Assembly (NCBI RefSeq): GCF_002994745.2
Contig: NC_037092.1
Coordinates: 85,908,398 to 85,972,397 of the forward strand
Length of the DNA stretch: 64,000 nucleotides
Reading direction: 5' to 3'
From: Rosa chinensis
Taxonomy: Eukaryota > Streptophyta > Magnoliopsida > Rosales > Rosaceae
In this document: in pieces, positions 1-64,000 of the stretch
Layout of the letters: the number at the start of each line of letters is the position of its first letter
Position numbering within the stretch: position 1 is the stretch's first letter
Program-made: the position numbers and the translations under genes
The notes under the pieces: generated by a model
What the model was told of the DNA's origin: nothing
Database searches by the model: none
What the model saw: the letters and a program-made list of their open reading frames with translations, nothing else

Positions 1-398
1 GATTTCTGTGTTAACATGTCACACAGCTATTCGTGTGATACTCATTTCACACACAAATCTGTATCAAAAACTTATTGTAACGGAAATCCGTCCCTTCATA
101 ATTCACATAACATAAAAAATTAACGATTTCTAAATAAACTAATTTATAATATGTACAGAAATCAGTGTAAATTGATATTCACACAGATAACCGTGTGAAA
201 GGATTTTAGTTTTTACACAGACATCTGTTACTGTTGTTTATTTACACGGATTTCCATTGATATTGTTATTATATTAAATTATTGTGGGCCCAATTATGCT
301 CATTTCATATGGTTATTTGTTAGTATTTCTGTTTCGCACGGATATCTGTGGCTTTTAAATATAGTAAATCTGTGTGTGTTGTTATCTTGCTAGTAGTG
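1..398. mobile_element. CACTA (Spm-like) element, subterminal repeat end
   Basis: The segment is dense in short, often palindromic variants of ACACAGATNTCTGTGT and ACACGGATTTCCGTG, for example near 53, 80, 180, 217, 243 and 336. Such arrays are typical of the subterminal regions bound by CACTA transposases. It ends in CTTGCTAGTAGTG, whose last bases TAGTG (394-398) are the terminus expected for a CACTA element. Sequence homologous to 27.0 kb resumes just after it, at about 412, consistent with an insertion boundary. The other end is outside the window and no transposase is visible. Confidence 0.5.
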
Positions 399-411
399 CT
401 AACACAGTGAG

Positions 412-880
412 ATATCATCATGATGTTAAACTATTTTTCTCTTTTTTTTAATTTTTTTGTGAACATTGAAACTTTTTTCATTTAGAAATACAAGCACTTC
501 AGTTCTGTTATCAGGTACATGTAGAAGATTTTTTTACACTAACATGTCTTGTGATTAAGCTCAGAAAAGCAATTCAAATTAGTAACCCTTAAAATAACAC
601 CACAAAGCTCCTCATGTTCAAGCAGCTAGAAAATCCAAATGCTTGATAATGTGGCTGCCATTCTCATTCCCTAAATGCGCCAGCGACTGGGGAACTGCAC
701 ATGGATGCTCCAAACTATAGAACCCAATATAAAACAGCCAAACTAAAGTTTAGCAAGTATGGTTTTCCTTTTCATCTTTTCAGAAGGGCTTAACATGGGA
801 GGGTGCACTTCGAGGAATCAATCAGGTCATTGAATCGAAACTCAAAATAACATAGAGAAACTCAAAGTAACATACAAAAC
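412..880. repeat. Diverged duplicate of 27023-27540
   Basis: This stretch aligns along its length with 27023-27540. Shared blocks include GATATCATCAT, the text around TCCAAATGCTTGATAATG, GATGCTCCAAACTATAG and GAGGAATCAATCAGGTCATT, with small indels between them. It lies just downstream of the terminal exon of the minus-strand TIR gene, so it may be the 3' flank or UTR of that family. No long open frame spans it. Confidence 0.7.
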
Positions 881-1167
881 CTTATGGCCAGAATCTGCTC
901 AAACATTATCCTAAGCACAAGTGTTAATATATATGCACTTCGCTCAAACGAATTTCCAGAATTACTACCAGAAATCTTTGCAGTATTCTGTTCGAAGTCA
1001 CAACCAACCCACTTTTCTAGTCTATCAACCTGAACGAGCATCCATACAAACTATTAAAAGTAATCAATAAGATGCATTTTAACTCACGGGAAAGAACAAG
1101 TGCTAATTTAGCATCTACGTATCTCATCCATGGCTCTCCTGTTGCTTTAAATTGTTTAAAATCTCCC

Positions 1168-2955
1168 CTAGGTGTTTTGACGTACTGTTTTGAGCACGAA
1201 TTTCACAATGTGTTCAATGAGGTCCCTTTCAGTTCTGCATTGAGAAGGGTCAAACTCCATTAAGCAAATAATGAACGCAAAATGCAAACATACGTACAAC
1301 AACTTTTGTAATTAATGATAGAAACCTTACTTATAGTCCTTTAAATTCCACCCAGAGAGATTTCCCACTTTTGTTAAATCAGCTTTCCACTGCTCCACCT
1401 TCACTATGTCATACCTTCCGCTCCTTGCATGCTTTTGTAAGGCCACTCCAAATGTATCCTTTTGATATCGTACAACAGAGGGATCCACATCAAAAAAAAT
1501 TGGCAAAATTCTCTTTTTGCCTTTCATGCATTGACAGATCTTTGTAAGTTCATCTAAACACCATGCAGAAAAAGCATAGTTTTTCGACAGAACAATGATC
1601 GCAGACCTTGATTCTTCAATTGCCGTCAGCAGACTTTGAGAAATATCCTCCCCTATCTCAAGTTGTTTATCATCCTTGAATGTTCTAATTTCTCCCGAGT
1701 TTTCCAATTCATGGCTTAAATGGGATAGAAAACTCACGCGAGTGTCTACTCCCCTAAAACTCAAAAACACATCATACTTCCACTGCGGAGCTGGGTCAGC
1801 TAAACTTCCAAAAAATTGAGGAAAAAAGGAAGAAAAAGAAAAGAAAATAGGTATCAATAACAGTGCAGATACAAACAAAGAGAAAACAAAAGGGAAACCA
1901 CAATGAAAAACAGACAAGAAGGGAGGTTGACGGATCAAAAGAAAGTGATAGAAGCACAAGAGAAGACATAGAGCTAAAAAACCGAGTAACTCACAGTTTC
2001 CATTGGTGGCTTGTGTTGTTGCTTCAACTGCTTCAATATCTTTGGTCCACTTTGGCATTCTATGCTTAATTTCAGTAGTATTCCTTTGATTGCACACAGA
2101 TATCACAATGGAATTTTCATCTGACTCCGACGTCATTGTAGGCTCACTTTCAATAGTCTTCATTTGACCGCACACAGATGCCACAATGGCTTCGACAAGT
2201 TCTGTCCCAGTCCTACAAGGAAGAATTAAGGGTCAAATAATGGTCAGCTATATTAATAAGAACAAGAATTAACTCTTGGTAATTGAGATGGCTAATCTCA
2301 ATATCTCATGATGCTTACTTGTAATCCTGTGTATGCCACCCAGACAAAGTGCCCACTTTTCTTAAAGCATCTCTCCACTGATTCACCTTCTTTGATCCGA
2401 ATTGCCAAGAGTGCCCACTGCACACAGATGCCACCATGGCTTCGACAAGTACTGTCCCAGTTCTACAAGGAAGAATTAAGGGTCAAATAATGGTCAGCTA
2501 TATTAATAAGAACAAGAATTACCTTCTCTGATCCGAATCGCAAAAGAGTACCTTTCATCCTGAAAACTCCCCTTTTGATTTCTTACATCACTAGGGTTGG
2601 CCTCATAAAAAACTGGAAGAATTCTGTGACCGTCCTCCATGAACTGGCAAACTTTTGTAAGTTCATCCAAATACCAAGCAGAACAAGCATAATGTTGAGA
2701 CAGAACAACAATTGCGAACCTTGACTCTTCAATTGCCTTTAAGCGAGCGCTAGAAATAAGTTCCCCTGGTGCAATAACTTGATGATCGGTGAATGTTGTG
2801 ATTCTCTTCAGTTGCAGCCGATGGGATAAATGTGATATAAAACTAGTCTCACCATGCTTGAAAATCAAAATCACGTCATACTTCCATCCACGAGCTGTTG
2901 ATGATGGTTCAGCTGATGAAGATGCAGCAGTTTTTCGAGAGATCGGCCGGTACAT
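1168..2955 (-). CDS. Tandem TIR-domain protein without NB-ARC (five exons)
   Basis: Exons read on the minus strand are 2955-2552, 2462-2319, 2212-1995, 1799-1331 and 1234-1168 (stop TAG at 1170-1168). All borders are GT-AG, and the lengths sum to 1302 bp, giving 433 residues. Exon 1 opens at the first ATG (MYRPISRK) and encodes a shortened TIR ([42 protein letters not shown]). Exon 2 is a linker (ELVE/VLVEAMVASV type) fused to the end of a TIR (QWRDALRKVGTLSGWH). Exon 3 is a second linker plus a Ser/Thr-rich tail. Exon 4 is a full canonical TIR (YDVFLSFRGVDTR, AIEESRSAIIVLS, WCLDEL with the expected catalytic Glu, FFDVDPSVVR). Exon 5 is a third linker ending in a stop. Known plant TIRs cleave NAD+ and signal cell death. 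There is no NB-ARC or LRR. The exon 1/2 junction is the least certain. Expression is unknown. Confidence 0.65.
2213..2521. repeat. Intron-exon tandem duplication inside the TIR gene
   Basis: An identical 59-bp intron block occurs at 2213-2271 and 2463-2521, each just upstream (minus-strand sense) of a linker exon. The first 35 or so bases recur at 47600-47634, upstream of the TIR-kinase linker exon. The flanking exon ends (GGATCAAAGAAGG at 2392-2380 and GGATCAGAGAAGG near 2530) also match. This marks an unequal-crossover duplication that produced the composite second exon. Confidence 0.8.
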
Positions 2956-3117
2956 TGAAAACAACCAGAAGAAAAACCGAGGTGTCAAGAACAGGCAAAC
3001 AAAGCCAACAGTACGTTATACGGGGAATAATGGAAGAGAGACTGTCTAATTCACTCTGTGAATACTAGCATACTGTCTACACACAAAGCCCCAAATCTTA
3101 TCACGTCTTTGTTTACT

Positions 3118-3129
3118 AAACCCTAAACC
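3118..3129 (-). promoter_or_regulatory. Telo-box-like motif upstream of the TIR gene
   Basis: AAACCCTAAACC lies about 165 bp upstream of the predicted ATG at 2955. AAACCCTAA telo-boxes occur in many plant promoters, but the motif is short and no TATA box is clear, so this is a weak call. Confidence 0.25.
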
Positions 3130-3439
3130 TTAAACTCAGCTAGTTAGAGATGTTTATATTTTTAACCACAGATCTGATAGTGTCTTCAATTAAATATAGT
3201 GCAACTAGTCTTCGTCTTTTTCATTTTTTAAATAAAAAAAAAGACTGCAACCACAACGTCTAGTTCAACCTCATTGAAAAAACAACGTCTAGTGCAACTA
3301 GTCGTTGCTGTTTAAATTATATTCCTCTCCAGTAAAATATTAATTCTTATGAGACATTATCTTTAATTTTTATTTCCCTTACACTATCAACTTTGCCTTG
3401 CTGGTTTGTAGGTTCGGTTCTATTTGGATTGGTTTGCTA

Positions 3440-3623
3440 CAATCCCGATCACCTGGTCAGCAACTAACCAGGGATCATTTGCTCACTTACCGTCTGATTG
3501 AAATCGGACGGTTGACAGATATCTGGATTTTGGGGGAGGAGATCTGTCAACCGTCCGATTTCAATCAGACGGTAAGTGAGCAAATGATCTCTGGTCAGTT
3601 GCTGACCAGGTGATCGGGACTGT
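3440..3623. mobile_element. Hairpin MITE (Mutator-like) with 9-bp TSD
   Basis: Two arms of about 84 bp, 3440-3523 and 3541-3623, are near-perfect reverse complements around a spacer of about 17 bp. The element is flanked by GGTTTGCTA (3431-3439) and GGTTCGCTA (3624-3632), a 9-bp target-site duplication with one mismatch, as expected for a Mutator-type MITE. Open frames on both strands here are mirror images of the palindrome and are not genes. Confidence 0.8.
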
Positions 3624-3687
3624 GGTTCGCTATATGAAATGAAGTTTGCCACTTCAAGCTGTTTAGCAATTGCTGCTAAAATAGATT

Positions 3688-3990
3688 TTTTTTTTTTTTT
3701 TTAATAAAGGAGTTTGGAACTCAGTCAAGCTAGGGGGCTCATCCCCACGCCCATATTATTATTATTTAAATTTTGCTGTGGGGGGGGGGGGGGGGGGGGG
3801 ATGTAATACCTATACCCCGAGCATGCATAGTTGCGTTACAATTGTCTTCATAAAAGACATCATGTAAAAAACCAGGAGCCTCCACTAAAAAGAGATCCAC
3901 AACACGATCAAAGCTAGCAAAATATGCCAACCTATGGGCCACATTGTTTGCTTCACTTCTAGCAATACTTTGTGCATCGACTATTAAGCA
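3688..3990 (-). mobile_element. 5'-truncated L1-type LINE, RNase H end
   Basis: Read on the minus strand, about 3975-3805 encodes RSEANNVAHRLAYFASFDR and continues, the C-terminal signature (R.AN..AH.LA) of the RNase H domain of plant L1 ORF2. The run of T at 3688-3703 is the poly(A) tail in the same orientation. A run of about 21 G lies within it at 3780-3800. The upstream limit is vague. Confidence 0.6.
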
Positions 3991-4409
3991 ATTGCAATTG
4001 CCTCTTATTGCGTGTGAAATTCTATTTATAACTATCTATTAAGGTGAATTGGTATTTCCTTGTAGTTTTTCACCGACACATACCATGTAATATTCCCAAC
4101 AACTTTCACTTTCTAAACTCATTATTATAATTTAATTGTTAGAATATGGACCAAGTGGTTGAACCCAGAGGAAGATTTAGGGGGTGGCGAGGTTAGGCAG
4201 CTGCCCAATCTCGATTCTTTCACCAATCCATGGAAGCTTTTGTGCTCTTAAGGTGTTGCAAAAAAAAAAAAATTTATGAGAGAGAGGCAAGACGTTGAAG
4301 ATGACAAGATACTGCTCTTGATCTCTGATTTTGTTCTTTAATTGAACTTACATATATATCTTTTTTTTACTTTAAATTTTATTTGAGAGAATAAACATCA
4401 CATTTTATC

Positions 4410-5454
4410 ACATTTTATTTGAGTAAAGAGTAAAAATTAAAATTAACATTAATGTCTTTCTCTCTGACTCTCGTGAGAGAGGGTTCTTGGCAGCGACTAG
4501 GTTGGGCTGGTGGCGGCCTTGCATTTCAACCAAGAAGGGGGTCTCTTCACCTTCGTCTTGGCTGCATTTTGGTGTCTCCAGGCTCGCTCGACTGTGCCTA
4601 TTCTCTGTAGGCTGCAACCATATTCTCCTTGTTGTGGTCGCGGTTTGTGCTCATAACAATGGTGGTCTGGTGATTGATATGGAATTGATCGGGGCCTGTG
4701 ACAGGGCTGTAGGTTGGATGAAGACCGCGATGGAGGGCATCGGTGTCGAGGCCTTTATACATGGTGGTGGCGATCTATGGTTGGGCTGGGATCAGTCGAA
4801 TTCTAAGGAGGATGAAGGGATTGATGATGATCCAGATTTCTCTTTGGTGGTAGGGATTGATGTTGGGATTTTGCAGGAATTGGATCCATCTCTATTCTGG
4901 AGGCGTGTTGGTTTCTATGGCAGTCTTCAGGTGGGTGCTACCGGTGGTGGTGGAAGCGCAGGAGGCATATTCCCGCGAATGGTGGATGGCAGCAGCGGCA
5001 TGATTACCTTCTCCTCTAGGGTTTATCCTAGGTGTGTTGATTGGGCCTGGCATTGGGCTGCTAGGGTTTGGTTTTGGGCCCAAGCAGTTGTTTTGTCCTC
5101 AAGGATCGTGGCATGGACTCTATTTCTCAGGCCTGGGCTGGTCTAGAATTGGAGATCAGGATGAGGGCTCATCCTTTACTTCCATTATTGCTTAAATTTT
5201 GTTAGGTTGCAAAGATTACATTATCTGAGGATTCATTTTACTATTTGCTTCGGAGGATGTTTGATCTTTGTTTGAAATAAAGGTGCGTTATTTTCCTTAA
5301 AAGGTGGGTGTACTCGAGGTGGCCTGGGGCTTGTTCTTGTTATAGAATAGGTGTTTAGGGTTCCCTATGGAACGATTATTTCTGTCGACCTCATAAAGGT
5401 GTTTCGTTTTTGTACTGCTGAATATATATAATGAGCTGACCTCTTTTCATAAAA
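4410..5454 (+). mobile_element. Poly(A) retroposon with 17-bp TSD and an unrecognised 219-codon frame
   Basis: The block is bracketed by AAACATCACATTTTATC at 4393-4409 and 5455-5471 and ends in an A run after TATATATAATGAGCTGACC, so it was inserted by target-primed reverse transcription. A 219-codon frame opens at 4487 and stops at 5146. It is rich in Gly and Trp (for example near WAWHWAARVWFW), and I recognise no domain. Similar Gly/Trp-rich frames sit in the retroposon at 27763-28705. It is probably a 5'-truncated LINE or a non-autonomous relative; a retrogene is an alternative. Confidence 0.5.
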
Positions 5455-5471
5455 AAACATCACATTTTATC

Positions 5472-6763
5472 CATTTTCTGTTTAAAAGCTTAAGAGTTTC
5501 TTTAAAGCACAAACTCTACTACACACTCTCTTATCAAACAATATGCCCCCGGTTCCAAACCCCTTAAAATAAAAAAATAAAAAACAGTGACGCCCCCTCT
5601 AATCATTTCATGAAATTTTTTTCTTTTTTGAAATTCAATTTAAATCAATTTTAGTTTCTATCTCCTATTTATTTATGCTTGTTTGGTTATGAATCCTAAT
5701 TTCAAGAAAGAAAAAGATAAAAACAAGAACAAAAATGTCTGAGATAATTTAATTGATTTCAATTATAAGTTGAGACTTTTCGCTTCAAAAATAAAAATTG
5801 CTCTTGCTACTTAATAATCTTGCCCCATGTGAAAAAAATTTCTGGATCTGCCACTAATTAGCTGAACCAACAAATAATTCCTCCACTTGCAGGTCAAATG
5901 GTCAATGCCCACCAAAAAAATAAGCTTGATGCAATCATTGGTGTTTATGATCCTATGACATCTCGTCATCTTCTTTACGGGAACGTCTTCCGTGCTCGGA
6001 GCTTTTAATGACTGTTGTAATTGGGTCCACACATGTAAATTTATTAAGGGGAGGTGTAGATGGAAAAGGCTATGCCTGTTCTCGGTAACTGTTGGTTGGG
6101 TGCCTCAAGGTGAATTTGGATTTTTCTTTCAGCTTCGGGTGAAAAGATTTGTACGTACAAGTGGATGAATTCCCTCAAGATTGACTAACTGGTAAGTAAA
6201 AAGGATCGGAATTTATGGAGTTGTGTGTAGAAGAAGTAGATCTGGAGGTGCGGCGTATTCCTATGAAGACTGAATCCTAGTACATTTCTGATTTCTCTAC
6301 AACGGAATGGAACCGGGGGCATCAAATTTGTTGAAGGGGAGCCAGGTAATGAAAGACTACTCTGATTCCTCAAGTTTAAAACAGAGGAAGCAGCTAAGGA
6401 TTCTTATTGGTTTTTGTATCAGATTCCAACTCTGATGGGAGAGGCTTAGTCCTATTGCACTCTCATTTCTTTTTCTTATTAATTCATGGCATTTTCTACT
6501 GAAAACGCCTGTGTTTGTGCATATTTGGAATAGTTGAATCAAGAACAGTTTTCCCTCTTTGAATTAATGCAGCAGCAGCTTGGTTCGTTGCTTTTGACTA
6601 TATCAGTGTGTAGTATTCTGTTAACAAGGAGCAAGAGCTCTCACCGAATCCGTCTTCTATTGTTTGATGTTTTGTAATTTTCTTTGGGAACCCTTTCCTA
6701 TATTTTTTTATTTTTGGTGGGCTTGTATATACTGTGTCCACTTAATAAACCAATTTCTTTTTT
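5472..6763. other. AT-rich intergenic DNA, nothing recognised
   Basis: Only short frames without ATG context, codon bias or known motifs are seen on either strand. Some stretches (5800-6050, 6180-6540) look less AT-rich and could be old transposon remnants, but no terminal repeats or domains could be identified. Confidence 0.3.
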
Positions 6764-7010
6764 CTGGAATAAGATATTTCATTGATAAAAGCAGAGTAAT
6801 TACATAACAGAATTACATCATAGGGTTAATATGGCCTCAAAATAGAGGCCAAACATATGAAGCATCTACATCAAGACCATAACTAAGCCATAGCGGTTCT
6901 GCTTCCTTGGCAATTCTGTGTGAATCATAATTGCCTTCTCTACCAGCATGTCTCCATTTGACATATTCAAAGGATCCATCAGTGCATTGATTTCATCCAC
7001 CAATGCACGA
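6764..7010 (-). mobile_element. LINE RNase H C-terminal remnant
   Basis: Minus-strand translation from about 6985 to a stop at 6839-6837 reads GSFEYVKWRHAGREGNYDSH and then RIAKEAEPLWLSYG. This is the C-terminal pattern of the LINE-type RNase H domain (R.GN..(A/S)H.(L/I)AKEA). A frameshift separates it from upstream codons (DEINALMD). It is a broken fragment with no clear tail. Confidence 0.45.
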
Positions 7011-7907
7011 CATTTTCACTTAAATCAGCTCCAACAGTGAATCAATTGATTACATTCCCATAAACAGTGAATCACTTGATTATATTCCATAAACTTTCAT
7101 ATTGAGCTGGATCAGAATTCCATTTGTGGATTCTGATCATAAGCCAAAACTGTCAGACATGTAACAAGAACCCATATGAAAACTGATAAATCAATTAAAC
7201 AGACACAACTTATAGACCAGATGCATTAATCTACATTCCAATCACAATGTCATATTGATCATACAGAGTAGAAAGCGAACGTAATTGTAGCACAACCATG
7301 CTGATAAACTTTTTAGTACATGAACAATAAGATTGTGACTGTCTCAAAACTTGTATTGATTCAAGAACTCAAAATTACTAGCACAATCAACATGCTTGTG
7401 AATTCTTTGAGGCAGATGGCAATGTAATAGACATATATGCATATCTGAAGCTTTTGATGGCAGTAGTGACCTGTCATACAATGCCTACAGAGCCAGAGAA
7501 TGCAGTCAAATACAATATTTCTGAGTTTTTGGCCTTGAAACACAAAAACCCTCAATCAAATACACAAAATCCACAAATTTATCATTTGACAAGAAGTCAT
7601 ACAGTAACGTTGATGCATAGAATCCAATGACACTTTCAATATTATAAAACTAAAAACAATCATATTATCACCATTTAACCAATTTACTTCCGAATTGAGA
7701 TTATTGGCATTGTGAATTGTTGAGGGCGAACCTGAATCTAGAAGCCATTGAAGGTTTATTATTTAGCCCCAAATTTAAGAAAATCATGAACATATCTGAA
7801 TTGACAAACGGAACACGAGCCAAAGATTAAACAACAATAATTCATCATGACTGAACCCAAATTGATATAAAAAGAAGTTTGTACCTATACTACATATACA
7901 TGATTGT
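7011..7907. other. AT-rich noncoding DNA
   Basis: No credible coding frame, RNA gene or terminal repeat is seen. There is a local repeat of CAGTGAATCA(A/C)TTGATTA near 7030-7090. The right part may be the 3' UTR of the small locus at 7908-8375. Confidence 0.3.
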
Positions 7908-8375
7908 CTAATCATGACACGCCCGTAATAGCATCCATCTAAGCCTGAAAGCTCTATAAACCTGTGAAGAGAGGAAACAAAAAGAAACAGCATACCAAAT
8001 TCAGCATCATGGAAATAACGGAGATGCAGGACTGCTTCAGACGCAAACTTAAAGCAGCGGTTTGATGATCTGGGAGGAGTTCGACCGGAATAGGACCGGT
8101 CTGGCCAGAACAGAATGTAGACCAGGTTAGATTCTCTCTCACAATTAGCAAAATAAAAGGGAGAACTAGAAGAAAAAAACAAATGACAAAGCGATGATGA
8201 AACTTAAAAGTGTCTGTGTTACTGTGTATACCTGGAATTGGGCCGCCTCGCTTTTTGCCTCTGGACCTTGCTCTGCGTCCTGATGACTCTGACTCCTCCA
8301 CCACTGTCGATTACGATGACTACTACTACAACTCATGTGATGGGCTCGTCTCTTTAACACTTTGTGCGTGTTCAT
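7908..8375 (-). CDS. Possible three-exon small-protein gene, unrecognised
   Basis: Minus-strand exons 8375-8232, 8100-7996 and 7961-7908 have GT-AG borders, keep one phase-0 frame and give 100 residues ending CHD-stop. Starting at ATG 8375 (MNTHKVLKRRAHH), the N-terminus is rich in His, Gln, Arg and Ser. Exon 2 encodes TGPIPVELLPDHQTAALSLR and exon 3 VYRAFRLRWMLLRACHD. A second open frame through exons 1-2 (ESSGRRARSRGKKRGG, then DRSYSGRTPPRSS) looks at least as protein-like but lacks an ATG, so the true frame is unsure. A telo-box (AAACCCTAA near 8418) and a (GA)n tract near 8550 lie upstream, as in many plant promoters or 5' UTRs. No domain is recognised. Confidence 0.3.
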
Positions 8376-8542
8376 TCTCAGATCTAAAAGAAACCCCAAA
8401 ATAAAACTTGGAAAGAAACCCTAATTTGGTTTTACCCATTACCTACAAATTGAAATTGAGAGAAGCATTAACCATTCGTGCTGAGCGAATTTGCATTGCT
8501 CGGACTTTGGATTTGAGCTCCTTCGATAGACCTGAAGGGAGG

Positions 8543-8565
8543 AACAGAGAGAGAGAGAGAGAGAG
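8543..8565. repeat. (AG)n microsatellite
   Basis: An AG dinucleotide run lies upstream of the small minus-strand locus. On that strand it reads as a CT tract, a common feature of plant 5' UTRs and core promoters. Confidence 0.6.
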
Positions 8566-8639
8566 GAAACTATTTTCTTTCATTATTATTGAATCGATGA
8601 GGAGAGAAATATGAAAGTAAAGTGGACGGGATTTTAAGT

Positions 8640-9091
8640 TGAGCTCAAAATTTTGCCGCCATCATAGGCGGGAAAGAAAATTTTCAAAGCTAGAAATTAA
8701 TGATTTCTAAAATTCTCACATTTCTAAAAATCATAATAAATAAGTTTTTTTTTTTTTTGGATGATTGGGGGCCAAAATCATAATAAATAAGTTGGGTGTC
8801 CCAAAAATTCTCACCAACTCATCGTGACACGTTTTTTATTGTTGTGTATCAAGTCTTGTATTCATCAATAGTCTTACAATTTGAAGTGCGGAGTTAATAA
8901 AAATAAGAAAAAAAAACTTAGTCGGTTGACCGAATTTTGAATCAAAAGCTTTAAATAATGTACTTGTCACAATACCTATTAATACACTATATATGTATGG
9001 ATAATGTCAAATTTAACGATTTCTAATTTCAATTTTTTGGATTGCACAAAATCGTTATCTGTCTACTAAGGTTGTATAACTAGTTTATTAG
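8640..9091. other. AT-rich spacer; left flank shares repeats with 24.4 and 24.9 kb
   Basis: There is no gene. Bases 8968-9091 (ACAATACCTATTAATACACT, then GATTGCACAAAATC and TAACTAGTTTATTAG) match 24390-24510 and 24905-24990. This shows that the Gypsy element inserted inside an older tandem repeat. Confidence 0.6.
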
Positions 9092-10342
9092 TGTGAGGGT
9101 GACTTTGTGATTTTGACTCTTTGCTGCAAGACCCTCCTAGTTGTGCGAGACTAGGCCCAAAATCGTTCAAAGGTTGACCCAAGAACAACTTCGTTGTAAC
9201 CTGTTAGATGTAACAGCAGTTATTTGGCTTGATGATAACAAGAGCGATTAGACTTGATTTCATAAGAACAGGGCTTATAGGCGGGCATGGTGTGGGAGCT
9301 AGATGCATGAGAGTTTAGCAAAGTGGGAGAATTCCAGCAGTAACATGATTTCTGGATTTTGGGTTAAGGTTGGTTGGGAAGAATTGATGGCTAGGGATTC
9401 AGAGATAAAGCTTAATCTCTTGCTTGATGTTTCTGGGCTGTTGTGGCTTGGTTTCCTACGGCAATGAACTCGCCTTTTATAGCGGTGATAAACGGGGAGG
9501 ATTTGTGCCAAGAACCAGAGGCTTTGGAAGGGTATTTTAAAGCTTTCAGCTTTTGTTTTCCCCATGAAACCAAAAGAGTGAAAGCTTGCTTTGGCTATGA
9601 GGGTGAAGATCAGTGGCACAGGTATAGGACGGTGATGGGGATCCCAGATTTTGTGCTGCTGTGATCTTTGAGAGATCGTAATCCCCTAATTTGTGTTATT
9701 GTAAATTGTGATTACAAAAACCTAAGAGTTATTGGAAACTGAGACAGGATTTCGGAGGATGTGAGTTGGGAAGCTTTTGCATAGGTTTGGGGTTCTTACC
9801 ATAAAAGGGTGGAGCAATAATCCCAGCAGCAGCTTGGAGGGACAGCGTTCCTAGTTTGGGGAAGACGACTCCAATGAGTTTTTTGGGCTACAGACTTTGG
9901 TGTAATGGACTTTGGGTAGGGGGTGACACTAGTGGGCTCTAAGTCTTGTTGGGCCTGCCTTCATCTCTCTAGTAGCCCATGTTAAGATATTGGCCCTCAA
10001 AGCATGAATTTTGGTTCCCAAGTCCAAAATTATTGACGAGCCTTATCATAACAATGGGCCTCGCACGATCCGTTACCTTCCACACCACATCCCACTGTAT
10101 AAGCCCCAAACGTAGCTTGGGTCTACGCGTATCGCATGGTAAATAAGCGTGTTGGCTCATTTGGAAATGCCTGTCAATCGTTTGAGTATTTAGGCATCTC
10201 ATATCGCTTGTTAAATGGAGAACTCTCTTTTGACGTAAAAAATGGGCTCGCTTGAAGGCCCAATTAGGTTACGAGGTTGATGACTCGTTCCCTTTGCCTG
10301 TCACTAGTTAAATTCGAACTTGTGGAAATTTGGGTATCAACA
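9092..10342 (-). repeat. 3' LTR of the Gypsy element (left copy)
   Basis: This 1251-bp copy begins TGTGAGGGTGAC and ends GGGTATCAACA, matching 22971-24217 with about 97-98% identity by eye. A 5-bp indel lies near 9755. Short open frames within it occur equally in both LTRs and are not genes. Confidence 0.93.
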
Positions 10343-10343
10343 T

Positions 10344-10353
10344 TAGCCCCCTT
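10344..10353 (-). other. Polypurine tract of the Gypsy element
   Basis: On the minus strand AAGGGGGCTAA directly precedes the 3' LTR, at the expected position of the plus-strand primer. Confidence 0.65.
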
Positions 10354-10359
10354 GATTAT

Positions 10360-11868
10360 GTAGCTCGTGTGACCACGTTACGGGCTACATAATCAAACAT
10401 TCGAAGACTTATTGAGTGATTGTGTATGACCCCTCTCTCTCTCTTTTTTTTTTTTTTTTTGAGCTAGGTTGGCCTGCGTATCTTATTGATACAATTTATG
10501 ACTTATCAAGCTTTCCACGTGACAACAGATCTTCACTGTCATTGGACTCCTAGTTAGAAGAGAGGAGTCCTAATTTTCAGTTACTTTTCTTCTAGGAAAA
10601 CAGCATTGGCGTGTAGAGTCATTTCCTTTTCTCCTCGTTTTCTTCCATATTTCGATTTGCACGAGGCGCCTTTCTCTTCAAGTGTCAGACCCTCGATCTA
10701 AGGAAAGAAGACTCATATCCTTTTAGATCTATTTGGCTTGAGAGACTCCATTTCTGCTCCCTTACTCTCTCAAGAAACAGATCATTTGCGATTTCTTCTA
10801 CGCTTGGTAAGCCTGGCAGATTGCACCATCTTTTGCTTGACCATCTCCATCCTTTGCTATCACTGTCTCTTTTCTTCTCTCTTCCCTTCTTTTTTCTTTT
10901 TGTTTTAATTCCTGCCATTGCTGTAATCTCATATTGGCCAACGCGATATCAGGTTACAAATGCGATTGCTTATTGCTGGTGTGATATTGTTGAGTCGCTG
11001 CCGTGGTTGACTCGTTGGATATCGCATGTTCTATTCTGGTGTTATCAATTCCGCTGTTGCAATCGCTCGTGGCTTTGGCTATATTAATTTACTGTTGTGA
11101 TTGATCTGCTGCTGAGATCAGATTTTGCTATTGTGCTTGATTTGCTACCACGTGCTTTGAAGAGTACACAATCTGTAGGTATTTCTTCCCATTCCCTAGC
11201 CTCATAACGCATCCTGATTTGCTTCTATCTTATTTTTTTTATTTATTATTATTTTTTTTTTCTTGGCTTGGCTTGGCTTGGCTACATGCACTCAATAATC
11301 CTGGTTTTTTTTTTTTTTGATTAGTTCTCTGCCTGATGTAACAATAGATTGATTTAGCATGAGTGACTTGATCTTTTGCTTTATGCGTGGAATTTTTTTT
11401 TTTGTTGGTGTGATTGCCATTGAACACGATAGAGCTTGCTGTTAGTTTGCTTGGTTTATCACGTAAGACATGCTTATTAGTTTGGTTAGGGCTATGTTGA
11501 TTCAATAGTTTCAACTTTAGCTTAACCCTTTGCTTGGTGTGTGATTATGAATTGGTTGAGTCATGGAGTGGCTTGGATTGTTATTATTATTATTTTTTTT
11601 TTTGCATTATGCGTGGAGTCTTACTGCTATGGTTGCAATGGAACATGATGTAGCTTGGTATCACATAGCTTAGTTCATCATGTAAATTGTGTCTGTTAGC
11701 TTGGATTGACCACGTTGGCTTTGCGATAAAAATTTTTTTTTGCTCGGCCTCTTGCTTGGCATGTAATAGTTGATTGATTCACAGTTGATTGTTTGTGAAT
11801 AGCGTGCTGTGATTCAATGGCTTGGCTTTCCCTTCTTTCTTTTTTTTTGTTAAGAAATACCTCATTGT
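10360..11868 (+). other. Probable 5' leader and introns of the antisense PMD gene
   Basis: T-rich DNA without a convincing coding frame precedes the plant-mobile-domain exon. It ends with a pyrimidine tract and TGTATGTGCAG (11864-11874), a good 3' splice site, so the leader is probably spliced. Within 11320-11810, two degenerate copies of about 240 bp follow each other. Shared words are GCTTTATGCGTGGA / GCATTATGCGTGGA, and TGCCATTGAACACGAT / TGCAATGGAACATGAT. Confidence 0.4.
11330..11810. repeat. Degenerate tandem duplication, unit about 240 bp
   Basis: Two adjacent copies share, in order, a T run, TTATGCGTGGA, a TGGTTGCAATGGAACA-like block, AGCTTGSTRT, a TTATCACGTAA-like block and TTGGSTTAG. 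They lie in the leader of the antisense gene. Confidence 0.45.
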
Positions 11869-11901
11869 ATGTGCAGATCCTTGTATCTTCCTAATCACAT
11901 C

Positions 11902-14900
11902 ATGGCTCCTGAGGTATGTAGTCTAGTCGATCATCATTTTGTGCTTGAGGATGGCCTTAAAAAGGAGTTTAGAGGCAATTTTGAAGCCTCCAGAGATGTC
12001 AGTCTTGAGCAGATTTCCAGGCTATTGATTGAGAGGAGGGATTATCCAACAGTCCCCATAAACTTTGAGTATCCCTGCGGTTTAGTTACAGGGTGGCCAC
12101 AATGGGTTGACAATGAGCTAAAAGACGAGGCTACGAGAATTAGACTTTCAGAGGCTGCTGTTCTTTCTTCTGTATTTATCTCTGCTCGTTATGATATTAA
12201 CAGGGATGTGGAGTCTCTTCGTCATGTAGTTCGAAGATGGAATCCTCACACGCATACCTTTGTTTGCGAGTGGGGAGAATTTACCCCTACTTTGGAGGAC
12301 GTCTTCAACATTATGAGACTTCCCATTGCCGGTTCAGTCAACCCCCTTGGTTTTGATTTTGACTCAGAGAAGTTGCAGGTTCTTGTAGAAGGGGCCTCCA
12401 GTGTCAAAGGATGTAAGCGCCGTTTCTCAAATTGGGTGAAGCATTTTTGGGGTGTTACTGAAAATGGGGTGTTTGTCCCAGGTAAAGGCTTTCATTCTGG
12501 TTGCCGCCTGGAAGCAATGCTATCTCTGTGGCTGACGAAATTTATCTTCATTGAGTTCTCTTATGAGTATATTGAAGAGCGTGTGTTTCCCTTGGCAATT
12601 GCAATAGTAGCCGGCAGTAGGTTTCCTTTGGGACCAATGTTTCTTGGTCACGTCTATCGTCTGGTTGACTACATCGTTGTTGACGAGTTGGAAAGCGTTG
12701 GTCAGTGTGGAGTTACTACTTTGGTTTCTACCACTTTTCTGCAAGTATTTATCTGGGAGCGGTTCAAAGGACTAAAGGTGGAGCCCCTGACCATGAGTCT
12801 CTCTTTGGAATTGTACAACAACGACAAGGAAGGCAGCAAGCAAGCACAGACTGAATATTTGCCGCCGGTACTCCCTCTGCTGTGTCATTGGTTCAAAAGG
12901 AGACAAGATAAGACTGTGTTTGCCCCGAGCATGTTAGATGATGTAAATAATTTCATTTGGCAACCCTATCTCCAGCCTTCTGAGTTTGAGACATTTTCGT
13001 TTTCTGGTAGAGAAGAGCAGTGTGCTACAGCTCTCGGTCGGGTTGGGCTCTACATGACTGTTTGCCCAAATTTGATCCCATCCATCAGTGAGGATAAGGA
13101 AGACCTGGATATTTTCCCTATTGTTTATTCTCCTGATAGAGTGATGTGGCAACTTGGTTGCCTTCAGGATGTTCCCTCACCTCCACCTCGCTCACTTAAC
13201 TCTAAGATCGCAAGCTTTTCTCATATGGAGCTTAGATGTGTACTTGATTTCTCTGGCAGAATTGCGGACTTCCCATCTCAGTTGCCAGGGAATGCTGCAA
13301 ATGCTAACGCTTCCCTTGCTTATAGTTGTTATTGGAGGGGGGTGTTGTGCAGGTTCAGGCTTTTTGTGGAAGTCGGCAGTCCTCAGCTGTTGGGACCTAT
13401 TACCAGCAGTAGGTTGGCTAGCCCCAAGGCTATACTGACTTATGTTGAAAAGCATAATCTCACCTATACAGAAGTGTACAGCGATGGTACTAGAAAGATT
13501 GTCGGCTATTTAAAGGGTTTTGAAGCTAAGAGGGTGAAGGGAGAGGGAAAGGAGTGCGATAAGAAGACGGGTGATAAGGGTGATGCAAAGGAACACAACA
13601 CTCAGAAGCCTATTCGGCGTTTCAAGCCCAAGGTGGATTTTGATAAGTTTATGCATACGACCCAACACGGAGTCAAATTGATGATTCCCCCAAGCATGCC
13701 GCTTCAAAAGAACAAGGAGGTAAAGAAGAAAAGATCCTCAACCTCCCGAGCAAGTGGTACTTCTCATGCAAAGCAAGCGAATGCTACAAGTTCTGAAGTG
13801 AAGAAAGGGGTGAAGAGGAAGGCCGGTGTAGATTTTGATGTCCCTCTTTGTCGAAGCAACCATGTAAAGTCTATGAGTTCTCCTTCTCCTTGTGGTCCTC
13901 TAGTTTATCTTGAGTTGTCTGAGTCTGATCACGGAGAGGATTCTCAAGGGGGTCCAACTGATTCTTCTAAAGAGGACCATACTAATTTTTCAAAAGAGGT
14001 ATCTGATCATCTGCCTGAAGTGCATCTCATAATTAATCAAGATGGTGATGATCAGGTTGTTTCTTCTTCTTCCTTCCCCCTTTTTTTTTTTTGTAACGAC
14101 TTCTCCCCTATTATTATTTTTTTTTTCAAAGGGAGCTAAAACTGCTTCTCTTTTGTAGGTTGTCGAAGATGAAGGCATGAGTGATGGTGATAACCAAGTG
14201 CGCAACATCCCTTTTTTGCTCATCTACTGCTCTCTCTCTGTTTTTTTTTATTGCCAAGATTCTTTTTTTTTCTTGAATTTGATGATGTTGCTTCTCCGCA
14301 GGCCATTGAAAACAGCAGTGTGAGCAATGACAATCAGGTATGTCCCAGCTATTCCTTTTCCTCTTTATTGTATTTGTCACATGCATGGAGATTCTTTGGC
14401 TCACAAAGTATATTCTTCTTAGGTTGATGTGGAATTCGAGCCTTTGCAGCATAGTCCGAGTGAGAGTGAAAATAATGATCAGGTAGCTTGCTTATTTGAA
14501 ACTGAAAGCTTGGATTATATATATATATTTTTTTTTTTTGCATCAGCGTGCTGATGTGTTTTTGAATTGGAGCTTTTGGCCTTTCATCTGCCTGCTGCCA
14601 TGTGTTGGGAACACTTTCATGTATGTTCATCAAATCTTTAGCTTAAGATAATAGTATGAAAGAGTAGATAAATGAGTAGTGACATGGAGATCGGATAGTT
14701 AAATAGGTTGATGTGTGTATCTGTATTGTAGTATGCATAATTATGCTTGCTAAACAACAAATGGGTATTTGAAAGGAATGAAATGCTTGGTGATTCAAAA
14801 TCAATGTTTGGTTACTATAACTGAAGAGTGAAAGTATCGTGTTTGTTTGCTAAATTGTTCGTGAAACAAGATAAGGAGATCATGTAGTCAAACAATGTAA

Positions 14901-15810
14901 CACATAAATTGATAACGTCTGTATTAGTTATGTGAAGTGTATGTCATGTAGTGCAGCAAGCATGACTTTTGTGTTAAGAATGGTGATAAAATGCCTGCAG
15001 CCTCGTGTGAAAAATGACATAAAAGTGATGAAAAGAATAGGAGGAAACGTATAATTGAAAGCTCAGAGAGATTATTTGCTGCCGGGAACAGCAATAGGAG
15101 TAGTACTTGTGAGAAAGTAAAAGAAATAAAGTGTGTTTCGAAAAATCATGAGTACTAAATAGTGTGAACAAATAAATTTGCAAGTAAGATGAGTTATAAT
15201 GAAGCAAGTTCTCAGGTAAAATAATGCATGTGTAACAAAATAGAAAAGAAAGAGAGCAAAATTGGAATGAGATACACCTTTTGCTATGATTCTGGTTATT
15301 TGCTTGGAGTAACAGATCAGGAAATCACTTCCTTCTCTTGAGGTATGTTGCATTACTCATGCGTCTGTTTTTGTGTCTGTTTTGATTTCTTTATCTTGCT
15401 TGCGAAGTGTGCTTGAGTATTGAGGACAGATTTTTTTTTTTTTTACAATCATGCAGCATGATATTGAAGCATTTATGCTTTTCCAGCCGTTGTAGTTTGT
15501 GATAATACTGCACTTGATACTGCCGCTGTTACATGAGTTTTGCCTCTTTGATATTGTGAAATGTGAAAGGCATGTAATATTTTGCAGAATCAGATATTTT
15601 CCTTTTCTTACGATTTCCTCCCCCTTTTTTTTTTAGGAGCAGGATCATCCTTCAGATGTTGGTAAGAGTAATGACGGGGTTGGTCATGACACGGCAGTAC
15701 ATGCCTTAGTTGAGTCTGATAAGCATGCTCCGGGGATTGATAAGATGACTATCATTCAGACTCAAAGCCTTGGCCCAAGCTTGCCTGCTAAAGGGTCAAC
15801 TAGTGAGTAG
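11902..15810 (+). CDS. Antisense plant mobile domain (PMD) gene inside the Gypsy element
   Basis: The main exon 11902-14055 encodes 718 residues. I chose MAPEVCS at 11902 because CAG at 11872-11874 looks like an acceptor; the frame is open back to 11869. Residues of about 100-400 carry the plant mobile domain (MAIN/MAIL-like): VVRRWNPHTHTFVCEWGEFT, then LEDVFNIMRLPIAGSVNPLG, and LSLWLTKFIF. The C-terminal third is Lys-rich and low in complexity, with possible nuclear signals (KKKRSS, KRKAG). Small phase-0 exons follow: 14159-14197, 14302-14337, 14423-14482, 15316-15342 and 15637-15810 (stop TAG). It runs opposite to gag-pol, between integrase and the 3' LTR. PMD proteins in Arabidopsis act in genome stability and silencing; a role here is inference. 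The late exons are the least sure. Confidence 0.72.
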
Positions 15811-15841
15811 GCGACCCATATGGACAACTTCATGATTCGAT

Positions 15842-16429
15842 TTGCTTCTAAAGGAGTCTGCTCTAGGCATGGCTGATGTTGCACCTGTATTAAGCGGAGA
15901 CACCGCTGATTTTGCGGGTATGAAAATTCCTTCAGAGTTAGCGGGTCCCTTGGCTAGATTTGCTGAGAGATATAGTGGTGGAGATATGTTTAACTTAATT
16001 GATCGAGACTATACTTCAAGGAAGAAGTGCGAGTTGATTAAAGAACTTGGCATGATGTTGTACAGCATGGAAGTTTGCTAGATAAAAGATGGGGAAGTGT
16101 TCCTTATTTGGAGATACGCTTGTCGTGATTTCATGGGGGCAGGTCTTAATGTTGGCTTCCTGCTGGATTCCTTAAAACAAGGTGCAAAGCACTTCTTTGG
16201 TTATATGATGAGGTTTGAAGGATCAGAGAACCAGTATGAGATGGTTTCACAAACCAAGAAGGAGATGGATTCACAAACCAAGAAGGAGCTTGCACGTCTT
16301 GAGGGAGAGTTGCGCAAGGCTCAAGATGATCTGAGTTTCAGTTTGCGTGACGTTCCTATGCCTGCTATGGAGTGTGTACTAGAATCTTCTTGGAAGGATG
16401 ATAGTCACTTCTTTCATTATTTATATTAG
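15842..16429 (+). pseudogene. Possible C-terminal part of the PMD gene, frame-broken
   Basis: Two plus-strand frames, 15842-16081 and 16097-16429, are separated by a stop and a frame change. The first has KIPSELAGPLARFAERYSGG, resembling the helical C-terminal region found in many retroelement PMD proteins. The second has GAGLNVGFLLDSLKQGAKHF and a coiled-coil-like stretch with a tandem repeat QTKKEMDSQTKKELARLEGE. They follow the stop at 15810 and are probably a decayed continuation, reached by a splice (GTGAGT at 15802). Function is unknown. Confidence 0.4.
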
Positions 16430-17017
16430 GATTTGGGTTTATACTGCTTTGTAGTATGAATGCAGCTTTTGCTTTAATTGAGCGTTCATGTATGGAAGCT
16501 CACTCAGTAGGACTAAACTTTGCAGCATGTATGAATACCTATCTTTATTTATCTTTAAGGTTTGTTCTGGTGATATTGCATGTTCTTGCTTGTCACTCTT
16601 TTTTTTTTTTTGAAAAGGTTGGAGCTAAATGAATAGCATTTCGTTTACTGCCGGAATTGTATTATTGCCTTACTGCTTAGGCTAGCGTTGACCCTTCCCT
16701 AAGTTTTATCCCCCCTTTTTTTTTTAGGCTCACGCTAGCCCCCTTGTATAGATTCACGAAGTCTTCAGTTAGAGCATCTCGGTTTTGGCAAATGAGGTAA
16801 GGCAATAGTGAATATATTTAGAAACACCTCTTCATTTCACATTGCAAGCTTCTTAATACAAATTTAGGCATCATCATGGTGACGTGCCTTACAAAAGCTT
16901 CTGAATGATAAAACAGAAGATGTGTCTTGCAATTGACTACAGAGATTGATAGAGGTTTTTTTTTTTTTTTTGAAAGGAAACTGAATGATAAGATAGGGGA
17001 CCTTCATGTATTAAGGT
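16430..17017. other. Noncoding T-rich spacer of the Gypsy element
   Basis: No coding frame is seen. Several T runs (16600, 16720, 16955) are present. The region lies between convergent ends of the antisense gene and the integrase. Confidence 0.5.
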
Positions 17018-18085
17018 CTAACAGTAGTAAGGCTTGAGCCATTTGCCATTGATAGGATCAGTCAGCCTACCGTTGTTAGCATGAACGAGGCAATAGTAAC
17101 CGCTGCTGTGAGACTCCTTAACGACAAATGGTCCTTCCCACTGAGCTGCAAACTTAGAAGGGCCAGGCATCTGTCTTCTTACCCAGTCAACGGTTCTAAG
17201 AACTAAATCCCCTTCTTTGAAGCTTCTCTCTTTGACTGTTCTATTGTAAGCTTTAGTCACTCTTTGCCGATACTCTTCTGCCCTTGCTTCTGCTTGTCTT
17301 CGCCTCACATCTGCTGCTTCAAGGTCCATCGTTATCCACTTAATACAAGATTCACCATCCCATTCCAGATCATTAACAGCTAGCACTCTAGCCGTCAGGA
17401 TCATAAGCTCTACTGGTAAAACTGCTTCAGATCCATAAACAAGGGAATATGGGGAAAACCCGATGGCACTTCTAGGTGAGGTGCGATAAGCCCACAAGGC
17501 ATCCGGTAGATGAGTGCTCCATCCTCCCTTGTATTCATGTACCATATTGCTTAAGATTCTGATGAGCGTCTTGTTTGTAGCTTCAGCTTGGTCGTTTCCT
17601 TGAGGATAATAAGGTGTTGATCTCATGTGCTTGATTCCATATCCCTTGAGTATTTTGCTTACTTCTTGATTGACGAAGGGTGTTCCATTGTCAGACACAA
17701 TTTTGTAAGGAATACCAAATCTGCAAACGATGTTCTCCCTTATGAAGTTTGAAATTGCAGCTCCCGTGGCCTTACGAAGTGGAACTGCCTCCACCCACTT
17801 GGTGAAAGACTCAGTTGCTGTGAGAATCCATATGAAGCCCCTAGAAGGTGGGTGAATGGTTCCCACCAAGTCCAACCACCAAGTGTGAAATGGCCAAGGT
17901 GTTTTCATGTCTTGTAACAACGTTGGTGGCTTGTGACTCAAGTTTCCGTGTGCTGGGCATGTGTGACACTTCTTGACCGTGTTATAGGCGTCTTCACGCA
18001 TGTTAGGCCAGTAGTATCCCAAGTCTAACAGCTGCCGGTAAAGCTTCTTTCTTCCTTGATGCTCTCCACATTCCCCAGCATGCAC
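17018..18085 (-). CDS. Gypsy integrase
   Basis: The frame of about 355 codons encodes the HHCC zinc-binding region (HAGECGEHQG, KKCHTC), then the catalytic core with the expected acidic residues (WLDLVG; SDNGTPF; a downstream Glu in NDQAEATNK), and a C-terminal region with GDLVLRTV and a final WLKPYYC before the stop. Integrase inserts the cDNA and makes the 5-bp TSD seen at the ends. The frame has no ATG and continues upstream (EPLRCLG.TEC) after a frameshift near 18140 from the RNase H frame. The core itself looks intact. Confidence 0.88.
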   Translation of the reverse strand: MHAGECGEHQGRKKLYRQLLDLGYYWPNMREDAYNTVKKCHTCPAHGNLSHKPPTLLQDMKTPWPFHTWWLDLVGTIHPPSRGFIWILTATESFTKWVEAVPLRKATGAAISNFIRENIVCRFGIPYKIVSDNGTPFVNQEVSKILKGYGIKHMRSTPYYPQGNDQAEATNKTLIRILSNMVHEYKGGWSTHLPDALWAYRTSPRSAIGFSPYSLVYGSEAVLPVELMILTARVLAVNDLEWDGESCIKWITMDLEAADVRRRQAEARAEEYRQRVTKAYNRTVKERSFKEGDLVLRTVDWVRRQMPGPSKFAAQWEGPFVVKESHSSGYYCLVHANNGRLTDPINGKWLKPYYC

Positions 18086-18145
18086 TTCTTGTAGAACTTG
18101 TTGACATTCAGTAGTCCCAAGGCATCTTAATGGCTCACCATTGAA

Positions 18146-19738
18146 TCATTTTCTATACAGCGTGCTCCCATCCACAAAATACCTTTTCACCATCTTCTTG
18201 ACCTTGTATGCATGCTTACGATTTTCCGGTAGTGTTTTACTTATGAGGTATTCCAAGTATGGTGACCTCCAATCTTCAGTAATTGCTGCTGTAAATCCTT
18301 CCTGCTCTGACAAAGTTGAGGAGCACTTAGAACATGAGAGTTGCGTCTCCGCTGCTTGTTTCTTCATGTCTGGCCAGTAATAACCTCTACGTTGCAACCT
18401 CCGGTATAAGCTGACCACCTGCTCAACCCCACAAGTGGCCTCATGTACTTCTTGCAATCTCCTCTGAGCTTCTTTTTCATCTACACAGCGGGCTAATACT
18501 CCTCCTGGAAGACGCTTGTACAACTCTCCAAATATCAAACTATAGTCTCCCAGTGTTCTGAGTCTATCTTCCTTGTCCAACTGAGCCATCTCGTCCTTGA
18601 CAAATTCCCGCCAATCTTTCTCACTTGATGGGTTTGAGAAAATCATAGCTTCTACACATGGCTTGTTGTTTTGGATTACAGTGATGTTGGGTTGCTCCCT
18701 TGTGAATGAAAGCTTGGAACCAAGGGTAGCTAAAGTGTCTGCATATCTGTTAGTGCTGCCAGGAATGTGCTCAAGAGTTATCTGCTCAAACTTCTTGATT
18801 AACTTTTCTGCCAAAGTCCTATAGGGTGCCAAGGTTACTTCTTTCACTGCAAAATCTCCCTTCAATTGGCTAATGACTAGGTTTGAATCCTCGATCACTC
18901 TGATTTTCTTGACTCTCAATTCATGTGCAGTTGCAAGTCCAGCAATAAAAGCTTCATATTCTGCCACATTATTAGTGCATGAGAAGTTTAGTTTGAACGA
19001 AAGGGGTTTGGCATGTCCCTTAGGGTCCACGAGTACAACTCTAGCTCCTCCTCCATTAGCCATGGCTGACTCGTCGAAGTGAAGAGTCCAAGGCTCCTCT
19101 TCTTCAACCACTGCTGTCATTCCAAGTAACTCTCTGAGTATGTCATGAGAAACATCAAATCCTTCTTCTTCTGGGAAGAGGGTGATCATGTCGATCACGG
19201 CTTGTCCCATAATAGCCCTTGGTGTCGTACATACAATGTCGAACTCAGACAACTGGAGCAGCCCTCTTGCTAACCGCCCTGATAGCACTGGTTTCGTCAG
19301 CAAATATCTGACCAAATCAGTCTTTACCATAAGTTGAAGCTTGTGGGCCAAAAAATAGTGACGTAATCTTTGTGCTACATAGACAAGTGCTAAACAAAGC
19401 CTTTCTGCCTTAGGGTAGCGTGTTTCAGCCCCTCTCAAAAGCTTGCTCACATTGTAAATAGGAAATTCTTCTCCAGCTTCACCATCCTGTGCTAATAATG
19501 CTCCCACTACTGCATTGGTGGAGGCCAAATACACTTTTAAGGGGACGCCTGGAGTTGGTGCTTTCATGGTTGGGAGCTTGGTGATGAGCTGCTGAACCTT
19601 CAAGTAAGCCTCCTTGCATTCAGCGTTCCACGTAAATTTGTTCGCTTTTTTCAACAGAGGTGTGAACGCTTGGGTTACAGCAGCTAAACCAGGTATGAAG
19701 CGTCTTATGTAAGACAATCTTCCTAAGAAACTCTTCAA
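18146..19738 (-). CDS. Gypsy RNase H, second (archaeal-type) RNase H and first zinc module
   Basis: This 530-codon open frame runs from the RT connection (FLGRLSYIRRFIPGLA) through RNase H (FTWNAECKEAY, RYPKAERLCLAL), then a second RNase H (WTLHFDESAMANGGG, NNVAEYEAFIAGL, LEHIPGSTNRYADTLA). It ends in a first HHCC-like module (LQEVHEATCG, YYWPDMK, LSCSKC). The dual RNase H is diagnostic of the TAT lineage. A second zinc module follows in the integrase frame. Frameshifts separate this frame from RT upstream and integrase downstream, so no single polyprotein can be made. Confidence 0.85.
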   Translation of the reverse strand: MKSFLGRLSYIRRFIPGLAAVTQAFTPLLKKANKFTWNAECKEAYLKVQQLITKLPTMKAPTPGVPLKVYLASTNAVVGALLAQDGEAGEEFPIYNVSKLLRGAETRYPKAERLCLALVYVAQRLRHYFLAHKLQLMVKTDLVRYLLTKPVLSGRLARGLLQLSEFDIVCTTPRAIMGQAVIDMITLFPEEEGFDVSHDILRELLGMTAVVEEEEPWTLHFDESAMANGGGARVVLVDPKGHAKPLSFKLNFSCTNNVAEYEAFIAGLATAHELRVKKIRVIEDSNLVISQLKGDFAVKEVTLAPYRTLAEKLIKKFEQITLEHIPGSTNRYADTLATLGSKLSFTREQPNITVIQNNKPCVEAMIFSNPSSEKDWREFVKDEMAQLDKEDRLRTLGDYSLIFGELYKRLPGGVLARCVDEKEAQRRLQEVHEATCGVEQVVSLYRRLQRRGYYWPDMKKQAAETQLSCSKCSSTLSEQEGFTAAITEDWRSPYLEYLISKTLPENRKHAYKVKKMVKRYFVDGSTLYRK

Positions 19739-19744
19739 TTCTTT

Positions 19745-20571
19745 CTGACTTGAGGGTGGTGGATGAGATGCAATGGCCGGATCTTGCTGGGATCAACGTA
19801 CATCAATGCCTCTACTATGCACCACAAAACCAAGAAACTTCGCCGAAGACACCCCAAATCCGCATTTTTTTGGATTCATCTTCAGCTTATATTCTCTACA
19901 TCTTTGTAGTACTTTCCTCAAGGTACCCTAATGCTCGCTTCTAGTCTTAGATTTCACCACCAGATCGTCGACATAATCCTCCACTTCTTTTCCCATCATG
20001 TCATGGAATACTGCCGTCATTGCCCTTTGATAGGTAGCGCCAGCGTTCTTCAACCAAATAGCATGACTGTATAGTAAAAATTTCCATATGGTGTGCGAAA
20101 AGCCGTCTTTTCACCGTCTCTGGTGGCCATTTTAATTTGGTTATAGCCGCTGAAACCATCCATGAATGATAGCATCCCATGGCCTGAGGTCGAATCTATG
20201 AGGACATCCATGTTTGGCAACGGGAATTCATCTTTAGGACATGCCTTATTCAAATCCCTAAAGTCAACACAAACTCGTATCTGACCGTTCTTTTTCTTTA
20301 CAGGAACAATATTTTCCAGCCAAGTAGGGTGCTTGATTGGCTTGATGAAACCAGAGGCTAAGAGTTTTTCAACCTCTTGCTTGATTTGCTGCTCATCATT
20401 GGGATGGTAATTTCTTCTTGGCTGCACCACTGGTTTCGCTCCTAACTGTACATTCAGAGTGTGACACACCAGATTCGGGTCTAATCCCGGCATCTCCTCA
20501 TAGCTCCAGGCAAAAACATCTTTATAGTCTCTTAATAAAGAGATGAGGCAGCCTCTTTCTTCAGGTGACAA
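19745..20571 (-). pseudogene. Gypsy reverse transcriptase, frame-broken
   Basis: The open part 20571-20050 encodes PGLDPNLVCHTLNV, FIKPIKHPTWLENIVPVKKK, RVCVDFRDLNKACPKD, then DGFSGYNQI and AFRTPYGNFYYTVM before a stop. The rest continues in another frame. The catalytic YVDD box (EVEDYVDDLVVKS) is at about 20005-19965, followed by CREYKLKMNPKKCGFGV. At least two frameshifts break it, one near 20050 and one near 19745. Enzymatic output from this copy is not expected. Confidence 0.85.
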
Positions 20572-20811
20572 ATAGGTGGAGATGGAAATATTTTTCTAAA
20601 CAGCGGGATAATCACTCAAGTTGACTTCTTCCATTTCTTCTGCCACAGCAGCACTTCCGTCCTGCATACACTTTGGCGCTGGCATTGCTTTTTGAAGGGG
20701 AAATCTCTCAGGTACCACGAAAGCCCCTACTGCCTCTTGAACTTGATCACACTCCATGGCACCTGCTGATTTGGGGCCTTCCCATAATGAACGGTTAGGC
20801 CCCGCATCCCG

Positions 20812-22098
20812 TCATAAGCGATATATGGTGCGGCCATCCGGCAGCACCACTCGAGAGTATTGAGGCTGCTGTGCTTGAGCATAGACGCTTTGTTGCCTCA
20901 CCAACATTGCAAGCTCGTTGTTGCTGAGATCTTGAATGTCAAGCCATAAGGGTAAAGGAGTGCCCGCGGCTTTAGATGGATTGCCTCCTTCTCCGTCAGT
21001 GAATTCATCATAAAATTGTGCCTCAGCGTGATGACTTTCTGACCGGTGGAACGGTACTTGATTTCCTGGCAACCTGACAGGCTTGAGTCCAATCCTCCCC
21101 TTAACACACTGGTGGTAAGTGGAAGGCACGAGCTTATGCTTGTTCAACCACGGGCGTCCCAGCAGCGCATGGTAACTAGTGTCAGCATCAACAACATAGA
21201 ATCTGGTAAGAGACTGAATTGGTCCAACCTTGAGGTTTAGTAGTATGTATCCCACAGCCTGCTCACTTCCATTAGCAAATCCGGTAATTGCCATGTTTGC
21301 CTTCACAATTTTAGTTAGAGAAACTCTAGCGGCATTGAGCACTTAAAGAGATATAATGTTCAAGGAAGTGCTTGTGTCTACCAAGGCTCTTCTCACGAAT
21401 ACACCATTGACTTGTGCTTCCAAATAGAGTGGCCTCCGGTGATCTGGATAAGAAACTTCCATATCTTTATCGGTAAACACAATAGCATTGTCACCTTCTA
21501 GTAAGCTCTTGCCCCTTTGTGTCTCAGTCCCGGCAGCAAAACATTGAGGGCCAAATGCTTCAGATACGTCCATCAGGGCTTCAGCAGCAGCTTGCCTAGG
21601 TTGGGGCCCATACTCTAGCTGATCAAAGAGTGACTTGAACTTGGGATTTTGCTGAAGAACTTGTGCAGCAGTAGGCTTAGTACGTTGCATCACATCAGTT
21701 TCCACAACGTCTTCTTCTACCTCAGTCATATGATAGACCTGATCCATTGTGTTCACAAAATTCTGACCACCATTAGCTCTCATTCGGCCTTCCACAGTTA
21801 GGCTGCACTCATCATGGGAGAACCATGGATTGTCATAGCCATATGCCCTGAAGTATTGTTGCCAAGAAGCTTGGTCAATGGGGCCTTGATATTTTCTTAA
21901 TGCCCAAGATCCATTATCCTGATGCATGGTATCATCTCCTACGCCAGTGATAACAGAACATACCCCTTTCCCATGCCGTTTTGGCAATGGATCATCATCT
22001 ATAGCTTGCTTCTTTGATGGGAGCTCGAGAGTACCTTCATCAATCTTTGCATGAAGGAACCTTCGCAACGTTTGACAGGCAGGGGTAGGATGTCCCAC
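20812..22098 (-). pseudogene. Gypsy gag end and aspartic protease, stop-interrupted
   Basis: The frame from 22098 begins GHPTPACQTLRRFLHAKIDE (end of gag) and runs to the protease core YLEAQVNGVFVRRALVDTST, then a stop at 21345-21343. It reopens in the same frame to 20812 with FYVVDADTSYHALLGRPWL, the conserved second half of the protease. The active site reads DTS where DTG is usual. The stop and the DTS change both argue for inactivity. Confidence 0.75.
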
Positions 22099-22928
22099 TA
22101 TTTGGAGATTTCCACCAATGACTCTTCATCCTTTTCATCATAGCAATCCAAAGCTAAATCATGAAAGTGACAAACAAAATCCACCAGGTTTTCTCCCGTC
22201 CTTTGACGAGTGTTGTTCAGTTGTGCAATGGTCACCCTTTCCTCATATTGGAAATATTTTCTACAGAACTTGCCTGCAATTTCGTCCCAATTTCTAATGG
22301 AACCAGGAGCTAGGGTGGTGTACCAAGTATATGCACGATCAGTGAGGGTTTTGGAAAATTCCCTCAGCCTGAGATTATGATTGCTAGCATGAGGGCCGAG
22401 AGCATTGATAAATTGACTAATATGCTCTTTTGGGCTGCCTTTTCTCCCATCGAAAAGAGTAAAGGTGGGTGTTTCATAATTTTTGGGATAAGACAAATGC
22501 ATTATGCTTGAAGGATAAGGGGGTTGAGGAGCATACTTCCAGTCTTCAGAGCCACGACGCAATTCTTTTTCCAGCATGGCAACAACATCGTCTTGGGTAA
22601 CAAAAGAAGGTGCCTTCTGATTGTCTGATGCTTTTGCAGCAGAGTCCTCATGGGACACCTTCTGTGGTCGCTCTGCATCATTTGGTTGCTCAAGCTGTTT
22701 TGTTGCTGAGATTGAGTTGACCAATTGTTTCATGGTATCAACCATTTCCTTTTGAGTCCTACCGAAAGCACTGAGAATGTGTGCCAAGTCTGCAGGAGTG
22801 ATTTCCTCCTCCTCTTGCCTTTCTTCCTGATCTTGTTGCTCTTCATGCCTGGAAATAGAATCAATGTGCTCTTCTCCCTCTTGGGAAGGCATACTGCTGT
22901 TATTCCTCTTTCTTTGCGGTGGAGCCAT
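22098..22928 (-). CDS. Gypsy gag (partial)
   Basis: The start is ATG at 22928 (MAPPQRKR), just inside the PBS. The N-terminal part is acidic and Gln/Glu-rich. The retrotransposon gag domain follows: LREFSKTLTDRAYTWYTTLA, NWDEIAGKFCRKYF, RQRTGENLVDFVCHFHDLAL. The frame stops at 22098, where the next frame begins with the gag tail, so a frameshift or deletion removed the middle. Gag forms the virus-like particle that packages element RNA. Confidence 0.8.
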   Translation of the reverse strand: MAPPQRKRNNSSMPSQEGEEHIDSISRHEEQQDQEERQEEEEITPADLAHILSAFGRTQKEMVDTMKQLVNSISATKQLEQPNDAERPQKVSHEDSAAKASDNQKAPSFVTQDDVVAMLEKELRRGSEDWKYAPQPPYPSSIMHLSYPKNYETPTFTLFDGRKGSPKEHISQFINALGPHASNHNLRLREFSKTLTDRAYTWYTTLAPGSIRNWDEIAGKFCRKYFQYEERVTIAQLNNTRQRTGENLVDFVCHFHDLALDCYDEKDEESLVEISK

Positions 22929-22946
22929 CTCGTAGGTCACAGCCTA

Positions 22947-22966
22947 GTTCCCCAGTGAAGTCGCCA
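22947..22966 (-). other. Primer binding site of the Gypsy element
   Basis: On the minus strand TGGCGACTTCACTGGGGAAC starts four bases after the 5' LTR. TGGCGAC...CTGGGGA is a common PBS form in plant Gypsy elements. The tRNA identity was not checked. Confidence 0.7.
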
Positions 22967-22970
22967 AAAA

Positions 22971-24217
22971 TGTGAGGGTGACTTTGTGATTTTGACTCTT
23001 TGCAGCAAAACCCTCCTAGTTGTGCGAGACTAGGCCCAAAATTGTTCAAAGGTTGACCCAAGAACAACTTCGTTGTAACCTGTTAGATGTAACAGCAGCT
23101 ATTTGGCTTGATGATAACAGGAGCGATTAGACTTGATTTCATAAGAACAGGGCTTATAGGCGGGCATGGTGTGGGAGCTAGATGCATGAGAGTTTAGCAG
23201 AGTGGGAAAATTCCAGCAGTAACATGATTTCTGGATTTTGGGTTAAGGTTGGTCGGGAAGAATTGATGGCTAGGGATTCAGAGATAAAGCTTGATCTCTT
23301 GCTTGATGTTTCTGGGCTGTTGTGGCTTGGTTTCCTACGGCAATGAACTCGCCTTTTATAGCGGTGATAGACGGGGAGGATTTGTGCCAAGAACCAGAGG
23401 CTTTGGAAGGGTATTCTAAAGCTTTCAGCTTTTGTTTTCCCCATGAAACCAAAAGAGTGAAAGCTTGCTTTGGCTATGAGGGTGAAGATCAGTGGCACAA
23501 GTATAGGACGGTGATGGGGATCCCAGATTTTGTGCTGCTGTGATCTTTGAGAGATCGTAATCCCCTAATTTGTGCTATTGTAAATTGTGATTACAAAAAC
23601 CTAAGAGTTATTGGAAACTGAGGCAGGATAGGATGTGAGTTGGGAAGCTTTTGCATAGGTTTGGGGTTCTTACCAGAAAAGGGTGGAGCAATAATCCCAG
23701 TAGCAGCTTGGAGGGACAGCGTTCCTAGTTTGGGGAAGACGACTCCAACGAGTTTTTTGGGCTACAGACTTTGGTGTAATGGACTTTGGGTAGGGGAGTG
23801 ACACTAGTGGGCTCTAAGTCTTGTTGGGCCTGCCTTCATCTCTCTACTAGCCCATGTTAAGATATTGGCCCTCAAAGCATGAATTTTGGTTCCCAAGTCC
23901 AAAATTATCGACGGCCCTTATCGTAACAATGGGCCTCGCACGATCCGTTACCTTCCACACCACATCCCGCCGTATAAGCCCCAAACGTAGCTTGGGTCTA
24001 TGCGTATCGCATGGTAAATAAGCGTGTTGGCTCATTTGGAAATGCCTGTCAATCGTTTGAGTATTTAAGCATCTCGTATCGCTTGTTAAATGGAGAACTC
24101 TCTTTTGACGTAAAAAATGGGCTCGCTTGAAGGCCCAATTAGGTTACGAGGTTGATGACTCGTTCCCTTTGCCTGTCCCTAGTTAAATTCGAACTTGTGG
24201 AAATTTGGGTATCAACA
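22971..24217 (-). repeat. 5' LTR of the Gypsy element (right copy)
   Basis: This 1247-bp copy, with ends TGTGAGGG and TATCAACA, pairs with 9092-10342. TSD ATTAG follows at 24218-24222. Confidence 0.93.
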
Positions 24218-24990
24218 ATTAGTTGTAATGAAAAGTATACCTTCCATGAGCAACAATGTGTAAGAAATAGATTTTATCAAAATCAACTATAGGATGTTAT
24301 TACAATAAGAATAAAGAAATAGACTTTATCAAAATCGACTATAGGATGTTATGACGATAAGAATAGATGAGTGATGTTAGCTATTTTTTTACACAATACC
24401 TATTAATACGTTATAAATAGATGAGTGATGTCAAATCTATTGATTTTTAATTTGAAATTTTTGGATCGCACAAAATTCTTAGATGTCTACTAATGTGGTA
24501 TAACTAGTTTATTAGTTGTAATGAAAAGTGTACCTTCCATAAACAACAATGTGTAGGGAATAGACTTTATCAACATCGACCGTAGGATGTTATCATGATA
24601 AGAAGAAATGGTTATGGTCAAAATTTCAGCTATTTTCGTCGTTGATTGAGTCTCGATCTTCCAGGTCAACCTTAAACCGTAAATACCGCATAAAAATAAT
24701 ATGCTCATAACCGCTCATTCATAACTACTTTATTTTATCTGTCAGCTCTCACAATCTCGTGGGTATGAGTTATATCAATTAATGTAAAAATTTCATGAAG
24801 TTTATCTTCTCCTGGTTCAGCTCCCCTTAGAGAAGCATAAGCATATAAAGGGTTGACCGCTTTATTTAATATCAAAATGGTTGCGTATTGGAGTATTTTT
24901 TTTTACACAATACCTATGAATACACTATAAATAGATGAATAATGTCAAATTTATCGATTTCTAATTTCAATGTTTTGGATAGCACAAAAT
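24218..24990. repeat. Tandemly repeated AT-rich DNA split by the Gypsy insertion
   Basis: A unit of about 290 bp recurs. TTAGTTGTAATGAAAAGTRT at 24218 recurs at 24510, and ACAATACCTATKAATACRYT at 24393 recurs at 24906 and to the left of the Gypsy element at 8968. A shorter internal repeat (AGACTTTATCAAAATCGACT) is at 24258 and 24317. No coding potential is seen. Confidence 0.7.
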
Positions 24991-24999
24991 CTTTTTATT

Positions 25000-25775
25000 A
25001 ACTACACCCTTCAAATGATAAGACCGTCAATAGATACAGCATGAAAAAATAACCCTTTGATGTGAAAATTACATTATTTTAGGCTTTCAGTCCAAATTTG
25101 ATCCAATTTCATCTATGGTTCAACCTTGATCCCCTATATCAATTGGATACGTCTTTATAACCTTATTTTTATCATCTACGCTCTTTATAGGGCAAGATTG
25201 TCAACAAAAATAAACCTTGAGACACTTATCGTTTGATGTGAGAATTACATTATTTTAGGCTTTTCGCTATGAAATTGGTCTAATTTGGTCTATGTTTCAA
25301 CTCCGATCTTCTAAGTTAACCGAATAAAGCCTTTATAATCAACTACACCTTCAAAAGACAAGACCATCAACGGATACAAAAATTGAGAAAATGACCGTCG
25401 GATATGAGTATTACATTATTTTAGGATTTTAGTCCAAAATTGATCTAATTTGGTTTATGTTTCGACCATGATCCTTTAGGTCAACAAAATAAGTCTTTAT
25501 AACCAACTCCACCCTTCAAAGGGCAAGACCGTCAGTGGATACAAGGCTTGGATAAATGACCATTGGATGTGATAATTATATTATTTTAGACTTCCGGTCC
25601 AAAATTGATCAAATTTGGTCTATGTTTCGACCCCGATCTCTTAGGTCAACCCAATAACACTTTTTAACCCTATTTCTATTTACTCTACCCTTCAAAGGGC
25701 AAGACCATCAACTGATACAAGACTTGAGATACCAACCATTAAATGTGAAAATTACATTATTTTGGATATCATAAT
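25000..25775. repeat. Satellite-like tandem array, unit about 160-180 bp, 4-5 copies
   Basis: The phrase CCTTCAAAGGGCAAGACCRT or close variants recurs near 25010, 25190, 25346, 25507 and 25688. Each is followed by AATTACATTATTTTAGGCTT-like and TGGTCTATGTTTCGACC-like blocks in the same order. Copies diverge by perhaps 10-25%. No frame is open across units. Confidence 0.8.
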
Positions 25776-26085
25776 TAAATTATTTTTAGCTACCTATGTA
25801 CAAAAATTGGGGATTATGGTTTGTTGTTCTTAAAAATTATTAATTTAGCAAAAAATAAAAAAATAATGCTAATAGCCAATGTTCATCTACTTCAAAATAT
25901 GCATCATTTTTATCCATAATTTTTAGGGGGATGATGTGGTTTTTCAGATAAAAAAAAAACATAAGTTTGATTACTAATTCGGGTAACAAAATGTAGTTTA
26001 TACTTTATACTTTACAGTTTATTAGGGAAAAAAAAGTATAAATATAAATTTTTTAAAAAGGAAAAAAAATAAAATAAATGAAGAG
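25776..26085. other. Very AT-rich DNA, nothing recognised
   Basis: A/T runs and no coding frame are seen. The stretch ends just before a tRNA-like segment on the minus strand. Confidence 0.3.
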
Positions 26086-26089
26086 CTGA

Positions 26090-26165
26090 AGGTGGTTCGA
26101 ACCTGGTCCCCATTATCAAGTTTAGCTATGCCTTAACCACTGCACCAACCAATGACGAAAGACGC
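26090..26165 (-). ncRNA. tRNA-like (pol III promoter) fragment, possibly a SINE head
   Basis: On the minus strand TTGGTTGGTGCAGTGGTTAA fits an A box (TGGYNNAGTGG). GGTTCGAACC, about 40 bases later, is a perfect B box. A T-rich stretch follows, as for a pol III stop. No clean acceptor-stem pairing or anticodon arm could be drawn, so it is more likely a tRNA-derived SINE head or tRNA pseudogene than a functional tRNA. Confidence 0.45.
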
Positions 26166-27022
26166 TTTTTTTCCCCTTTAAAATATTTATACGGGATTTA
26201 TTTGAGCTGGATTACGATTCTTCGACCCTTCAAATCAACTTCATACTCAATTCTTGGTTTTGGATGGTTATTTCAGAATCTTATATTCAAACTTCCATCT
26301 TACCACACAATGGGCATAAAACTAAGGAGAACCCAGTTGTATTGCCATTAGTTAACCCGAGAATTCGAGTAGAACTTTTAATTCAATCGTCTGGTATTCG
26401 TACCAACATCGATTAGGGTTTTTGATGGTGTTCAATACAAGAATTTGAAAAAAATTCACACTTAATATGAGCAAGGAGATGCTTGACTAATCCAAGATCA
26501 ACGTTCCTATTGTCGGCAATCTGGTCTCGCTCCACAACTACAGCCGCTCCTCCTCCCAATCTAAACCTTCTTCACGACAGTCCAGGACCTCTCAATCTGC
26601 AATAGTGTAGTAGTATTCTCCTGTTGTCTTCTCCTACCTCGCTTCTCCAGTTTAGGATCTCTCTACACATGTAAGCAAAACAATAGTTTTCTTCCCGTTT
26701 GCACTGTTATTTTATTTTATTTTATTTTTTTTCACTTTTGTAAATCTATCGTGGGACTCAGATCTCTTCCTTAACTTTGAAAACTCTTGTAGGTAATCGG
26801 TTGACACAAATGGGCGGCCCTGATTGCTGCAATTAATTGGACGGACAGAAATAGTGCTAATGTGAACGACTCCATGCTCGGAGCATGGCAGAATTTCCGC
26901 TTCTTTACCTACAAACATCATTAACATTAGTTTTGGAGGACTTGTTGTAACTTGTAACATGTAAACAGTAAACCATTCAAGCTTGCCATAACACTTAACC
27001 ATCAAGCTTGCCATAACACTAA
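26166..27022. other. Unassigned intergenic DNA
   Basis: Only short frames are seen. The phrase AAGCTTGCCATAACACT occurs twice, near 26980 and 27005, a small tandem duplication of about 27 bp. No domain is recognised. Confidence 0.3.
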
Positions 27023-27540
27023 ACAAGATATCATCATTTCATGTTAAAAAGCTGTTTCTTTTTCTTTTTTTTTTGAACCTTGAAACTTTTTTATTTAGAA
27101 ATACTAACGCTCCACTTCTGGGATCAGGTACCATCTCAAAAAAAAAAATTTACACTGCAGGCATTATACATGTCTTGTTATAGATTAAGCATCTCAAAAA
27201 TGCAATTCAAACCTAGCCCCTTCACCACAAAACCCATCCTGCTGATCAGGCTTCAAGCTAGAACATCCAAATGCTTAATTGATAATGTGGCTGCCATTCT
27301 CGTTCCCTAAATGCGTCAGCTACACATCCATTCCTTGGGAACTCCACATGTATGCTCCAAACTATAGGCCAATATAGAACAGCCAAACCAAAGTTTAGGG
27401 AGTATCGTATTTTTTTTTGTTTTTTTTGTTTTTGCTTTTCAAAAGGGCGCGCTTTACACATGGGAGGGTACACTTCGAGGAATCAATCAGGTCATTCAAT
27501 CAAAACTCAAAATAAAACTCAAAGCAACATACAAAAAAGG
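27023..27540. repeat. Diverged duplicate of 412-880
   Basis: This is collinear with the region downstream of the tandem-TIR gene (see 412-880), with indels such as a longer T run near 27420. No TIR exon was found beside this copy. It may mark a deleted paralogue or a dispersed repeat family. Confidence 0.7.
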
Positions 27541-27762
27541 GGTAGGTCTAATGTGCAGATCTGCATGGTTTACAACTTTACATATTGTATTATTGTAATG
27601 TAGCGCACATGGCATCACGTGATATTTTCATAAACCGGTAACAGGTTTCAATAGGTGAAGACGCAAAATGTACACACATATGAATCCAACTTGGGAATTT
27701 TGGGATGCCCATCGGAGAGTTTGGCATCGGGTGCCGCCCCGCAACTGGTATTTTTGAGTGTT

Positions 27763-28705
27763 GAATTTTTTTTTTTTTGAATCAAGCCCAATGGGTGAAA
27801 TAGTATATTCATCACAAGTTAGAATAGCTCGTTACATATCATTCCGCTGTTATTTAAGGACATAGACAGACAAGAAGGTAGTGATAGTATCCACAATGGT
27901 ACGTAGAAATAGACCCACTCACTATACATTTCAAATCATAGAGATAGCGGAAATCCTCCTTTGGTACTACGTCGGAGATGCTATAAATCTAAGTTTCTAA
28001 TACAAGGAAATTATTGAATTTAGATAAAATCTAAAAACATAGGTTGAGCCAAGGGCCTAAACCATAGCCCAAATAGCAATGGACTAGGGCAGAACCCCAG
28101 CCCAATAGTTCGCGGCCCAATAGGGTAGTCCACCAAGGGAAAAGGCTCTAGGCCCATCATGCTGGTTCGAGCCAGTCCCCTGTCTCTCGCATCCCTGTCG
28201 TACATCACCGTCCGACCAAGCTCCGACCTACCCACGTCTTCCCGATCTGCCCCACCACTACCGCTCCCTATATCAGCACAGAACAACCATCCCAGCGATC
28301 TAAGTAGTCCCGAGTCTACGCCGCCGCCGCGACTTGCATCAGCATAGAACATCCATCCCTGAGCCAGGCGTTGCAACCGCACTCCGCCATCAATCCGTGG
28401 CACCGTCGATCCAACAAAACCCAGCATCAGGGATCGGCAAACCGGACTGTAAGGCACGATCTCTCCTTCATGACCATCCCAGCCGAATGCACAGACATAA
28501 CTTGAGCAAAAACCCTTCGACAACCCCATGGACATTTAGGTCTCCCGTCTGGTAGCAAACCCTATGACGACGAAGAGGCCAGAGACCAGCCCCGACATCC
28601 GGGCGCCGCCGGACTAGAATAAAGTTTCAACCGGAGGCCGCCTTAAGGTTCCTTGAGGTTAGAGAAGTGCGAGCCCCGCAGATTACTTTTGTATAACTAC
28701 TAGAG
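27763..28705 (-). mobile_element. Poly(A) retroposon with 12-bp TSD
   Basis: TTTTTGAGTGTT at 27751-27762 is repeated at 28706-28717. The T run at about 27766-27778 is the poly(A) tail of a minus-strand insert. A 171-codon minus frame (28535-28020) is rich in Gly, Arg and Trp and has no known domain. It is probably a truncated LINE-type element of the kind seen at 4410-5454. Confidence 0.5.
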
Positions 28706-28717
28706 TTTTTGAGTGTT

Positions 28718-29221
28718 AAAATTTACAATAAATATCATTGATTTATTGGCTTGATTATGTATGAGATTAATTGTTGGGATTTTATTATAATTGATTGGCT
28801 ATAAATCTGAGTCCTTGAACATCGAAATCGAGCAGTGTGTCGCCATCAAAATCTTTGATTGTGAGCAAATCCTTGATGCTGTGCTTTATATATAAATATA
28901 TAATTACGTATGTACATGATGAAGCCTCAACGTCATTATGAATGAAGGATTATTGATTGAGCTGGTGATTCATGGAAACCGAGCTCTCTTTAGGGTAGAT
29001 TGATTTAGTTTGTCAGGGAAAATGGTTTTTCTTTTTTTAATCAATTAGTGTTTGATTGATTATATGTGGGCCAGCATATGTCTTGGTAGTTTTTTTTTTG
29101 GGGGAATATATGAATAGTGTTTGAGTTAGTTGTAGAATTTTTTTTTTTGGTACATAGTTAGTTGTAGATTTGGTATATATAGGGATTTTTGTTTTGGTTA
29201 AATAAATTTTATTGGGAGTAA
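28718..29221. other. AT-rich spacer
   Basis: No gene or terminal repeat is seen. There are T-rich tracts at 29090 and 29140. Confidence 0.3.
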
Positions 29222-29660
29222 TAACCTGTTTATGGCCCCCAATAACTTTTTATTGCCCTCCAAAAAACCTTTTATCAGAGGGGAGGGAGGGCAACAAAAA
29301 GTTTATTGGGAGACAATAAAATCGGACTTCAGTCACCAGTCGCTGGACTTCGATTATCAAATTCTGATGGCCAGTTGCCAGACTCCGATCACCAAATTCT
29401 GGTGATCAGTCGCCAGACTCTTATCTCCGGTCATCGGAATCTGATGAAGTCTCCGATGACTTCTCTCTCTCTCTAAATGATGACGAAAGAGAGGGCAAAA
29501 TTGTCCTAAACATAAACAAAAATCAATAAAAATATACTTAATTGGATATTAGGGTAAAAGATATGTAATTTATTGGGTAAGTGGGTAATCTCGTAAGCTG
29601 TTTGGGTAAGTGGGGTTAATGTAGCTCAAATTTAGTTAAATGGACATTTTCCTCTCTAAA
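29222..29660. mobile_element. Mutator-like element remnant (one arm)
   Basis: It shares with 30.1-31.2 and 32.5-33.9 kb the blocks GAGAGGGCAAAATTGTCC, TTGGGTAAGTGGG and the repeated CACCAGTCGCTGGACTTC-like tract. Only one arm is recognisable and no TSD was found. Confidence 0.45.
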
Positions 29661-30100
29661 ATCATCTGGAATAATTGTCATAATAAGGCACAAAATAAAA
29701 AAAAAATATGAGCAAACTTCCACATTCATCCCGAACTCCCCACCCCAATTAAATTTTTATAGAATGAAACAGTTGCATTTGACTGTACGGGTCAAAACTC
29801 TAATATATTTATGTTAAGACTTAAAACAAACTAAGGTTCGTCTCTCCAGAGATATCTGATAAAATTGCAACCATAAAACAAACCAGTCTCTTTAAAATAT
29901 AAGCAATACATGTGACCATGAACATCGCAACGTAATTGCATTGAAAAGATGCATATCATTTTTAGCCCTATGGTTCTAATTTTAATTACTTGCCTCATAC
30001 GCGTACAAGACACCGTGGATGTTTTTCAATTTTATCTTTTAATGTATTTTTTGTTTTACCAGAATAATCCAATTAGATAATTTCATTATGATTTTTATTA

Positions 30101-31204
30101 GGGGAAATGATCATTTACCCAATTTTAGCTTTAAAATTGCCCACTTACCCAACACTCTAAGAGATTGCCCACTTACCCAAACACTCTAAGAGATTATTAC
30201 CCTAATACCCAATTAAGTATTTTTTTAATTCATTTTTATTTATTTTTGGGACAATTTTGCCCTCTCCTTTTTTGTCACTTGAGAAATAAGTCATTGGAGA
30301 CCTTGCTTGACTCTGGTGACTGGTGACCCGACTCTGACGACCGGTGACCGGATTCAGGCGTTTGAATTTATTGCCCCCTAATAATACCTAGTAACCATAT
30401 TATTGCCCCCAGTAATCATATTATTGTCCCCCAATACTCATATTATTGCCTCTCAATAATCATATTATTGCCCTCCAGTGAATTGCATAAACTCCCAAAA
30501 CCAACATGAGTACACTATAGGCACAATTGATCAATTTATCTGCATATTATTGCTCCTCAATACTCATATTATTGCCTCCTAATAATCTTATTATTGCCCC
30601 ACAATAGACATGTATAACTACTCAATAAAACTTTTTTTTTTTTCATTCTTCTTTCTTCTTTCCTTATAAGCCTTCTGCCAAATTTACCATAAAAAAAAAA
30701 AACAAAACGACGTCGTCCAACAGATTGACGTCTTCCGAGCCCTGCCAGCGAAGCCCAGACCCTATTCCGGCGTGGAGCTTCGGAGCTTCTCGGACATCTG
30801 ACGAACAAAACCTGCAAAGCCCAGAGGGGTGTGGATTGTGGAGTTGGATGGCGTCATTCTTTGGTGGTCCGACAGTGAGGACAGAGCTGCAACGATGGAG
30901 GTCTAACATTGACGGTGGAGTGGTGGGCGCGGTGGCTTGATGGTGGAGGCCCACCAAACCGAACCCAAATTCAAACCCGAACCGGAAATTTTGATCTACA
31001 GACATGGAGAGAGAGAGAGAGAGAAATCGGTGAGGGGAGACAAAATAGATCGAAGAGAGAGTCTGAGAGTTGAGATGTAATTTATTAATTAAAATATGGG
31101 CAAAACTATTAATGGATGTTAGATTGGGTAAATGAGGTTAAAAAGCTCTTAGTGGAGTAAGTGGGCAATTTTTTAGCTGAAAATGGGTAAGTGGTCACGG
31201 CCCC
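30101..31204. mobile_element. Mutator-like non-autonomous element
   Basis: The left arm starts GGGGAAATGATCATTTACCC, and the right arm ends TGGGTAAGTGGTCACGGCCCC at 31204. Both are related to the termini of 32478-33901. Inside are a tandem of about 24-bp units (TCATATTATTGCCYCYCAATA) at 30370-30600 and a GC-richer core (30720-30990) with no recognised gene. No matching 9-bp TSD was found, so the borders may have mutated. Confidence 0.55.
30370..30600. repeat. Short tandem repeat, about 24-bp unit
   Basis: Imperfect copies of ATTATTGCCCCCCAATAATC recur. The reverse complement appears as GGAGGCAATAATATGATTAT at 33340-33560 in the sister element. Confidence 0.7.
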
Positions 31205-31436
31205 ATTTTAGAGTGTTGCTATTGAGACCTCCAAATCTGCTCATTTAACCTCACTCTATTATGAATTATTAATGACATATATAACCTACTATAAAATGAC
31301 TATTAAGGACAATAATTATACCAACAATATATTACATTGATTTTCTATAGACTTTCCAATTCAATAATATTAGATTACATTCTTTATTATTTTCCTAATC
31401 TATTTTAATTTTTCAATTTCACTACATACTCATTAA

Positions 31437-31468
31437 AGCATTTATATATATATATATATATATATATT
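31437..31468. repeat. (TA)n microsatellite
   Basis: A run of about 13 TA dinucleotides in AT-rich DNA. A run of A of about 22 bases follows at 31579-31600. Confidence 0.8.
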
Positions 31469-31697
31469 TAATAAGAGTTAAAACTATGATTATGTGACAT
31501 AAAAATATATGATATACATGTTGAACGCGTATTGGTGAGGGAAAACAAAACAAATCTTAGTCTATCCATTATATTTACAAAAAAAAAAAAAAAAAAAAAA
31601 CAAAAAATGAGCTAGCAATTTTTAAAAACAAATATTTAAATAATTAATCATAAGGTACATAAAATAAACATTAAGAAAAATATGATTAATCTTCATA

Positions 31698-32146
31698 TTT
31701 TTTTTGAATAAAAGGCCGGTGCGGCTGCCCTCAAGCCTTGATTAATGAAACTATCGAATACAAGGGGGAGACATGGAGTCTAAACCCCTGATTACAATAA
31801 GCATCTAGAGTATTTTCTTAAATAATATCAGAAATCTCTACAGGAGACTTGTATTCTAAGTTTCTAACAAGCACCAACTAGTAAAGAGTGCACAATTAGC
31901 TACTCTATTTGCTTTAACATAGCAGTGATATAGCGGAAAGATAACTCGATATGTAACCCGATTACAACATAGCATAATTACCAGATTTAGCACAACTTTC
32001 CTCCTATGTTGCCGCTGAAAAGTAAATCTGACGACACTTAGTCTCACCCTGCCACTAGGCGGCAACGCCCATTTGACGAATCAAATAACTCGTCGCCGAC
32101 CTAGAGCAGACAAGGCACGTAGAGTGCATACACAACCACATAGCCC
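31698..32146 (-). mobile_element. Short poly(A) retroposon fragment with TSD
   Basis: GATTAATCTTCATA occurs at 31684-31697 and 32147-32160. The T run after the left copy is the tail of a minus-strand insert. The body has no recognisable frame. It resembles a LINE 3' end, but the family is not identified. Confidence 0.5.
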
Positions 32147-32160
32147 GATTAATCTTCATA

Positions 32161-32468
32161 TTTTTTTGCAGAGCTAAAACAGAAAAAAAAAAAAAAAGTT
32201 AAAAAAAAAACCACAAAATAGTTCATGTTATTTTCTTGTTGATTAGAAATTAATTTTTAAAACTCAATACCTTGCGTTTAATTTTTGTTATTGAAAAGAA
32301 AATTTATGCTGTTTGATTAAGGAATGGATATGTAATTAAGATTTATAGAGTAATTAATTCATTGAATTAACTAAGTTTTTTTATTTTAAAAATAATAGTT
32401 TGTTTGCAAATTATATGAGTGAGGTTATTTGAGGAAATTTAGTGAGGTTTAGTGAGTAAATTTAGTAT
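32161..32468. other. AT-rich spacer
   Basis: A and T runs; no gene seen. Confidence 0.3.
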
Positions 32469-32477
32469 TAGAAAATT

Positions 32478-33901
32478 GGGGCCGTGACCACTTACCCAAT
32501 TTCAGCATGAACATTGCCCACTTACTCCACTAAGAGTTTTTTAACCCCCTTTACCCAATTTAATATTAAATGACAATTTAATCCTTCAATTTATTAAAAA
32601 ATTACAGCTTCACTCTCTCTCCTCTATCTCTCTGCAGACCGATCTCTCTCTCTCTCCCCTCCCCCTCCACGTCTCTGTCTCTCTCTCTCTCTCTCATCTC
32701 TTTCCGGCGATCGAGGAACATCCCCATCGAGCAACTCACACTCACCATTCCGGTGACTATGCGAGAGTGAAATCGAAGACGACGAGGAGCTTTTCCCTTG
32801 GGGCTTTCCTTTCCCGGGCTTCCTTCGACGGAGGGCAATGTCAGAACTAGAGAATCCGGTAGCGAATATGACTCGCCGACGCCGCCGATGACTAGGTCCT
32901 CGTCAACGAACTTGCAAAGCGTGTCGCCGATTTGCTTGAGCGACTGGAAATAAGTTAGATGGGCTGCGTCCAAGGCGTAGCGGGTATCCGACGCCGTTTT
33001 GATGTCGTCTACTTTGGAGCCACCACAGTCCATATCATCAAACACGATTTTCTCGTTGATGTGGCTTTTTTTTTCATTCTGGTTTTTTTTTTTTTTTTTG
33101 GTATCCTGAGATTGCAATGTAACTGTGGGGTTTGTTTGATGGTCTACTGGGGGGCAGTAGACACATTATTGGCCCCCAGTAGACTATGATACGAGGGACA
33201 GGGATCACTATAGTGTGGTGTTTTGATAAGTTACATGTTGTTTTCTGTGTATTAAAGTCAAATTATCTGTGAATCCTACAAAATGGTGCATTTTTGGTGG
33301 TCTATTGGGAGGCAGTAGAGACATTAGACTTTGTATTGAGGGGCAATAATATGATTATTGGGAGGCACTAATATGATTATTGGGAGCCAATAATATGATT
33401 ATAAATTGATCAATTGTGCCTGTAGTGTATTCATTTTGGTTTTGGGAGTTCATACAATTCACTGGACGACAATAACACGATTATTGGAGGCAATAATATG
33501 ACATTTGGGAGGCAATAATATGTTTTTTGGGGGGCAATAATATGATTACTGGGGGGCAATAATATGGTTACTGGGTATTCTCCGGTCGCCGGATTCCTGT
33601 CTCCGGTCACCGGTCACCGGAGTCCGAGGCCGACCACTAGTCACCGGAGTCCGGTCACCGGAGTCGGCGGTCGGCCGCTGGTCACCGAAGTCCGGCAAGG
33701 TGGAGGATGATTTCTCCCTCTAAGTGAGAAAGAAGGAGAGGGCAAAAAAGTCCCAAAAATAAATAAAAAGAAATAAAAAAGAATTAATTGGGTAAAGGGG
33801 AAATAATCCCTTAGAGTGTTTTGGGTAAATGAGGTTTTTAAACTCTTGGTGGAGCAAGTGGGCAATTTTTAAGCTGAAATTGGGTAAATGATCATTTCCC
33901 C
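32478..33901. mobile_element. Pack-MULE-type element with perfect 9-bp TSD
   Basis: The termini GGGGCCGTGACCACTTACCC and (complement) GGGGAAATGATCATTTACCC lie directly between perfect 9-bp duplications TAGAAAATT at 32469-32477 and 33902-33910. The arms contain GGGCAAT/ATTGCCC and GGTCACCGGAGTCCG repeats. There is no transposase frame. The interior carries a captured DUF630-type gene start (32779-33033), which makes this a Pack-MULE. Confidence 0.85.
32779..33033 (-). pseudogene. Captured N-terminus of a DUF630/DUF632 (NRG2-like) gene
   Basis: From ATG 33033 the minus frame reads MDCGGSKVDD, then KTASDTRYALDAAHLTYFQS, LKQIGDTLCKFVDEDLVIG and VLTLPS. This matches the DUF630 start known in plant NRG2-like proteins (MGCGxSKVDD...KAASDxRYALAxAHxxYFxSL, then RFVDEEL). 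The usual LCRERK segment between the two blocks is missing, and Gly2, the myristoylation site, is Asp here. The frame then enters CT-repeat arm sequence and stops at 32602. It is a gene fragment inside a transposon, unlikely to make the parental protein. Confidence 0.7.
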
Positions 33902-33910
33902 TAGAAAATT

Positions 33911-34387
33911 TGATAGGAGGTGTAAAAAGCATAGGAGGTCATGTGAGTAAATTTAGAGGTTCCAATAAAAAAACTCATGATTTTATTATGAATTTTATTT
34001 TTTTTATTATGAAGCCCATTTTAAGCACGTGTGGTTGATGTATGAATTTTTCTATCTTTTATTTTACTAACGGTTAGCGGCATTGAGGGAGTAGATGGCG
34101 GTGTGTTGTGTAAGGGGTCCAAATCTGGTGGGGTTTGGGATTGGTGCACAGGCTCGTTGTCTTTTGGGTGATGGCGTTGTGGTGGTGTTCCTCGAGTCAT
34201 GGCGGTGGTGGGCATGCTTGCAGTGATCACGGTGTGTGTGGAATGCTCTCACTCAAAGAAGTGAAGGCTGGAGTTGGGCTTGGCCAGTTTTGTTGGGCCT
34301 TGGGCTCTGCCTCTTCCCTTAGGCTTTGGGTGCTTTTAGGCCTTTTACGTTTCTTTAACTTCTAATTATTTAGTTGTTTCTGGTTGG
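33911..34387. other. Spacer and 5' border zone of the LINE
   Basis: 34080-34370 is G-rich (GGTGG, GCTTGGGC) and probably belongs to the 5' part of the LINE insert, but no domain is seen. The LINE's exact left end was not located. Confidence 0.35.
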
Positions 34388-35783
34388 GTGTGTGAGCCAC
34401 GGAACCAACCTATGTTACAAGTTTCTCAGAAGATTATGCATACGCGTTTCGCCCTTAATGATTGGCAGAGGAATACTTTTGGATGTAGACGCAGGGAGAT
34501 TGAGTTCTTGCGGGGTAGACTCCAGTTCTTCTTGATTTACCTGCTTCAGAATCTAACCAACAGGAGAGTCTGTCTTTGTCCTCAAAATTAGATGGTCTGC
34601 TTGTGCAGGAGCATGATTACTGGAAGCAAAGGGCGAAGATTACTTGGCTAGCTGAAGGTGATCGTAATACTAAGTTTTTCCACAGGAAGGCGTCCAATCG
34701 ACGAGCAAAAAATCGCTTGCTTGGGCTCTTTGTTAACCAGGGGGTATGGCAGTCCACGGAGGGGGGTATTGAGGCTGTGGTTCTGGATTATTTTGGTTCA
34801 ATGTTTAGGGCAGGTGAGGTTGATTTGTCTCATATGCAATCTGTAGTGGCACTGGTTCAGCCAAGGGTCACACCAGAAATGAACTCCATGCTTTGTGCTC
34901 CTTACACGGCAACTGAAATCAGAGTTGCTCTCATTCAGATGTATCCCACTAAGGCTCCTGGACCGGATGGGATGCCTCCTTTATTTTTTCAACGATATTG
35001 GGATACTATTGGATCTGATGTTGTGTGTGCAGTTCAGAGCTTTCTCCATTCTGGTCAGTTACTTGCTTCGATTAATTACACACATGTTTGTCTTATTCCA
35101 AAGGTTAAAAACCCTACTTGCATGTCAGATTTGCGTCCCATCGCTCTGTGTAATGTCATCTATAAGATTTTCTCTAAGGTGATCGCTAATAGATTGAAGG
35201 GTATCCTCTCCCAGATTATTTCTCCTTTTCAGAGCGCTTTTATTCCTGGGCGTTTAATATCTGACAATACTCTTATTGCTAATGAGGTTTCTCATTTCAT
35301 TCATAATAACCGTTCCAGTTCTGATGGAGTGATGTCTCTTAAGCTTGACATGAGTAAGGCTTATGACCGCATGGAGTGGGTTTTCTTGGAGGCAGTCTTA
35401 TGTCGGTTGGGATTTGATGAGTCCTGGATACAGGTCATTATGCAGTGTGTGAAGTCTGTGCGTTATTCTTTTTTGATTAATGGGCAGCCTCGTGGCTACT
35501 TGGCACCTACCAGAGGTTTGAGGCAAGGTGACCCGTTATCACCATACCTATTTCTGCTTTGTACTGAAGTGTTTTCAGCTCTATTGGAGCATAAGGCTAC
35601 TCAGGGGCAACTTCAAGGGGTTCAGATTTGTTCAGGGGCTCCTACTATCCACCACCTTTTATTTGCAGATGATAGCCTTCTATTTGGCAAGGCTAATTTA
35701 GAGGAATGTTCTCATATTCAGGATGTCTTGTTGGATTAAGAGTTAGCTTCGGGCCAAAAAGTTAATTTCTCTAAAAGCAGTAT
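34388..35783 (+). pseudogene. L1-type LINE ORF2, reverse transcriptase part
   Basis: The codons from 34388 (TRFALNDWQRNTFGCRRREI) belong to the region between endonuclease and RT. A frameshift near 34580 leads into the main frame (34576-35739). That frame has LAEGDRNTKFFHRKAS, TKAPGPDGMPPLFFQRYW, DLRPIALCNVIYKIFSKVIA, SAFIPGRLISDN, the catalytic LLFADDSLLF and RGLRQGDPLSPYLF. An in-frame TAG at 35737-35739 follows VLLD; coding homology continues to KVNFSKSSIV, where the solo LTR splits it. There is no endonuclease domain, so the insert is 5'-truncated. Confidence 0.9.
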
Positions 35784-38700
35784 TGTAGACCCCGTGAAAT
35801 TCCGAACGTCACTTTTTGACGGGAAAATTTTTCGTGACCTTTGTTCGGCTAAAGACTTTTGGAAATAGTTTGGGTTTGGGCCTTGGGCCCAAGAATAGCG
35901 TAAGGTTAGAGTCTAAAATTTACTCTGGACACCCAACAGACGGGTATGCTAGTGAACCTAGCCTAATAAGTTAGTCGACCTTTGACCCAAACCTCTTCCT
36001 TGATCCAATATGGTTGTAGCTCATAATGACATCTTTGCATAATTTTGAAATATACTTGTGCGTGCGTTTACGATTTTCTTATTTTACCTTTCTTAATAAT
36101 TGGCGAAATTTCTGCTCGCTTTACCTGAAGCTTACTCGTCAAGCATCTCACCGACTTTCAAAAGCACAATTTATTTACTCCTTATGTTTTTCAAACTCGA
36201 GCAAAACTCCGACAAGGTTTTCTATCTAAAAATAAGTTTTGTGAGACCCGATACTTATTTGGCATTGTCAACACTTTAATTTGAGTTTTCTTGTATTCAC
36301 TTATTTCACTTTTATTTTCCCCATCATTTTGGTTTTTACCACCTTATTTTTACCCCAAATTTATCTGCCCAAAGCTGAGCCTTCTCCTTCACACGCAAAA
36401 CTCAGCTTTTCCTATTTCCTTGTTCACGTCAGAGTTGGGCAGAGAGAAAGGGAGCCTCGTTCAGCTCTTCCCCTCCACGTTTCCATCATGCAAAGGACAA
36501 CTCCTCCTAGAGAACCATCTCAGACCTTCAAAAGAGAGAATCCAGGCCATCAATCGTCATTCACCCTTCTCTTCTCACCTTTCCTCTCGTCCCTGGACAC
36601 ATCAGTCCGTTTGCGAGCCTCGAAACACCTAGTTCGAGATCTCCGATCAGAAAACTTTCTTCATAAAAGTTGTTCGCTTATGTCTCCTCTATCTAGCCTC
36701 AAAATTTCAGCTCCATCGGAGTTGATTTGAGTCCTGTACACCCCTCGAAGAAGAAGCTGTTCTGAAAGGAGCCTGTTCCGGATTTCTGCTTGAATTCCCT
36801 CTCTTGCTCTACCCGAATCCCCAACACCTTGCTTGAGACTGATACCAACAGTTGGTAAGATTCTTAAACTATCAAGTTCCTAATTCATTCCTCAATTTTT
36901 AGGCTCAATACGTTCAAAACAACCCATCTACATACTGAGCAGTCTCTGTTTCACTTTGCATGTTTGAGATTGAGCAAACTTCTTGGCCTGCAACTAGGCT
37001 CGATCCAATCAACTCGCTCAGCTCTCTTTCCTGTTGAATCCCTCAAGAAAAACTCATCTTTTGGTTAGTCTTTGGTGAGTATCATCCTTTCCTTAACACT
37101 ATGTATTTTTGGTTGTTATTACGAATTCTTGAAGATTATGAACTTGTCACTGCTGTTGTTGGTATCTTGCTGCCTTAATTTTGATTTGTCATCCATTCTA
37201 ATGTCTAGGGATTCTGCTAGGTCATGGCTACACCTTGAGTGTTAGAATCGTATTTGGTTCAAAGGTTATTTGTTGTTGTAGCTGTCCAAATATCATGTTT
37301 CAATGCATTTTGTCATCGAGCTACAACACCTGCCCCTATACTATTAGAAAGCAACCTGAGCTATAGATCATTAGGAGCATTAGACATGCCTCTTAAGTGT
37401 GTTAGATTTGTGCTAAAACATGGTTATTTTGAACATTCAAATCATGCTTGATCATAGAGTTTATTTGTGTGCTTGTTGTCCAAACACCATGTCTTCAAAA
37501 CATCTTGTTAGTGAGCTACAACACCTTCCCCTTATAGTATTGCAGGGTGACTGAGACTTTGAGTCTTTAGAATCTTTAGATACTTTCTATAGGTGTCTTA
37601 GAGTTTACTTAACCAGCCATTTTGGGTACCAAAGGAGCTTTACACAAAAGAACCAGTTTCTGCAGATTTTCAGTTTTCAGTAAAATCTGACCCAGTTGCA
37701 TTCATTTCAAAACTGGAGCTAAACCGTTGAAAATTTGGGGTCAGTTTCTTCTAAAGAAATATATTAGACACATATATGAACATTCCAGAACCCAAAATCA
37801 TTTTTATAGAATTAGTTATGCAATTTTGAAATAGGAGGACAGAAGCTTGTATTTCTGGAAAGAATCTGCACATTGTTTTACTTCAGCCTTTAAAACCTTT
37901 ACTCTTCGTTTGGTTTCACTTGAAATTCAATAACCATTTCAATCTTACTGAGTTGGTTGTCAAGCCATCCTTCTTTCAAAATTTCTCAAGAGTTTACCTC
38001 AAGTATTTTGAACAATTCCGTGACCCTTGACAGCTCCTTTAAAACTCTGTTTTCGGTTTTCAGCAACCTGTCTTTTAAAAAGTGTTCTTACCCCCTCTTC
38101 CTAACAACAAACCCCTTATTGGAACCCAAATGGTCTGGTTATTAGTTAGTAATTAGGTTAAAGGAAATGTTTTCTTCGGAGAGTTATGTGAGTGAATAGC
38201 TAGCCTAGTTTATCGTGATTAAGTCACTTATTTGGTCTAGGCTTGATGTCTTGGTAGGATCTTGTGAAGTGGTGGTTGCTACAAGGTTGCATTGAGGCCA
38301 AGTGCTGCAAGAGAAAGCTCGAGTTCCAGGTAGGGGATGCCTTTAACTCTATCTATGCTTTTCTTGCATATACAATGTTTTATATGAGGCCTCTTGCATG
38401 TTTTGGAAATTATCTGTTTTTACAACTTGAAATGGTTTGCGTGGATTGGATTGATGTGTTGGCAATTGATGGGGATGTAAGGAGAGGTCAGTTCCTCCTT
38501 GAGCCACCGGTGGTGGGCAGTGTGCACCATGCCCTTGATTATTATTATCTCCCCTTTGTCTCTAGCCTTGTGATTAATGAATTCCGGAAAGTGATTGGCT
38601 AGATGGACGGTTGTGATGGAAGTGTGAAAGATGATCAATTGCCGTGGGATTGTAGTTACGTGGTGACGATCACGTGGAAGCGCAAACTTGTTTTTATCTA

Positions 38701-39336
38701 CTTCTTTTATTCAAAACGATAACTCATGTTTTTAAACTTAGATATGGGGGCGGGCATGGGCAATGACTGGATGTAGGAGCCTAACCCCTACTTTAGTTTG
38801 TTTTGCAGGCTGTTGTTGTCGAAGCTTGGGCACGGAGGATAATCCTTGGAGGACACAATTTGTTTTATTCTATTTAAAGTTTATTTCCTTTTGGCTTGCT
38901 TGATTTCACTAAATTTTTGTAACATTATGTATGGTTGATGATGTGTGTGATTGCTTACCACCAAAGTGGAACCCTAGGGTTAGAACCTCCATTTGAGTTT
39001 AGGTCCTAGTGGGCTAGACCTAGAAGACTCACATAAATTACCATTTAATGAACTTAATGCAAACTTGGGCTAAGAACTAAAAATTGACATAGGTTCTAAA
39101 ACTCAACTCAACACCACCTTCCTTTCCTCTTATTCGCCTAGTTCATAATCTTGCGATTACGAGCCAAGCCCACTATACAAGCCCAAAAATTTCGGGCTTA
39201 TAGATTTCTTGATTTCCAACCTAAAGGCCTTGTCTCTTTGAGGAATTCTAGGCCCAAAACACTTACTCCCAGTGTCGCGGGTGTAGGGTTCCTTGGGGAG
39301 GCGGCGCTGTGGTAATCCGGTCTCCGGGTCGCCACA
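35784..39336. mobile_element. Probable solo LTR of a Gypsy element inserted in the LINE
   Basis: The segment begins TGTAGACCCCGTG and ends CCGGGTCGCCACA, and is bracketed by a 5-bp TSD AGTAT (35779-35783 and 39337-39341). Removing it restores the LINE codons SKSSIV-FSKKVC. Over 3.55 kb there is no gag or pol frame and I found no second copy of the termini inside, so a long solo LTR is the simplest reading. The TG...CA ends and GGGTCGCCACA tail resemble Tekay/Del-type LTRs, which is inference. A non-autonomous LTR element with lost internal signals is the alternative. Confidence 0.6.
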
Positions 39337-39341
39337 AGTAT

Positions 39342-41305
39342 TGTCTTTAGTAAGAAGGTGTGCCCTTCTATGCAGTAGCTGATTGCAGGTTCACTTGGTG
39401 TGGTTATTGTGGACAAACATGACAAATATTTGGGTCTACCTACTTATTTAGGGAGAAATAAAACTAAGTCTTTTGCTTACATACAGGAGCGTTTGAACAA
39501 GAAGCTTGAGGGTTGGCAAGGCAAACTTCTGAGCAGTGCAGGGAAGGATCTTCTTATAAGGGTAGTTGCTCAGTCCCTTCCTTCATATACTATGAGTTGC
39601 TTCTTATTACCTAAGCATTTATGTGATTCACTGCATCGGAAGTGTGTTAAGTTCTGGTGGGGCAGTAAAGGTGAGAATCGGAAAACTCATTGGTTGTCTT
39701 GGGACCGATTATGCCAACCCAAAGAGGCTGGTGGAATGGGTTTTCGGGATTTACATGCACATAATTTGGCTCTTTTGTCAAAGCAGGGTTGGACGCTAAT
39801 TCATAATCCAGGTTCTCTTTTGGCTCGATTGTATCAAGCTAGGTATTTCCCTAATGGTGACTTCTGGTCTAGTGAGCTTTCTTCATCACCTTCTGCATGT
39901 TGGAGGGGTATACATGCAGCAAAACATATTTTGAGGAGAGGTGTCCACTGGCAGGTAGGGAATGGGCAGTTAGTAAGGGTTTGGGAGGATCCATGGATTC
40001 CAAGACCCTCTACTTTTCTTCCTATTATTCGTCGTGTGGATGGCCCAGAGAGGGTTGCAGATTTGTTACTTTCAGGTTTTACTTGGAATCAGGTTCTTAT
40101 TAATCAATATTTTGCACCTGAGGATGTGGATTTGATTCTTTCTATATCTCTTAGTCAGCGTGATGTACCCGATCGTCTTATTTGGCATTATGATAAGAGG
40201 GGAAGATTCTCTACTAAAAGCGCTTATGCTCTGGCTTTTAGTGAGTTTCATGATAGTGGGGTAGCTACTTTTCATCCGAGTAATATTTCTTCTTTTTGGA
40301 AGAAGATTTGGTTTTCTCAAATTCCTGGTAAGGTTAAAGTTCATTGGTGGAAAGTTTGCTCTTCTATCCTTCCTACAGCTGCTCAGCTACGTACTAGACA
40401 AGTCTTAGTCCAGGATGGTTGTTAGTTTTGCAATGATCAGGATGAATCTATTAATCACATTACGAGGGATTGTCAGTTTGTAAAGGATCTGCTTTCTTTC
40501 TTCCCTGAGTTGCATGGTGTCCTACAGATTGATTGCAATGAAGGTACGTCAATTGTTACTTGGTTGGCATCTTGTTTTGAAGCTCTCTCTAAAAAGAATG
40601 TGGCTCTTTTACTATTTGTTGGATGGTTTGTATGGAAGGAGCGTAATCTGAGAGTGTGGTCAAATAAATTTGTTTCTTTGACCCACTTGCATTTTCAGAT
40701 TAGATCCTCTTTTATGTTGTTTCAGTCTCATTTGGTTACTACTCAGAGTACTTCTGGGATGATTAGGTCAGGTTGGTCCCCGCCTTCTTCCGGCTGGCTA
40801 AAGGCCAATTGTGATGGTGCTTTTGATTTGTTATCTAAATCTGGTGGGATAGGAGTGGTTATACGTGATGCATTGGGTGACATTATTGGCGGTGCATGCA
40901 TGAAGGTTACTTCTGTTGCCTTTCCTGAAGCTATAGAAGTCATGGCTTGTAGGGCTGCTTGCTCCCTAGCAATACAGTATCATCTTTCTCCCATTATTTT
41001 TGAGACAGATTGTCAGCACTTAGTCTCTTCTGTTGAGTCTGGGGGTGAAGAAACCTCCCCCTTGGGTCGTGATATCGAGGATATCAACTCCTTTCTACAG
41101 GTGCTAGTTGGATCTTCTTTGAGGCATGTGTACCGTGAGGCCAATACAGCGGCCCACAACTTAGCTAAACTTGCTCTACTTTCTTCTTTCAATTTATCTT
41201 GGAGTGGGCATGTCCCTCCAATTATTAGAAGCTTTATTGCTTCCCATTGTACCTATTGATTGGTCAATATAATCAGTTCGTTTTTCCCCTAAAAAAAAAA
41301 AAAAA
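39342..41305 (+). pseudogene. L1-type LINE ORF2, C-terminal part with zf-RVT and RNase H
   Basis: It continues the ORF2 of 34388-35783: KHDKYLGLPTYLGRNK, LLSSAGKDLLIRVVAQSLPS, FWWGSKGENRKTHWLSWDRL, then the zinc-binding zf-RVT (FWKKIWFSQIPGKVKVHWWK). An in-frame TAG at about 40423 breaks it. RNase H follows in the 40510-41259 frame (WLKANCDGAF, IIFETDCQHL, YREANTAAHNLAKLA), ending SHCTY-stop. A poly(A) run at 41290-41306 marks the 3' end. The stops and the truncation make it inactive. Confidence 0.9.
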
Positions 41306-41306
41306 A

Positions 41307-42578
41307 ATCCCAACTTTTTTATGAAGCTATGAGCTTTTTGTATTTGTACTAGTGATATCGTAGTTTATAGGCTTGCTTTTCTTAAGCGATAATTGTATAA
41401 TGAGTAGACCTATCCCTTAAGTACCACCCACAACTTCTTATTTGTCTATAGAGGACAGCGGAAGAGTATATAATAGTTATTCTAGCTTGAGTATCAGTGA
41501 CAAGTCGATTTGATTTTATTAAAAAGAAAAAAAGAAAAATTTAAATAATTTCATTATTAATTTTATTTTCTAGACTAAATGGTATTATTGTTATTTTATA
41601 ATTCAATAAAGTCTGTGACACCAAGTGATTTGCATCACATCACTTCTTCCCTATTCAAGATCTAGGGAGTTCTGCAGAATGAACCATATCTTTAGATTTA
41701 GGGACCAAGGCAGTCAAGTTAATTTGTCCCCAATAAGACCGATTGACCAAATAAAAGTATTGTATTGAAATGAAACAAACAACAAATACAATCCAGAGCT
41801 CCACAATGGTTGTCCTAACAGTATAAACGCCATTCACTTCATTTGTAAACAAAGCATGCACTCTATTGATTTACCGAAACTGATTCGGCCATAAAAAAAA
41901 TGCAAGTATATTATGAATGCATGCCAATTATGACACTGTCAATAACAGATATATACAAATCGGAATTACTTTCCAATGCTAACAAAACTATCTGCCACAA
42001 CTTGCTCATTCACCTCTCACCCACTAAATATCTTCATTTGGAACAGAGGGGAAGACATGAAACGCCAAACACTGATCGAACATCAATAAATCATATTTCT
42101 ACAACAGAAATGATGGTGAAATAATTAATGGGATTGCTGTACGTGCAAGATGATTTTCAGATCGAGCAGGCACCTGCAGACAAAAGGATGCTCGTTCTTC
42201 TAAAGTCATATGATATATCCCATTGCCAGATCTGGCATAGACCTTGAAAATCACTGAAGTTATAACAAGCAGTCAAGCATGCACTCTACCAGAGTAAGCC
42301 AAGATTTGGTGGCCGAACACAGGATTCCAAAGCAAATTATAGAAAATGGATGAGTTGTCAGCCTGCTTCTTTGGGTTGAAATGTTGAATAGAGCTGGTAT
42401 CAAAAGCAAAGATATAAGCAGTGGATTATACATTTTCTTTTTCTTCTTTAAATAGGTGAAAGTATTCTTTTTTGATCGCTTTCATGGAAGTTGTGAGTGC
42501 AGATATGAGCACTATGAAGCAGTGAAATCAGTGGAATTTACCTTATTACCATCACAACTTATAGCTGAATAAATCTTT
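41307..42578. other. 3' flank and probable 3' UTR of the TIR-kinase gene
   Basis: AT-rich DNA with no coding frame. The part adjoining 42579 is probably the minus-strand gene's 3' UTR; no polyadenylation site can be fixed. Confidence 0.35.
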
Positions 42579-45500
42579 TCAACTCTGCCTGTGGTGATTG
42601 TAAGGAGATACTGATCCAGAAGACGTGGGAGGAAGGGGCTTATTTACAAATGGATGTTTTAAAAGCTGAGCAGCAGTGGGACGATTATCTGGCTCAACTT
42701 GTAAGCATAGATGGATAAAATCTTGTGCCTCCCTTGAAAGAGAATCAGGAACCAGAGGGGGCTCCCCCTTCATAATTTTCCATAACGCCGCCATCTGTTT
42801 AAAGAAGAAGAGATAATTAATGTTATCCAAACAAAATAGAGGTTGAAAAGATAAATAGTCTAGTCATTCTGAACCATAAAGAGTCTATTGAAAATGGCAC
42901 AAACCCATTCGAGATTAGGGTATGGAACCATCCTAGTTAACATCTCCAACACAGTACATCCAAGACTCCATATATCAGCTGGAAGGCCATAACCTGGATT
43001 TTCATGTTCAACAACCTGCACAATAATGGCTTGGCTAAGAAATCCTAAAAAAGTGGACACAACGTACTACAGGATAGAATTATCATACGCAACCTCTTGG
43101 TCAATAAACTGGTAATGTATAAGTATCTTGCACCTTTTCAAATTTGCAAAAGCCAAGACATCACCTAAATGCTAGAAAAAGATAATTCATATGATACAAA
43201 GGAAAAATAGAAGCTGGCAAGATACCTACAACCAAAATCCCATCCCCATCAATCACAAACATTCATCAGCCTATAAAGCTATGCAGCCTTAAATAAAAGC
43301 TACAGAAAGTCATTGGGGAGAAAATAAAGGTTCAAACACACGATACGAAACAATTGTTGCGCCAACAAATAATCTCCTTGGCACTTGAGCAATCATTGCC
43401 ACAAGCATAAAGAACTAAATTTACTGTTGATTCTGAAATGACCATCTTAACTAACACTGTTAACTATCATAATTACTTTCTGGACTTAACCCAATTTCTT
43501 TCGATATGCTCTTGGGACGAGTTAACTAAGTAGAATTAACACAATCTAATGAAACTACATAATAGTGCTATGTATCTGGCTGTGTTCTTTGGAGAAAGAA
43601 TTAATTATCTAATCAGAAACAGTTTGGCTCTGTTATCTAATGTTTTCTTCTTTTCTTAAAAACAATAAAGAAAGAGAATAAAACAAAGAGGACAGTAAGA
43701 AGAGGGAAACAAAGAGAAGATACATTAAAATTTACTTACAGACTAAAAACTATTTTAAAAAGCTTATAGTTTTAGTTTTATGCATCCTTCTTCCTCTCCT
43801 TTTCACCTTTCTTATTTCCCTTTCATACTTTTCCTTCTCTTTTTTGTAATTATAAAATAAATAAACATGTAGACATTCTGAAATAAGCCCACCAAGAGAG
43901 GGGGAATCAACATAATTCAGAAAGCTAGGCATTAGCCAAGGGCCAGCACTGATGCATATACTGTATCATAGTTACAAATGATACCATAGTTTAGATTAGA
44001 ACAATAAACCGAGTTACCTAGGCAAAATTGGATAGACTAATTAATACTTGTCATTACATTGCCCACCTTATAATTCCTATCTTCTTGTATTTCAACTTTG
44101 TTTTTGTGTTCTGGTAGAATAGAATATAAGAAGTTATATCACTTTACTGTTCCTCCGGCCAATTATTTACCAATATCCTCTGTTTCTAATAAATGGTATA
44201 TTTAGAATCCAACAACCTAACCAAAGCAACTAACAACAATTCTGTCAGAGTTCAAGAAGCAAGAATCATTCGTGAAAGTCATCCTCTACAAGGATCAGTA
44301 TATTTATCAGTGATGGAACTAGAATAAGACACGAGTGATTGATTTGGAAGTATTATAGGCATGTCCTCCAATAACAGAGCTCTTAAGCACACAAACTAAT
44401 ACAAAATTTTAAATTCTAAAGTGCAAAGGCAAACCTCAGGGGCCATCCAGTTTGCAGTTCCTCGGCAAGAAATTATATCGTTCATTTTGATAGTCTGGAA
44501 AGAGGACGCAACACACAGTATAAAGAGAAATAATTCACAACCGTGTGGAAACTACTGAAAACAATAAAATACAATTGAATTTGGGGAATTGAAGACAAAC
44601 CTTTGCCAAGCCAAAGTCTGCAAGCTTCACAGATCCATTAGCATGCACCAAAATATTTGCACATTTAATGTCCCTGAATGCAAGAAACAAAAAGATGAGA
44701 ATATGTACCCAAAATTACAAGGTAAAGGATGATCAGGAACATTGTGATGGTGCGCCAATTTGTTTTCTCAGTTTTTTGGAATGAATCCTCACATGAATAT
44801 GGCTCATTGGTGGGACTTCAGAATCTTCTGAGATCAATACCGCCAAAACCATAATTTTCACATGCATAAATATACATATGTCACCTGAGTTACCTGTGAA
44901 TCACATTTTGGCCGTGAAGATACTTCAGACCTTGCAAGATCTGTCTAGTGTATACAGAGACATGCAAATCTGTAAGAGGGTACGTTTGATATAGCTTTTG
45001 AAGGGAGCCTTTGGTTACAAGTTCCAGAAAGATGTAGAGCTTTGATTCATCCTGCAAAGACCAAACAGAAAATGTAAATAATATAACGGTGCTCACAAAT
45101 AAGTGGATTCACAGGTGTAAGAGCTATGAAAAATGAATACTGAATCAATAAATGGCTTAACTGCTGCACAATAAATACACCTTCTATGCTACTAGTATAT
45201 ATGTAACGAGTTCCTCATACTATTGGACTCAAACAGAAGTATCATATAGTATGGACACTAGATGATAAGGTAACCCCTCAAATAAATGCATAACAGTGTG
45301 GACAAGCATGTTTACAATTATCTACAGTGAGTTTGTATGTGAGAAAAAATAAATTAAACAAAGATGCTAACTGCATAAAATAAATCATGTGACAGAAAGG
45401 CAAAATATAACTCTGTTTGTAATTATTTCGTATTACAATTATCTACGGTGAGTTTGTATGTGAGAAAAAAGAAATTAAACAAAAATGCTAACTGCATAAA

Positions 45501-47599
45501 ATTAATCCTGTGACAGAAAGGCAATATATACCTCTGTTTGTGATTTTTCCATATTCCAGTCTATGCATTAAAGGAATGTCGCCAATGTCATGTCAATAAG
45601 TTTCAAATAAAAGTAAGCATCTACATATCATTACACGAATCTGTAGCAAAGTAGCAATATCATATCATGAACGGAATTTTGGAAATCCATGAGTACTTAC
45701 AATTGTAGAAAAGTTCATAGCATAGCTAAATAACAATCGATGGGAATAGACTATAGAATAATGAGTACCTTTTGTGTGCCATAATACTGAACTATGTTCT
45801 CATGTTTACATTGACTCAGAAGTGCAATCTCCTGGAAGAAAACAAAAACAAAAACAGACAATGAGAAGAAGAGCATCTCAGCTAGGAACAAAAAACGAGG
45901 TAGACTCTACCGGTATACGATCACTGAGTCAATTACTTAATAGTTAATATCAGGGGCATGAAATTTCAGGACACAACATGAAATACAAGCCAATGTCACC
46001 TGTTCAAGTTGAGAAACTTTTCCTTGATCAAGCAAGGAAACTTCCTTGACAGCAATGAAGCATCCGCCACTGAAAGAGAGCAAGATCATATCAACAAAGA
46101 TCCTGAAAATATCAGAGCTAAAGAAAAGATGAAAACGTGGAACCACTGTTTTAATAAACATTATATGAGAAAATTTGTCAATATATAAGTGCATTGGAAA
46201 CAAAGAAAAGTTCACTTTAATACAGTTATAAATTTTTCATAAGGCCATAAGGGAACAAGGAGTTTATCCATGGAAGTAATGATACTGCAGAAGTTGCAAA
46301 AATAAAAGGAACAAGTGGATAGGCGTCCTCACTCCCCTATTAAAAGATAAGAGATACCACAATGGCTCAATAGTCTCATAACGAGCCTAGCTCGAGCATG
46401 GAAGGTTTCAACTTCCTCTTCACACTGAGCAGAGCTGGTCTTTTCATCACTATATCACCAAGTCCAATTGAATTTTGAAACAATTCACCCTAAAATACTG
46501 GTTATATCGCATCACGTATTAAAGTTACGGCCCTTCACAGGCATGGGTTTACCATTCAATCCACCTAATTCTAAATGTAGAGATAACTGTGAACTAGAGA
46601 AACGAGATCAATATACAATTGAACAAGTCCGACCTCAAGCAATGGAAGATAATGAATTTTAAGACATCTACAAGATTGAGCATTCACAATTAAGCTGCTA
46701 AAATGAGTTTTGAGCAGCACTTACTCAGAAATTCCTTCATACACAGACCCGAAGGAGCCGCAGCCGAGAAGATGACCCTTTTTCCAATTAGTAGAGATTG
46801 TAAACCCAATTTCAATAGGTTTTACTTGACGGCACACAAAATCCACAATTGTCTCCACAAGTTCTCTATCAGTCCTACAAGTAAGGAAGAAACAAGAGTC
46901 AAATAAATACAAAAGCTATGCGCATAACTTTTAGATATTGAAATAGATAATCTCATCATGATCGATACTTACTTATAATTCTTTGTCTGCCACCTGCAGA
47001 GACTGACTACATGGTTTGAAGCATCTTTCCAGCCCTTCATCTTGTCTGATGTGTGTCGCCCAGAGCTTTCATGCTCTTGGAAAGCTTTTTCGAAACTCGT
47101 CTTGCAGTACCGTACATCAACGTTTGCCACATTATAAAAAATTGGAAGAATTCTGTATTGGTTTTTCATGCACTCATAGATCTTTGTAAGTTCCTCCAAA
47201 CACCAAGTATAATGAACATAGCTTTTCGACATAACAACGATTGCAAACCTTGATTCTTCAATTGCCTCCACGAGAGAGGGAGAAATGGGGTGCTCTCGTT
47301 CAAGATGTTGATTCATTGAGAGTCCACTATGTTGCAGCCCATAGTATAAATGATCTGTAAAACTGTTTCGAGTATCTGCACCCAAGAAACTCAAATACAC
47401 GTCATACTTCCACTGACCAGCTGTTGATGATGGTTCAGCTGATGAAGGAAGAGATGCAGCAGTTTGTCGAGAGATTGCAGGTTCAATTTCAGTAGTGGCT
47501 TGCCTTGTTGCTTCAAAATCTCCAGTGTTGATTTCCGCAACGTGTTGTAGTTTACTGTACACAAATTCCACAGTAGCTTCGACAAGATCTTGCTCAGCC
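42579..47599 (-). CDS. TIR-MAPKKK fusion (TIR exon plus MEKK1-like kinase, 9 exons)
   Basis: Minus-strand exons are 47599-46973, 46874-46725, 46069-46000, 45831-45769, 45051-44894, 44673-44601, 44494-44435, 43015-42905 and 42794-42579 (stop). All have AG/GT borders and compatible phases; lengths plus two missing bases equal 510 codons. Order: linker ([10 protein letters not shown]), TIR ([32 protein letters not shown]), linker ([11 protein letters not shown]), kinase. The kinase is complete: [11 protein letters not shown], Lys in [62 protein letters not shown]. It is closest by memory to Arabidopsis MEKK1, a MAPKKK in immune signalling. There is no NB-ARC, LRR or WRKY. The TIR lacks the usual F.DD..L.RG stretch and has SFLG for SFRG. 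No ATG precedes the TIR, so the 5' exon is missing or beyond 64 kb. Confidence 0.82.
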
Positions 47600-47643
47600 C
47601 TACAAGGAAGAATTAAGGGTCAAATAATGGTCAGCTATTAAAA
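47600..47643 (-). other. Intron stub shared with the tandem-TIR gene
   Basis: CTACAAGGAAGAATTAAGGG and the next bases to about 47637 match the introns at 2213 and 2463. Upstream of the transposon (55877 onward) TTAATAAAATAAGG resembles the continuation TATTAATAAGAACAAG. The transposon therefore sits inside the intron preceding the first visible exon. Confidence 0.65.
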
Positions 47644-49023
47644 TGACAAAATACTGTTTACTCCCTATACTTATAAGGTCTCGACGTTTCAGTCCCTGAC
47701 GTTTCAATTTCACTTAAAAAGTCCCTGAACTTTCCAATTTCATCTAAAAAGTTCTTGCTGTCAATTTTCCGTTAAAAAATTTGTTATCTTGCTGACGTGA
47801 CACTATTTCAACAGTAAAATGACTATTTTACCCTTATTGACCCAAAAAAAAAAATTACTCTTTTTTTAACTCTTTTTTCTCTATTTTTTTAATTTGTTCT
47901 TTTTTATTCCTACTCTTTTTTTTAACTCTTTTTTCTCTATTTTTTGAATTTATTCTTTTTCATTCCTACTTTTTTTTTTAACTCTTTTTTCTCTATTTTT
48001 TTAATTTGTTCTTTTTTTTTCCTACTCTTTTTTCTCTCTTTTTTTTTTAACTCTCTTTTCTCTTTTTTTTTTTTAATTTGCTCTCTCTCTTTTTTTTTAA
48101 CCCTCTTTTCTTTTTCTTTTTTCCTACTCTTTTTTCTTTAACTCTTTTTTCTCTTTTAAAAAAAAAAAAAAACTTTTTTCCTCTTTTTTTTATTTGTTCT
48201 CTCTCTTTTGTTTTTTTTATTTTTTATTTCTTTCTCTTTTCTGTTTACCTCTTCTTCCTCTTCCTCCTCTCTGCTCTTCAGCCTTCTTTTCCTCCTCCCT
48301 AATCGCAGCTCCAGTTTTCGGCGAGCATCACCACCTCTCCTAATCACCATTGGCGTGCCCGCCGCTCCAAGCAAGTGCTGGCCATTCCACCATCCATCCA
48401 TCATCCCCGTCATGCCAGCAAGCATCACCACCTCTCCTAATCACCCTCTCCATACAGCGGTTCCAAACCAAATCGGAGCACACCCAAATCAAATCAATTC
48501 ATATTCCACCTCCCTTTCTTCGGTGCCAAAACAGTTCAAACATTTCTCTCTAAAGTTACGATCAGAAACAGCCAAATAGACCAAAACATGGAAACTCGCA
48601 GGAAAACTCAAATATCTTATCCTCTTCGAATCTCTATTGGCTCATCATCTCAGCAAACCAACACCAAAGAAACGTTATTGACGTCGAGAGAAAGCTTCTG
48701 ATATAGCTCCGACACCACGAAGGGGCCGGAATCTGAAGGGAAGAGAACCCGACCATTCCAGCTTCCAAGCGTGGCCGAAAACTGGAGCTGCGATCAGGGA
48801 GGAGGAAAATAAGGCCGAAGAGCAGAGAGGAGGAAGAGGAAGAAAAGGTAAATAGAAAAGAGAAAGAAATATATATATATATATATATTAAAAAAAAAAA
48901 AGAGAACAAATTAAAAAAAAAAAGAGAGAAAAGAGTGTTAAAAAAAAAAAAGAGAACAAATAAAAAAAAAGAGAAAAGAGAGTTAAAAAAAGAGAGAAAA
49001 AAGAGTAGGAAAAAAAAGAGAAC

Positions 49024-49242
49024 TGTTCAAGGAAAACCTAATTTGTGTTTAGCCCAAACTCTAGATTACTTGACCTAGTGGTAATAGGATTTAATTAGAA
49101 GGATCTAGAATCCTAATCAATGTAGAATTACTTTCCTTGTATGATTGAGATTCTATGCATTGTAATCCTCTATATAAAGAGGCCCCTATTATCAATGAGA
49201 ATACAGCAGCAAATTCCTCTCAAATTCAGTTTCTCTACAACA
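49024..49242 (+). repeat. 5' LTR of Copia element 1
   Basis: This copy is 217/219 identical to 55189-55407 by direct comparison. It contains a promoter TATA box at 49171-49177 (CTCTATATAAAGAGG). CGTTATCAGCACGAAG just after the LTR is the likely primer-binding region. Confidence 0.95.
49171..49177 (+). promoter_or_regulatory. TATA box in the Copia LTR
   Basis: TATATAA within CCTCTATATAAAGAGGCCCC. The same motif occurs at 55336-55342 and in the related LTR at 58272-58278. Confidence 0.7.
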
Positions 49243-50304
49243 CGTTATCAGCACGAAGCCCTAACCCTGAAGCCCTAAATTCGTAGCTTTCAAATCCCAA
49301 AAATCACCGCCGCCCACCTTGAAGATCTCAACTCCAACAGTCCAGAACCGGCGGCCCCACCACCAGAACCTGCCGGCAAACCACCGAACCGGCCACCGGA
49401 AGAAGCAATAGTTCTCCTGCCCGGTTCAAAGCATTCTTCACCACCTCCTGCAGCCATACTCGACCCCCTGCAGCATCTCCACCCCAGAAAACCGGAACCG
49501 GAAAATCCCCCACCGGAACCGGCCTAGAACCATCCGAACCGGCCACCAGAAAAGGCTGAAACCGAACCGGCAGAAAGAAAAGAAAAAAAAAAAAAAAAGG
49601 AAGGAACTAGCAGCCGAGCCCAAGCCGCAGCCTGAGGCCCAGCAGCTGAACCATCTGACGTCATCCTTGCGTCATCTGCCACGCCAGTGCCACGTCAGCA
49701 TCAGTCATCTGCCACGTCAACCTCCAGTCAGCTGCCACGTCAGCATCAGTGCCACGTCAGCAATCTGGTCAACACCGGTCAACCACCGCCGGCAACTTTT
49801 CCGGCCGACTTCCGGTGACTTTTCCGGCCACTTTCCGGCGACTTTTCCGGTCAGCTACAGTAACTTCCGGCAGCTACAGTACTTTCCGGCGACGACTTTT
49901 CCGGCCATCTTTTAAGGTATTTTTTTATTAAACGTTCCCGTTTTTTTAGAGTTTTAAAATTGAATTTCTCTTCTTTTTCGGGGACTTCCAACATCCCTTC
50001 TTCTACCCCCCTTTCTTCTTTATAGGGGAGACTAATAGCCGAACTGTGGGGGTTCGTGCTCACTCCAAGCTTGGAGCTTGTAGAGTCCTCCAAACTTAGA
50101 GTTTGTTGAGAAGAAAACGATCGACCACATACATCGTTGTTTCGATCTAATCCAAACCCCTCTTGGAATCGGATTTTCTTGGAAGCGACTACGCTCAGAA
50201 AATTCCTAATTTCTTGGAAGCGACTACGCTCAGAAATTTAACTGTTTTTCGTGGTAGCCTTTTTTCGCTCCGAAACTAACCCTAATCTTGTGTTGTTTTT
50301 CAGG

Positions 50305-51387
50305 ATGAATTACTTGAACAAGTTGAACTTTGTTCCACTCGAGACAACTGGCGCAGGATACCATAGGTGGGTCCGAGATGTGCGCCAACATCTTAAGGCT
50401 GATGGACTTCTGGAAGCCATCCAAGAGCCTAGTCAGAACGTGCTCTCCATTGAGTAAGCTACTGCTTTTGAAGCAAAACAAGCTAAAGACATAATTCTCA
50501 TGACAAGGCACATGAATGACGCGCTCCAAAATGAATACCTCAATGAGGAAGACCCAAGAAAGCTATGGGTAGAACTTGAGCAGCGATTTGGCAACGTTCG
50601 TGACTCCCTGCTTCCTGATTTAGAAGTGCGATGGCATAGCCTCCGCTTTTGTGATTTCAAGTCTGTGCTTGATTATAACTCGGAAGCTCTTCGTATCAAG
50701 TCTCTGATGGAGTTTTGTGGCCAAGCCATAACTGATACGATGTTGATCGAGAAGACTCTCTCTACCTTCCTCGTCTCTGCACTGATGATTTCCAAGAATT
50801 ATCGGATTGATGTAAATGCAGGACGCATCACAAGGTTTCATGAGCTCATTGGCGCCATGAACGTAGCTGAAAAGCACGACAATATTCTTGTGAAGAACTA
50901 TAATGCTAGACCCGTGGGAACTAAGCCTATTCCGGAGTCTAACTATAGTCGCGCCCCCAATGGAGGACGCAAGGAGCGAAACCCTAGGGACAATTCTGGA
51001 CATTCTGGTCCATATGTTCGCCCTAAAGAGGAAGGAAATCGCCGAGAGAGGCGTGCACGGAACCGTGGAGGTCAACGTGTGAAGAGAGAGAGAGGCGGAG
51101 CCTCCGACCATGGTGGTAACGCCACCAAGAGCATAGGTCGTCCAAATCGCGCCCCAATGGCCCCTCGATCAAGGAAGCCTGACCATAATGATGTTTGTTT
51201 TCGATGTGGATCAACTGAACATTGGGCCAAAACATGTACCGCACCCCAGAATGTTGCAAACGCATACAAGACGTATCGTGAAGCAAGGGAAGCGAATTAC
51301 ATGGCACAAGAAGATCAAGATGGCGATCTAGATCTAAGGGTGGAAGACTACAAGGATCAAGACCCAGAAACTGGCGATTTTGATTAA
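50305..51387 (+). pseudogene. Copia element 1 gag, one nonsense codon
   Basis: ATG 50305 (MNYLNKLNFVPLETTGAGYH) opens a gag frame of 361 codons broken only by TAA at 50455-50457, where the sister element has CAA. The UBN2/retrotransposon gag region follows (LWVELEQRFGNVRDSLLPDL, WHSLRFCDFKSVLDYNSEAL). A basic Arg/Gly-rich stretch and a CCHC zinc knuckle (CFRCGSTEHWAKTC, about 51197-51238) bind RNA in active elements. It stops at 51387. Confidence 0.85.
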
Positions 51388-51499
51388 GTCTTTTTATTTT
51401 CCAAGAGATGTAGGCGATTGCTATGTTACTTTTTATTGGATTAGATTTTCTTTGATCATAGAAACAATGATGTACTCCGTTGGCTTATGAATAAAATTT

Positions 51500-54400
51500 C
51501 GAGTTCTTTTCATTATGACTCAATTTTGATTCTAAGCATATTACTTTGTGACTACGATGGCTAGGCCATCAATATTAATTCAAGGACATGGAATAGCCCA
51601 AGTTCCCCTTGCCAAAAGGCACCTTGATTATTGTCGCAAAAGCTCTCTACGCTCATAGGGAAAATCACACCTATGAATAGCCAACGAATTCCATGCGAAA
51701 ATGCATGTAGAGAACGGAAATAAGTTCCTTTGCATTACCTCTAATGATTGCGAACAAAGGCGCATCTTATAGAAGTTTATGTGTCGCTCTAGTGGACTTT
51801 ATGTCACTATTCGAGCTATTAAATCCAATAAAGTTATGAGAGAAGATCTCTTGGATTTATACACATATTGGCTTTGTCACGACAGGATAGATCATCCTAG
51901 TCATGATATGATGATCCGTCTACAAAAGACTTCACATGGACATCATTTCTTTCGAGCAAAACGAAGCATGAATCAAAAGTTGATTCTTAGACTAAGTGTG
52001 ACCGACGCTGCTGCCTAGGGCACCGCCTCCGTCCACCACCAGCCTAGGGCTGGCGTAGTCCCTATCCATGACTCCATGGATGGCGTCCATCATGGTGATG
52101 GCGCCCTAGGTGATGCTGCAATCACCAACTTGCTTCACATAGCGTTTCGAACGCTCAGGCCTAACCAAAATACTCAATGGTTGCTTTTAAGGCCTCTCGC
52201 TCGTTTTACTAAGCCTTTTCCTTAGGGAAATTAGGACTGAGACCGTCCTATGCAAAGGATATGACAATCCTCATTCTGTTCTTACAAATAATCCGTAAGG
52301 ATTTTGTGGATTGATTCAACCAACTTGCGGACGTTTAAATATCTCATGATGTTGGTTGACACGCAAACACACTGGTCACGTGTTGTGCCATTGTCCACCT
52401 ATAAATGATGCTTACGCTACACTCCTAGCACATATCATACAACAACGGGCTCATTCCCCGAATCATCCTATTTAGTCAATTGGATTTGACTATGCTAGAG
52501 AGTTTACATCGAAAGACTTTCGATGGATATTGCAATGGGCTTGATGTTGGACATCACATTCCCATGTACACACCCAATTGGTCTCTCGGACACGACTACG
52601 ATGGTAGTCCGAACATTGGTAATGTGCACCAATCTTCTTACATCCGCTTGGGGTGATGCAATATCGCATGCAGCTATGCTAATTCGTCTATGACCTACCG
52701 CCACTCAATGTACCTCTGCGTTACAGCTAGTGACTGGGTACACGTATTTTGTACTTACGCACATTTGAGTGAGCCATTTATGTGCCAATTGCGCCGCCAC
52801 AGCGCTCTATGATGGGTCCTTACTGACGAATGGGCAACTACGTTGGCTTTGAGACCCCAACAATCGTCTGCCACTTAATGCCCTTGCAAAGCGATCTCTT
52901 TACCGCTAGATTTGCGGGTTGTCACTTTGATGAGACAGTCTTCCCGTCGTTAGGGGGAGATAAGAACACGAATGTTCAACAGGAACGACAGAAATTGTCG
53001 TAGTCTGTCCCCACTATGTCTCATCTTGATCCCTATTAAAGTGACGAGATCACACAAATATGCTGCAAACATGCCTGCAAGGAAGGACGTCCCTACGAGA
53101 GGACGTAGCGCCACCCTACGCGGAGGTAGGCATGGCGCCAATGCCAAAGAGAGTGGCACTCTGGCGTTACAGGCCATGGCCCCAGCTAGGATGTGTGGGA
53201 GGCCCGTGGGTTCGAAGGATACTTTGGCACATTCCAATCCTTTGATCATCAAGACTCAAAATCCGTCTCATGAGTATCTTCCGGGTTATGGTTATCGTTG
53301 GGGGACGCCTCAACGTCAGAACCTATTCCTGAGAATATAGAGCTCTATGAAACTTACACTAGTGTACATGAGACGTGGGATAGAAACTCCATCATAATTG
53401 ATGATGTAGTTGCGTATTTCGTTGCGCATGAGTTCGTTGAGTCAGATGATATCGAACCACGCTCCGTTGATGAATGAATGCCAACGTAGAGAGTCTTTGG
53501 CCTAAATGGAAAGATGCGTTCCAGGTTAAGATGGATTCTCTAACGAAGAGGATGGTTTTCGAGCTAGAGATGCCAACACCTCCTAACATAGAACCTGTTG
53601 ACTAATGGGTCTTCGTTAGAAAGCGTAGTGAGAAAAAGAGATGGTAATCTCGCAAGGCTTCTCACAAAACGCCCTGGAATCGACTACGATGAGACATATT
53701 CTCTCTTAATGGATGTCATTGCACTCCACTATCTTGTCAGTTTGGTAGTTTCCGAATAACTGAACATGCAGCTTACAAATGTGGTCACTACGTATCTCTA
53801 TAGGGATCTAGATACGGAATATACATGAAGGTTCATGGCGAACTTCATTTACCCAAGTCAAGAGGTTCTAGACCACGGAGCGCGTTTACAATAAGGTTGA
53901 AACGCTCACTAAAGTGACTACTTGATTGGGAAGGGATATGCCCACGCGTTTCTATAACAAGTTTCGGATTCTATCGCGGTTCATGTTGGACATGATCTTC
54001 ATTAGAAGCCTTTAAAGAGTCAAGGGAAACCGCTGAACACTTGAAATCCGTAGTTTGAGATGAAGGATTTTGGGAGAACACGATTATGTCTCGGTTTAGA
54101 ACTTGAGCATCGTGTCGATAGATGCTTAGGCATTTTTGACAAAGTCAAGCCCTCAAGCACCCCCATGATCGTCCGTAGTCTTGATCCTGAAAAGGATCCT
54201 CTTCGTCAAAAGGATGATGACGAAGATGTGCTAGAGGCAGAAGTGCCTTACTTAGTACAATAGGCGCATTATTGTACTTATCTCAATGCACAAGACCGGA
54301 CATCTCATATGTTGTGAACTTGTTAGCTAGATATAGCTCTGCGCCAACGCGACGCTATTGGATTGGTGTAAAAGATATCTTTCGATACTTGAGATGTATG

Positions 54401-54960
54401 AATGATATGGGCTTGTTCTATCCCTATAGAGAGATGATGGATTCGGACCCATCACACACCAGAAACGCCGCCAACTCTGGCCTGCGTTCTCTATTCCCAT
54501 CCCAAAACGACATGTGTTTTGGAAGGTTTTGCTGATGTTGGGTATCTCTCTGACCCACACAATAGTCATTCCCAATCCGGTTAAGTGTTCACCATGGGAA
54601 AAGACCGTGACATCTTGGAGGTCTACATAATAGACCCTAGTCGCTATATCTTCGAACAATGCAAAGATCATTGCTCTTCACGAAGTGGTTCGTGAATGTA
54701 TATAGATTGGATCCATAATTACGCATATTCGAACAATTGTGGTTTGAAGTCTACCACAGATGAGCCTACGAGCATTTAGGATAATGCTACTTGTTTTGAA
54801 CAAATGAGGCTAGGCTACATCAAAAGCGACAACACCAAGCATAATCAGCAACAACAAACACTCCTCGAGATCAAAGTGAACTAGGTTCGATCTGATGACA
54901 GTGAGGCAGACTTGTTTACTAAGTCATTGCCCAAATTCCACGTTCGAGAAACATATGGCA
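51500..54960 (+). pseudogene. Copia element 1 pol, heavily decayed
   Basis: Recognisable pieces in shifting frames: an integrase-side block (GFETPTIVCHLMPLQSDLFT near 52850), TSVHETWDRNSIIIDDVVA near 53360, RPGIDYDETYS near 53670, the RT-RNase H connection KVKPSSTPMIVRSLDPEKD near 54150, and YLSQCTRPDISYVVNLLARY near 54280. The RT catalytic box region near 53985 (VHV.HDLH) is disrupted by a small deletion. GAATGAATG near 53474 carries a 4-bp duplication that shifts the frame. No protein can be made from it. Confidence 0.8.
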
Positions 54961-55179
54961 AGAATTGGCTTGCGGAAATTATCTGAACTCCCATGATCGT
55001 AGTCATCAGGGGGAGGCGCAGGCATCAGGGGGAGATGTCTACATGTTCACCTCGAAACGTGAAGGGTGTGTTGTGCTCTTTTTCCCCTTCGACCGAGGTT
55101 ATTTTTGTCCCACTGGGTTTTTGTTACTCGGCAAGGTTTTTAATGAAGCAATGAGAGAAGCACCGCGTTTGGGAAACAC

Positions 55180-55188
55180 AAGGGGGAG
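55180..55188 (+). other. Polypurine tract of Copia element 1
   Basis: AAGGGGGAG directly precedes the 3' LTR. Confidence 0.75.
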
Positions 55189-55407
55189 TGTTCAAGGAAA
55201 ACCTAATTTGTGTTTAGCCCAAACTCTAGGTTACTTGACCTAGTGGTAATAGGACTTAATTAGAAGGATCTAGAATCCTAATCAATGTAGAATTACTTTC
55301 CTTGTATGATTGAGATTCTATGCATTGTAATCCTCTATATAAAGAGGCCCCTATTATCAATGAGAATACAGCAGCAAATTCCTCTCAAATTCAGTTTCTC
55401 TACAACA
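55189..55407 (+). repeat. 3' LTR of Copia element 1
   Basis: It pairs with 49024-49242; TSD AGAAC follows at 55408-55412. Confidence 0.95.
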
Positions 55408-55942
55408 AGAACAAATTAAAAAAATAGAGAAAAAAGAGTTAACAAAAAGTAGGAATAAAAAAGAACCAATTAAAAAAATAAAGAAAAAAGAGTAGAAAAA
55501 AAAAAGAAGAGAACAAATTAAAAAAATAGAGAAAAAAGAGTTAAAAAAAGTAGGAATAAAAAAGAACAAATTAAAAAAATAGAGAAAAAAGAGTTAAAAA
55601 AAATTAGGAATAAAAAAGAACAAATTAAAAAAATAGAGAAAAAAGAGTTAATAAAGAGAAAAGAGAGTAATTTTTTTTGTCAGTAAGGGTAAAATAGTCA
55701 TTTTACTGTTGAAATAGTGTCACGTCAGCAATATAACAGACTTTTTAACGGAAAATTGACGGCAGGGACTTTTTAGGTGAAATTGGAAAGTTCAGGGACT
55801 TTTTAGGTAAAATTAAAACGTCAGGGACTGAAACGTTGAGACCCTATAAGTATAGGGAGTAAACAGTATTTTGTCCTTAATAAAATAAGGGGTCTGACTC
55901 TTCTAAAGTGAGAAATCTGTGAATTTACTTTAATTTCTTAAA

Positions 55943-57987
55943 GGGAAAAATTCACCAACGGTGTCTGGACACTTTGGGGACTTTCAGAATGACACATGAA
56001 CTTACAAAGTTATCAATGTGATACCTGGACTCATTTTTTCATATCAACGTCGTACCTACGAACAGTTTCCGTCACGGAGCCATTAAATTTTGCACGTGCG
56101 ATGCACGTGAGTCACTTAATGAAGATAAAAAAACCGATTTACCCTTAAATTTTTTTGGAAAAATTCACTAACGGTGTCTGGACACTTAGGGGACTTTCAG
56201 AGTGATATATGAACTTACAAAGTTATCAATGTGATACCTGGACTCATTTTTTCATATCAACGTCGTACCTACGATCAATTTCTGTCACGGAGCCGTTAAA
56301 TTTTGCACTTGCGATGCTCGTGAGTCACTTTATGAAGACACAAAAGACCGATTTACCCTCAAAAGTTTTTTTTTTCCTTTTCTTTTCTTTCTTTCTTTCT
56401 TTCTTTCTTTATTATTCTTCTTCATCTTTTTCGGATTCTTTATTCTCTCCTTCTCTCCTTGCCAACACCACCGCTTTCGGAGAACCCACCATCGAATATG
56501 TAGGAAGAAAAATGGGGGAGAGCCACAACAACCTCCACCACTGCACAATGACGTCGTCCTCCGCTGCTTTTTGATTGGGTTTGGGGATAAGGATTGCTTC
56601 TTCCTCCACCGCTAGCGAAATCGTGGAGGCTTGAGGCCACATTCTAAAGGCCATTGGCCGGAAGAATTGCCACAGCAAGGTCTGCACAGCCAAAGGCCCC
56701 AGGGACCACCCCGTCCGGCTCGCCGCCCATACCGCCATTCAATTCTACGACGTGCAAGACCGGCTCGGATACGAACGGCCCAGCATGGCTGTCGATTGGC
56801 TCATCAAGAAAGCCAAGGCCGCAATCGACGAGCTGCCGCCGTGGAACCCGAACTCAATTTATGTTGAGACAACATCTTCTCCAACGATGTCGATATCCGC
56901 CGCACAGGACACGCAGAACGTGAGCCTCCATTTCTCGATGGTGGAGGCTCTGAGTTCTTTGTTTCCTAATCGGCGAGGCACAATGGTGGGCAGCAGTAGA
57001 GTGGCGGAGCTGGTGAATCAGAATATCTCAAATTTTCTGCAGGCGAGGATGGTGTGGAGGCCGAAGTTAATGTTAATCTTTGTCTGCCTACAATTGCCTC
57101 TGATCGAAGTTGGGCTAGAGGCCGAAGTTGTCGGCTAGACCGGTGAAGTTGCAGGTGAGGATGGTGTGGAGGTGGTGTTGCAAGTAGGGAACAACGGAGA
57201 GGATGGCGGGGTGGGATTGGAGCTGTGATTCTGTGTTTCTGATCAATGGTGTATAAAAAGGGGTTGGAGGAGAGAACAAGAGTGGTGGTGGCTAAGTCGG
57301 CGGCAACGGGGATGAACTTGGAGTGAGAGGTGAAGCCTCAATGCACAATTTCAATTTGCTGTAAGATGTGAAGTGGGAGGAACCAGAAGCATCTGCGGTG
57401 CATGAAGGTGGATTGAGATGCAACAACGGTGTTTGATCGGTGATCGGCGGTGGGAATTGGCCAAGCAAGATGATTTGAATCTTCATGATTCAAATTAGGG
57501 GAAGAAGAAAACAAAAAAGAAGAAGAAGAAAGAAAGAAAGAAAGAAAGAAGAAGAATAAAGAAAGAAAGAAAGAAAAAAAAAAACTTTTGAGGGTAAATC
57601 GGTATTTTTGTCTTCATTAAGTTACTCACATGTAAAATTTAACGGCTCAATGACGGAAATTGGTCGTAGGTACGACGTTGATACGAAAAAATGAGTCTAG
57701 ATATCACATTGATAACTTTGTAAGTTCAGGTATCATTCTGAAAGTCCTCTAAATGTCCAGACACCGTTAGTGAATTTTTTCCTAAAACAAACTGAGGGCA
57801 AAATGTCTTTTTTGCCCTCATTTTTGGGCTCACATGCTCACAGTTGGTGAAGACATGACGGAAGTTCGCCAGAGGTACGACGATAATACGAAAAGTAAAG
57901 TCTAGGTATCACATTGATAACATTCAGAGTTTAGGTATCATTTTGAAAGTCACCAAAGTGTCCAGACACCGTTGGTGAATTTTTCCC
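55943..57987. mobile_element. Pack-MULE with nested arms and perfect 9-bp TSD, carrying a TCP gene
   Basis: Ends GGGAAAAATTCACCAACGG and its complement are bracketed by TTTCTTAAA at 55934-55942 and 57988-57996, a perfect 9-bp TSD. Each side holds two related arms of about 200 bp: outer 55943-56156 and 57783-57987, inner 56157-56365 and 57584-57782. This suggests a Pack-MULE inside a MITE of the same family, but no inner TSD was found. Simple TTTC/GAAA repeats flank the core. The core is the TCP fragment at 56512-57138. Confidence 0.88.
56512..57138 (+). pseudogene. Captured CIN-type TCP transcription factor fragment
   Basis: A single frame from ATG 56512 (MGESHNNLHH) contains the TCP DNA-binding and helix region: [20 protein letters not shown], then [18 protein letters not shown] and [20 protein letters not shown]. 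It is close to TCP4-type proteins. It is broken by TGA at 56572-56574 and at 56632-56634, and basic-region residues are changed (KNCHSK, DHPVRL). Downstream codons to the stop at 57138 include [18 protein letters not shown] and become low-similarity. The parent gene regulates leaf growth; this copy should not bind DNA normally. Confidence 0.85.
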
Positions 57988-57996
57988 TTTCTTAAA

Positions 57997-58118
57997 ATCT
58001 GGACTCTCTATATAACCTAACGGTCATGAAAATTGACACATCACTCTTTCATTAATTTTTGTTTTTAGACTAAACCCCGGTTAACTTTCCGTTAATTATA
58101 GGGAAAAAAAAGGGTTTG
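57997..58118. other. Short host spacer between transposons
   Basis: No exon or splice-like block of the TIR family was found here, so an upstream TIR exon, if any, lies outside the window. Confidence 0.4.
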
Positions 58119-58342
58119 TGTTCAAGTATATCTGAATTGTGTGTCTAGCTCAAACTCTATTTACTTGTCCAAGTTGTAATAGAGTTAGTCTTACAAATAT
58201 TCTCAAAGATATCCTAACCGTTGTATGATTTAGTTTCCTTGTACGACTCAAATTCCATGCTTGTAATCCTCTATATAAAGAGGCTCCTATTATCAATGAA
58301 AGACACAGCTTATTCTCTCCAAATTTCTGATTTCCTAAAACA
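58119..58342 (+). repeat. 5' LTR of Copia element 2
   Basis: This is a 224-bp LTR with a TATA box at 58272-58278 (CTCTATATAAAGAGG), moderately similar to the element 1 LTR. Confidence 0.8.
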
Positions 58343-59465
58343 CGTTATCAGCATGAAGCTCTAACCCTGAAACCCTAAAATCTTAGCCTTTAAACCCAAG
58401 CTACCTCTGCCGCAAAGTCCTCGATCCCAGGAGTACAGAACCTCTGGCGGATCCCCCAGAATCGACCGGAAAAGCCTCGAACCGGCCGTCGGAATACTTG
58501 AATCACTTGGGTTAACCTCTCTTGGTTAGCCTTGTTCTGCTAGCCTAGCCTACCTCCGAGCGCCTCCTGCTCCCCTCTGCCCTACCGGCGAGGCTAGCAA
58601 AGTTAGCCTAGCTCCAATAGCTTCGCTTGCCTCTGTGCGCCCCCTGCGCCCCTATGTCCTGCCGGGTAGCCTCTCTTACCTTGTCTCCGCGCACCCCTGT
58701 GCCTGCTGTTAGCCTCACTACACCCTCGTTAGCCTCACTACACCCTCGTTAGCCTCGCCAGCCCAGCTTGCCTTCGCCGACCCCCCGAGCGCAGATTAGT
58801 CTCCCCTCGACAGCAGCCCCCGCACGCCTGTGCGCAAGCACACACAACGTTAGCCTCGCCAGCACCAGCAGACAGCCTTACTAGTGCACATGCACACACA
58901 CAGCAGCGTTAGCCTCACTACTAGCAAGCCTCCAGCCAACGTCCGACCACCATCGACCATTTTCCGATGACTTTTTCGATGACTTTTCCAATGATCTATT
59001 TTCAGGTATTTTTTATTAAATGTTCCCGCTTTCAATATTTTTGATTTCTTTTCTTTTCTTTTCTCAGGGACTTGCAACCTCTCTTCTTCTATGTACCTCC
59101 CTTTCTTCTTTCATGGGGCAAACCTAAGCCGAACTATGGGAGTTCGTGCTATCTCCAAGCTTGGAGGTTGTTGAGACCACCAAACTAGAGTTTGCTAAGA
59201 AGAAATGATCGACCACACACATTATTGTTTCGCTCTAATCTAATACCTCTTGGAATCGAATTTCTTGGGAGCAACTAAGCTCATAAATTCCTAATTTCTT
59301 GGGAGCGATTATGCTAAGAAATTCTCAATTTCTTGGGAGCGATTACTCTCAGAAATTCTCAATTTCTCAATTTCTTGGGAGCAACTACGCTCATAAATTT
59401 TTAGTTGTTTTCATGGTAGCCCTTTTTGCTCAGAAACTAACCATTTTTTCTTGTTCTCTTTCAAG

Positions 59466-60600
59466 ATGAGTAACCTGAACAAACTAGACTTTGCTCTATT
59501 GGGAATAACTAGCTATGGATATCACAAGTGGGTTCATCATGTTCGCCAGCATCTCAAGGCCCAAGGAATCTTGGAAACGATTCTTGAGCCTAGCCAAGAC
59601 GTGCTAACTGTTGAGCAAGCTTAAGTTTTGGAAGCAAATAGAGCAGCCTTGAAGGCAAATAAGGTGAAAGTCGTCATCCTAATGACTCGTCATATCGATG
59701 ATTCGCTCCAGTACGAGTATCTGACTAAAGAAGACCCCAGAAGGCTGTGGGTCTCACTCGAATAGCGCTTTGGCAATGTCTGTGACTCCCTGCTTCTTGA
59801 CTTATAAGTGAGATGGTACAATCTCCGCTTCTGTGATTTCAAGTCAGTTCTTGACTACAACTCGGAAGCATTTCGCATTAAATCCTTAATGAAATTCTGT
59901 GGAAAAGATATCACAGATGCAAGGTTGATTGAGAGGACTCTCTCTACCTTCCCCGTCTCTACTTTGATGGTTGCTAAGAATGATCGAATCCATGTTACTG
60001 CATGATGGATCACAAAGTTTCATGAGCTAACTGGAGCCATGAATGTCACTAAAAAGCATGACAACATCCTTTGTGCAGAACTATAATTCGAAACCCATGG
60101 GAACATAGCATATTCCGGAGTCCAATTATAGTCGCACCCCTAAGGGAAGAGGCCAAGAGCGAAACCCTAAATCTAGGGACAATTCTGGATGTTCTGGTCT
60201 ATATTCTCGCTCTAAGGAGGAAGGAAACCGCCAAAATAGGCAGACACTGAACCGAAGAGGTCAACGTGTAAAGAGAGAGGGAGGCAACACCTCTGGCCAT
60301 GTTGGTGGCGCCACCAACACTGAGAGCCATCCTTATGACACTTTCAAAGCGCCTCAATCAAAGGAGTGCGAGCACAAAGATGTATGTTCTCGATGTGGGG
60401 CATCCGGTCATTGGGCATACATTTGTAGAGCTCATAAGAGTATTGCCACAACCTACAAAGCATATTGTGAAGCAAGAGAAGCTCACTAAGTGGAACAAGA
60501 AGATCAAGAAGATCAAGAAGATCAAGAAGATCAAGAAGATGATATCAAGTTAAGGGTTGAAGACTTCAAATCTGGCTAGGATCAATCCATCGCCAATTTT
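59466..60600 (+). pseudogene. Copia element 2 gag, decayed
   Basis: ATG 59466 (MSNLNKLDFALLGITSYGYH) opens gag. TAA at 59622-59624, TAG near 59763 and others break it. It retains LRFCDFKSVLDYNSEAFRIK and the zinc knuckle CSRCGASGHWAYIC near 60390. A (GATCAAGAA)n minisatellite of about five units lies at 60497-60542. Confidence 0.8.
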
Positions 60601-60949
60601 GTTTAGGTCTTTATTTTCCAAGAGTTGTAATAGGCAATTGCCATCTATTTTGTACTAAATGTCATTGGTTTAGTTTTTCTTCAACTAGACTCATCCAAAG
60701 TGAGAATGATGTCTAGGAATGTTTTGAGATAAGTGGTAATTAAGTGAGCTTTGCTCCACCGACGTCTCTCTACTCACCTGGTCATATTTATTTTGGAGTT
60801 ACCGAAAGAAGTCAAATGACTACCATTTTTTTTGCATTAGCTAGTATTTGGATTAGATTCTCTTAATGGTCAAGAAACAATGATGTACTCCATTGGCTTA
60901 TGAATAAAATTTTGAGTTCTGTTCATTATGACTCTATTTTAATTTCAAG

Positions 60950-63900
60950 CATATTACTTTGTGACTACGATGGCTGGGGCATTAGGATTAGTTCAAGGAC
61001 ATGGAATGGTCCAAATTCTTCTTGCCAAATGGCACCTTGATTACTGTCACATAAACTCTCTACGCTCCTAGGGAAAATTGAACCCTATTAAGCTATTCAA
61101 GTCAACGGATTCCACGCGGAAATGCATATAGAGAGTGGAAAATAGTTCTTTTGCACTACCTCTAATGATTGTGAATAAAAGCGCATCTCAGGGAAACTTA
61201 TGTGTCTCTCTAGTGGATTTTATGTCACTAGTCGAGCTATTAAATCCAATAAAGTTATGAGAGAAGATCTCTTGGATTTAGACACATATTGACTTTGTCA
61301 TGACAAGATAGGTCATCCTAGTCATGATATGATGATTCGTTTACTAAACACTTCACAAGGACATCCATTCTTTCGAGTGAACGAAACACGAATGAAAGGT
61401 TGATTTCTGGACTAAGTGTGATGGCCGTCGCTGCCTTTGGTGCTGTCGCCGTCCACCACCAGCCTAGGGCTGGCGTAGTCCATATCCATGACACCATGGA
61501 TGGCGTCCATCATGGTGATGGGCCCCAAGGTGATGTTGCAATCACCAACTTTGCTTCCAATAGCGTTTCAGATGCTCTGGTCCGACCAAAATCTTCATTG
61601 GTTGCTTCTAAGATCCCTCACTCGTTCTATAAAGCTTGTTCCTTAGGGAAATTAGGACTAAGACCTTCCTACATAAAGGATATGAAAATACTCATTCTGT
61701 TCTTACATAAAATCCAGGGGGATTCTATGGACTGATTCAACCAACTTGCGAACATTTAAATATTTCATGATGTTGACATGCAAACACGCTGGTTACTTGT
61801 TGTGCCATTGTCCATTTGTAATGCTACTTATACTACACTCCTAACACAAATCATATGGTGATGGACTCACTCCCTGGATCATTCCATTCAGTCAATTAGA
61901 CTTGACAATGACAGAGAGTTTACATTGAAAATTTTCGATGATTATTGCATATCACTGGGAGTGATGTTGGACCTCATATTCCCATGTACACACCCAAATG
62001 GTCTTGTGAAAATGAGTATGATGGTAGCACGGACATTGGTAATATGCACCAATCTCCCTATATCGGCTTGGGGTGATGTAATATCGTATGCAGCTCTGCT
62101 AATTTGTCTACGACCTGTCGCCACTCAATTTATCTCTGCGTTATAGCTAGTGACTGGGCACAAGTATCTGGTACTTACGCATATTTGAGTGTGTCATTTA
62201 TGTGCCTCTTGCGCCTCTATAGTGCACTAGATGGGTCCTCACAGACGAATGGGCAAATACGTTGGATTTGTGATTGCAACAATAGTCCGTCATTTACTAC
62301 CCTTGCTAGGAGATATTTTTACTACTAGATTTGCGGATTGCCAATTTGACGAGATAGTCTTCCCGTCGTTAGGGGGAGGTAAGAACATGGATGTTCAACA
62401 GGAACAACATGAATTATCGTGGTCTGTCCCCACTATGTCTCGTCTCGATCCCCCCTAAAGTGACAAGATCAAACATATCTGATGCAAACGTGCCTGCAAG
62501 GATGGACGTCCTTACCTATGAAAGGTAGTAGTGCCACCCTACACAGAGGTAGGCATGGCACCAACGCCATAGAGAGTGACACTCTGGCGTCCCAGGCCAT
62601 AGCCCTAGCTAGGATGAGTGGGAGGCCCGTGAGTTCAAAGGATACTTTGGCACCACCCAATTCTTTGATCATCATTACTCAAAATCTATTTCATGAGAAT
62701 ATTCCGGCCTAAGATTATCTTTGGGAGACGCCTAAATGTCAAAACCTATTTTTGAGAATATAGAGCTCTACTAAAATTATACTAGTGTACATGAGACGTG
62801 GGATAGAAACTCCATCATGATTGATGATGTATTTGCACATTTCAAAGCACATGAGTTTGTTGAGTCCGATGATATCGAACCACGCTCCGTTGATGAATGA
62901 ATATCAACATAGAATTGGTTTAAATGGAAAGATGCGATCCAATTTAAGTTGAATTCCCTAACGAAGAGGAAGGTTTTTAGGGTCAGTGATGGCAACAACT
63001 TTTAACATAAAATCTATTGACTAATGGGTCTTTGTTAGAAAGAGCGATGAGAAAAAGAGATGGTAATCTTGCCTTTAGGCACAAGGTTTCTCACAAGACT
63101 CCCTGGAATCGATTACGAGGTGGTATATTCTTCCTTAATGAATGTCATTGCACTCCACTACTCTGTCAGTTTGGTAGTTTCCGAATAACTAAATATGCAG
63201 CTTACAAATGTGATCACTACATATCTCTATGGGGATCTAGATACGGGATATACATGAAGTTTCCTGGTGGACTTCATTTACCTAAGTCAAGTGGCTCTAG
63301 ACCACGGAGCGTGTTTGCAATGAGGTTGAAACACTCACTAAAGTGACTACTTGATTGGAAAGGGATATTCCTGCGCATTGATTGAAGGGTCTTAGAAGAA
63401 CACGATTATGTCTCGATTTGAAACTTAAACATCGTGTTGATGGATGCTTAGGCATTTTGACAAGGTCAAACCTTCAAGCACACCCATGGTCATCTGTAGT
63501 TTTGATCCTAAAAAGGATCTTCTTCGTCCGAAGGATGATGATGAAGATATGATAGAGGCAGAAGTGTCCTACTTAAGTATAATAGGCGCATTATTATACG
63601 TAGCACAATGTACAAGATCAAACATCTCATTCGCTGTGAACTTGTTAGTTAGATATAGCTCTGCGCCAACGCGACGCCATTAGATTGGTGTAAAAGATAT
63701 CTTTCGATACTTGAGATGTACGATTGATATATATGGGCTTGTTCTATCCTTACAGAAAAATGATTGATTCAGACTCATCACACACTAGGAATGTCGCCAA
63801 CATTGGCCAGCGTTTTTTATCCCCATCCCAAAACTACATTAGTGTTTTGGAAGGTTTTGCTGATATTCGGTATCTCTTTGACCCACACAAAGTTCATTCC

Positions 63901-64000
63901 CAAATTGGTTATGTATTCACCATGGGTAAGACCATGATATCTCGAAGGTCTATAGAACATACCCTAGTCACTACTTCTTCAAACTATGCAGAGATTATTG
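60950..64000 (+). pseudogene. Copia element 2 pol, decayed, incomplete
   Basis: This is collinear with element 1 pol: TSVHETWDRNSIMIDDVFAH near 62785, then a GAATGAATA insertion near 62896 matching element 1, KFPGGLHLPKSSGSRPRS near 63260, and FDKVKPSSTPMVICSFDPKK near 63450. The region between RT and the RNase H connection is missing near 63370. It continues past 64000. Confidence 0.75.

What the first reader, a model, noticed from the sequence alone, without database searches (positions are those of the whole stretch)
42579..47599. TIR domain joined directly to a MEKK1-like MAPKKK
Nine exons with GT-AG borders give one continuous frame (510 codons including two owed bases) from a TIR through a TNL-style linker into a complete kinase with all catalytic motifs. 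Arabidopsis WRKY19 (At4g12020) combines TIR-NB-LRR, WRKY and a MAPKKK, but here NB-ARC, LRR and WRKY are absent, so a TIR would be coupled directly to MAPK signalling. If transcribed as one mRNA, this would be an unusual short-circuit immune receptor or signal amplifier.
Basis: partly seen in the sequence, partly recalled or inferred. Interest (0 to 1): 0.9.

Follow-up and report, generated by a model that had tools for sequence, protein, structure and literature searches.

The report
Broken rose TIR-TIR-MAP3K fusion gene
A rose chromosome carries the last nine exons of a gene that joins plant immune TIR domains to a MAP-kinase cascade kinase; the join is real and similar joins seem to have arisen more than once in other plants, but in this genome the first exon of this copy is broken by a jumping gene.

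Summary
The join is real. Nine GT-AG exons at 47599-42579 (-) read as one 508-codon frame, TIR then MEKK1-type kinase. But the model is only the 3' part of a gene. The top database hit, Rosa sericea P0001 (666 aa, 495/508 identical), is TIR-TIR-kinase. The missing first exon lies outside the window; in this genome it is split by a 10,021-bp CACTA-type insert and also frameshifted. No in-frame ATG precedes the TIR, so this copy most likely cannot make the fusion.

Rose relatives with an NB piece and MEKK1's N-terminal region suggest stepwise loss. Kinase trees reject one origin for 13 TIR-MEKK1 rows (p-AU 2.5e-5). Transcription was not testable. The 'short-circuit receptor' is unproven; an integrated MEKK1 bait is at least as likely. 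TIR-kinase combinations and the TNL-WRKY-MEKK fusion were already known, so this is a new variant of a known kind, with a damaged copy in the window.

The parts
46973..47599 (-).
   Evidence: Acceptor ending TTGTAG before 47599 and donor GTAAGT; Pfam TIR 2.9e-34; 96% identical to P0001 residues 158-367
46725..46874 (-).
   Evidence: Residues 209-237 align with the linker of the NB-LRR frame L026 (375 kb away, same cluster); residues 235-259 align with Rosa MEKK1 P0011
46000..46069 (-). Kinase exon with the AVK lysine
45769..45831 (-). Kinase exon beginning (Q)EIALLSQ
44894..45051 (-). Kinase exon ending in HR of HRD
44601..44673 (-). Kinase exon with D of HRD and DFG
44435..44494 (-). Kinase exon with activation loop and MAPE
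42905..43015 (-). Kinase exon ([13 protein letters not shown])
42579..42794 (-). Last exon, kinase C-terminus and stop
47642..55878 (.). Nested mobile DNA in the first intron: inverted arms 47642-48100 / 55416-55878 around an element with 219-bp direct repeats at 49024-49242 and 55189-55407 (99.1% alike), read as an LTR retrotransposon (inference)

Best explanation
The window holds exons 2-10 of a TIR-TIR-MAPKKK gene of the rose lineage. SHOWN: the chimeric exon, the intact kinase motifs, the glutamate of the TIR catalytic site, the near-identical unbroken gene model in Rosa sericea, and the split and frameshifted first exon in this genome. INFERRED: a TIR-NB-LRR cluster gene recombined with a copy of MEKK1; deletions removed the NB remnant and the MEKK1 N-terminal region, leaving linker and kinase in one exon; a CACTA insertion broke the first exon here, so this copy is most likely a 5'-truncated pseudogene. 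Where the gene is intact, the protein most likely works as a TIR signalling module carrying a MEKK1 kinase as integrated bait: effectors that hit the MEKK1 step would disturb the fused kinase, and TIR self-association and NAD-based signalling would then start defence.
For: Frame, splice sites and domains. Chimeric exon: 29 residues like a cluster NB-LRR gene's linker, then 25 like MEKK1. P0001 of R. sericea: 666 aa, two TIR stretches and a kinase by Pfam, 495/508 identical. First exon split: P0001 residues 1-107 at C5:85984103-85983783, residues 116-158 at 85973737-85973609; insert C5:85973756-85983776 with 31-bp perfect inverted ends starting CACTA and a TGT duplication; beyond it a one-base frameshift and early stop. 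The MEKK1 N-terminal part (P0011 residues 1-301) matches P0004 and P0006 over alignments of 159 and 145 columns, P0010 and P0016 over 28 and 38, and has no hit at E<=10 in the window protein, P0001, P0002 or P0007. NB-ARC piece in P0004 (3.6e-7) and, under the curated cut-off, P0006 (2e-4). Cluster genes L025 and L026 have TIR, NB-ARC and LRR_RPS2. For bait: two fusions have a changed DFG (P0239 Turnera, P0015 elm), and the MEKK1-MKK1/2-MPK4 cascade is guarded by SUMM2 (PMC9048904, passages).
Against: No transcript evidence either way. The nine exons are still open, with intact splice sites, and 97% identical to the R. sericea protein, which an old pseudogene would not show; the break could be recent, or a hidden promoter may be used. 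Changes polarised by eye between window and P0001 are about equal on both sides, so relaxed constraint is not shown. In the trees P0004 and P0007 branch with Rosa MEKK1 rather than with the window's clade, so the stepwise series may mix two rose fusions; one Rosoideae clade is not rejected (p-AU 0.178) but not shown. The bait reading rests on analogy; the rose kinases keep their catalytic motifs, which also fits an active enzyme.
Confidence: 0.6

Rival explanations
1. Short circuit: the TIRs replace MEKK1's own N-terminal region and drive clustering and activation of the kinase, feeding a TIR trigger straight into MKK/MPK signalling.
For: AVK lysine kept in 17 of 17 rows, HRD in 16 of 17 and the DFG aspartate in 14 of 17 (window + 16 proteins; P0127 is cut short). 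MEKK1's N-terminal region is gone from the window protein and P0001. TIR2 keeps WCLEEL.
Against: No functional data. TIR2's BB-loop region is short by two to three residues. P0015 and P0239 changed DFG. MEKK2, a MEKK1 paralogue, acts in defence without needing kinase activity (PMC8998894, passages).
Confidence: 0.3
2. Still a working gene in this genome: a promoter inside the intron's mobile DNA or a new first exon drives a TIR2-kinase or truncated kinase product.
For: 508 codons without a stop and all splice sites kept.
Against: No in-frame ATG before the TIR; the first in-frame Met is residue 95, inside the TIR. First exon split and frameshifted.
Confidence: 0.2
3. Annotation artefact: two separate genes, a TIR gene and a kinase gene, joined by software.
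For: The related TIR-kinase proteins are database entries named hypothetical, unnamed, uncharacterized or MAPKKK 1-like, i.e. gene models without shown transcripts.
Against: Linker and glycine loop share one 150-bp exon with no stop between them; the same join is in P0001.
Confidence: 0.03

Closest known systems
Rosa sericea ABKV19_002725 (P0001)
   Same: Same gene by sequence: 495/508 residues identical over the whole window frame
   Different: Has an unbroken first part with ATG and TIR1; 666 aa
Arabidopsis WRKY19 / MEKK4 (At4g12020)
   Same: TIR and a MEKK-type kinase in one immune protein (PMC4759884 and PMC7020509, passages seen)
   Different: Has NB, LRR and WRKY parts; none found in the window frame. 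Its kinase was not in my trees, so common descent was not tested
Rosa rugosa P0004 and Fragaria P0006
   Same: TIR + MEKK1 kinase within the same Rosoideae group of 11 rows
   Different: Keep an NB piece and the MEKK1 N-terminal region; P0004 branches with Rosa MEKK1, not with the window's clade, and P0006 is unresolved
Ulmus P0014/P0015/P0018, Turnera P0239, Malus P0024/P0127, Eucalyptus P0031
   Same: TIR and MEKK1-type kinase, no NB-ARC listed by Pfam
   Different: Elm kinases group with Cannabis/Humulus MEKK1 (unresolved), Turnera's with Turnera MEKK1; Malus and Eucalyptus unresolved. No elm MEKK1 was in the trees
Plant MEKK1
   Same: Kinase domain: the rose fusions lie in one group with Rosa and Argentina MEKK1 (support 95/98 and 100/98)
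   Different: MEKK1's own N-terminal region is missing

Membership tests
MEKK1-type MAPKKK | Kinase domain groups with Rosaceae MEKK1 | tested here: met
   Group of 8 fusion rows + 3 MEKK1 rows, support 100/98
MEKK1-type MAPKKK | Catalytic Lys, HRD, DFG present | tested here: met
   AVKE, HRDIKCAN, ADFGL
MEKK1-type MAPKKK | MEKK1 N-terminal region | tested here: not met
   P0011 residues 1-301 have no BLASTP hit at E<=10 in the window protein
WRKY19/MEKK4-type receptor | NB-ARC, LRR and WRKY besides TIR and kinase | tested here: not met
   None listed at E<=0.1
TIR-NB-LRR receptor | NB-ARC and LRR | tested here: not met
NLR with integrated domain | NLR core plus foreign domain | tested here: not met
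   No NLR core in the window frame; P0004 keeps only a piece of NB-ARC
Enzymatically active plant TIR | Glutamate of WCLxEL at the RUN1 catalytic position | tested here: met
   WCLEEL at residue 132; aligned with RUN1, where chain 7s2z has A at that position; that 7s2z is the catalytic mutant is recalled
Enzymatically active plant TIR | Full-length BB-loop region | tested here: not met
   Two residues shorter than RPV1/RUN1, three shorter than P0007
Enzymatically active plant TIR | NAD cleavage | not testable with these tools
   needs an assay
Functional gene in this genome | Start codon and intact first exon | tested here: not met
   Exon split by a 10,021-bp CACTA-type insert and frameshifted

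The most novel reading that the evidence does not exclude
Plants have repeatedly and independently fused TIR domains to MEKK1-type kinases (probably at least in Rosoideae, elm and Turnera, besides Arabidopsis WRKY19), giving a recurrent class of NB-LRR-less TIR-MAPKKK immune proteins in which TIR signalling and a MAP-kinase cascade meet in one chain.
Probability: 0.35. Interest if true: 0.75.

Novelty: new variant of a known kind. Interest (0 to 1): 0.5.

Why it matters
How TIR signalling relates to MAP-kinase cascades in plant immunity is an open question. Natural proteins that hold both parts in one chain, made more than once, would be a direct test object: one can ask whether the TIR controls the kinase or the kinase is bait. 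Rose relatives also look like steps of such a fusion, with an NB piece and the MEKK1 N-terminal region kept, reduced or gone.

Tried and rejected
Rejected: chance or artefact join (chimeric exon); one common origin of the fusions (13 rows, p-AU 2.5e-5; Rosoideae + elm, 11 rows, p-AU 2.5e-5). The second set was chosen after seeing the tree, which weakens its p-value. Not rejected: one origin within Rosoideae (8 rows, p-AU 0.178); Turnera + Eucalyptus + Malus together (5 of 27 rows, p-AU 0.099). For one search I dropped five rows (P0003, P0009, P0028, P0039, P0100). P0010 and P0016 were counted as fusion rows though Pfam labels no TIR in them. The elm grouping with Cannabis/Humulus MEKK1 was not resolved.

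Led nowhere: a genome-wide count of TIR-kinase loci (search unanswered). Structure model of P0001: mean pLDDT 72, pTM 0.41; ten-residue blocks in the two TIRs mostly 75-96 (one 64), most of the kinase 30-61, its last 100 residues 61-93; not used for conclusions. No listed hit from sources 'lgn' or 'ena' carried both TIR and kinase labels (120 listed of 6935, 526 and 5194 hits), so no transcript-like support was seen, but most hits were not shown. Literature: searches were aimed at TIR-kinase or MAPKKK families, 59 and 74 at side questions; I saw their listings (20 of 292, 3 of 3, 15 of 21, 8 of 8, 15 of 60, 12 of 45, 8 of 104, 10 of 142, in that order of calls) and passages of eight papers, and no account of a TIR-MEKK1 class without NB-LRR.

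Full report
OBSERVATION. The nine exons at 47599-42579 on the minus strand are as described. All eight introns are GT-AG; the spliced 1528 nt give one base that completes an owed codon, 508 codons and a stop. Pfam finds TIR at 64-226 (2.9e-34) and Pkinase at 240-487 (1.2e-67), and lists no NB-ARC, LRR or WRKY at E<=0.1. Glycine loop, AVK lysine, HRDIKCAN, DFG and MAPE are present. TIR2 keeps WCLEEL at the position of the RUN1 catalytic glutamate but is two residues shorter in the loop region before it.

THE JOIN IS IN ONE EXON. Exon 46874-46725 with its split first and last codons encodes [29 protein letters not shown], which aligns without gaps to the linker of NB-LRR frame L026 (375 kb away in the same cluster), and, overlapping by three residues, [25 protein letters not shown], which aligns to Rosa MEKK1 P0011. 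The fusion is therefore physically real without RNA evidence; whether it is transcribed is a separate question that could not be tested.

THE MODEL IS INCOMPLETE. The first exon shown starts at a splice acceptor, and its open frame has no ATG before the TIR; the first in-frame Met is residue 95. The top hit of the protein search is Rosa sericea P0001, 666 aa; Pfam finds two TIR stretches and a kinase in it. Window and P0001 agree at 495 of 508 residues. The window lies at G000:C5:85908398-85972397 of a 515-Mb genome; by size and relatives this is most likely Rosa chinensis, an inference, as no call names it.

THE FIRST EXON IS BROKEN HERE. P0001 residues 1-107 match C5:85984103-85983783 and residues 116-158 match 85973737-85973609. 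Between them lies an insert, 85973756-85983776 (10,021 bp), whose 31-bp ends are perfect inverted repeats beginning CACTACTACAAAAAGGG, with TGT on both sides: the signature of a CACTA transposon (recalled). Just beyond it the frame shifts by one base and meets a stop. The first intron is 17,612 bp and holds nested mobile DNA: inverted arms 47642-48100 / 55416-55878 (86.5%) around an element with 219-bp direct repeats 99.1% alike. This copy is thus most likely a 5'-truncated pseudogene, though the nine later exons are still clean.

ORIGIN. Cluster loci L025 and L026 hold TIR exons and frames with NB-ARC and LRR_RPS2; L025 has a TIR exon, then NB-ARC and a second TIR in one open frame, then NB-ARC-LRR. 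Rosa rugosa P0004 has TIR, the first 70 positions of NB-ARC (3.6e-7), then MEKK1 N-terminal sequence and kinase. Fragaria P0006 is similar, its NB-ARC match (2e-4) being under the curated cut-off. P0010 and P0016 keep 28-38 residues of the MEKK1 N-terminal side; P0010 also has an NB remnant that aligns to L026 but that Pfam does not list. P0002 keeps VVSQSPDLTKIQG before the kinase. The window and P0001 show neither. A parsimonious order is fusion inside the NB domain, then loss of the MEKK1 N-terminal region and of the NB remnant. Against a simple series, P0004 and P0007 branch with Rosa MEKK1 and not with the window's five-row clade, so two rose fusions remain possible; one clade is not rejected (p-AU 0.178).

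RECURRENCE. Of the 120 hits listed (5194 passed), 14 carry both TIR and kinase Pfam labels, 10 of 120 listed (6935 passed). They come from Rosa, Fragaria, Malus, Ulmus, Eucalyptus and Turnera. Pfam run again on nine of them shows TIR and kinase in all nine, with NB-ARC listed only in P0006. In a kinase tree of 34 rows, holding the 13 fusion rows together costs 125 log units (p-AU 2.5e-5) and Rosoideae with elm 85 (p-AU 2.5e-5; set chosen after the first tree). Elm fusions group with Cannabis/Humulus MEKK1 (96/91, 97/89) but are unresolved. Turnera's fusion groups with Turnera's MEKK1 (99/95; that bootstrap had not settled). A single origin is rejected and two to three origins are likely; Malus and Eucalyptus sit on long branches and are unresolved. 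Of 17 rows compared (window + 16 proteins) the DFG aspartate is kept in 14; P0015 and P0239 changed it and P0127 is cut short. P0007 lacks the glycine loop.

MECHANISM. For intact copies two readings remain. Bait: the MEKK1-MKK1/2-MPK4 cascade is guarded by SUMM2, and HopAI1, which hits MPK4, is also met by RPS6 (PMC9048904, passages); NLR-fused kinases are common, have conserved active sites and were proposed as sensors (PMC4759884, passages); and two fusions here changed DFG. Short circuit: catalytic motifs are intact in the rose copies and the MEKK1 N-terminal region is gone from the window protein and P0001. I put bait slightly ahead; neither is shown.

LITERATURE. [quoted passage not shown] 'TIR-Pkinase' is listed as a domain combination, the kinase not named in the passages seen (PMC4234491). 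A rose TNL survey found Pkinase among the extra domains of eight proteins (PMC10045381, passages), and a 305-genome survey found Pkinase in NLRs of 20 of 37 orders (PMC12787737, passages). The passages of PMC9806590 that I saw had nothing on TIR-kinase fusions. My searches (listed in Tried and rejected) showed no account of recurrent NB-LRR-less TIR-MEKK1 fusions; the library lacks most subscription papers and I saw only the top of most listings.

Noticed in passing
G000:C5:86089911-86084525 (L020): Another TIR - NB remnant - kinase gene whose last kinase exon has no stop and runs in frame into the next TIR, so the DNA reads TIR-kinase-TIR.
   Followed up: partly
L025:2613-7938 (-): TIR exon, then one open frame with NB-ARC and a second TIR, then an NB-ARC + LRR_RPS2 frame: TIRs joined to RPS2-type NB-LRR.
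   Followed up: partly
window 1180-2892 (-): Further TIR exons of the same cluster at the low end of the window.
   Followed up: no
P0252 (Arabidopsis suecica, 746 aa): MEKK1-like kinase protein with an RPW8 Pfam label (PF05659): another immune-domain/MEKK pairing in a gene model.
   Followed up: no
P0183, P0194, P0197, P0229 (Trifolium pratense): TIR with a kinase; two of the four are named '(putative/probable) inactive receptor kinase': TIR fused to a different kinase family.
   Followed up: no
P0004 and P0006 N-termini: Both begin MWDLNEPP and soon have QPVTRQFFP, which resembles the start of AP2-type transcription factors from memory; not tested (sequences).
   Followed up: no
window 39379-41259 (+): Two adjoining long open frames that look like reverse transcriptase / RNase H of a non-LTR element, ending about 1.3 kb from the kinase gene's 3' end (identity recalled).
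   Followed up: no
window 49024-55407 and about 58100-64057: Two related elements in the same orientation, about 83% alike over 2.5 kb.
   Followed up: no
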